37,672 bases of DNA from an uncultured Lachnospiraceae bacterium. Its GTDB lineage: Bacteria; Bacillota; Clostridia; Lachnospirales; Lachnospiraceae. Positions 1 to 37,672 of the stretch are shown here, piece after piece (position 1 is the first letter of the stretch; each line of letters begins with the position of its first letter). Under the pieces are notes generated by a model. The model was not told the DNA's origin, made no database searches, and worked only from the letters and a program-made list of their open reading frames with translations. The stretch spans positions 1 through 37,672 of the forward strand of contig CANOFW010000030.1 of the NCBI GenBank assembly GCA_947565425.1, in the 5' to 3' direction. Both the position numbers and the translations under genes were made by a program.

Positions 1-3000
1 GCCTCGAAAGAGGAAGCCACAGAGCCGGAGAAGAGCGCAGCCTCGAAAGAGGAAGATACAAAGTCACAGGAAAGTATAGAGACTGAGCAAGAAAGCAAAG
101 AGTCAAAAGACAGCGATAATACCTCAAAGGCAGCAAAAGACAGCGATAACGCGGCGACTGATACGAACGTTGACGGTTATGTCAGCTTAGCGGAATTAAA
201 GGAGCAAAAAACCGGCCTTCCGACAAGAGAAGTTACAAAGGGTGAGAGTGATCCGCAGAGTTTTGTCAATAATGCTGTGAATGAGATGGTTCCGGATGCA
301 ATGAGCGGGCTTGATGCGTCCGCCAAGGTAAAGGTTACGTTCGCCCCTGGCGAAAATGAGAAGCAGATCAAGTTCCGCATCAAGGATGACGATAAGCCAG
401 AGGGGCAGGAGGCGTTTACGCTTCTTTTGACAGACCCTGAAAATGCGGAGGTTTATCAGGTGACGTCGCTTTCTGTGATCATTGAGGACGATGAGCAGAC
501 GGAACGCTCGAAGGTATCCTTCACGCAACCGGAGTACGTTTCCGAGGATGGCAAGGCAGTCGTTACCATCAAGCGTGAAGGTGCGGAATATTCGATTGCG
601 GACCTTGAAATTCGCAGCAGTGGAGATACCGCAAAAGCCGGCGTGAATTATAATGAAGTCCATCAGGCGGTCGCTTTTGCGCCGTATGAAATGGAGAAGA
701 AGGTAGAGATCCCGGTTGCAGGCCAGGGCAGATTTGAGGTTGTGATGTCGGAGTTCGGCTCTTGCGAGGCGGGGGAGCTTACGCGCGCCACCATTTCGGT
801 GCAGGAAGACGCGGGCATACAGCCACAGTCGGATTCCGGCATACAGGCGCAGGCGGCCTCAAGCTTTGATATTTCAATTAATAGCAAGAATTACAGGGTT
901 GAGTATAATTGGGGGGATGCCAAAGGAAAAATTATGGATACGGCTTATAATCCCGCAGTCTGGGCAGGAGAATATTATTTCCCGACAGACGCGGCGCATG
1001 GTGGAATTTTCAGCTATGCGCATTGGGACGGAAACAAGCCCGGTGGGACAAGGAACAGCCACTATCAGCAGGACAATGGTTCTGATATGTCCCAAAATTA
1101 CGGCAAACTGTACTATTATGATTGGCGCACTACGAAAAAAGGTCGTGTTTGGACAGAATCATCGGAGGTTCCGGCGATTTATTACCGTTATGTAGCGCCG
1201 GACTGGGCAATGACCGCGAAAACGTATGGCGGACAGAGGTGCCAATTCCGTCTGCAGTCAACAAAATCAAGAAAGAGTTATGATACCACACAGGACGTGA
1301 CAGGCCAGTTTGACCGTACCCGCGACAAGGGTATAATTCAAATCGGCGATGAAACCAACCGTAATTCGGACGGTCTGTTTCGGATGTATGCATACTCCAT
1401 TGACCAGGAAAAAAATAAGACGCCGAAATCCTACTTGAACTTTTACGGTGCGGCGGCAATGTTTAAACGGTATGACGTAAGCTTAGAGGCGCCGGAAGGC
1501 AAGACGTTCCTTACGCCTACCGGCAAGACAGATCCGATTGAGCCGGTGCAGGCAGAAGTAAAGTGCGGCGCACAGCTCTTATACCAGCATGAGAGTCGTG
1601 CAATCTATCCCAATCCCGAGACGTCCGGGTCTAATTTGGTATTTACGCTTAAAAGTTCGCATGTAAATGGACATGATGGGAAGTATGGCTCCCTCAGCGG
1701 ATACAAAATCACCGTAGGGACCGGCGGAAACAATGCTACGACTTTAAATTATCCGAAGGATTTTATTTCCTTTTTGAATAGCCGCAAAAATAGTACAAAG
1801 GGTTACATTGATTATGGAAAAAAGGCTGTCGAGAACGAAATTAATAGAATAAATAAGAATCTTGATACGATACCCTTCGACTGTTACTTTATTGACTGGA
1901 TTGAAAGCGAGCAGGTAAATACCAGCTCGGATGGCAACAGCTATAAGCAACTGCTGAAATTCAAGCCGATTTATAATTATAATGACGTTAAGGTGAATGT
2001 TCTTGCAGCCAGAGGCGGCAGTGGGCAATTTAAGAACAGCCAGCTTCAGGCAGGAAGGAAAGTAACGTTTCATGCAGGCGATCTGCTTGACCTTTCCATG
2101 ACGCCTGGCGATTCTATGACCCGTGTGGCGGGTTATGACGTATCCACGGACGGCGGCCAACATTTTGATACGGTTACAAGCACAAGCTCCCTGTTTTTGG
2201 AATCATCCACTGAATATACGATTCGTCCTGTATTTGAGAAAGACGAGAACCATATTGAGATTATTTTTGCAGACGATACGGCAAGGAACAATCTGAAAGT
2301 GGAAGAAACCATTCCGCAAAGCGAATTAATTTCTAACAGCCTGTTTCGGGGACGCACGATACTGAATTTAAATCCCCAAGCGTCGACGGTGCAGGGGAAG
2401 ATGAAACCGACGGTAGGTCAGGATTACACCGTCAGGATCAAGGTGACGGGAAAGCCAAAACGGGCAGGGTATGTCTACCGTCCGGTGATTAAAGATAATA
2501 TGACGGGGCAGAGCTACAATACCCAGACATACTACATGAATGCCAGATCAAGGAAGGAAGATAATACGCTGACAGTTTCGGTGGTAGAAGTAAAGGAATC
2601 GGAGCTTCGCAATTATACGGTGGAGGGCAATGTGGTAAGCGCCATAAAGCCAATTTTAGACGACGGGCAGGCATTAAAGGAGCTGCCGGTAGCGAATATG
2701 TCTGTTATGGTCGGACAGGGGCAGGATGCGAGTGGTACAGTGACTGCCGTTGCCGCGCAAACAGACTCCAACGGTGAATACAGCTTAATGGATGTGAAAG
2801 GCATGCCCAATGACAGGATTCCAGTTCTGATTTCAAACGGCATAGGGCGGGGGCAGATCGCAGAAATCGTTCTGCCGGATGTAAGCGCCGGGCAGGACGG
2901 CGTGTGCCATGCCAACATCGGCAAACTAACCATGAAGTATCCTTCGGGGATTCCCAAGGTTACCGATATCAGCTATAATTACAACAATGCCGCGAATAAC

Positions 3001-6000
3001 CAGAGCAGCGACAATACGCATAATTCCATCAATATTTTTGACGATACGCTGAATATCACCGCCTCTGTGGACCTGGCGGGGAGAAAGATTGAAGAGGCGA
3101 TTTTCACGGTTTATTCGGTGGAAGGGACCAAAACGGAATACCACGCATATCCCTCTGATACGGATAAAGGGAAATTTAAGTTCTCCATAGAGAAGATGGT
3201 AGATAACCTGCGCAATGGCGACCGCATTTCCGTACGGCTGGTGGATAGCCAAAAGTATACCATGATGCTTGGCGGGTCAAATACATCCACAGTCAATATG
3301 GAATATCCGGATGTTGATACTGGAATTGTATTCTATACGGAAAATGTCTTAAGCGTGCCGCAGTATTACGAGACGTCGCCTGCGCCTACAGTGAATGTCC
3401 CGATTGTCGGCGCGGCGAATGGCCATGCCAATACAGGACTTTTAGCCTTTTCCAAGACTTATTGGGATGATAGTCAAAGCGGCTACACGCTTGACATTAA
3501 TATCTCAGGCAGCGCTACCAACAAGGGTTCGAAATCAGAAAAAGAAAAATTAGAATCGCTTAATAAGTATAAGAAAGCGGTTGAAACGGATAAGAAAGCC
3601 AACAAGCTTAATGCGGAAAATATCATGTTACAACAGGAGTTTGAGAACACGTCGCCAAACGATGCGGATAGAGGCATGGAGCTGGGTGAACAGATAGAAG
3701 AGAATGAGAAACTGTTTAAGGAGCTGGGCGGCAACAACCATGCCAAGGATATGCGCGCGGGAATGACAGACGCAAAGGTTCTGAGCGGAAGCGTGAACGT
3801 AATGCTGTCGCTGGAGTTCATTAGGGATTCCAAAGGGGATTATCTGTTATGCTATGGCGCTGTGACGATTGGAGGAACGTTTAAATTTAACAAGAGCTTC
3901 TACACAGCGATTTCTTTTGTGCCGTGTTTCTTTAACTTAAACGGAACGCTTCAGGTAAATTTGGCGTTCGGCGCTTCCACGCCTGATGCGCGCGATGCAT
4001 ACACGGAGGGCGAATTTCAGAGCCTTTCCGGAAATATCGCCGAGGTGTTTGGAGATGCGGGGCTGGATACGAAAACAGATATTATGTTTAAGGGGACCGG
4101 GCAGGTAGGCGTAGGCCTCTGTGGAGTCCTGTCAGCAAGGGGATATGTGTCGATCCAACTGCAATTTGACGTAGGCACAAGCGGCAATGATGTAGGTCTT
4201 GGGTTTTTAATTGGAACTGAGGGAGGCATCGGGTTTGATATATTGGTCGGCACGATTAACATAAATCTATTCACGGCTCAGGTTGGCGTCGGTACGCTGG
4301 AGGGCAAGACGTCATACAGCTTCTTTGGCGGGCTGGTGCAGGATAAGATCAAAAGCGCCGGACGGGCCTTTGCAGATACAAACGGTCAAGATGTTAAAGT
4401 ACTGTCGAAGGATGACAAAACTATTACGACCTACCGCGAAGCGGACGCTGGCACGGCAGACATGTCCGCATTTGGGAAAAACAGGCTGCGCGCAAGCTTA
4501 GAGGCAGATTCCATGACGACGCTGCTTTCACCGGCGGCGGAGCATACAAGGCCGCAGATTACGCTGCTTGACGGAGGCAAGAAACTGATTACCTTTATTG
4601 GCAACGGAGGCAAGAACACACACGCTTTGTTCTATTCCGTATATGACGGTACGAAGTGGAGTGAGCCAAAGCAGGTAGCGGATGATGGCACCATGGACTC
4701 CGTGCCAGACATATTGAATCTGGGAAGCAAGGTGATCATTGCCTGGGCGGACGCAGATAAAACATTTGCAGCTGACGATGCGGCGAAAGATAAGCTTTCC
4801 TCAATGGGCATTTCATTGGCAGTCTATGACGTGCAGACAGGCGTTATGTCAGAAGAGAGAACGATTGTCAAGGATGCATACTGCAACCTTGCCCCGCAGC
4901 TTTCGGAGTCGGGCGGCAATGTCTATTGCAGTTATATGAAGCGTGACTTGAAGGATGTGGAGAGCGAAGAGGATATCCTTGATATGGAAGGCATTTATTC
5001 CACGATGGCGTATGTGAAGTATCCAATCAATGGCAAGGCGCTGGGAGCGGAAGAGGAATTTGTCACGATTGAGCATCCTACAATCACAGATCCGCTTGTA
5101 TTTGATTACCATATGGAAACGATCGAGATCGGGGGAGACAGTTATCTTGTCTCTGCATATACGATTGACGAGGATGGCAGCCTTTCCACCGGAGGAGACA
5201 GGGGCTTGTGGATGAAGCTTAAAAATCTTACCACGGGAAAGGAATATTATCCGATGCAGATTGAGCAGCCGGACAGCGCCGCAAGCGCGCCAAAGCTTAA
5301 TGAGCTTGACGGCAGGCTATATCTGTCGTATTTGACAAATGGAAATACGTTTGGCCTGTTAGACGTAAGCGGCCTGTTGGAAGATATCTTTACAGGGCCA
5401 ACGGAAACGGGGGCAGATTTGGTTAGCGCTGACGTCAGCGTATATAAAAATGCTGATGCAAAGGATCAGAACTGGTATAAGAAGACAGCGGCTGACCTAA
5501 AGATGACGGCCGAAGGTTATGAGCATACGATCTATGATAAGCTCACAAGAGGTGAATTTGAGGTAGACAAAACAGGACTCAAGCAGCGTGAGGAATCCGA
5601 ATCCGCCGGTTTTGATTATACGCTTACAAGCAATGGCAAGGATTTATATCTGTTCTTTACCGACGTTTCAAGTAAGGACAACGGGACGTATTCTACCGGC
5701 AGGGAGCTGTACGGCATGCGTTACCACCGTAAAGACGACAATGCGGTCCTGGGCGATACGCAGACAGATACGGAAGACGGAGGGTTTTTTGCTGCATCGC
5801 AGATTACCGATTATAACAAAGTGATTGATGAGATGGATGTCGTGATGACAGAGGACAACAGAATCAGCGTGGTGTCGAATTACTATGAACAGGGCATTGG
5901 AGCGGACGGAGGAATCCAGTACGGCGATAATACGTTGGTAGAGCTTGACTTTGAGCCGGTAAGCTCCATTGATTTGAAACCTGGCTCTATATCAAGTGAA

Positions 6001-7671
6001 GAGATGGTTGTTGGTGAAGAGACACAGGTTACGTTTGAGGCGCAAAATACCGGCATGATTCCGGCGGAAGACGGATTTGAATATCGGATTACAAAATTTG
6101 TAAACGGCAAAGAGACAGAGCTTGTCAAGGGTGAATCGGATAAGGTTTTAGAGCCGGGAGAGAGTGAGGAAATCCATGTTCCTGTCACTCCGGAAGGAGA
6201 AAAGGCGGATATGGAGCTGCGCTTCTATCTCCATGAAAAAGGAACGGCAGAATTGAACGAGCCGTCCGATAAGGTAACGGTGAAGTATGAGAGCATCTTA
6301 GAATTTACGGAAAGCGAAATTGCCTGGGAAGACGGAGGGGCAAATGTCACTGCTGAAATTGAAAACAATGGCAGAAAGGCTTCCGAGCCGGCAAAGGGAA
6401 CCTTGTATTCGGTTGACCGCGAGGGCAAAAAGCTGACCTCTTATGGAACGTTTGACGTCCCTGCGCTTGCATCGGGCGAGACGCACAGCATTGCGCTGTC
6501 ATTTGTGCCGAAGGCTTCTGATTTCTCAGATCTTGGAATCATGGAGTTGGAGCTTGATGTGTCATCTGGCGATAAAGTTCTGGCAAACGACCGGCTTACA
6601 CTTCACTTCTCACAGCCTGCACTTGCCGAGATCAATGATGGGGCTAAGGGCATAGATTTGACGACGGGCAATAGCGTTACGCTTAAGACGATTGCCGCGC
6701 CATGGGGCGATGATGCAGGAGAAGTGAAATATTACAGCGAGGACAACAGCATTGCGTCCGTAGATGAGAAAGGCGTGGTAACGGGACACAGTAAGGGAAC
6801 CGTGACCGTATATGCGTACTATCCAAAGAACAACATATCAGACAGCATTGAGGTGACCGTAAGCGGCGAGTGCACAACACATAAATGGGAAGACGTCAAA
6901 GTGACTAAGACGGCAACCTGTAAAGAAACAGGCGCGAAGACACAGAAGTGTTCCGTGTGCGGTAGGACACAAACCGTCTCTATTCCGAAGGATGCGAAGA
7001 ACCATGCAAAATATGGCACGACGAAAAAAGTAACAAAAGAGGCGACGCTGAAAGCAGCAGGGAAGGCTGCATATATCTGTAAGGGATGCGGCAAGACGGT
7101 CAAGACGGAATCCATCGCCAAATTAAAATCTTCTGTGGATATAACCGTTAGCTGGAAAGCGGCCAAGAACGCGAAGAAGTACAAAGTGCAGGTATTTGCA
7201 GAGACAAAGGCGAAGGGCAAGGCTGTCGCTACGGTAACAACGAAAAAGGCCTCCGCTAAGATTAAGGGTGCAAAGCTTGTGGCAGGCAAGAAATATGTCG
7301 TAAAGGTAACTGCGCTTAATAGCAAGGGCAAAGCATTAAAGCAAACCGTAAAGATTACAAAGAACAGGAAATTTACATCCGTTATGAAGCAGCCGTTATC
7401 GAAGGTAAAGGCATCAGGAAAAGCGAAGAAGAGTGTGACAGTTTCCTTTGCGAAGGTTAGCAAAGCGAAAGCGGATAAGATTACGGTAGTTGTCAAAAAT
7501 GCAAAGGGTAAAAAGGTGATTTCTAAAACATTCACCAACAAAAAGACCCTGAAGAAAGTAGTTATAAACAGCAAAAAGCTCACAAAAGGCAAATACACGA
7601 TAAACGTGACAGCTAATAGCGGCAAGTTGAAAGCTGCCACAATTACCCTGAAGAAAGTTGACATAAAGTAA
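1..7671 (+). CDS. Giant multi-domain secreted/surface protein, 5'-truncated by window edge
   Basis: The frame is open from base 1, so the true start and any signal peptide lie upstream; 2556 codons are visible. In order: an E/K/S-rich low-complexity segment with repeated ASKEE and KDSDN units (1-160); two Calx-beta-like domains (about 300-500, ending IIEDDE, and 508-810, ending ISVQED); a long unrecognised beta-rich region; a carboxypeptidase-regulatory-like fold (about 2610-2850, TDSNGEYSL); a coiled coil (about 3538-3745); a glycine-rich beta segment (3780-4340); a propeller-like region (4540-5900); two CARDB-like domains (5950-6290 and 6295-6610); a Big_2 domain (6640-6870); a two-CxxC zinc-ribbon-like module (6877-7125); and two lysine-rich Fn3-like domains. 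No LPXTG motif or membrane helix ends the protein, so the basic tail may hold it to the wall by charge (inference). Adhesin or matrix protein is likely; the ligand is unknown. Confidence 0.8.
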   Translation, partial: ASKEEATEPEKSAASKEEDTKSQESIETEQESKESKDSDNTSKAAKDSDNAATDTNVDGYVSLAELKEQKTGLPTREVTKGESDPQSFVNNAVNEMVPDAMSGLDASAKVKVTFAPGENEKQIKFRIKDDDKPEGQEAFTLLLTDPENAEVYQVTSLSVIIEDDEQTERSKVSFTQPEYVSEDGKAVVTIKREGAEYSIADLEIRSSGDTAKAGVNYNEVHQAVAFAPYEMEKKVEIPVAGQGRFEVVMSEFGSCEAGELTRATISVQEDAGIQPQSDSGIQAQAASSFDISINSKNYRVEYNWGDAKGKIMDTAYNPAVWAGEYYFPTDAAHGGIFSYAHWDGNKPGGTRNSHYQQDNGSDMSQNYGKLYYYDWRTTKKGRVWTESSEVPAIYYRYVAPDWAMTAKTYGGQRCQFRLQSTKSRKSYDTTQDVTGQFDRTRDKGIIQIGDETNRNSDGLFRMYAYSIDQEKNKTPKSYLNFYGAAAMFKRYDVSLEAPEGKTFLTPTGKTDPIEPVQAEVKCGAQLLYQHESRAIYPNPETSGSNLVFTLKSSHVNGHDGKYGSLSGYKITVGTGGNNATTLNYPKDFISFLNSRKNSTKGYIDYGKKAVENEINRINKNLDTIPFDCYFIDWIESEQVNTSSDGNSYKQLLKFKPIYNYNDVKVNVLAARGGSGQFKNSQLQAGRKVTFHAGDLLDLSMTPGDSMTRVAGYDVSTDGGQHFDTVTSTSSLFLESSTEYTIRPVFEKDENHIEIIFADDTARNNLKVEETIPQSELISNSLFRGRTILNLNPQASTVQGKMKPTVGQDYTVRIKVTGKPKRAGYVYRPVIKDNMTGQSYNTQTYYMNARSRKEDNTLTVSVVEVKESELRNYTVEGNVVSAIKPILDDGQALKELPVANMSVMVGQGQDASGTVTAVAAQTDSNGEYSLMDVKGMPNDRIPVLISNGIGRGQIAEIVLPDVSAGQDGVCHANIGKLTMKYPSGIPKVTDISYNYNNAANNQSSDNTHNSINIFDDTLNITASVDLAGRKIEEAIFTVYSVEGTKTEYHAYPSDTDKGKFKFSIEKMVDNLRNGDRISVRLVDSQKYTMMLGGSNTSTVNMEYPDVDTGIVFYTENVLSVPQYYETSPAPTVNVPIVGAANGHANTGLLAFSKTYWDDSQSGYTLDINISGSATNKGSKSEKEKLESLNKYKKAVETDKKANKLNAENIMLQQEFENTSPNDADRGMELGEQIEENEKLFKELGGNNHAKDMRAGMTDAKVLSGSVNVMLSLEFIRDSKGDYLLCYGAVTIGGTFKFNKSFYTAISFVPCFFNLNGTLQVNLAFGASTPDARDAYTEGEFQSLSGNIAEVFGDAGLDTKTDIMFKGTGQVGVGLCGVLSARGYVSIQLQFDVGTSGNDVGLGFLIGTEGGIGFDILVGTININLFTAQVGVGTLEGKTSYSFFGGLVQDKIKSAGRAFADTNGQDVKVLSKDDKTITTYREADAGTADMSAFGKNRLRASLEADSMTTLLSPAAEHTRPQITLLDGGKKLITFIGNGGKNTHALFYSVYDGTKWSEPKQVADDGTMDSVPDILNLGSKVIIAWADADKTFAADDAAKDKLSSMGISLAVYDVQTGVMSEERTIVKDAYCNLAPQLSESGGNVYCSYMKRDLKDVESEEDILDMEGIYSTMAYVKYPINGKALGAEEEFVTIEHPTITDPLVFDYHMETIEIGGDSYLVSAYTIDEDGSLSTGGDRGLWMKLKNLTTGKEYYPMQIEQPDSAASAPKLNELDGRLYLSYLTNGNTFGLLDVSGLLEDIFTGPTETGADLVSADVSVYKNADAKDQNWYKKTAADLKMTAEGYEHTIYDKLTRGEFEVDKTGLKQREESESAGFDYTLTSNGKDLYLFFTDVSSKDNGTYSTGRELYGMRYHRKDDNAVLGDTQTDTEDGGFFAASQITDYNKVIDEMDVVMTEDNRISVVSNYYEQGIGADGGIQYGDNTLVELDFEPVSSIDLKPGSISSEEMVVGEETQVTFEAQNTGMIPAEDGFEYRITKFVNGKETELVKGESDKVLEPGESEEIHVPVTPEGEKADMELRFYLHEKGTAELNEPSDKVTVKYESILEFTESEIAWEDGGANVTAEIENNGRKASEPAKGTLYSVDREGKKLTSYGTFDVPALASGETHSIALSFVPKASDFSDLGIMELELDVSSGDKVLANDRLTLHFSQPALAEINDGAKGIDLTTGNSVTLKTIAAPWGDDAGEVKYYSEDNSIASVDEKGVVTGHSKGTVTVYAYYPKNNISDSIEVTVSGECTTHKWEDVKVTKTATCKETGAKTQKCSVCGRTQTVSIPKDAKNHAKYGTTKKVTKEATLKAAGKAAYICKGCGKTVKTESIAKLKSSVDITVSWKAAKNAKKYKVQVFAETKAKGKAVATVTTKKASAKIKGAKLVAGKKYVVKVTALNSKGKALKQTVKITKNRKFTSVMKQPLSKVKASGKAKKSVTVSFAKVSKAKADKITVVVKNAKGKKVISKTFTNKKTLKKVVINSKKLTKGKYTINVTANSGKLKAATITLKKVDIK

Positions 7672-7703
7672 AAAGAATTGTAATTTGATTTTGTAATTTT
7701 AAG

Positions 7704-7734
7704 AAGGCAGCTCCCGTGTATAGGGGGCTGTCTT
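7704..7734 (+). terminator. Stem-loop terminator after the giant surface protein gene
   Basis: A 12-bp stem with two G-T wobbles pairs 7704-7715 with 7723-7734 around a 7-nt loop, about 30 nt after the stop codon. The T-tract is weak (TCTTT), so termination efficiency is uncertain. Confidence 0.6.
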
Positions 7735-7783
7735 TGAAGAAAAAAATAAAAATAAAAATGTATGAAAACTACGGATTAGTAAT

Positions 7784-7812
7784 TTGACAAGAACAGCAAA
7801 GAAAGCTATACT
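7784..7812 (+). promoter_or_regulatory. Sigma-A promoter of nrdR
   Basis: A perfect -35 box TTGACA (7784-7789) and a -10 box TATACT (7807-7812) are separated by 17 nt. A GGAGG ribosome binding site follows at 7831-7835, eight bases before the nrdR ATG. This is the clearest promoter in the window. Confidence 0.88.
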
Positions 7813-7842
7813 AAAAATAAATAGTACGAAGGAGGAAGATTC

Positions 7843-8295
7843 ATGAAGTGCCCGTATTGCAGCAGTGATAACACCAGGGTCATCGACTCCAGGCCAGCGG
7901 ACGATAACAATGCTATCAGGCGCAGAAGGCTCTGTGATGACTGTGGGAAACGTTTTACTACCTATGAGAAAGTGGAGACGATTCCGCTGATTGTTATTAA
8001 GAAGGATGATAACAGAGAGCAATATGACCGTTCTAAAGTGGAGGCGGGAATTCTACGTGCCTGTCATAAACGTCCGGTATCTGCGGGACAAATCAGCCAG
8101 CTTGTGAATACGGTGGAAGTTGATATTTTTAACCGAGAAGAAAAGGAGATTTCAAGCTCCGAGATTGGTGAGATTGTCATGAACCGACTTCAGGAATTAG
8201 ACCCCGTAGCATATGTGCGTTTTGCCTCGGTGTACCGTGAATTTAAGGACGTCAATACTTTTATGGACGAGATAAAGAAGATATTAGATAAATAG
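7843..8295 (+). CDS. nrdR: Transcriptional repressor NrdR
   Basis: NrdR represses ribonucleotide reductase genes in response to ATP/dATP. The 150-residue length is typical of the family. An N-terminal zinc ribbon is visible as C3-x2-C6 and C31-x2-C34, followed by RRRRLCDDCGKRFTTYE, then the ATP-cone (about residues 48-138, starting IPLIVIKKD). It has its own strong promoter and a GGAGG site. No NrdR box was seen next to it, and no ribonucleotide reductase gene is in the window, so its targets lie elsewhere. Confidence 0.97.
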   Translation: MKCPYCSSDNTRVIDSRPADDNNAIRRRRLCDDCGKRFTTYEKVETIPLIVIKKDDNREQYDRSKVEAGILRACHKRPVSAGQISQLVNTVEVDIFNREEKEISSSEIGEIVMNRLQELDPVAYVRFASVYREFKDVNTFMDEIKKILDK

Positions 8296-8307
8296 TAATT
8301 GTTCTAA

Positions 8308-8421
8308 GGAAGAACCCTGATGCCACGTGCTGGGTTCAAAGAAGTAGAAAGGGAGGAGCCCTGATGCCTCTAATCGTAGCCAAAGAAGTAAATCGAAGCT
8401 GGGAGGATGCCTTAGGGCTGG
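8308..8421 (+). repeat. Degenerate tandem repeat, nrdR-yqeG gap
   Basis: About two and a half copies of a 43-50 nt unit of the form GGGAGGAGCCCTGATGCCTC...GGGTTCAAAGAAGTAGA fill most of this gap: 8308-8350 (diverged), 8351-8400 and the partial 8401-8421. The same unit recurs at 10130-10200. Each copy can form a small hairpin in which GAACCC or GAGCCC pairs with GGGTTC. The first copy contains a perfect GAACCC/GGGTTC pair around a 14-nt loop. Confidence 0.75.
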
Positions 8422-8439
8422 TGTCTGGGAGATAGAGAT

Positions 8440-8934
8440 ATGCGAAACGATTTGTATCCTGATGAATATCTGGATTCGGCCTATGAGATTGAATTTGACC
8501 GACTGTACGAAGAAGGATACCGAGGGATTATATTTGATGTAGACAATACGCTGGTGCCGCATGGAGCGCCGGCAGACGAGCGTGCCATAGCGCTGTTTGC
8601 TCATCTGAAAGAGGTAGGGTATCAATGTTGCCTTTTGTCTAATAATAAAGAGCCAAGAGTGAGGTCATTTAATGACGTCGTTAAGGTGCAGTATATTTTT
8701 AAGGCAGGAAAACCTAAAGTTTCCGGTTACCGCAGGGCGATGGAGCTGATGGGGACGGATGAGGACAGCACCTTGTTTGTGGGAGACCAGATTTTTACGG
8801 ACGTGTATGGGGCGAACCGTGCCGGAATCCGTACTATCCTTACGAAGCCCATCCATCCCAAGGAAGAGATTCAGATTGTGCTCAAGCGATACTTGGAGAA
8901 GATCGTGTTGTATTTTTATCAGAGACGAAAATAA
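8440..8934 (+). CDS. YqeG family HAD-IIIA phosphatase
   Basis: A 164-residue HAD-superfamily phosphatase of the YqeG group. All four HAD motifs are visible: DVDNTLV (motif I, about residues 32-38), LSNN (motif II), the lysine in FKAGKPK (motif III) and GDQIFTDV (motif IV, with the acidic residues for Mg2+). The start is supported by GGGAG at 8427-8431. The physiological substrate of this group is not settled. It sits between nrdR and rpiB, and in related Clostridia yqeG is often near efp, as here. Confidence 0.9.
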   Translation: MRNDLYPDEYLDSAYEIEFDRLYEEGYRGIIFDVDNTLVPHGAPADERAIALFAHLKEVGYQCCLLSNNKEPRVRSFNDVVKVQYIFKAGKPKVSGYRRAMELMGTDEDSTLFVGDQIFTDVYGANRAGIRTILTKPIHPKEEIQIVLKRYLEKIVLYFYQRRK

Positions 8935-8995
8935 ATGTTTTGAATGGTGTATCAAACCGGCAGAATTTTAATAATCAGGAAAGGAAGGAAAGGAA

Positions 8996-9439
8996 ATGAA
9001 AGTAGCAATCGGCAACGATCACACAGCAGTAGATTTAAAAATGGAGGTTATGGAATTTGTAAAGAGCCTGGGGCATGAGGTGATGAACCTGGGAACGGAC
9101 AGTACGGAGAGCTGTCATTATCCGGTATATGGGGAGAAAGTAGGACGTGCAGTTGCTTCCGGGGAGGCGGACTGTGGAATCCTTATTTGCGGCACAGGAG
9201 TAGGAATTTCTTTAGCAGCAAATAAAATCAAAGGTATTCGCTGCGGCGTATGTTCGGATACTACAACGGCGCACTTGATTAAGGAGCATAACAACGCCAA
9301 TATCATCGCTTTTGGCGCGCGGATTGTTGGCAATGAGCAGGCAAAAGATATCGTAAAATCATATCTGGAAGCAGAATTCATGGGTGGCAGGCATCAGACA
9401 CGCATTGACCTGATTCACGAGATTGAAGAAAAAGGTTGA
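8996..9439 (+). CDS. rpiB: Ribose-5-phosphate isomerase B (RpiB/LacAB family)
   Basis: Interconverts ribose 5-phosphate and ribulose 5-phosphate in the non-oxidative pentose phosphate pathway. The 147-residue length fits the family. The catalytic cysteine is C65 in ICGTGVGISLAANK; the substrate-binding GNDHTA is at residues 6-11, and the HNNAN segment with the following FGARI is conserved. The start follows an A/G-rich AAGGAAGG site. Some family members act on allose 6-phosphate or as LacA/LacB subunits; a single gene with the Cys65 motif favours RpiB. Confidence 0.92.
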   Translation: MKVAIGNDHTAVDLKMEVMEFVKSLGHEVMNLGTDSTESCHYPVYGEKVGRAVASGEADCGILICGTGVGISLAANKIKGIRCGVCSDTTTAHLIKEHNNANIIAFGARIVGNEQAKDIVKSYLEAEFMGGRHQTRIDLIHEIEEKG

Positions 9440-9464
9440 AAAATCTTCCATTTTAGTATAGAAT
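9436..9464 (+). promoter_or_regulatory. Probable sigma-A promoter of efp
   Basis: TTGAAA (9436-9441) overlaps the rpiB stop codon and lies 17 nt before TAGAAT (9459-9464); both hexamers match 5 of 6 consensus bases. A small perfect hairpin (GGGCA at 9478-9482 with TGCCC at 9488-9492) lies in the predicted leader. Confidence 0.6.
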
Positions 9465-9523
9465 GGTACAAGTGTGAGGGCAGAAAATGCCCGTTTGTAG
9501 TATAGTTTAAGGAGGAATATCGA

Positions 9524-10081
9524 ATGATTTCAGCAGGAGATTTCAGAAATGGTATTACGATTGAATTAGATAATAACATTTTTCAAATTATTGAATTTCA
9601 GCATGTAAAGCCAGGGAAGGGCGCAGCATTTGTGAGGACAAAGTTAAAGAACATCAAGAACGGCGGTGTGGTAGAAAAAACTTTCCGTCCTACGGAAAAG
9701 TGTCCTCAGGCAAGGATCGACAGAGCGGACATGCAGTATTTATATTCTGACGGAGATTTATTCCATTTTATGGATGTTGAGTCTTACGAGCAGATAGCGT
9801 TGGATGCAGAGGCTATCGGTGATGCGCTGAAGTTTGTAAAAGAGAACGAGATGGTGAAGATGTGCTCCCATAATGGCAATGTATTTGCAGTTGAGCCGCC
9901 ATTGTTTGTGGAGTTAAAGATTACAGATACGGAGCCTGGTTTCAAGGGAGATACGGCAACTGGCGCAACAAAGCCGGCAGTTGTGGAGACGGGAGCTACG
10001 GTGAATGTACCATTGTTTGTAGAGCAGGACGATGTAATTAAGATTGACACAAGAACGGGAGAGTATCTCTCAAGAGTGTAA
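9524..10081 (+). CDS. efp: Translation elongation factor P
   Basis: EF-P relieves ribosome stalling at proline stretches. The 185-residue protein has the three-domain layout: an N-terminal KOW-like domain with conserved loop lysine K32 in [10 protein letters not shown] (the position modified in many bacteria), a central OB domain from about residue 65, and a C-terminal OB domain ending GEYLSRV. No EF-P modification enzyme gene (such as epmA or ymfI) is beside it. The start follows AAGGAGG at a normal distance. Confidence 0.97.
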
Positions 10082-10084
10082 TAA

Positions 10085-10200
10085 ATGGCATGAGTGGGGA
10101 CCAATGGCATGAGGAGGGACCCACGAAGTGGGAGGAGCCCTGATGCCTCTTATCGGGTTCAAAGAAGTAGAGAGGGAGGAGCCCTGATGCCTCTTACTGG
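10085..10200 (+). repeat. Tandem repeats downstream of efp
   Basis: Two direct copies of a 19-nt unit starting ATGGCATGAG (10085-10103 and 10104-10122) are followed by a CCCAC/GTGGG hairpin. Next come one full copy (10130-10173) and one partial copy (10174-10200) of the unit GGGAGGAGCCCTGATGCCTC also found in the nrdR-yqeG gap. With the terminator and element A, this explains the 368-nt gap before the next gene. Confidence 0.75.
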
Positions 10201-10226
10201 TCCCATAGAATTTGAAATAGTATCCA

Positions 10227-10270
10227 AATAAGGAATCCACAAGTGAATCTGTGGTATTCCTTATTTTTTT
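10227..10270 (+). terminator. Rho-independent terminator downstream of efp
   Basis: A long stem pairs 10227-10241 with 10250-10264, with one bulged base, and ends in a run of seven T. The mirrored AATA/TATT ends suggest it could also work on the other strand. Confidence 0.88.
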
Positions 10271-10272
10271 AT

Positions 10273-10352
10273 GGGGCTGTTGCACTAATATATTTACTCG
10301 TTCACTTTGTTTTCTTAGAGGATTTGGGAGCCAAAGTGTGCAAGATGTCTTG
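10273..10352 (+). repeat. Structured element, copy A (partial)
   Basis: The left end GGGGCTGTTGCACTAATATA followed by TTTACTCGTTCA matches the left ends of copies B and D. At 10338-10351 a 14-nt stretch (GTGCAAGATGTCTT) is identical to 13977-13990 inside copy C. The internal hairpins and right end are not recognisable, so this is a decayed or rearranged copy. It lies just upstream of the nucleotidyltransferase gene. Confidence 0.6.
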
Positions 10353-10449
10353 TGTGATTTTCTTTTTTGTATTATCATGTATAGAAACAATGGAAAGCGT
10401 TGTATATTAGTAAGTAAACTTATTAATCATCTTTTAGGAGGGTAAAAAT

Positions 10450-11364
10450 ATGGGTAAACCAGCATTAGTTATTATGGCGGCAGGTATGGGGAGCCGTTAT
10501 GGAGGATTAAAGCAGATTGATCCGATTGACAGTCAGGGGCATATCATCATGGATTTTTCTATTTATGATGCATTGGCGGCAGGTTTTGAGAAAGTTGTAT
10601 TTATTATTAAAAGGGCAAATGAGCAGGCGTTTAAGGAGAGTATCGGCAACCGTGTTTCCCATAAAATGCAGGTGGAATATGTGTACCAGGAATTGAGCAA
10701 GATACCCGCAGGGTTTGCGGCGCCCGAGGGCAGGGAGAAGCCTTTCGGGACTGGTCATGCCATTCTCTGCTGTAAGGATGTATTGGACGGTCCTTTTGCA
10801 GTCATCAATGCAGACGATTATTATGGCAAACATGCATATCAGGCAATCTATGAATATTTGGTAAACCACGAGGATGATGATAAATACCGCTATGCCATGG
10901 TCGGGTATGCACTCAAGAATACACTGACAGAAAATGGGCATGTGGCAAGAGGGATTTGCCGGACGGATGCACAGGGATTTCTTGAGGAGATTGAAGAACG
11001 CACCCATATAGAGAAGCGCGGGGCAGGCGCTGCATATACAGAGGATGGCGGCGCAACTTGGACGGAAGTTTCCTTGGAGAGTACTGTTTCTATGAATATG
11101 TGGGGATTTTCCAATAGCATTTTAAAGGAGTTGGAAACAGGTTTTGTAAAGTTTTTGCAAAATGAGTTGCCAGCAAATCCACTCAAAGAGGAATATTTTC
11201 TTCCTACGGCTGTCGGCGGACTGCTGCGAGAGGGAAAAGCGAGTGTTCAAGTGCTCACTTCTTTGGATAAATGGTATGGGGTCACATATAAGGAAGATAA
11301 GCAGATGGTAGTGGAGGCGATTGCCGGACTGAAAAAGCAGGGGTTGTATCCAGAGGAATTTTAG
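10450..11364 (+). CDS. Sugar-phosphate nucleotidyltransferase family protein
   Basis: A 304-residue NTP-transferase-fold protein that probably joins a sugar 1-phosphate to a nucleotide. The nucleotide-binding loop is at residues 8-21 (MAAGMGSRYGGLKQ), and the metal-binding aspartates lie in NADDYYG at about D122. The RGICR and EEIEERTHI segments suit a sugar-binding half. It differs from classical GalU/RmlA in length and in the motifs after the first loop, so nucleotide and sugar specificity are not assigned. Directly followed by a NahK-like kinase and galE, it may supply the UDP-sugar in a galactose/N-acetylhexosamine salvage route (inference). AGGAGG precedes the ATG. Confidence 0.8.
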   Translation: MGKPALVIMAAGMGSRYGGLKQIDPIDSQGHIIMDFSIYDALAAGFEKVVFIIKRANEQAFKESIGNRVSHKMQVEYVYQELSKIPAGFAAPEGREKPFGTGHAILCCKDVLDGPFAVINADDYYGKHAYQAIYEYLVNHEDDDKYRYAMVGYALKNTLTENGHVARGICRTDAQGFLEEIEERTHIEKRGAGAAYTEDGGATWTEVSLESTVSMNMWGFSNSILKELETGFVKFLQNELPANPLKEEYFLPTAVGGLLREGKASVQVLTSLDKWYGVTYKEDKQMVVEAIAGLKKQGLYPEEF

Positions 11365-11423
11365 GGGACGAAGGCTATTTCTGGAAGAGTTTTAGCAAAG
11401 ATTAAGGTACTTGGAGGGATTTT

Positions 11424-12530
11424 ATGGAGAATACAGAGATAGTAAAGAGGGCGAAAGAAGCTATCAGCCATTTTCACATACAGGGCGAGATAGGGGAAGT
11501 ACACCCTTGGGGCAGCGGACATATCAATGATACGTTTCTTGTGGAGGGAGACCCGAGGTATATCATCCAGCGTATGAACCGCAGCATTTTTATAAAGCCG
11601 ATGCAGGTCATGGAAAATATCACAGGTGTGACCACATTTTTGAAGGAGAAAATCAGAAAAGCAGGCGGCGATGAGTTGAGGGAGACGCTAACGGTTGTTT
11701 TTAGTGAAGAAGGGAAACCTTTATATGAGGACAGTTTTGGTGATTGCTGGCGTATGTATTATATGATAGAGGACGCTGAATGTTATGATCAAGTAGAGAC
11801 AGAGCAAGATTTTTATGAGAGTGCGAAAGCGTTCGGTAATTTTGGACGCCTTTTGTCAGATTATCCGGCGGAGACGCTTCATGAAACGATTTTCGGTTTT
11901 CATGATACAAGGGCGCGCTATGAAGTTTTTCTGCGTGCAGTAGAGGCGGACGTCTGCGGCAGGGCAAAGGATGTTTCGCAGGAAATTTCATTCTTTAAGG
12001 AGCGGGCGGAGATTACCGATGTATTGGGGAAGATGCAGGCAGAGGGCAAGCTGCCTCTCCGTGTAACGCACAATGATACCAAGCTTAACAATATTATGAT
12101 AGATCAAATATCAGGGAAGGGTATTTGTGTGATTGATTTAGATACAGTGATGCCGGGACTTTCCGTTCATGATTTCGGGGATTCCATACGTTTCGGGGCT
12201 AGTACCGGAGCGGAGGATGAGCCTGATTTGTCCAAAGTAAGTTTGGATATGCATCTCTTTGAATTGTATACAAAAGGGTTTTTGGAGGGGTGCCAGGGAA
12301 GCCTGACAGAGACAGAAATTGCCATGCTGCCGATGGGCGCTAAGGTTATGACTTATGAGTGCGGGATGCGTTTTCTTACGGATTATTTGCAGGGGGATTC
12401 TTATTTTAAAGTGCACAGGAAAGGACAAAATCTTGATCGCTGCCGTACCCAAATGAAACTAGTGGCGGACATGGAAGCAAATTGGGAGCGGATGAAACAG
12501 ATTGTGCAGGAGTGTGCGGCCTCAGTATAA
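11424..12530 (+). CDS. APH-fold sugar kinase, N-acetylhexosamine 1-kinase (NahK)-like
   Basis: A 368-residue phosphotransferase of the aminoglycoside-phosphotransferase/choline-kinase fold. The catalytic loop is visible as H216-N217-D218 with N223 (THNDTKLNNIM), and the metal-binding motif as VIDLDTVMPG with D238 and D240. This loop pair resembles bifidobacterial NahK, which phosphorylates GlcNAc/GalNAc at C1. The preceding nucleotidyltransferase and following galE fit that role. Homoserine-kinase-like or other APH functions remain possible. GGAGGG at 11413-11418 sets the start; the gap to the upstream gene is 59 nt, so co-transcription is likely. Confidence 0.78.
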   Translation: MENTEIVKRAKEAISHFHIQGEIGEVHPWGSGHINDTFLVEGDPRYIIQRMNRSIFIKPMQVMENITGVTTFLKEKIRKAGGDELRETLTVVFSEEGKPLYEDSFGDCWRMYYMIEDAECYDQVETEQDFYESAKAFGNFGRLLSDYPAETLHETIFGFHDTRARYEVFLRAVEADVCGRAKDVSQEISFFKERAEITDVLGKMQAEGKLPLRVTHNDTKLNNIMIDQISGKGICVIDLDTVMPGLSVHDFGDSIRFGASTGAEDEPDLSKVSLDMHLFELYTKGFLEGCQGSLTETEIAMLPMGAKVMTYECGMRFLTDYLQGDSYFKVHRKGQNLDRCRTQMKLVADMEANWERMKQIVQECAASV

Positions 12531-12544
12531 GTTTTTAATAATTT

Positions 12545-12690
12545 GGGACTGTCGTACTAATATATTTACTTGCTCAAAAGCTTTTGCTGCTTATGCGGCA
12601 AAGACGGAATGCATAAAAATCATTCTGCGAAGCGAGCTTCCTAAGTAAATTTCTATGCATGTTGTCCACAAATGTTTTACTAAATATAAT
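12545..12690 (+). repeat. Structured element, copy B (right end lost)
   Basis: Starts GGGACTGTCGTACTAATATA followed by TTTACTTGCTCAAAAG. Hairpin 1 pairs TTGCTGC (12584-12590) with GCGGCAA (12595-12601) around TTAT. The second hairpin begins at GCATAAAAAT and closes with AATTTCTATGC, with an inner GAAGC/GCTTC. A 17-nt stretch (GCTTATGCGGCAAAGAC) is shared with copy D. The third hairpin and right arm are missing; the right boundary is approximate. The galE promoter follows immediately. Confidence 0.7.
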
Positions 12691-12707
12691 GGTAAATAAA
12701 ATAAGTA

Positions 12708-12736
12708 TTTACTAAAAAACACAATTGTGCTATACT
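12708..12736 (+). promoter_or_regulatory. Probable sigma-A promoter of galE
   Basis: TTTACT (12708-12713) lies 17 nt before TATACT (12731-12736), about 60 nt upstream of the galE start. The -10 box is a strong match and the -35 box a moderate one. It sits just outside the decayed end of structured element B. Confidence 0.65.
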
Positions 12737-12796
12737 GGGTTCAACAGAGAAAGCCACAGACAGGCAGTGTATCAATAATAACAGGAGGTAAAGATT

Positions 12797-13813
12797 ATGG
12801 CAATTCTAGTGACAGGCGGGGCAGGCTATATCGGAAGCCATACATGTATTGAGCTTATTCATGCAGGGTATGAGGTTGTAGTAGTGGATAATCTAGTCAA
12901 TTCCAGCGAAGAAGCAGTAAAAAGAGTGGAGAAGATTACTGGAGCAAAGGTTCCTTTTTATCAGGTGGATATCCTGGATGCGCAGGCGTTGGGACAGGTG
13001 TTTGAGAAGGAAAAGATTGACAGTGTCATTCACTTTGCTGGCTTAAAGGCAGTGGGTGAGTCGGTACAGAAACCGCTGGAATACTATCATAACAATATAA
13101 CTGGAACCTTGATTTTGTGTGACGTTATGCGTAAGCATAATGTAAAGAATATCATCTTTTCTTCTTCTGCTACAGTATATGGTGATCCGGCAATTATTCC
13201 GATTACAGAAGAGTGCCCGAAAGGTCAGATTACCAATCCTTATGGTCAGACGAAAGGCATGTTAGAGCAGATTCTCATCGATTTCCATGTGGCAGATCCG
13301 GAGTGGAATGTAGTACTTCTACGTTACTTTAATCCGATTGGAGCTCATGAGAGTGGAATTATCGGGGAAGATCCCAAAGGAATTCCCAATAATCTTGTGC
13401 CCTATATCGCGCAGGTTGCAGTTGGCAAATTGAAATGTCTGGGCGTATTTGGGGATGATTATGACACGCCTGACGGAACGGGTGTGCGTGATTATATTCA
13501 TGTGGTTGACTTGGCAAAAGGGCATGTCAAAGCGTTGAAGAAAATTGAGGATAAATCTGGAGTGACAATTTATAACCTGGGTACGGGGAAAGGTTACAGC
13601 GTGCTTGATGTGGTGAAGGCATATGAGAAAGCATGTGGCAAGCCTATTCCTTATGAAATTAAACCCAGAAGAGCAGGAGATATTGCAACATGTTACGCAG
13701 ATGCCTCTAAAGCGAAAGCAGAGCTTGGCTGGGAAGCAGAATATGATATTGATCGAATGTGTGCGGATTCCTGGAGATGGCAGAGCATGAATCCTGACGG
13801 TTACCGCAGTTAA
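12797..13813 (+). CDS. galE: UDP-glucose 4-epimerase
   Basis: Interconverts UDP-glucose and UDP-galactose, the last step of the Leloir pathway, and may also act on N-acetyl forms. The 338 residues match GalE. Visible are the NAD-binding loop [10 protein letters not shown] (residues 6-15), the SSSATVYG segment, and the catalytic Y149-x3-K153 in NPYGQTKGM. The C-terminal [19 protein letters not shown] is typical. AGGAGG precedes the ATG. galK and galT are not nearby; the two upstream genes may take their place for another hexose. Confidence 0.96.
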
Positions 13814-13869
13814 GAAAAAGGATTCTTCACGAACTTGGATGATTAGGTATAGATTCGTTTGCATATAAA

Positions 13870-14036
13870 AGGGCTATCGCATTTATATTATCTCGTTCAA
13901 AAGGTTTCTATCACAAAGTGCTGGAAACACTTTGCGCATAAAACGCTATGGAAAGCTAGCTTTCCATAGCGTTTTTGTGCAAGATGTCTTTGTTGCTTCT
14001 AGTAGCAAGACCTTTTGAACAAGACAATATAATCAG
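13870..14036. repeat. Structured element, copy C (complete), between convergent genes
   Basis: Lies between galE (+) and the HD-GYP gene (-), where it may act as a two-way terminator. Outer arms GTTCAAAAGGT (13895-13905) and ACCTTTTGAAC (14010-14020) pair perfectly and extend into A/T-rich ends. They enclose three hairpins: CAAAGTG/CACTTTG (13914-13934), a perfect 34-bp palindrome (13941-13974, centre GCTAGC), and TTGCT/AGCAA near 13992-14008. The layout equals that of copy D with different stem sequences. Confidence 0.78.
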
Positions 14037-14064
14037 GCATCAATCTTCTTTTTGTACAATAGTG

Positions 14065-15243
14065 TTATATTCTTCCCGCCGCGGCAAGTTTTTTGCGCTT
14101 AGTGATGTAGCGTATCGTAGTCTCTCGGGTGCGCGCATCTGTTTTATATTGTTTAAATGTGTCGCGGTCTACCTTGAGGCGGACGTCCATGGTTTTCATT
14201 ACGTCGGCAATATGCATACTTTTCTGGAATTTTGCTTCCGAGAAATCAATGCGTTGATTTGTGGAAAACAGGACAACTACAGGTTGTGCATAATTATTTT
14301 GATTTTCTGAAATAACAATCCCTTTCTGCCCGTTGGAGAATTCGACACAGCGTCCGTCGGGAAGAATATGGATGCTCTGCGTCAGCGCTGTCACATAGGG
14401 AGCAGGATAATGGTCCGTATGTTTACGCAGGAAACGTACGGCGGCAAGTTCAGAGGACGGTTCTCTGTCCAGATGCATGGAAGTCATTTCGTCAAACATG
14501 GCAGCCGTATGCAGTACATGGGTTCCGTTCTTCCAGCGAATATTCTTAGGCATAGGCGCAGAAACGTCAAACGGCAGTCGAGTCATTTGTCCCACAATTT
14601 TTAAAGTGAGTTCCGGGAACTTATAATCGTTATAATCCGGGTGAAGCATCTGATAGCCTTTCTCCAGATAGCCGCGAATCATGCGGCGTTCATCGACAGA
14701 TAATAGGCTGTCGCCTTTCTCAAGGATTTCTTCCGGTACCAACAGCCGTCCGATATCATAAAGCAGCGCGGCACAGATGATTGCTAATTGTTCTGGATAG
14801 GCGTAGTTGAGCTTGTTTACCATCATAGCGGCAATAATTGCCGTGTTCAAACAATGCTTGTAAACATAATCGCCGTTGCTGCGCAGCGTTGCCGCAAAGT
14901 TAAGTTTATTTTCAGAATTACCGAATTTTTTGAGGATTTCTTGCGCCATCGGTTTGATATTCTGCGGCTTCATATTATTGAGCAGCAGTGTTAAATCGTC
15001 TTTCAGGCGGAAAGTAGAGACGGTGAGAAAACGTTCCAGTTCCACATCTGCCTCAGAGAGCGGGGGAACCGGCTCGGCAGGTTCTAAAATATAAAGCCCC
15101 CACAAGCCGAATTTCCCAATGCTGGAAATACCTTGGGGTGTGAGGCGGGTGTCACGTTCGTAGAGCATGACGCCGTTTTTATTATAAATAGGGCGTGCAA
15201 GGCGCATGCCGGGTTTTACTTGGTCGATTTTTACATATTGCAC
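14065..15243 (-). CDS. HD-GYP-like domain protein, catalytic dyad degenerate
   Basis: The start is a GTG at 15243, seven bases after GGAGG (CCTCC at 15251-15255 on the + strand); an upstream ATG in frame has no such site. The 392 residues begin with the MRLARPIYNKNGVMLYER module common before HD-GYP domains in Lachnospiraceae. The central all-helical domain (about residues 120-270) aligns with HD-GYP at H130 and AALLYDIGRLLVPEEIL, but the histidine of the HD dyad is Y162 before D163, and no HHE..G.GYP motif is present. It therefore probably lacks c-di-GMP phosphodiesterase activity and may be a sensor or binding protein. It is divergent from the cell-wall hydrolase gene. Confidence 0.8.
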   Translation of the reverse strand: MQYVKIDQVKPGMRLARPIYNKNGVMLYERDTRLTPQGISSIGKFGLWGLYILEPAEPVPPLSEADVELERFLTVSTFRLKDDLTLLLNNMKPQNIKPMAQEILKKFGNSENKLNFAATLRSNGDYVYKHCLNTAIIAAMMVNKLNYAYPEQLAIICAALLYDIGRLLVPEEILEKGDSLLSVDERRMIRGYLEKGYQMLHPDYNDYKFPELTLKIVGQMTRLPFDVSAPMPKNIRWKNGTHVLHTAAMFDEMTSMHLDREPSSELAAVRFLRKHTDHYPAPYVTALTQSIHILPDGRCVEFSNGQKGIVISENQNNYAQPVVVLFSTNQRIDFSEAKFQKSMHIADVMKTMDVRLKVDRDTFKQYKTDARTRETTIRYITKRKKLAAAGRI

Positions 15244-15458
15244 GAGAACACCTCCGTTGTCCGAACTGTAGAATCCGCTGGCAAAGAAAAAGAACAAATA
15301 TTCCCCTTGCGTTTGGATAAAGTATCGTCTATATTATGATTATCGGATAAAACCTTCAGATTTTTTACTCTTCACCTGTAACCAAAAATTTTTTTTGGCA
15401 GGATTATAAGAAGATACCGAAAATTTAGGTGTTTAGAAGAATTTAAGGAGAATGAGGA

Positions 15459-16706
15459 ATGAAAAAAATACGGATAGCAGGACTTATTGGATTTCTTGTT
15501 TTTTGTATGATTTTCCCGATGGCAGTCTATGCAACGCAGGAAAAGATAGACAAGGTGCATGATGAGATTGAGGATTTGCAGCAGCAGAAGGACGAGGCGC
15601 AGCAGAAGGCGGAGAGTCTTTCCCAAGAGGCGGGAGGGTTAGAGGGCGATCTTGCCGTGTTTAATGATAAGCTTGCAAAGATAACGGAAGAACTGAATCT
15701 GACAGAACAGCAGCTTGAGAGTACGCGCAAGAACCTAAAAGAGACGGGAAAAGCGTTGAAAAAGGCACAGAAAGTTGAGAAGAGCCAGTATGAAGATATG
15801 AAAAAGCGTATTCGTTTTTTATATGAAACGGGGGGCAATGGGCTCCTTGAAGTGCTTCTCAGCGCGGAAGATTTCGCGGATTTCTTGAACAAAGCTGAAT
15901 ATATTTCCAGTATCCAGGAATATGATAGGATGATGCTCGATAGATATAGGGAAACCAAGGAATTGATCGCGGGCAAAAAGGAGGAGCTTTCCAGACAGGA
16001 AGCATCTCTTGACAGTCTCAAAGAGCAGCAGGAGGCAAAGCAGCAGGAGGTTGCCGAGCTGGTGTCAGATACCTCGGAACACCTAAACGCTGCCAAGAAG
16101 CAATTGGCAGACGCGCAAGCAGATGTGGCGGGGTACGCAGCAAAATTAGAGAAACAGAAAGCGTATGAGGAGCAGCTTGAGGCGCAAAAAGCAGCAGAAG
16201 ACGCCAAACGTCTGGAGGAAATCAAACGGCAGGAAGAAGAGATAAAAAGGCGCAAAGAGCAGGAAGCCCAAAGTCAGAAGAATGCTAATACGAATAATGG
16301 TAATAGCGGAAACAACGGAAATAGTGGAACGAAGGGAAATGGCGGCGGCAGCGGAAATAGCGGCAGCAGCAACGCTTCTGACCTTTCCATGCTGGCGGCA
16401 CTGATTCAGTGTGAAGCGGGCGGTGAGAGTTATGAAGGAAAGCTTGCTGTCGGCAGCGTGGTTATGAACCGGGTAAGCAGTTCCCATTTTCCCAATACAG
16501 TAGCAGGAGTTATTTACCAGGCGGGGCAGTTTTCACCAGTAGCCAGCGGAAGATTTGCTTCTGTGTTGGCCTCGGGTGCGGACGCAAGCTGTACGCAGGC
16601 GGCAGGAGAGGTTCTGGGCGGCAGGATAACGATCGGCTGTCTGTATTTTCGCAGTAATAACGGCAGTATTTCCGGTACAGTAATAGGGGGGAATGTTTTC
16701 TATTAA
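15459..16706 (+). CDS. Secreted cell-wall hydrolase: PcsB-like coiled coil plus SleB/CwlJ-type domain
   Basis: A 415-residue exported protein. The signal peptide is residues 1-26 with probable cleavage after AVYA. Residues 27-270 are a long coiled coil with the PcsB/EnvC-like insert RIRFLYETGGNGLLEVLLSA (about 116-135), then a K/E/Q-rich helix. A glycine/asparagine/serine linker (about 275-308) leads to a C-terminal hydrolase_2 domain. In it, IQCEAGGESYEGKLAV contains the probable catalytic glutamate E319, followed by VVMNRV and QFSPV. SleB-type domains are lytic transglycosylases acting on peptidoglycan. The coiled coil may tie activity to a partner such as FtsEX (inference from PcsB). Spore cortex lysis is an alternative role. 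Confidence 0.87.
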   Translation: MKKIRIAGLIGFLVFCMIFPMAVYATQEKIDKVHDEIEDLQQQKDEAQQKAESLSQEAGGLEGDLAVFNDKLAKITEELNLTEQQLESTRKNLKETGKALKKAQKVEKSQYEDMKKRIRFLYETGGNGLLEVLLSAEDFADFLNKAEYISSIQEYDRMMLDRYRETKELIAGKKEELSRQEASLDSLKEQQEAKQQEVAELVSDTSEHLNAAKKQLADAQADVAGYAAKLEKQKAYEEQLEAQKAAEDAKRLEEIKRQEEEIKRRKEQEAQSQKNANTNNGNSGNNGNSGTKGNGGGSGNSGSSNASDLSMLAALIQCEAGGESYEGKLAVGSVVMNRVSSSHFPNTVAGVIYQAGQFSPVASGRFASVLASGADASCTQAAGEVLGGRITIGCLYFRSNNGSISGTVIGGNVFY

Positions 16707-16710
16707 ATTC

Positions 16711-16739
16711 TTGCATTTTATGACGAAATGTGCTAGGAT
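16711..16739 (+). promoter_or_regulatory. Candidate promoter upstream of thl
   Basis: TTGCAT (16711-16716) lies 17 nt before an extended -10 (TGC then TAGGAT, 16734-16739). The -35 match is poor. If used, it gives a leader of about 220 nt that contains a CTTGCCA/TGGTAAG hairpin and the Rex-like site. Confidence 0.4.
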
Positions 16740-16852
16740 ATTTTTATCGAGGGCTGAAAACATGGGAAACACTATAAATTTGAGAATATTCTTGCCAAAT
16801 TGCTGGTAAGAGAGATGTTATCAAACCTGTTTTCCTTTTTTTTGGCAAAAGA

Positions 16853-16870
16853 TTGTTAAAAAAATAACAG
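16853..16870. promoter_or_regulatory. Rex-type redox operator upstream of thl
   Basis: The 18-bp sequence TTGTTAAAAAAATAACAG matches the Rex consensus TTGTTAANNNNTTAACAA at 12 of the 14 specified positions. Rex senses NADH/NAD+ and is known to repress thl and the crt-bcd-etfBA-hbd genes in solventogenic clostridia. Here the site lies 98 nt before the thl start, a fitting place for redox control of butyrate formation. Confidence 0.65.
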
Positions 16871-16968
16871 GCTTTAAATGCCAAAATGGAATACGAAGAA
16901 CGTTTTCAGGATCCAATTAGCCCGGACTTATCGGGCGATACACAAAAAATATAAAGGAGACGAAGAGA

Positions 16969-18150
16969 ATGGCAAAGAAAGTTGTTTTAGCAGGCGCATG
17001 CCGTACCGCAATCGGAACTATGGGTGGAGGATTGAGCACAACTCCGGCACCAGTGCTTGGTTCTATCGTAATCAAGGAAGCACTGAGCAGAGCTGGTGTT
17101 CCGGCAGAAAAGGTTGACCATGTATACATGGGTTGTGTTATTCAGGCAGGATTAGGACAGAATGTAGCTCGTCAGGCTTCCATCAAAGCAGGGCTTCCGA
17201 TTGAGACACCGGCAGTTACCGTGAACGTTGTATGTGGTTCCGGTCTTAACTGTGTGAACATGGCAGCACAGATGATTCAGGCAGGAGATGCCGACATCGT
17301 GGTTGCAGGCGGTATGGAGAATATGTCTATGGCTCCTTATGCAGCTATGCAGGGACGTTACGGTTACAGAATGAACAATGCCACATTGGTAGATACCATG
17401 GTAAACGATGCATTGTGGGATGCATTTAACCAGTACCATATGGGAATCACCGCTGAGAACGTTGCAGAGAAATGGGGACTGACAAGAGAACAGTTAGACG
17501 AGTTTGCAGCAAGCTCACAGCAGAAATGTGAGAAAGCTATGGCGGATGGCAAGTTCAAGGACGAAATCGTTCCGGTAGAAGTAAAACAGAAGAAGAAAAC
17601 AGTGATTGTAGATACAGACGAAGGCCCGCGTCCGGGAACAACAGCAGAGAGCATTGCGAAATTACGCCCTGCATTTAAGCCGGATGGAATCGTTACCGCA
17701 GCAAACGCTTCCGGTATCAACGACGGTGCAGCAGCAATTGTTGTTATGAGCGAAGAGAAAGCACAGGAGTTAGGCGTTAAGCCGATGGCAACTTTTGTTG
17801 CAGGCGCACTTGGCGGCGTAGATCCTTCCATCATGGGTGTTGGACCTGTAGCTTCCACCAAGAAAGTATTTGAGAAAACTGGTCTTACGATCGGCGACAT
17901 GGATCTTGTTGAGGCAAATGAGGCATTTGCAGCACAGTCCTTAGCAGTTGCACACGATCTTGAGTTTGATATGAGTAAGGTAAACGTAAACGGCGGAGCA
18001 ATTGCGCTCGGACATCCCGTTGGAGCCAGCGGATGCCGTATTCTGGTTACACTGCTTCATGAGATGCAGAGAAGAGATGCTAAGAAGGGTCTTGCTACTC
18101 TGTGTATCGGCGGCGGTATGGGATGCTCTACCATCGTAGAAAGAGATTAA
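16969..18150 (+). CDS. thlA: Acetyl-CoA C-acetyltransferase (thiolase)
   Basis: Condenses two acetyl-CoA to acetoacetyl-CoA, the first step of butyrate synthesis. At 393 residues it is a normal biosynthetic thiolase. Visible are the acyl-accepting C89 in [10 protein letters not shown], the NEAFAAQ segment, the [14 protein letters not shown] histidine, and the second cysteine in CIGGGMG near the C-terminus. The start [16 protein letters not shown] follows AAAGGAG. It is first in a cluster with hbd, bcd, etfB and etfA and is preceded by a Rex-type site. Confidence 0.95.
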
Positions 18151-18164
18151 TAAGAAAATGATAG

Positions 18165-18208
18165 GCGCGCGTATGTGAAAGGTTGCAATAGCAACCCCGC
18201 GCGTCTTT
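18165..18208 (+). terminator. Nested stem-loop between thl and hbd, possible attenuator
   Basis: GCGCGC-type arms (about 18165-18171 and 18198-18204) enclose a perfect GGTTGC/GCAACC hairpin (18181-18196), followed by TCTTT. It could partly terminate thl transcripts or stabilise the 3' end, setting thl expression apart from hbd. The tail is short, so function is uncertain. Confidence 0.45.
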
Positions 18209-18261
18209 CAGATAACGCAGGCAGCGTTTTGAATTATGGTATAATTTTAAGGAGGATAATC

Positions 18262-19101
18262 ATGAAAGTAGGAGTTATTGGCGCAGGAACTATGGGTTCT
18301 GGAATTGCGCAGGCATTTGCACAGACAGAAGGCTATGAAGTATGTTTATGTGATATTAATGATGAATTTGCAGCAAATGGCAAAAATAAAATTGCCAAAG
18401 GATTCGAGAAGAGAATTGCCAAAGGTAAAATGGAGCAGGCGGCAGCAGACGCTATCCTTGCTAAGATTACCACAGGCACCAAAGAAATTTGCGGCGACTG
18501 CGATTTAATCGTAGAGGCAGCTTTGGAAGTAATGGACGTTAAGAAACAGACATTCAAAGAGCTTCAGGATATCGTTAAGAAAGATTGTATGTTCGCAACA
18601 AACACATCTTCCCTTTCCATCACAGAGATCGGCGCAGGGCTTGACAGACCGGTTATCGGTATGCATTTCTTCAATCCAGCTCCTGTTATGAAATTGATTG
18701 AGGTTATCAAGGGTGAGAACACACCGGACGAGATGAAAGATAAGATTGTTGCTATCTCCAAGGAAATCGGCAAAACTCCGGTAGAAGTAAATGAAGCAGC
18801 AGGCTTTGTTGTAAACAGAATCTTAATCCCGATGATTAACGAAGCAGTAGGCATCTATGCAGACGGCGTTGCATCTGTAGAGGGTATCGACACAGCAATG
18901 AAGTTAGGCGCTAACCATCCGATGGGACCGCTTGCTTTGGGTGACTTGGTTGGACTTGACATTTGCCTTGCCATCATGAATGTACTGTATGATGAGACAG
19001 GTGATCCTAAGTATCGTCCGCATCCATTATTGAAGAAAATGGTTCGTGCAGGCAAGCTTGGTATGAAGACTGGAATCGGTTTCTACGATTACAGCAAATA
19101 A
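18262..19101 (+). CDS. hbd: 3-hydroxybutyryl-CoA dehydrogenase
   Basis: Reduces acetoacetyl-CoA to 3-hydroxybutyryl-CoA. The start is the ATG at 18262 after GGAGG (18251-18255), giving 279 residues, the usual length; upstream in-frame codons run through the hairpin and are not coding. The Rossmann loop [17 protein letters not shown] is at residues 4-20. The catalytic His lies in [16 protein letters not shown], and [19 protein letters not shown] with [18 protein letters not shown] marks the C-terminal domain. No crt gene is present on either side. Confidence 0.95.
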
Positions 19102-19176
19102 AGCCCTATCCCCACCGACAAGCAAGATTGCCATGTGGAACGGCTTTTTACACTGGTATTATAAATCAGTAATTGA

Positions 19177-19212
19177 CAGTTCAGGCGTCTGTTTGCAAAG
19201 AAGACTGAACTG
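19177..19212 (+). other. Inverted repeat in the bcd leader
   Basis: CAGTTCAG (19177-19184) pairs with CTGAACTG (19205-19212), and the adjacent TCT/AGA bases extend the stem. It lies 35 nt before the bcd start in the 145-nt hbd-bcd gap. It is not followed by a T-run, so a leader structure or a protein-binding palindrome is more likely than a terminator. Confidence 0.45.
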
Positions 19213-19246
19213 AGAAAAAATTTAGAAAGTTTGGAGGAAAAATATC

Positions 19247-20401
19247 ATGGATTTTTCTTTAGATAAGAAACATGAAATGGCGAGAACTCTTTTCAAAGAG
19301 TTTGCAGAAAATGAAGTAAAACCTCTTGCACAGGAAGTTGATGAGACTGAGAAATTTCCAAGAGGAACAGTAGAAAAGATGCAGAAGCTTGGATTTATGG
19401 GAATTCCGATTCCCAAGGAGTACGGCGGACAGGGTTGCGATCCTCTCACTTATATTATGTGTGTAGAGGAACTGTCTAAGGTTTGCGGTACGACAGGTGT
19501 TATCGTGTCTGCACATACCTCTCTGTGTTGTGACCCGATTATGACTTACGGTTCCGAAGAGCAGAAGCAGAAATATCTTGCACCCTTAGCAAAAGGTGAG
19601 AAATTAGGAGCATTTGCGCTGACAGAGCCGGGTGCAGGAACAGACGCACAGGGTTGCCAGACCAAAGCTGTATTAGACGGCGAAGAGTGGATATTAAACG
19701 GTTCTAAGTGCTTCATCACCAATGGTAAAGAGGCAGATATCTATATCGTTATCGCTGTAACAGATGTAAAAGTTGATGCAAGAGGCAGGAAGAAGAAATC
19801 CTTCTCCGCATTTATCGTAGAGAAAGACACTCCGGGATTCTCTTTTGGAACGAAAGAGAAGAAGATGGGTATCCGCGGTTCTGCTACATATGAATTGATT
19901 TTTGAGGATTGCAGAATTCCCAAAGACAATCTTTTAGGACCGATGGGCAAAGGATTCCCGATTGCTATGCACACACTCGACGGCGGACGTATCGGTATTG
20001 CAGCTCAGGCGCTTGGTATTGCAGAGGGCGCGTTAGATGCAACGATCGCTTACACCAAGGAGAGAAAACAGTTCGGACGTTCCATCGCAGCGCAGCAGAA
20101 CACACAGTTCCAGCTTGCTGATATGGCAGCTAAGGTTGAGGCTGCTCAGATGCTGGTATACAAAGCTGCTATGGCAAAAGCAACACAGAAAGTTTATTCT
20201 GTAGAGGCAGCAAAGGCTAAATTATTTGCAGCAGAAGTTGCTATGGATGTGACTACCAGGTGTGTACAGTTGTTTGGTGGTTATGGCTATATTCGTGAAT
20301 ATGATGTAGAGCGTATGATGCGTGACGCTAAGATTACAGAAATCTATGAAGGAACTTCAGAAGTTCAGCGTATGGTTATTTCTGGCGCATTGTTGAAATA
20401 G
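19247..20401 (+). CDS. bcd: Butyryl-CoA dehydrogenase (acyl-CoA dehydrogenase family)
   Basis: Reduces crotonyl-CoA to butyryl-CoA, with electrons handled through EtfAB. 384 residues, a typical length. The FAD-contacting AFALTEPGAGTDA, the RKQFGRSI helix and the C-terminal LFGGYGYIREYDVERMMRD are visible. The catalytic base is E368 in IYEGTSEVQRMVI. Clustering with etfB and etfA supports the electron-bifurcating Bcd-Etf complex that also reduces ferredoxin. TTGGAGG sets the start. Confidence 0.94.
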   Translation: MDFSLDKKHEMARTLFKEFAENEVKPLAQEVDETEKFPRGTVEKMQKLGFMGIPIPKEYGGQGCDPLTYIMCVEELSKVCGTTGVIVSAHTSLCCDPIMTYGSEEQKQKYLAPLAKGEKLGAFALTEPGAGTDAQGCQTKAVLDGEEWILNGSKCFITNGKEADIYIVIAVTDVKVDARGRKKKSFSAFIVEKDTPGFSFGTKEKKMGIRGSATYELIFEDCRIPKDNLLGPMGKGFPIAMHTLDGGRIGIAAQALGIAEGALDATIAYTKERKQFGRSIAAQQNTQFQLADMAAKVEAAQMLVYKAAMAKATQKVYSVEAAKAKLFAAEVAMDVTTRCVQLFGGYGYIREYDVERMMRDAKITEIYEGTSEVQRMVISGALLK

Positions 20402-20473
20402 CCTTGAATAAGCAAAGTAAATGGATGGAGAAAGTTAATTTTCATACCTACATGGACAATTAATTTTATACAG

Positions 20474-20519
20474 GCATTTGATGCGCAGCGCGCTCGAGGA
20501 AATGCACAGTATTTTCGAG
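20474..20519 (+). other. Competing hairpins in the bcd-etfB gap
   Basis: GCATTT (20474-20479) can pair with AAATGC (20500-20505). Alternatively CTCGA..AAAT (20493-20503) pairs with ATTTTCGAG (20511-20519). The two stems share bases 20500-20503 and exclude each other. The 174-nt gap shows no convincing promoter. Confidence 0.35.
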
Positions 20520-20575
20520 GTTTTGCTTATAGGCGCAGTTCGTTAATAAAAATAAAACATAAGGAGTGAATTACC

Positions 20576-21361
20576 GTGAAAATCGTTGTATGTATAAAGC
20601 AGGTACCAGATACCAAAGGCGGAGTAAAATTCAATCCAGACGGTACTCTGGACAGAGGTGCAATGCTTACCATTATGAATCCGGATGATAAAGCCGGACT
20701 GGAAGCAGCATTGAGATTAAAAGAACAGTATGGCGCAGAAGTTACTGTACTTACCATGGGACTTCCGAAAGCAGACGAAGTACTTCGTGAGGCAATGGCA
20801 ATGGGTGCAGACAAGGGCGTTCTTGTGACAGACCGAGTATTGGGTGGAGCTGATACATGGGCTACTTCCACTACGATTGCAGGAGCAATCCGCAATTTGG
20901 AATATGATTTAATTATTACTGGACGTCAGGCAATTGACGGAGATACCGCACAGGTAGGCCCGCAGATTTCTGAACATTTGAATATTCCGGTTATTTCTTA
21001 TGCACAGGATATTAAGATTGAGGGCGATTATGTAATCGTTCAGCGTCAGTATGAAGACAGATACCATGAAGTTAAGGCAAAAATGCCTTGCCTGATTACT
21101 GCTCTTTCTGAGTTAAATGAGCCGCGTTATATGACGCCAGGTGGAATCTTTGAGGCTTATGACAAAGAAGTGACTGTATGGGGCAGACCTGATTTGAAAG
21201 ATGTAGATGACTCTGATCTTGGTTTAAAGGGTTCTCCGACCAAGATTGCAAAGGCATCCGATAAAGTAAAGAAGGGTGCTGGTGAGAAAGTTGTTCCTGA
21301 TACACCGGAAGATGCAGTTGCTTATATCGTTGGCAAGATGAAAGAGAAACATGTAATCTAA
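20576..21361 (+). CDS. etfB: Electron transfer flavoprotein beta subunit
   Basis: The 261-residue beta subunit of the Etf that partners Bcd. It starts with GTG at 20576 after AAGGAG and begins MKIVVCIKQVPDT, the family hallmark. LIITGRQAIDGDTAQVGP in the middle is the conserved EtfB signature. In bifurcating enzymes this subunit binds the second flavin and NADH. It is separated from etfA by 22 nt, so the two are translated from one message. Confidence 0.95.
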   Translation: MKIVVCIKQVPDTKGGVKFNPDGTLDRGAMLTIMNPDDKAGLEAALRLKEQYGAEVTVLTMGLPKADEVLREAMAMGADKGVLVTDRVLGGADTWATSTTIAGAIRNLEYDLIITGRQAIDGDTAQVGPQISEHLNIPVISYAQDIKIEGDYVIVQRQYEDRYHEVKAKMPCLITALSELNEPRYMTPGGIFEAYDKEVTVWGRPDLKDVDDSDLGLKGSPTKIAKASDKVKKGAGEKVVPDTPEDAVAYIVGKMKEKHVI

Positions 21362-21383
21362 TAAAAGGAAAGTGGTGAAAATA

Positions 21384-22430
21384 ATGGGTTTAGAAGCATA
21401 TAAAGGAGTATATGTCTATGCACAGCAGGTAGATAACGAATTAAGCGGAATTGCTTTTGAGCTGCTTGGCAAGGCAAAAGACTTAGCAAAAGATTTGGAT
21501 ACTGACGTGACAGCCGTATTGATTGGTTCTGATGTAAAGGGTCTGGCAGATCAGTTGGCAGAGTATGGCGCAGACAAAGTAATCGTAGTGGATGATCCAG
21601 AGTTGAAGGAATACAGAACGGAGCCGTATACACATGCGCTTGCATCTGTGATCAATGAGTACAAACCGGAAATCATGCTGGTAGGTGCTACGGCTATCGG
21701 ACGTGATTTAGGACCTCGTGTTTCAGCGAGAGTAAAAACTGGTCTGACAGCAGACTGTACAGTATTGGAGATTGGTGATTTCCCACTCAATCCAGTGCCT
21801 GGCAAGGAAGACGAGCAGAAGCATAATCAGCTTCTGATGACACGTCCGGCATTTGGTGGTAACACAATCGCAACCATTGCCTGTCCGGATAACCGTCCGC
21901 AGATGGCAACCGTACGTCCCGGCGTTATGCAGAAAATTGATCCGATTAAGGGTGCAAAGGCAAACGTTATTGAGTATAATCCAGGATTTACCCCGGATGA
22001 CAAATATGTTGAAATCTTAAATATCGTGAAGGCTATGAAAGAGACAGAGGATATCATGGAGGCAAAGATTCTGGTATCTGGTGGCCGTGGCGTAGGAAGT
22101 GCAGAGAACTTCCAGATGTTAAAGGATTTGGCAGCAGTGCTCGGTGGAACTGTAAGCTGTTCTCGTGCAGTTGTTGAGAATGGATGGTTGCCGCAGGATT
22201 TACAGGTAGGACAGACTGGAAAGACCGTACGTCCGAACGTATATTTTGCAATCGGTATTTCTGGCGCAATCCAGCACGTTGCAGGTATGGAAGAAGCTGA
22301 TATCATCGTTGCGATCAATAAAGATGAAGATGCACCTATCTTTGATGTAGCTGATTACGGCGTTGTTGGAGATTTGAACAAGATTGTTCCAGCTCTGACA
22401 GAGGCATTGAAAGCGGAGATGGCTGAATAA
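21384..22430 (+). CDS. etfA: Electron transfer flavoprotein alpha subunit
   Basis: The alpha subunit carrying FAD for electron transfer to Bcd. I chose ATG 21384 (MGLEAYKGVYVYAQQ, 348 residues) because family members usually start so; a GTG at 21372 in frame would add four residues. The C-terminal FAD domain shows VSGGRGVGSAENF, SRAVVENGWLP, GQTGKTVRPNVYFAIGISGA and AINKDEDAPIF. A strong terminator directly follows, closing the butyrate cluster. Confidence 0.94.
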   Translation: MGLEAYKGVYVYAQQVDNELSGIAFELLGKAKDLAKDLDTDVTAVLIGSDVKGLADQLAEYGADKVIVVDDPELKEYRTEPYTHALASVINEYKPEIMLVGATAIGRDLGPRVSARVKTGLTADCTVLEIGDFPLNPVPGKEDEQKHNQLLMTRPAFGGNTIATIACPDNRPQMATVRPGVMQKIDPIKGAKANVIEYNPGFTPDDKYVEILNIVKAMKETEDIMEAKILVSGGRGVGSAENFQMLKDLAAVLGGTVSCSRAVVENGWLPQDLQVGQTGKTVRPNVYFAIGISGAIQHVAGMEEADIIVAINKDEDAPIFDVADYGVVGDLNKIVPALTEALKAEMAE

Positions 22431-22469
22431 GAACTGATTGGAGTGATAAAACTTTAATCAGAGAGTATA

Positions 22470-22511
22470 AAAAAGTACCTTTTCTCTGAAAATAGGGAAA
22501 AGGTACTTTTT
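22470..22511 (+). terminator. Rho-independent terminator after etfA
   Basis: A perfect 15-bp stem pairs 22470-22484 with 22497-22511 around a 12-nt loop, with A-rich and T-rich ends. It is one of the strongest terminators in the window. Confidence 0.92.
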
Positions 22512-22541
22512 GGTTGGGTATTGGGGAAGAGAGGAATATCA

Positions 22542-23156
22542 ATGGAAAATAATAAGAAAATGAATACCATCTATATGGTGGAGATGGCGCTGTTGATTGC
22601 CATCATTTTGATTATGGCTTTTACGCCATTAGGTTATATCCGCACATTTGGCTTGGAGATCACTTTGATTGTGGTGCCTGTAGCGGTGGGAGCAGTGACC
22701 TTGGGACCGACGGCTGGGGCTGTTCTGGGAGCTGTATTTGGCATTACCAGTTTTGTTCAGTGTTTTGGAATGAGTCCTTTTGGGGCAGTGCTTTTGAGTA
22801 TTAATCCAATTTATACGTTTATCGTTTGTGTTCTTTCGAGAATTTTGATGGGCGGGCTAACAGGTCTTTTATATAAAATATTCCAAAAGAGTAATCCACT
22901 GAAAAAAATTTCGGTAATGTTGGCAAATCTTTGCTGTCCGTTATTAAACACTTTATTTTTTATGAGCACACTGACGTTGTTTTTTTACCGGACAGAATAT
23001 ATCCAGGGCATTGCTCAAAGTATGGGGGCAGCGAATCCGTTTGTTTTTGTAATCTTGTTTGTAGGCGTCAATGGGGTTGTGGAGGCAGTGGCATGTTTTG
23101 TGGCAGGAAGCGCCATCTCCCAGGCATTGAAAAAGGTAGTCAAACGTAATCAATAG
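22542..23156 (+). CDS. ECF transporter S component
   Basis: A 204-residue integral membrane protein with about five or six hydrophobic helices, starting MENNKKMNTIYMVEMALLIA after GAGAGGAA. The segment ITLIVVPVAVGAVTLGPTAG followed by AVLGAVFGITSF is typical of energy-coupling-factor substrate-binding subunits. These bind a vitamin or other micronutrient and share an EcfAAT energising module, which is not in this window. The substrate is not assignable; pantothenate-type (PanT-like) transporters share this signature. It starts 31 nt after the etfA terminator stem and is followed by the CapA-like gene at 55 nt. Confidence 0.82.
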   Translation: MENNKKMNTIYMVEMALLIAIILIMAFTPLGYIRTFGLEITLIVVPVAVGAVTLGPTAGAVLGAVFGITSFVQCFGMSPFGAVLLSINPIYTFIVCVLSRILMGGLTGLLYKIFQKSNPLKKISVMLANLCCPLLNTLFFMSTLTLFFYRTEYIQGIAQSMGAANPFVFVILFVGVNGVVEAVACFVAGSAISQALKKVVKRNQ

Positions 23157-23211
23157 AGAAGTATCGCTTATGATTCATTGCTCTAAGTGCTCTAAGCGAT
23201 AAGGAGTACAT

Positions 23212-24675
23212 ATGAGAAGATGCAGAAGAATAGGGTTTTGGGTTCTTGCAGTATGTTTAGTTCTGCTGTTGTCCGGGTGTAATTTTTCCTGGCAGGGGGG
23301 AGTATGGCAGCAAAGGCGTTATAATTTGGCAGGGTTAGGAAATGGTGTTTCGGCAGAAATTGAGGAAGCTAGATTGCTCAGAGCGATGAAGAAGAATCGC
23401 GCAGTGGATAAAAAGAATGATACAAAGTCCGAGATGACAGCGTTGGTGGAGGACATTTTAAAGAAAGCGACAAAGAAATTGTTGGGTAGTTATCCCGTGG
23501 ATGATGATTTTCTTTTGTGGCTGGCAGGAGAGTATGGCAGAGAAACGATTTCCGATTTACAGCAAGTAATAAGTGAAAAGCCCCAACGGATGGAGCAATG
23601 GTATCATATGACTGGCAAGTCTCTCCATGTGTTGTGGACAGAATATTGCCGTGAAAGCAACATACAGGAGCCTTTGTTGGAAAAGGTCTATGAGAAGGAA
23701 TGCGCAGAGCAAAATCAGGTAGTGATGGATTTTACAGGGGACATCAATCTTGCAGAAGGATCGTCGACGGCAAATTACCTGGATGGGCAGAGTGGTGGAA
23801 TTCGGGATTGTTTTTCAGATGAACTTTGGGAAGAAATGCAGTCGGTAGATATTTTGATGATAAACAATGAATTTACGTATAGCAGCCGGGGAACGCCATT
23901 GTCCGGGAAAGCGTATACATTTCGAGCGGACCCGGCGCGTATCAGCGCTGTCAAAGAGATGGGCACGGACATTTTATCGCTTGCCAATAACCATGTGTAT
24001 GATTATGGAGAAGAGGCGTTTTTGGATACCCTCGATACGGTTGCACAGGCAGAGATACCGTATGTGGGCGCGGGAAGGAATTTGCAGGAAGCAATGAAAC
24101 CAGTGTATTTTATTGCGAATGGCAGGAAGATTGCCATTGTATCTGCCACACAGATTGAACGCTCCACCAATTATACAAGGGAAGCGACAGACACTACGGC
24201 AGGCGTATTGAAGACGTTAAATCCGGACAAGTTCTTATCCGTAATTGAAAAAGCGCGGGCTTGCAGCGATTATGTAATCGCTTTTGTGCACTGGGGGACG
24301 GAGAATACGAATTATTATGGAAATGATCAGGTGAAGTTGGGGCAGCAATTTATTGATGCCGGCGCAGATGTTGTCATTGGCGGACATACGCATTGCCTTC
24401 AGGGGTTTGATTATTATAAGGGCAAACCGATCATCTACAGTCTTGGGAATTTTTGGTTTAATGGCAGAAGCCAGGATAGCGGGCTGTCTCAGTTGATAAT
24501 CCATACGGACAGTAATGAGATGGAATTTCGTTTCTTGCCCTGCAAGCAGAGAGGATGTGTAACATCTTTTGCCGGGAAAGGGGAGCGAGAACGAATTTTG
24601 CAATATATGCAGAAAATTTCAGCTTCCGGTGTCTCTGTCGGTGAAGATGGAATTATCGTAACTATTCAGCCTTAA
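23212..24675 (+). CDS. CapA-like lipoprotein (metallophosphoesterase fold)
   Basis: A 487-residue lipoprotein: the signal helix ends LLLSGC with lipidated C23. Residues about 30-165 are a charged region I do not recognise. The CapA/PgsA-type domain starts at DFTGDINLAEGSS and includes LANNHVYDYG, FVHWGTE, GGHTHCLQG and YSLGNFWFNG, metal-site motifs of this metallophosphoesterase-like fold. In Bacillus, CapA takes part in poly-gamma-glutamate export, but no capB/capC is nearby, so another surface-polymer role is possible. The last five codons and stop (GTAACTATTCAGCCTTAA) fall inside the left arm of a repeat. Confidence 0.85.
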   Translation: MRRCRRIGFWVLAVCLVLLLSGCNFSWQGGVWQQRRYNLAGLGNGVSAEIEEARLLRAMKKNRAVDKKNDTKSEMTALVEDILKKATKKLLGSYPVDDDFLLWLAGEYGRETISDLQQVISEKPQRMEQWYHMTGKSLHVLWTEYCRESNIQEPLLEKVYEKECAEQNQVVMDFTGDINLAEGSSTANYLDGQSGGIRDCFSDELWEEMQSVDILMINNEFTYSSRGTPLSGKAYTFRADPARISAVKEMGTDILSLANNHVYDYGEEAFLDTLDTVAQAEIPYVGAGRNLQEAMKPVYFIANGRKIAIVSATQIERSTNYTREATDTTAGVLKTLNPDKFLSVIEKARACSDYVIAFVHWGTENTNYYGNDQVKLGQQFIDAGADVVIGGHTHCLQGFDYYKGKPIIYSLGNFWFNGRSQDSGLSQLIIHTDSNEMEFRFLPCKQRGCVTSFAGKGERERILQYMQKISASGVSVGEDGIIVTIQP

Positions 24676-24732
24676 TTTTTATATAACAGTCCTATTCCAT
24701 AGAACTTTTTATACTGTTGTGCAAAAATGGGG
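24658..24732 (+). repeat. Second repeat family, left arm (overlaps capA-like stop)
   Basis: This arm and the inverted arm at 24916-24989 share a perfect 23-nt outer end (24658-24680) and an inner CTCCATAGAACTTTT-like block. A direct copy lies at 37526-37600. The arm includes the last codons and stop of the CapA-like gene. Confidence 0.75.
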
Positions 24733-24919
24733 CTGTAGCATTAATATATTTACTCGTTCAAAAGGTCTTGCCGCTTATGCGGCAAAGACAGAATGCACAA
24801 AAATCACTCTGGGAAGCTAGATTCCCAAGATAATTTTTGTGCATGTTGTTTACATTACGAAGCAATGCAAACCTTTTGAACGAATCATAACTTGTAATTT
24901 ATGTTAGTGCGACAACCCC
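24729..24919. repeat. Structured element, copy D (complete)
   Basis: Terminal GGGGCTGT and ACAACCCC ends are followed inward by CGTTCAAAAGG and CCTTTTGAACG. Three hairpins lie inside: TTGCCGC/GCGGCAA (24768-24785), a perfect 10-bp GCACAAAAAT/ATTTTTGTGC stem (24795-24804 with 24833-24842) topped by GGGAA/TTCCC, and GTTTACATT/AATGCAAAC (about 24848-24872). It is centred inside the inverted arms of the second repeat family and explains the 404-nt gap before gpmI. It codes for no protein. Confidence 0.8.
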
Positions 24920-24989
24920 ATTTTTATATTCTATAATGTAAAAGTTCTATGGAGTAAGGCTGTACAAAAAATTAAGGCTGAATAGTTAC
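24916..24989 (-). repeat. Second repeat family, right (inverted) arm
   Basis: Reverse complement of 24658-24732 with a few indels; the outer 23 nt are identical. Together the arms make a palindrome of about 330 bp that would fold strongly in RNA and probably separates the capA-like and gpmI transcripts. Confidence 0.75.
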
Positions 24990-25018
24990 GAATTATCACA
25001 GAAGTTCCATAGAGAGAG

Positions 25019-25047
25019 TTGTATTTTTTTTGGGAACATGATAAACT
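25019..25047 (+). promoter_or_regulatory. Weak candidate promoter of gpmI
   Basis: TTGTAT (25019-25024) lies 17 nt before TAAACT (25042-25047), about 32 nt upstream of the gpmI ATG. Both hexamers are partial matches. The TTGACA at 25055 is too near the start codon to serve as a -35 box. Confidence 0.35.
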
Positions 25048-25079
25048 TTTGTTATTGACAAAGAAAAGAGGAGGACATT

Positions 25080-26621
25080 ATGAGTAAGAAACCTACCGTA
25101 TTGATGATTTTAGATGGATTTGGCTTGAATGATAAGCATGAGGCGAACGCAGTATATGAAGCAAATACTCCGAATATTGACGGATTGATGAAGGATTATC
25201 CTTTTGTACGAGGAAATGCCAGTGGGCTTGCTGTAGGGCTTCCCGACGGGCAGATGGGCAATTCAGAGGTAGGCCATCTGAATATGGGTGCAGGCAGGAT
25301 TGTATACCAAGAGCTCACGAGAATCACAAAGGAGATTGAGGACGGCAGCTTTTTCAAGAATGAAGCGCTGCTTGCCGGAATGAAGAATGCAAAGGACAAT
25401 AATTCTTCTGTGCATTTATACGGTCTTTTGTCAGATGGCGGCGTACACAGCCATATCACACATCTGTATGGTTTGCTGGAGATGGCAAAGAGGGAAGGGC
25501 TCGAGAAAGTATATGTACACTGTTTCCTGGACGGACGTGACACGGCGCCTACTTCTGGCAAGGGATTTATGGAAGCTTTGGAAGCGAAGATGCAGGAAAT
25601 TGGCGTAGGTGAGATTGCAACTGTTTCCGGTCGTTACTATGCGATGGATCGTGATAACCGCTGGGATCGCGTGGAGAAAGCTTACCATGCAATTGCGCTG
25701 GGCGAAGGAAATCGTGTCAATAATGCAGTAGCGGCAGTAGCGGCTTCTTATGCTGAAGATGTGACCGATGAGTTTGTAGTACCTACGGTGGTTGAGAAGG
25801 ATGGCAAACCACTTGCCACGATCAATGATAACGATACGATTATTTTCTTCAACTTCCGTCCGGACCGTGCAAGGGAAATTTCAAGGACATTCTGTATGGA
25901 CGAGTTTGATGGATTTGCACGTGGCGCAAGGAAGAAAGTCACCTATGTGTGCTTTACGGAATACGATGTGACGATTCCGAATAAATTGATTGCCTTCCAT
26001 AAGGTTGAATTGAACAATACATTTGGACAGTTTTTGGCGGATCATGGCAAGACGCAGGCGAGAATTGCCGAGACAGAGAAATATGCACATGTAACATTTT
26101 TCTTTAACGGCGGCGTAGAGGAGCCGAACGAAGGAGAGGAACGTATTTTGGTAAATTCTCCCAAGGTAGCGACTTATGATTTGAAGCCGGAAATGAGCGC
26201 TTATGAGGTATGCGATAAATTGGTAGAGGCGATTAAGTCAGATAAGTATGATGTGATTATCATCAATTTCGCGAACCCGGACATGGTAGGACATACCGGC
26301 GTGGAAACTGCGGCGATTAAGGCAGTGGAAGCAGTAGATGAATGTGTGGGCAAGGCTGTGGCAGCATTGAAGGAAGTGGACGGCGCCATGTTCTTGTGCG
26401 CAGACCATGGAAATGCGGAGCAGTTGATTGACTACGAGACGAAAGAGAGTTTTACAGCGCATACGACCAATCCGGTGCCGTTTATCCTGATTAACTATGA
26501 CGACAGCTATACGCTCAGAGAGGGCGGCTGTCTGGCAGATATTGTGCCCACATTGATTGAGATTATGGGGATGGAACAGCCGGCAGAGATGACAGGGAAA
26601 TCTTTGTTGGTGAAACGTTAG
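25080..26621 (+). CDS. gpmI: 2,3-bisphosphoglycerate-independent phosphoglycerate mutase
   Basis: Interconverts 3- and 2-phosphoglycerate in glycolysis using two Mn2+. The 513 residues are normal for GpmI. The catalytic serine is S62 in GQMGNSEVGHLNMGAGR. The alkaline-phosphatase-fold metal ligands appear in MILDGFGL (D12), FLDGRDTAP, NFRPDRAREI, NFANPDMVGHTG and CADHGNAEQ. GAGGAGG precedes the ATG. The enolase for the next step is encoded 6 kb downstream in the same window. Confidence 0.97.
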   Translation: MSKKPTVLMILDGFGLNDKHEANAVYEANTPNIDGLMKDYPFVRGNASGLAVGLPDGQMGNSEVGHLNMGAGRIVYQELTRITKEIEDGSFFKNEALLAGMKNAKDNNSSVHLYGLLSDGGVHSHITHLYGLLEMAKREGLEKVYVHCFLDGRDTAPTSGKGFMEALEAKMQEIGVGEIATVSGRYYAMDRDNRWDRVEKAYHAIALGEGNRVNNAVAAVAASYAEDVTDEFVVPTVVEKDGKPLATINDNDTIIFFNFRPDRAREISRTFCMDEFDGFARGARKKVTYVCFTEYDVTIPNKLIAFHKVELNNTFGQFLADHGKTQARIAETEKYAHVTFFFNGGVEEPNEGEERILVNSPKVATYDLKPEMSAYEVCDKLVEAIKSDKYDVIIINFANPDMVGHTGVETAAIKAVEAVDECVGKAVAALKEVDGAMFLCADHGNAEQLIDYETKESFTAHTTNPVPFILINYDDSYTLREGGCLADIVPTLIEIMGMEQPAEMTGKSLLVKR

Positions 26622-26628
26622 ATGCATT

Positions 26629-26768
26629 ATGAAAGAAATTTTTGAGTATAAAATCAAGGAGGCAGAGAAAAGGAAGGAAGAGAATTAAAGGATGACATGA
26701 TCAAGAAGCAATATGTTCTTGTTGAATTATTTCGTTTGAATAGATATGCATATGATGAAAAAATATAG
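26629..26768 (+). other. Two tiny open frames after gpmI, coding status doubtful
   Basis: Frame 26629-26688 would give a 19-residue charged peptide (MKEIFEYKIKEAEKRKEEN). Frame 26697-26768 would give MIKKQYVLVELFRLNRYAYD plus three residues, preceded by AAAGGATG. Neither resembles a known family. They may be remnants or leader peptides of the broken gene that follows. Confidence 0.2.
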
Positions 26769-27200
26769 TACGCTGTTGTTAAGTGCAGTATTAGTATTTG
26801 TCGGAGTATTTTATACCCATTTTGCAAATGTGAGTTATTTACAAGCTGACTTTCGACAAAAGGAAGTAATTTCCTGGATGAATACCTTAGTCACAGAATA
26901 CAATGTGAGGAAGGGTATCGCAGGGAGCTTCCGATTGTGTACCTAAACAGTGAAGGTCAGAAACATAATATACCGGCATCTACTACCACGCTTATAGAAC
27001 TGCCGGGTGTAGAAATTATTCCATATGATGAAAGTTTTTCATGTTGGAAAATAGGGTTATCTCGTTGGTGTGGATTCCAACAAGAAGAAATTACAGAGTA
27101 TTCAGAGATTGAATCCTTGCCGGAGGTTCAAGAAATGCCATCATACCCATACGCAGGTTCTGTCTGTATTATAAATGGAATAATTATAGTAAAATTTTAA
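26746..27200 (+). pseudogene. Small membrane/secreted protein gene broken by a frameshift
   Basis: Frame 1 starts at 26746 with MHMMKKYSTLLLSAVLVFVG, one hydrophobic helix that may be a signal anchor, and runs through VISWMNTLVTEYNVRKG before stopping at 26946. Frame 3 then reads EEGYRRELPIVYLNSEGQ and continues to 27200. The join lies at about 26905-26915 (GTGAGGAAGGG); adding one G would merge the frames into a protein of about 151 residues. I recognise no family. It could be a pseudogene, a sequencing error or, less likely, programmed frameshifting. No good ribosome binding site precedes it. Confidence 0.55.
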
Positions 27201-27211
27201 GATTGTTTAGG

Positions 27212-27238
27212 GCTGTCAGAATCATTCTGGCAGCTTTT
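27212..27238 (+). terminator. Rho-independent terminator after the frameshifted gene
   Basis: A 10-bp stem with one wobble pairs 27212-27221 with 27225-27234 around a TCA loop, followed by TTTT. Confidence 0.8.
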
Positions 27239-27472
27239 GCAATTTATTACTAATAGTTACGTTTGTCGTGAAGAAAAAGAGAAATGTCTTGTATTGGGGA
27301 AAAGAAAATGATAGAATAATTGCAAGCAAAGAACATTCTAAGAATCTTTTTATATAACGGAGGCATGTAACTGCCTTGGTAATATCTGAATGGGTCTGTT
27401 CTAAGTCCCATATCTATGACAACGAAGAATAAGACAGACATAACAGAAGGTTATGTGGAATTCGTTGTATGA

Positions 27473-27561
27473 TGCAGAGTATTCTCTGCAAGAACTCCTT
27501 GCTTACGAACAACTGAAAAACGCAGGGAGGGAAAGCCTCTCTGCAAACAAAGAAAGAGAGG
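27473..27561 (+). promoter_or_regulatory. Structured leader of the Rpn-family gene
   Basis: Two hairpins stand in tandem: TGCAGAG/CTCTGCA (27473-27490) and GCAGGGAGG/CCTCTCTGC (27522-27544). The CCTCTC of the second can instead pair with the GAGAGG ribosome binding site near 27556-27561, which would hide it. An out-of-frame open frame starts at 27453 after AGAAGG and overlaps the gene start. The rest of the 367-nt gap holds a terminator and no clear promoter. Confidence 0.45.
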
Positions 27562-27567
27562 TTATGT

Positions 27568-28434
27568 ATGGAACAAAAATCAGTAAAATCATTGGAAGGA
27601 AAGAATGCTTTACAGATGGCATTCTCCGAAGGCTATCAGTTTAATCTGAGTGATTTCGCGTTGTTTATGTCAGTGATGAAGGTGAAAGAGGCATATGAAA
27701 ATGTGCTGAGCATTATATTAGATGAAGCAGATTTAAGATTAATGGAGGTAAAGGCAGAACAAGTCATATTGAATAAATCGGGTAAGCGGGCGATAAGGCT
27801 GGATGCGTGGGCGCAGGATGTCAGAGGCAGGCAGTTTGATATGGAGATGCAGAATGATTCCGACAGCGATGATATCCGCAGGCGTGCCCGGTTTTATCAG
27901 GGATTACTCGATACGCCTGTTTTAAAAGCGGGTAAAAGTACACGTTATAAATATCTTCCGTCTACAGTAATCATATTTATCACGCAGGAAGATATTTTTG
28001 AAAGAGATTCGGCAATCTATACGTTTAGCGAATGGTGTGAGGAAGTGGAAGGTTTACCTCTTGGTGATGGCACAAAGAAAATTTTCCTAAATATGTCCTG
28101 TTTTAATGGGAGGGAGGAATTAGTCAGCCTGTTACAGTACATGAAAAATACTACGCTGGGTAATCCTGACATTATTGTGAAAGATAAGCGTATTGAAGAA
28201 TTGGACAGAATTGTCAAGGAAGTAAAACAATCCGAAGAATGGGAGGCGGTAAAGATGAATATTCTTGAAATCGGGCTGAAACAAGGAATTGAACAAGGGA
28301 TGGCAAAAAGTCTGGTTAAAAATGTGGAATCTGCAATGAAAAATTTTGGAATTGACTTGCAGAGAGCGTGTGAAGGCTTGGGTACAACCGTAGAAGAATA
28401 TGAGCAGGCAAAAGAGAAAGACATAAACAATTAA
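27568..28434 (+). CDS. Rpn family recombination-promoting nuclease / PD-(D/E)XK 'putative transposase'
   Basis: A 288-residue protein of the PD-(D/E)XK nuclease family often annotated as putative transposase (Rpn, PF12784-like). The nuclease core is visible as D79 in IRLDAWAQD and E93-M-Q95 in FDMEMQN, giving D-x13-E-x-Q, followed by RRRARFYQGLLD. The C-terminus has a helical GLKQGIEQGMAKSLVKNVE segment typical of these proteins. The E. coli Rpn relatives cut DNA and promote recombination. Such genes are often multicopy in Lachnospiraceae. It has no IS ends that I can see and stands between gpmI and the pur genes as an accessory insertion. Confidence 0.85.
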   Translation: MEQKSVKSLEGKNALQMAFSEGYQFNLSDFALFMSVMKVKEAYENVLSIILDEADLRLMEVKAEQVILNKSGKRAIRLDAWAQDVRGRQFDMEMQNDSDSDDIRRRARFYQGLLDTPVLKAGKSTRYKYLPSTVIIFITQEDIFERDSAIYTFSEWCEEVEGLPLGDGTKKIFLNMSCFNGREELVSLLQYMKNTTLGNPDIIVKDKRIEELDRIVKEVKQSEEWEAVKMNILEIGLKQGIEQGMAKSLVKNVESAMKNFGIDLQRACEGLGTTVEEYEQAKEKDINN

Positions 28435-28476
28435 AAAGGGACAGGGCGTTTGTTGTGGGAAAGTTACGGAATTTCG

Positions 28477-28506
28477 TTGACGAATGAAAATAGCCTGTAT
28501 TATAAT
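28477..28506 (+). promoter_or_regulatory. Sigma-A promoter of purC-purF
   Basis: TTGACG (28477-28482) lies 18 nt before a perfect TATAAT (28501-28506). The predicted leader is about 60 nt. I saw no purine riboswitch or PurR box in it. Confidence 0.72.
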
Positions 28507-28574
28507 GAATCCGTATGAAAATTAAGGATATCATAATGAAATCAATGAAGTGCAATTGAGAATGGAGGATGGCG

Positions 28575-29453
28575 ATGAGTATTCAGGAATTTAAGCCGGT
28601 AAAAGAAGGTAAAGTACGTGAAGTTTATGACAATGGTGAAAGCATGATTATCGTGGCAACAGACAGAATTTCCGCTTTTGATGTAATTTTGAAAAATAAA
28701 ATTACACAAAAAGGGACAATTCTCACACAGATGTCAAAGTTTTGGTTTGATTTTACGAAGGATATCGTGCCGAATCATATGCTTTCTACGGATGTATCAG
28801 AAATGCCGGAGTTTTTCCAGAATGAGAACTTTGCTGGGAACAGCATGAAATGCCAGAAGTTAGACATGCTTCCGGTGGAATGTATTGTACGCGGTTATAT
28901 CACAGGCAGCGGCTGGGATAGTTATCAGAAGAATGGGACGGTCTGTGGTATTAAATTGCCGGAAGGACTCAAAGAATCACAGCAGTTGCCGGAGCCAATT
29001 TATACCCCGACGACGAAAGCCGATTTGGGGCTTCATGATGAGCATATCACCTTTGCGGACACGGTGGAAATTTTAGAAAAGCTTCATCCAGGAAAAGGCG
29101 AACAATATGCCCAGACGATCAAAGATTGTACGCTTAATTTATATAAGAAATGTGCGGAATACGCCAGAAGTAAGGGAATTATCATTGCCGACACGAAGTT
29201 TGAGTTCGGATTAGACGAGCATGGAAATGTTGTTCTTGGCGACGAAATGCTTACCCCGGACAGCTCCAGGTTCTGGCCGCTGGAAGGGTATGCGCCCGGG
29301 AAATCGCAGCCTTCCTTTGACAAACAGTTTGTGCGGGATTGGCTGAAGGCAAATCCAGACAGTGATTACCTTCTGCCAGACGAAGTGGTCGTTAAGACGG
29401 TAGATAAATATAAAGAGGCATATGAACTGTTGACTGGCGAGAAGTTTGCATAA
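28575..29453 (+). CDS. purC: Phosphoribosylaminoimidazole-succinocarboxamide synthase
   Basis: Joins CAIR and aspartate with ATP to form SAICAR in purine synthesis. The ATG at 28575 is six bases after GGAGG (28564-28568); the ATG at 28569 touches that site and is unlikely. The 292 residues make it the longer PurC form. Visible motifs are EGKVREVYDNG, DRISAFDV, VECIVRGYITGSGW and DTKFEFGLDEHGNVVLGDE. purF follows after 18 nt, so they are co-transcribed. Confidence 0.96.
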   Translation: MSIQEFKPVKEGKVREVYDNGESMIIVATDRISAFDVILKNKITQKGTILTQMSKFWFDFTKDIVPNHMLSTDVSEMPEFFQNENFAGNSMKCQKLDMLPVECIVRGYITGSGWDSYQKNGTVCGIKLPEGLKESQQLPEPIYTPTTKADLGLHDEHITFADTVEILEKLHPGKGEQYAQTIKDCTLNLYKKCAEYARSKGIIIADTKFEFGLDEHGNVVLGDEMLTPDSSRFWPLEGYAPGKSQPSFDKQFVRDWLKANPDSDYLLPDEVVVKTVDKYKEAYELLTGEKFA

Positions 29454-29471
29454 GATAGACCGGAGAATAAT

Positions 29472-30914
29472 ATGAACGACAGTAAGAGGAAAGATGCCGT
29501 CTTTGATAAGCTGCATGAAGAATGCGGTGTTTTTGGTATGTATGATTTCGATGGAAATGATGTGGCATCCACGATTTATTATGGTCTTTTTGCTTTGCAG
29601 CACCGCGGACAAGAGAGCTGTGGTATTGCTGTGAGTGAGACAAGCGGTCCCAGAGGAAAAGTTTCTTCTTATAAGGGGATGGGACTTGTAAATGAAGTGT
29701 TTGACGAGAAAAGTTTAGAAGCTATGCGAGGAGATATCGGTGTTGGACATGTGCGTTACTCTACAGCGGGCGCTTCTACAAGGGAAAACGCGCAGCCTCT
29801 CGTGCTCAGCTATGTGAAAGGAACGCTTGCACTTGCACATAACGGTAATCTCATCAATGCCCCTGAATTGCGCAAGGAATTAGAATATACCGGTGCGATA
29901 TTTCAGACAACCATTGATTCGGAGGTCATCGCGTATCATATAGCGAGGGAGCGACTTGTCTCTAAAACGGCAGAAGAAGCAGTGAGGCGAGCGGCAGCGA
30001 AGCTAAAAGGTGCATTTTCACTGGTTATTATGAGTCCGCGCAAGCTCATCGGGGCAAGAGACCCATTTGGCTTCAAACCTCTTTGCATTGGTAAGCGTGA
30101 TCATGCCTATATGATTGCTTCCGAGACTTGTGCGCTTGAGACAGTCGGCGCGGAATATGTGCGCGATGTGCTTCCGGGAGAAGTGGTTACGATTACGCCG
30201 GAGGGCATTGCGTCTGACACAAGCCTTTGTTTGCCCAAAGAAAAAGAGGCAAGATGCATCTTTGAATATATTTATTTTGCCAGGCCAGACAGTCATATTG
30301 ACGGTGTCAGTGTCTATGCTTCACGGATTAAGGCGGGGCGATTTTTGGCCATGGATTCGCCGGTGGAGGCGGATTTAGTAGTAGGAGTACCGGAATCAGG
30401 GAATGCGGCGGCGTTAGGATATTCCATGGAATCGGGTATCCCTTATGGTACGGCGTTTGTGAAAAATGGTTATGTGGGACGGACGTTTATTAAACCCAAG
30501 CAAAGCAGCCGTGAATCCAGTGTGAGGGTGAAATTGAACGTATTGGCAGAATCTGTGCGTGGCAAACGTGTGATTATGATAGACGATTCCATTGTCCGTG
30601 GAACGACGTCAGACCGTATTGTGCGTATGCTGCGGGATGCGGGGGCAACAGAAGTTCATGTAAGGATTTCCTCACCGCCATTTTTGTGGCCCTGCTATTT
30701 TGGCACGGATATCCCTGAGCGTGAGCAGCTCATTGCCTATCATCGGAGCGTAGACGAGATTTGTAAGGTGATAGGGGCAGACAGTTTGGGCTATCTGGAT
30801 ATCGAACGTTTGCAAGAGATGGCACAAGAGCTGCCGATTTGTAAAGGATGTTTTACTGGCGATTATCCGCTGGAGCCGCCTACAGAAGATATCAGAGGAG
30901 AATTTGAGAGATAA
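29472..30914 (+). CDS. purF: Amidophosphoribosyltransferase ([4Fe-4S] type)
   Basis: Catalyses the first committed purine step: PRPP plus glutamine to phosphoribosylamine. At 480 residues it is made as a precursor; the N-terminal nucleophile is C18 after a 17-residue propeptide (ECGVFG). The glutaminase shows LQHRGQESCGIA and HNGNLIN; the PRPP site is VIMIDDSIVRGTTS (about 367-380). C262, C408 and the C457-x2-C460 pair match the [4Fe-4S] ligands of the Bacillus-type enzyme, which makes it oxygen-sensitive. Confidence 0.97.
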   Translation: MNDSKRKDAVFDKLHEECGVFGMYDFDGNDVASTIYYGLFALQHRGQESCGIAVSETSGPRGKVSSYKGMGLVNEVFDEKSLEAMRGDIGVGHVRYSTAGASTRENAQPLVLSYVKGTLALAHNGNLINAPELRKELEYTGAIFQTTIDSEVIAYHIARERLVSKTAEEAVRRAAAKLKGAFSLVIMSPRKLIGARDPFGFKPLCIGKRDHAYMIASETCALETVGAEYVRDVLPGEVVTITPEGIASDTSLCLPKEKEARCIFEYIYFARPDSHIDGVSVYASRIKAGRFLAMDSPVEADLVVGVPESGNAAALGYSMESGIPYGTAFVKNGYVGRTFIKPKQSSRESSVRVKLNVLAESVRGKRVIMIDDSIVRGTTSDRIVRMLRDAGATEVHVRISSPPFLWPCYFGTDIPEREQLIAYHRSVDEICKVIGADSLGYLDIERLQEMAQELPICKGCFTGDYPLEPPTEDIRGEFER

Positions 30915-30928
30915 GCAGGTTGTGGTTA

Positions 30929-30998
30929 AAGAACGCCTTCGGCGTTCTTGCTGCGGGGTGCTGACATAAACAAATCAGCGCCTCGGCAATCCGCCGAG
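30929..30998 (+). terminator. Two hairpins in the purF-purB gap
   Basis: A perfect 9-bp stem AAGAACGCC/GGCGTTCTT with a TTC loop (30929-30949) is followed by CTCGGC/GCCGAG (30982-30998), just before the purB ribosome binding site. No T-run follows either, so they may moderate rather than end transcription into purB. Confidence 0.5.
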
Positions 30999-31015
30999 AG
31001 AGAAAGGAGAAAGTT

Positions 31016-32467
31016 ATGTCAACAGATAGATACAATAGCCCATTGTCCGAGCGGTACGCGAGTAAGGAAATGCAGTATATTTTTTCGCCGGATATGAAAT
31101 TTAGTACCTGGAGGAAATTATGGATTGCCCTGGCAGAGACGGAGATGGAGCTTGGATTAAGCGAAAATGGAAAGCCTGTGATAACGCAGGAACAGATTGA
31201 TGAGCTGAAAAGCCATGTAGATGATATTAACTATGATGTGGCAAAAGAGCGGGAGAAATTGGTGCGCCATGATGTTATGAGCCATGTGTATGCCTATGGG
31301 CAGCAGTGTCCCAAGGCGGCAGGCATTATCCATTTGGGGGCAACCTCTTGTTATGTGGGCGACAACACAGATATCATTGTCATGGATGAGGCGTTAAAAT
31401 TGGTGCGCAGGAAATTGGTAAATGTGATAGCGGAATTGGCAAAGTTTGCAGATACGTACAAGGATTTGCCCACGCTGGCATTTACGCATTTTCAGCCGGC
31501 GCAACCGACTACGGTAGGTAAACGCGCTACCTTGTGGTTACAAGAATTTCTCATGGATCTGGAAGATTTGGAATATGTATTGGGCAGCTTAAAGCTTTTG
31601 GGTTCTAAGGGAACGACTGGTACACAGGCAAGTTTCCAAGAATTGTTTGCTGGGGATCAGGAGACAATTGATAAGATAGATCCCATGATTGCTGGCAAGA
31701 TGGGTTTTGCAGAGTGTTATGCAGTGTCTGGCCAGACGTATTCCAGAAAGGTAGATACCAGGGTATTAAATGTGCTTGCAGGTATTGCGGCAAGCGCACA
31801 TAAGATGTCAAATGACATTCGCCTGTTACAGCATTTGAAGGAAGTGGAAGAACCGTTTGAAAAGAATCAGATTGGCTCTTCCGCAATGGCGTATAAGCGC
31901 AATCCTATGCGCAGTGAGCGTATCGCCTCTTTAGCGCGTTATGTGTTGGTGGATGCTTTAAATCCAGCCATTACTTCCGCTACACAGTGGTTCGAGCGCA
32001 CGCTGGATGATTCTGCAAATAAACGGCTTTCGATTCCAGAAGGTTTTCTGGCGGTTGACGGCATCTTGGATTTATGTCTCAATGTTGTGGATGGGCTCGT
32101 TGTCTATGACAAGGTAATCCGTAAACATATGATGGCGGAATTGCCGTTTATGGCGACGGAGAATATTATGATGGATGCCGTGAAAAACGGCGGCAACCGC
32201 CAGGAAATGCATGAGAAAATCCGTCAGCTCTCCATGGAGGCAGGGAAAAACGTCAAGGTAGAAGGGAAGGACAACAATTTGCTGCAACTGATTGCAGAAG
32301 ACCCATCCTTCAATCTCACGCTGCAAGAATTGGAAAAATCTATGGAGCCCTCGAAATATGTAGGACGCGCGCCCATACAGGTCGAGAAGTTCTTGGCGCA
32401 GGCAGTCAAGCCGGTATTGGAAAAGAATCAGGATATTCTGGGAATGACGGCGGAGATAAATGTGTAG
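31016..32467 (+). CDS. purB: Adenylosuccinate lyase, long animal-like form
   Basis: Cleaves SAICAR and adenylosuccinate in purine synthesis, using the product of PurC. At 483 residues it is longer than the common bacterial form of about 430. Segments such as HDVMSHVYAYG, CPKAAGIIHLGATSCYVGDN, FTHFQPAQPTTVGKR and GSKGTTGTQASFQELF closely follow the animal ADSL pattern. The fumarase-superfamily signature is SSAMAYKRNPMRSERIA. AAAGGAG sets the start. It is 101 nt after purF. Confidence 0.96.
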   Translation: MSTDRYNSPLSERYASKEMQYIFSPDMKFSTWRKLWIALAETEMELGLSENGKPVITQEQIDELKSHVDDINYDVAKEREKLVRHDVMSHVYAYGQQCPKAAGIIHLGATSCYVGDNTDIIVMDEALKLVRRKLVNVIAELAKFADTYKDLPTLAFTHFQPAQPTTVGKRATLWLQEFLMDLEDLEYVLGSLKLLGSKGTTGTQASFQELFAGDQETIDKIDPMIAGKMGFAECYAVSGQTYSRKVDTRVLNVLAGIAASAHKMSNDIRLLQHLKEVEEPFEKNQIGSSAMAYKRNPMRSERIASLARYVLVDALNPAITSATQWFERTLDDSANKRLSIPEGFLAVDGILDLCLNVVDGLVVYDKVIRKHMMAELPFMATENIMMDAVKNGGNRQEMHEKIRQLSMEAGKNVKVEGKDNNLLQLIAEDPSFNLTLQELEKSMEPSKYVGRAPIQVEKFLAQAVKPVLEKNQDILGMTAEINV

Positions 32468-32528
32468 AATATGTAAAAATATGTAGAATATGATTTAATA
32501 GATGGCAGATATGGCCCAATGAGCTTAT

Positions 32529-32627
32529 AGCACGAACGTAAATTACAAGCTATAGATTCGTTCAAAAGGTTTACATTGCGAAGCAATGCAAACCTTTTGA
32601 ACGAGTGTATTTATTAGAGAGACAGTG
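32529..32627. repeat. Structured element, copy E (short form)
   Basis: A 22-bp stem with one mismatch pairs 32558-32579 with 32583-32604 around a GAA loop. Bases 32579-32604 are identical to 24858-24883 of copy D. The flanks GCACGAACGTAAATTACAAG and GAACGAGTGTATTTATTAG resemble the inverted ends of D, so E looks like a copy that lost the first two hairpins. A further fragment (AAGGTTTTTGAACGAATTTT) follows near 32629-32650. It fills much of the 326-nt purB-eno gap; no convincing eno promoter was seen, only an isolated TATACT at 32720. Confidence 0.7.
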
Positions 32628-32793
32628 ACAAGGTTTTTGAACGAATTTTATATGCCATAATTTACATTGATGTTTCAGCATCTTTTGCCACAGTAATATA
32701 ACAAAATACGAAATCAAAGTATACTCCTTTGTATAAACATCCAATTAATGCAAATACTGATAATAAAATCGCACTTCGTGAAAGGAGATTGTT

Positions 32794-34113
32794 ATGAGTT
32801 TGTGTTTGAAGATTACGGATGTCCATGCAAGGGAGATTTTAGATTCCAGAGGGAATCCCACCGTGGAAGCGGATGTGACGGTGGAGACGACCAGCACCGG
32901 TAAAAAGACTACGGGTCGCGCTGCTGTTCCGTCTGGAGCGTCTACCGGACAGTTTGAGGCTGTCGAACTTAGGGACGGTGAACCCAGGTATTTTGGTCTG
33001 GGCGTGCAGAATGCCGTGAAGCATGTCAACGACAAGATTGCAAAAGTCCTCATAGGAAAGAATGCATTGAATCAGGTAGAAATTGATCGTTGCCTGATTG
33101 CAGAGGACGGGACTGATGACAAAATCAACCTGGGCGCCAATGCCATGCTTAGTGTTTCCCTGGCAACAGCGAGAGCGGCGGCCAAGGCGATGGAGCTTCC
33201 GTTATATCAATACTTGGGCGGAACCAATGCCAAGCGAATGCCGGTGCCCATGATGAATATTTTAAATGGAGGATGCCACGCAGATAATACCGTGGACTTT
33301 CAGGAGTTTATGATTATGCCTGTGGGGGCAAAGAGCTTTCACGAGGCGCTGCGCATGTGTGCGGAAGTTTACCACAATTTGAAAAAGATTTGTGAAAAAG
33401 ACGGACTTTCCACGGCAGTGGGAGATGAAGGTGGCTTTGCACCGGATCTGCCGGATGCCGAATCTGTATTGGACTTGATTATGGAGGCAGTGAGGGCGTC
33501 GGGGTATGTGCCGGGAGAAGATTTTAAGATTGCCTTGGATGCGGCAGCGAGCGAGCTATATGATGAAAAGACGGGATTATATCACTTCCCGGGAGAGTCA
33601 AAGCTGAAAGGAGAAAAGGTTGCCCGCAATACGGAAGAAATGATTGAGTATTACGAAAGCCTGATTGGAAAATTTCCGATTATTTCGATTGAGGATGGAT
33701 TAGACGAGGAAGACTGGGATGGTTGGCAGGCAATGACGAAGCGGATAGGCGAGCGTATTCAGTTAGTCGGAGATGACTTGTTTGTGACAAACACGAAGCG
33801 TCTGGATGCCGGTATTAAGTTGCAGACGGCAAATGCTATCTTGGTAAAAGTGAACCAGATTGGCACCTTGACGGAGGCGATGGAAGCGATTGAGACAGCG
33901 CAGGGAAATGCATACCGCGCGGTGATTTCTCATCGTTCCGGCGAGACGGAAGATACCTTTATTGCAGACCTTGCCGTGGCAGTGAATGCCGGGCAGATTA
34001 AGACAGGAGCCCCTTGTCGTGCAGAGCGCACTGCGAAATACAACCAGCTTTTGCGCATTGAAGAACAGCTTGGCATTGTGGCGGAGTACAAGAATCCGTT
34101 CAACAAATTTTAG
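32794..34113 (+). CDS. eno: Enolase
   Basis: Converts 2-phosphoglycerate to phosphoenolpyruvate. 439 residues. Visible are [16 protein letters not shown], the GASTGQFEA loop, the metal site within [14 protein letters not shown] and [10 protein letters not shown], the catalytic lysine region [13 protein letters not shown] and [25 protein letters not shown] precedes the ATG. It works one step after GpmI, which is also encoded here. Confidence 0.97.
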
Positions 34114-34124
34114 AGATGTCCATA

Positions 34125-34165
34125 GGGAGCTGTTCCACGAATTAACTTATATGGCAACAGTTCCC
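34125..34165 (+). terminator. Stem-loop after eno
   Basis: GGGAGCTGTT (34125-34134) pairs with AACAGTTCCC (34156-34165), extended by CCA/TGG inside. It is followed by TTAAAAAAG rather than a T-run, so termination is uncertain. Two further mini-hairpins (GTTGC/GCAAC and GCAC/GTGC) follow before the secG promoter. Confidence 0.55.
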
Positions 34166-34266
34166 TTAAAAAAGAGTTGCAATGCAACAAAGAGCACGTA
34201 AGTGCAGTTTTGCGAATGGCGCGGGCTGAACTATTACAATTAGACACGGAAATTAGAATAAAAACC

Positions 34267-34295
34267 TTGAAAATTTAGCCAAGTTATGGTACGAT
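34267..34295 (+). promoter_or_regulatory. Sigma-A promoter of secG-rnr-smpB
   Basis: TTGAAA (34267-34272) lies 17 nt before TACGAT (34290-34295), and a TG one base upstream gives an extended -10. It lies 45 nt before the secG start. Confidence 0.72.
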
Positions 34296-34339
34296 AGAAA
34301 AAGTTATGAGCAGGATGAGATTCAGGAGGTAGATTTAAA

Positions 34340-34579
34340 GTGGAAGTATTGAGGATAGTATTAGTTGTAGTTTTAACTTTAATCAGTATTGCGCTGACAG
34401 TAATTGTGTTAATGCAGGAAGGTAAATCGGCGGGTCTTGGAGCGATCAGCGGTGCAGCAGATACATACTGGGGCAAGAACAAGGGACGTTCCATGGAGGG
34501 AAGGCTTGTGATGGCAACCAGAATTATGGTAGTGTTGTTCCTGGTGATTGCAGCAGTATTAAATATCGGAAGTATTTAG
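34340..34579 (+). CDS. secG: Preprotein translocase subunit SecG
   Basis: A 79-residue small membrane subunit of the SecYEG channel. It starts with GTG at 34340 after AGGAGG. Two hydrophobic helices (about residues 3-24 and 58-77) flank the conserved loop LMQEGKSAGLGAISG. The gene order eno-secG-rnr-smpB is conserved in many Firmicutes. A terminator follows at once, so part of the transcription stops before rnr. Confidence 0.95.
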   Translation: MEVLRIVLVVVLTLISIALTVIVLMQEGKSAGLGAISGAADTYWGKNKGRSMEGRLVMATRIMVVLFLVIAAVLNIGSI

Positions 34580-34587
34580 CAATCAAG

Positions 34588-34615
34588 AGACTGTCGGCGT
34601 TCGGCAGTCTTTTTT
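34588..34615 (+). terminator. Rho-independent terminator after secG
   Basis: AGACTGTCG (34588-34596) pairs with CGGCAGTCT (34602-34610) with one wobble, followed by a run of T. Confidence 0.88.
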
Positions 34616-34771
34616 ATCTTATAGGATAAAAATAATAATGCCACTCGCACAAGAGGAAACGATTACTACGCAAATGTGCTCGGCGTGTCAAAGTGTGCAA
34701 TCCCCGGAGGATTGGGAGGTTATGGGAGCCCGTGGTTTTGCCCACTTTGTTCATTATATTAGGAGAAATTT

Positions 34772-36961
34772 ATGGAAAAAGAATTATTGGAAAGCAGAAA
34801 AAAGATGATATATGAATTCATGTGCAGCGATTTATATGTGCCCATGAAGATCAAAGAGATGGCAGTCCTTTTGGATGTGCCGCGCGAGGAGCGGCCGGCA
34901 TTGGAGGAAGTGTTGCAGGAGCTTCTGGCAGAAGGGAAGATTGAGGTCTCCAAGCGCGGAAAGTATATCAAAATGGAAGACAAATATATTACTGGTATCT
35001 TTATTGGTAATGCCAGAGGTTTTGGGTTCGTTGATGTGGAGGGCGAAGAGGAGGATATTTTCATTTCAGAGTCACAGGTCAACGGCGCCATGCATGGAGA
35101 TTTTGTGCAAGTTGCCCTACAAGACGGTAAAGCGTCAGGAGGCAGACGCAGAGAGGGTACTATCGTTAAAGTTTTACAAAGAGGTACTACGCACGCAGTG
35201 GGAACATTTCAGAAGTCCAAGAATTTTGGCTTTGTGATTCCAGATAATATCAAGCTTGGCCAGGATATTTTTATTCCGCTGGAGTATTCCCTGGGGGCGG
35301 TAGATGGTCACAAGGTGGTGGTAGAAATCACGGATTATGGCAATGAGCGTAAAAAGCCGGAGGGAAAAGTGATAGAGATTATCGGGCATATCAATGATCC
35401 TGGGACGGATATTATGTCAATTGTCAAAGGGTATGACTTGCCGACAGAGTTTCCACCGAAAGTCTTGAAACAGGCAGAGAACGTTGGAAAGCCAGTGAGC
35501 GGAGCGGATATGGCAGGCAGAAAAGATGTGCGCAATTGGCAGATGGTAACGATAGACGGTGAGGATGCCAAGGATTTGGATGATGCTGTTTCTCTGACAA
35601 AAGAGGGGGATAATTATCGTTTGGGCGTTCACATTGCGGATGTTGCCAATTATGTGCAGGAGCATAGTGCGCTGGATGTGGAAGCGTTTGAGCGCGGCAC
35701 CAGCGTTTATCTGGTAGACAGGGTGATCCCCATGCTGCCACATATTCTATCCAATGGCATCTGTTCCTTAAATGCCGGGGAGGATCGGCTTGCACTCAGC
35801 TGCATTATGCTGATTGGTAAAGATGGAACAGTCATAGAACACGAAATTGTGGAGACAGTCGTTTGCGTGGATCGCAGGATGAGTTATACCAGTGTGCGCA
35901 AAATCCTCAAAGATAAAGATGAACAGGAACGAGAGAAATACAAAGAGCTCGTGCCGATGTTTGAGTTGATGGAGGAGTTAGCGGCTATCTTGCGTGAGAA
36001 AAGGAGGAAACGCGGTTCCATTGATTTTGATATTCCGGAGACGAAGATTGTTCTTGACGGCCACGGCAGACCGTTGGAAATTAAACCTTACGAGCGCAAT
36101 GTCGCCACGCGTATTATTGAAGATTTCATGCTGATTGCCAATGAGACGGTAGCGCAGGATTTCTTTTGGCAGGAAATTCCATTTGTATATCGCACGCATG
36201 ATACCCCGGATCCCGAAAAAATTCGCAAGTTGGGGACGTTTATCAATAACTTTGGCTATTCGATTAAGATTGGGCAGGAGGAGATTCACCCCAAGGAGCT
36301 GCAAAAATTACTGGAAAAGATTGAGGACACACCGGAAGAGCCGTTAATCAGTCGTTTGACCTTACGCTCCATGAAACAGGCGAAATATACGGTGCAGTGT
36401 ACCGGGCATTTTGGGCTTGCCGCCCGCTATTATTGTCATTTTACATCACCAATCCGCCGCTATCCTGATTTACAGATTCACCGCATTATAAAGGAAACGC
36501 TGCGGGGAAGGATGAACGGCAAACGGATGGAGCATTATGAGAAAATCTTACCAGAAGCGGCAGCACAGTCCAGCCTTAGAGAGCGTCGGGCTGAGGAGGC
36601 GGAACGAGAGACAGATAAGCTGAAAAAGGTTGAATACATGGCAGAACATATCGGCGAGACGTTTGAGGGCGTTATTTCCAGTGTGACGTCATGGGGAATG
36701 TATGTAGAGCTTCCCAATACGGTTGAGGGTATGATACACGTCAATAACCTGACGGACGATTATTATCATTTTAATGAAGAAACGTATGAGCTGGTAGGGG
36801 AGAGAAGCGGGAAAGCCTATAAGTTGGGGCAGACGATTCAGATTGTGGTGGCGGATGCCGATAAATTTATGAAGACGATTGATTTTGTCCTGCCGGAATC
36901 TGTCGAGGAATTTGGCCTCACAGCGTCGGCGGAGGATGTCGGTAGATACCGTGCGGAGTAA
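34772..36961 (+). CDS. rnr: Ribonuclease R
   Basis: A 3'-5' exoribonuclease that degrades structured RNA and works with tmRNA/SmpB in clearing faulty messages. 729 residues: an N-terminal winged-helix-like region (about 1-70), two cold-shock domains (about 71-145 with GNARGFGFVDV, and 146-225 with KSKNFGFVIPD), the RNB catalytic domain from about 250 with the acidic site IDGEDAKDLDDAVSL (residues about 260-274), and a C-terminal S1 domain (about 630-712, FEGVISSVTSWGMYVEL). An AGGAG site sets the start. The 192-nt gap before it holds a CAATCC/GGATTG hairpin (34698-34714). Confidence 0.96.
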   Translation: MEKELLESRKKMIYEFMCSDLYVPMKIKEMAVLLDVPREERPALEEVLQELLAEGKIEVSKRGKYIKMEDKYITGIFIGNARGFGFVDVEGEEEDIFISESQVNGAMHGDFVQVALQDGKASGGRRREGTIVKVLQRGTTHAVGTFQKSKNFGFVIPDNIKLGQDIFIPLEYSLGAVDGHKVVVEITDYGNERKKPEGKVIEIIGHINDPGTDIMSIVKGYDLPTEFPPKVLKQAENVGKPVSGADMAGRKDVRNWQMVTIDGEDAKDLDDAVSLTKEGDNYRLGVHIADVANYVQEHSALDVEAFERGTSVYLVDRVIPMLPHILSNGICSLNAGEDRLALSCIMLIGKDGTVIEHEIVETVVCVDRRMSYTSVRKILKDKDEQEREKYKELVPMFELMEELAAILREKRRKRGSIDFDIPETKIVLDGHGRPLEIKPYERNVATRIIEDFMLIANETVAQDFFWQEIPFVYRTHDTPDPEKIRKLGTFINNFGYSIKIGQEEIHPKELQKLLEKIEDTPEEPLISRLTLRSMKQAKYTVQCTGHFGLAARYYCHFTSPIRRYPDLQIHRIIKETLRGRMNGKRMEHYEKILPEAAAQSSLRERRAEEAERETDKLKKVEYMAEHIGETFEGVISSVTSWGMYVELPNTVEGMIHVNNLTDDYYHFNEETYELVGERSGKAYKLGQTIQIVVADADKFMKTIDFVLPESVEEFGLTASAEDVGRYRAE

Positions 36962-37051
36962 TTGCCTTGTACATTGGCAGTACTGTGCGAAAGGATTGCC
37001 GCGGTAATTGGCGGATTCCGTGTACTATGATTGCAGCAGAAAGGAACAGAA

Positions 37052-37519
37052 ATGGGGAAAGAGAGCATAAAATTGATTGCCAATAATAAAAAGGCATTTC
37101 ACGATTATTTTATAGAAGATAAATTTGAGGCGGGAATCAGTCTGGCAGGGACGGAAGTAAAATCTTTGCGGATGGGAAAATGTTCTATTAAGGAGTCCTT
37201 TATCCGCATAGAAAATGGAGAGGTCATAATCTATGGCATGCATATCAGCCCATATGAAAAAGGAAATATTTTTAATAAAGACCCGCTGCGCCCCAGGAAA
37301 TTGCTGATGCATAAGTATGAGATTAATAAGGCGGAAGGGAAGATGACCGCCAAAGGATATACGATTGTGCCTTTGCAGGTCTATTTTAAGGGCAGTCTTG
37401 TAAAAGTTGAAATTGCACTTGCCCGCGGCAAGAAGCTTTATGACAAACGCCAAGACATTGCCAAGAAAGACATGCGCAGAGAGTCCGAGCGTGAGTTTAA
37501 AGTGAAAAATTTATATTGA
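37052..37519 (+). CDS. smpB: SsrA-binding protein SmpB
   Basis: Binds tmRNA and brings it to stalled ribosomes for trans-translation. I chose ATG 37052 after AAAGGAA (155 residues); an in-frame TTG at 37031 is unlikely. Visible are [38 protein letters not shown], the HISPYEKGN segment, and the basic tail [19 protein letters not shown]. The usual neighbour ssrA is not within the remaining 150 bases and would lie beyond the window if adjacent. Confidence 0.97.
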
Positions 37520-37525
37520 TTTCCG

Positions 37526-37600
37526 GTAACAGTTTAGCCTTAATTTTTATATAACAGCCTTATTCCATAGAACTTTTTATACTGTTGTGTAAAAATACTT
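37526..37600 (+). repeat. Second repeat family, direct copy after smpB
   Basis: Closely matches 24658-24728, including AGCCTTAATTTTTATATAAC and CCATAGAACTTTTTATACTG, and starts seven bases after the smpB stop. The flank then differs: CTTATGGGCA near 37599 and TGCCATAAG near 37643 form another small inverted repeat. Whether an inverted arm follows cannot be seen because the window ends at 37672. Confidence 0.75.
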
Positions 37601-37672
37601 ATGGGCAATATATATGTTTTTTACAGATTCCCCCTCCATACTGCCATAAGGGAAACATTTGAGGGATTTTGT

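Follow-up and report, generated by a model that had tools for sequence, protein, structure and literature searches.

The region at positions 24658 to 24989 of the window (the whole 37,672-nucleotide stretch analyzed here, contig 30 in a draft genome of 3.36 Mb) is made of several nested things: an outer MITE that contains an inner IS1182-type MITE, which in turn contains a cloverleaf core. The shell, which is mobile, can be separated from the structured core, and the classification that suits the region best is that of an IS1182-type MITE inserted in another MITE and carrying a structured core family for which the libraries and papers searched gave no counterpart. We consider it quite probable that nested mobile DNA, transposition by replacement of stem-loops, and a constrained cloverleaf, most likely acting as folded DNA, together explain the region. 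An earlier note had recognized a 191-bp element at 24729 to 24919. The ends, outer stem, and three hairpins described there are present, and folding of positions 24725 to 24925 as DNA gave a z score of -10.3 relative to shuffled sequences (-20.1 for the whole nested region folded as RNA). The note had, however, taken the 191 bp as the outermost unit, and they lie within an element bearing its own target duplication. Since, in addition, cores were found without IS1182 ends, a reading based on a single MITE with a selected RNA was abandoned.

The outer MITE (24658 to 24989) is a 332-bp inverted-repeat element with GTAA ends (GTAACTATTCAGCC.../...GGCTGAATAGTTAC), flanked by an 8-bp duplication, GAATTATC, at 24650 to 24657 and 24990 to 24997 (both on the plus strand). 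In two relatives (G016 and G004), a single 8-bp copy (GAATTGTC) joins the two flanks directly, which constitutes an empty site, indicating that the outer element is an insertion. A GTAA end and an 8-bp target duplication are hallmarks of IS66, and, judged by its ends and by the length of the duplication, the outer element looks like an IS66-type MITE. This element altered the last codons of the upstream gene, whose open reading frame now stops at 24675, within the element end; an IS66-like MITE jumped into the 3' end of that gene, duplicating 8 bp. The stop codon and the last residues of the gene (24650 to 24675) are supplied by the MITE, and by eye the aligned sequence of G016 and G004 continues for a few codons to a different stop. 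Four further copies of the outer type were found in the genome (226 to 702 bp, varied interiors). Among the five copies, the 8-bp duplication is exact in two (the window copy and L127, AAGCATCC), conserved at 7 of 8 positions in one (L125), and absent from two (L126 and L128). Unlike what the label of IS66-type MITE would suggest, the interior of the central stem differs between these sister copies, the stretch within it ranging from 85 to 559 nt. A second MITE of the outer type, represented by its left end at 37526 to 37596 (plus strand), runs beyond the window; this copy departs from the MITE at 24658 at the start point of the inner element.

The outer element's AAAAAT and ATTTTT border the inner MITE (191 bp, 24729 to 24919; ends GGGGCTGTAGCATTAA and TTAGTGCGACAACCCC), which stands in place of the central stem-loop. 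The inner MITE is too short for a transposase gene and is overlapped by no listed open reading frame. Counting that of the window itself, 21 places in this genome scored at least 200 bits against the nested query. The end pattern GGGGCTGTNGCANTAA, with up to 2 mismatches, occurs 69 plus 52 times in the genome, versus 9 plus 11 times for a reversed-pattern control. Variants with both ends span 33 to 192 bp; the element exists in multiple copies whose ends are intact and whose interiors vary. The proposal of five related places in the window holds in that the element is multicopy, but the five are unequal and only that at 24729 is complete. The others comprise a left-end remnant followed by core-like relic sequence (10271 to 10304, plus strand), a truncated copy corresponding to the left 127 bp of the element with 83% identity (12544 to 12670, plus strand), a second complete cloverleaf (13894 to 14021, plus strand; model score, 120 bits) enclosed by decayed IS1182-like ends (GGGCTATCGCA from 13871), and a deletion derivative reduced to the outer stem and one hairpin (32529 to 32626, minus strand). 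Thus, the copies at 13870 and 24729 are both complete as cloverleaves, as had been claimed, but the ends of the former have decayed.

Copies in related genomes, which the earlier note had anticipated, were found: the 191-bp query matched 16 of 145 genomes, its own included, and 3 of 110 genera (E value of 0.001), and the left end of a longer element with the same first 16 bp was detected in 20 of the 145 genomes, again with its own, and 6 of the 110 genera. Full-length elements with the same 16-bp end are represented by two identical copies of 1,897 bp in G024 and by one of 1,888 bp in G013, all with an open transposase frame; G003 contains an internally deleted copy of 1,383 bp. The transposase of G024 matches the NCBIfam IS1182 model NF033551 (313.5 bits for a cut-off of 270). 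The full-length IS1182-family elements agree with the suggestion of a MITE-like element with GGGGCTGT ends, the ends of the window element having 2 and 1 mismatches over the 16 positions of the full-length left end. A PF13751 search did not find an IS1182 transposase in the window's own assembly. Four contigs of this genome break about 50 bp inside the IS left end, the pattern that collapse of a repeat would produce, and the transposase was therefore probably lost in assembly. An IS1182-family transposase would move the 191-bp MITE in trans. The core of this MITE is a cloverleaf that is found outside IS1182 ends as well.

The manner in which the inner MITE entered the outer one was analyzed by an insertion scan, which listed 64 candidate end pairs; a single locus among those retrieved could contribute more than one pair. 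For nine of these pairs, both flanks aligned to a known multicopy target family, so that readability is biased toward multicopy targets; insertions were compared with sister copies of the target rather than with ancestral sites. In eight of the nine, the lost target is one hairpin (off by a base in one, L022). Four insertions, L009 (G000) and L066, L079, and L235 (all G027), lack hairpin H1 of the cloverleaf over its 25 nt, foot to foot, with the insert on either strand of the target; L066 and L079 may be copies of one composite, and the H1 insertions may thus not all be independent. The H2 apex, GGGAAGCTAGATTCCC, was lost in L007, L022, and L027 (all in G000), L022 lacking 15 of the 16 nt. 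The window insertion has replaced the outer MITE's central stem-loop, the size of which is 85, 213, or 559 nt depending on the sister copy chosen. In the ninth insertion (L004), 67 nt are gone, corresponding to H1 and the first part of H2. No target duplication was seen in the nine readable insertions. Eight more loci could be placed on one flank only; by eye, the whole cloverleaf or everything above its outer stem is replaced in two of them (L141 and L244). Empty sites had been proposed as a check: they were recovered for the outer MITE, as described above, but the other four window copies gave no clean junction in comparison with G011, nor did that at 32529 in comparison with G004, and relatives provided no precise empty site in contig 1, where two sites were compared.

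Stem-loop-replacing transposition devoid of target duplication has been described for IS1272 (PMC5678879; PMC4923244). IS1272 and TnSha1 of staphylococci, which belong to the IS1182 family, share with the elements studied here the IS1182-family transposase, ends of about 16 bp, and hairpin targets of varied sequence that are wholly or partly lost without duplication. They differ in that the movers are here mostly gene-less, with a size of 33 to 192 bp, and in that the targets that could be read are hairpins belonging to other mobile elements, including those of the mover's own family. The mode of transposition is already known; we found no description of carriers without a gene, of self-nesting, or of the conserved cloverleaf. 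The footprint shows that the inner MITE replaced the outer MITE's central stem-loop, presumably by the reaction known from IS1272, and hairpins of the cloverleaf also serve as landing sites for IS1182-type elements. Such elements swap a hairpin for a hairpin, so that the region stays foldable while its letters change.

The cloverleaf core of the window (24755 to 24882, minus strand; about 128 nt; model score, 105 bits) consists of an outer stem and three hairpins, H1 (24848 to 24872), H2 (24793 to 24844, with the apex replaced in nested copies elsewhere), and H3 (24765 to 24789), all on the minus strand. The core at 13894 to 14021 has the opposite orientation: the two cloverleaves aligned with a score of 72 on the same strand and of 100 with one reversed. 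Hairpin 1 of one is therefore hairpin 3 of the other (H1 and H3 correspond to hairpins 3 and 1, respectively, of the earlier note for the copy at 24729), and the hairpin-by-hairpin comparison initially made between the two copies does not stand, the reported differences resulting in part from mispairing. The claim drawn from it, that structure is kept while sequence changes, nonetheless survives in an oriented alignment, in which compensatory changes are present.

This alignment (A1; 42 copies from eight genomes) displays a fixed plan: an outer stem CAAAAG/CTTTTG with an extension, an H1 of 11 bp, a long H2, an H3 of 11 bp, and two-base junctions. It contains 51 pairs, 18 of which changed on both sides, and 97.0% of the 2,086 cells are paired. 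None of 500 shuffles reached as high a value, and structures slid along the alignment paired in 38 to 49% of the cells. Same-branch co-changes on a 40-row tree numbered 29, of which 25 were compensatory, compared to a mean of 3.26 and a maximum of 10 in 1,000 reassignments and to 0 to 2 for slid partners. A strict tree-based test of all pairs (20 simulated alignments) returned a single significant column pair (E = 0.00), a second one at 0.10, and no pair outside the structure at an E value of 0.2. The check for covariation that had been suggested thus gave a positive result, with one pair significant in its strictest form. Of 30 diverse copies folded individually, 29, all but L143, formed an outer stem with three arms, the arm boundaries being shifted in five of them. 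Two other alignments had restricted uses: A2 includes opposite-strand rows and is for this reason unfit for model building, and A3 was used for individual folding only because MAFFT misplaces one outer-stem base in divergent copies. Together, these results show that the cloverleaf is a folded nucleic acid held by constraint on its stems.

Model R1, for which E values are rough, matched 18 of the 29 genomes of the genus, its own included, and none of the other 11. Matches per genome reached 110 in G027, 98 in G021, 71 in G000, and 64 in G013; one place may be counted on both strands because the element is quasi-palindromic. In a family-wide search with stricter filters (299 genomes, about one per genus), four genomes matched (G000, G021, G084, and G322), of which G084 and G322 belong to two other genera. 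Copies from these two and from G014, G005, G006, G009, and G026 have largely different stems for an unchanged plan; the low-scoring L316 (G322) folds otherwise.

The core forms a family distinct from the inner element that surrounds it. It is enclosed by IS1182 ends in the window and by a different shell, TTTGAGTTTCCCC, in G027, G013, G023, and G021, where several copies have apparent 8- to 10-bp duplications by eye; no clear shell is visible by eye in four of the five G004 copies. With up to 3 mismatches, the end pattern of the TTTGAGTTTCCCC shell was found 74 times in G027, 53 in G013, 22 in G023, and 26 in G021 and was not found in G024, G026, and G028. Two candidates for an autonomous partner of the TTTGAGTTTC shell, sought by end pattern, were set aside: that of G013 (1,524 bp, L254) reads N inside, and the spacing in G027 (L255) corresponds to two separate small elements plus other genes. 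By eye, L256 (G013 contig 4, 160150 to 160600) combines a TTTGAG shell with a core that has shrunk and an insert of unrelated sequence, which points to shells acquiring other DNA.

Pairwise differences among 39 copies amounted to 0.35 to 0.39 in the shells and 0.385 in the H1 and H3 loops, versus 0.018 in the H2 base, 0.038 in the junctions, and 0.044 in H3. Conservation is lower than at the H2 base in the H1 stem (0.153), upper H2 (0.152), and the outer stem (0.120), and the H2 apical loop (0.095) is itself conserved. Within G004, the flanks differed by 0.59 to 0.61, compared to 0.03 to 0.14 in the outer stem, H1, H3, and the H2 base. These differences indicate that the core is held while its surroundings drift, although the conservation could come from active source elements rather than from every copy. 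Palindromes can self-correct, and the structure might accordingly be a by-product, nested palindromes being kept symmetric by template switching or hairpin-templated repair in the absence of selection. Hairpin-for-hairpin swaps by IS1182-type elements likewise change letters and keep pairing. Self-correction does not explain why the H2 base, the H3 stem, and the junctions are nearly invariant next to changing H1 and H3 loops and shells, nor why the three-arm plan is constant in two other genera, and we regard a by-product as rather unlikely.

Gene context was compared at 39 loci (open reading frames of at least 100 amino acids): 26 lie between tandem genes, 10 between divergent genes, and 2 between convergent genes. 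A simple role in termination, in which H2 would be a bidirectional transcription terminator and this its sole selected function, was ranked low, and the rarity of the convergent context speaks against it. Such a role would fit the terminator-like matches on both strands at 24809 to 24828, the A-run before and the T-run after H2 in A1 copies, and the location of the 13870 copy of the window (L302) between convergent genes. The T-run is, however, missing from the divergent copies L281 (G014), L283 (G006), and L286 (G009), and H1, H3, and the outer stem also covary, making this possibility quite improbable.

Comparison of 41 loci by their flanking open reading frames revealed three neighborhoods that recur in different species. 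The first (G006, G026, and G005) places the cloverleaf between a gene of the amino-acid-kinase family and the pyruvate kinase gene with collinear flanks. At this locus (L283, L285, and L296, about 1501 to 1630), the core of G005 is inverted relative to those of G006 and G026, with scores of 161 and 177 in the core orientation versus 81 and 97 reversed. The second (G027 and G005) is located between the Cu/Zn superoxide dismutase and leucyl-tRNA synthetase genes and the third (G008 and G084) between a DUF6709 gene and a methyltransferase-Hsp33 pair; separate insertions are possible for these two. L275 (G003) and L277 (G001) have one gene in common, with the cloverleaf on different sides of it.

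Shared neighborhoods, covariation, conservation above that of the flanks, and the 26 tandem and 10 divergent contexts are also compatible with a noncoding RNA or RNA leader that MITEs dispersed and that was subsequently retained at some loci. The wobble pairs bear on this explanation. In A2, which was fitted to the structure, G-T cells outnumber A-C cells (64 versus 38 upon omission of one near-constant pair, 93 versus 38 with it). Counted as events on the modeled strand, single changes that break a Watson-Crick pair produced 22 G-T and 18 A-C combinations, a ratio unlike that expected from selection on an RNA of that strand; the probability of 22 or fewer among 40 is 0.005 if 75% were G-U, a value that is our own yardstick rather than a measured control. 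The opposite strand also fits the model, and the G005 core is inverted relative to its counterparts. Searches against Rfam gave no match at the gathering cut-off within the window, and in 15 loci no match over a core reached the gathering score (best E value there, 0.012). The core thus resembles Rfam structured RNA families by compensatory change around a fixed fold but differs from them by scores below every gathering threshold and by the lack of a clear strand-specific wobble signature at the level of events. We consider the RNA explanation unlikely, albeit deserving of weight.

Taken together, the wobble counts, the inversion in G005, and the insertions at hairpin feet favor folded DNA, and the cloverleaf most likely acts in this form, as a cruciform or a single strand. 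The folded DNA would be bound in either orientation by a transposase or a host protein. More tentatively, and as a possibility short of probable, the cloverleaf may be a DNA-level module of its own: a three-arm cruciform that is under selection whichever way it is oriented, travels in at least two unrelated MITE shells, persists at given loci once the shell has decayed, can invert in place, and offers IS1182-type elements landing hairpins whose footprints would show extrusion in the cell. BOX, ERIC, and REP are dispersed intergenic folding repeats and are similar in this respect; the cloverleaf differs from them by its four-way layout with two-base junctions and by its association with at least two mobile shells. 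Our literature search found no description of a cloverleaf MITE, of intergenic MITEs of Lachnospiraceae, of palindromic IS1182 MITEs, or of compensatory change in cruciform intergenic repeats.

The IS1272 footprint recurs in a distant group, where gene-less IS1182-type elements have left it repeatedly within other mobile elements. Its boundaries coincide with the feet of hairpins, and the footprint may therefore serve as a readout of the DNA hairpins that are formed in cells. Compensatory change, which is usually read as proof of an RNA, may here stem from folded DNA, and the genomes that carry dozens of cloverleaf copies offer material for testing DNA versus RNA.

Other repeats and signals were observed in the same sequences. 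Positions 8308 to 8387 and 10131 to 10210 of the window contain repeats of GGAGGAGCCCTGATGCCTCT units that are 81% identical; since like stretches match dozens of listed places in G011, G016, G004, G008, and G019, they represent another dispersed family. A repeat of about 160 bp (L176, 1397 to 1557; G000 contig 1) has many matches of about 70 to 93% in G011, G016, and G004. Finally, L222 contains at positions 10 to 205 (minus strand) a T-box leader-like match under the family cut-off (64.1 versus 93 bits; E value of 2.2e-12).
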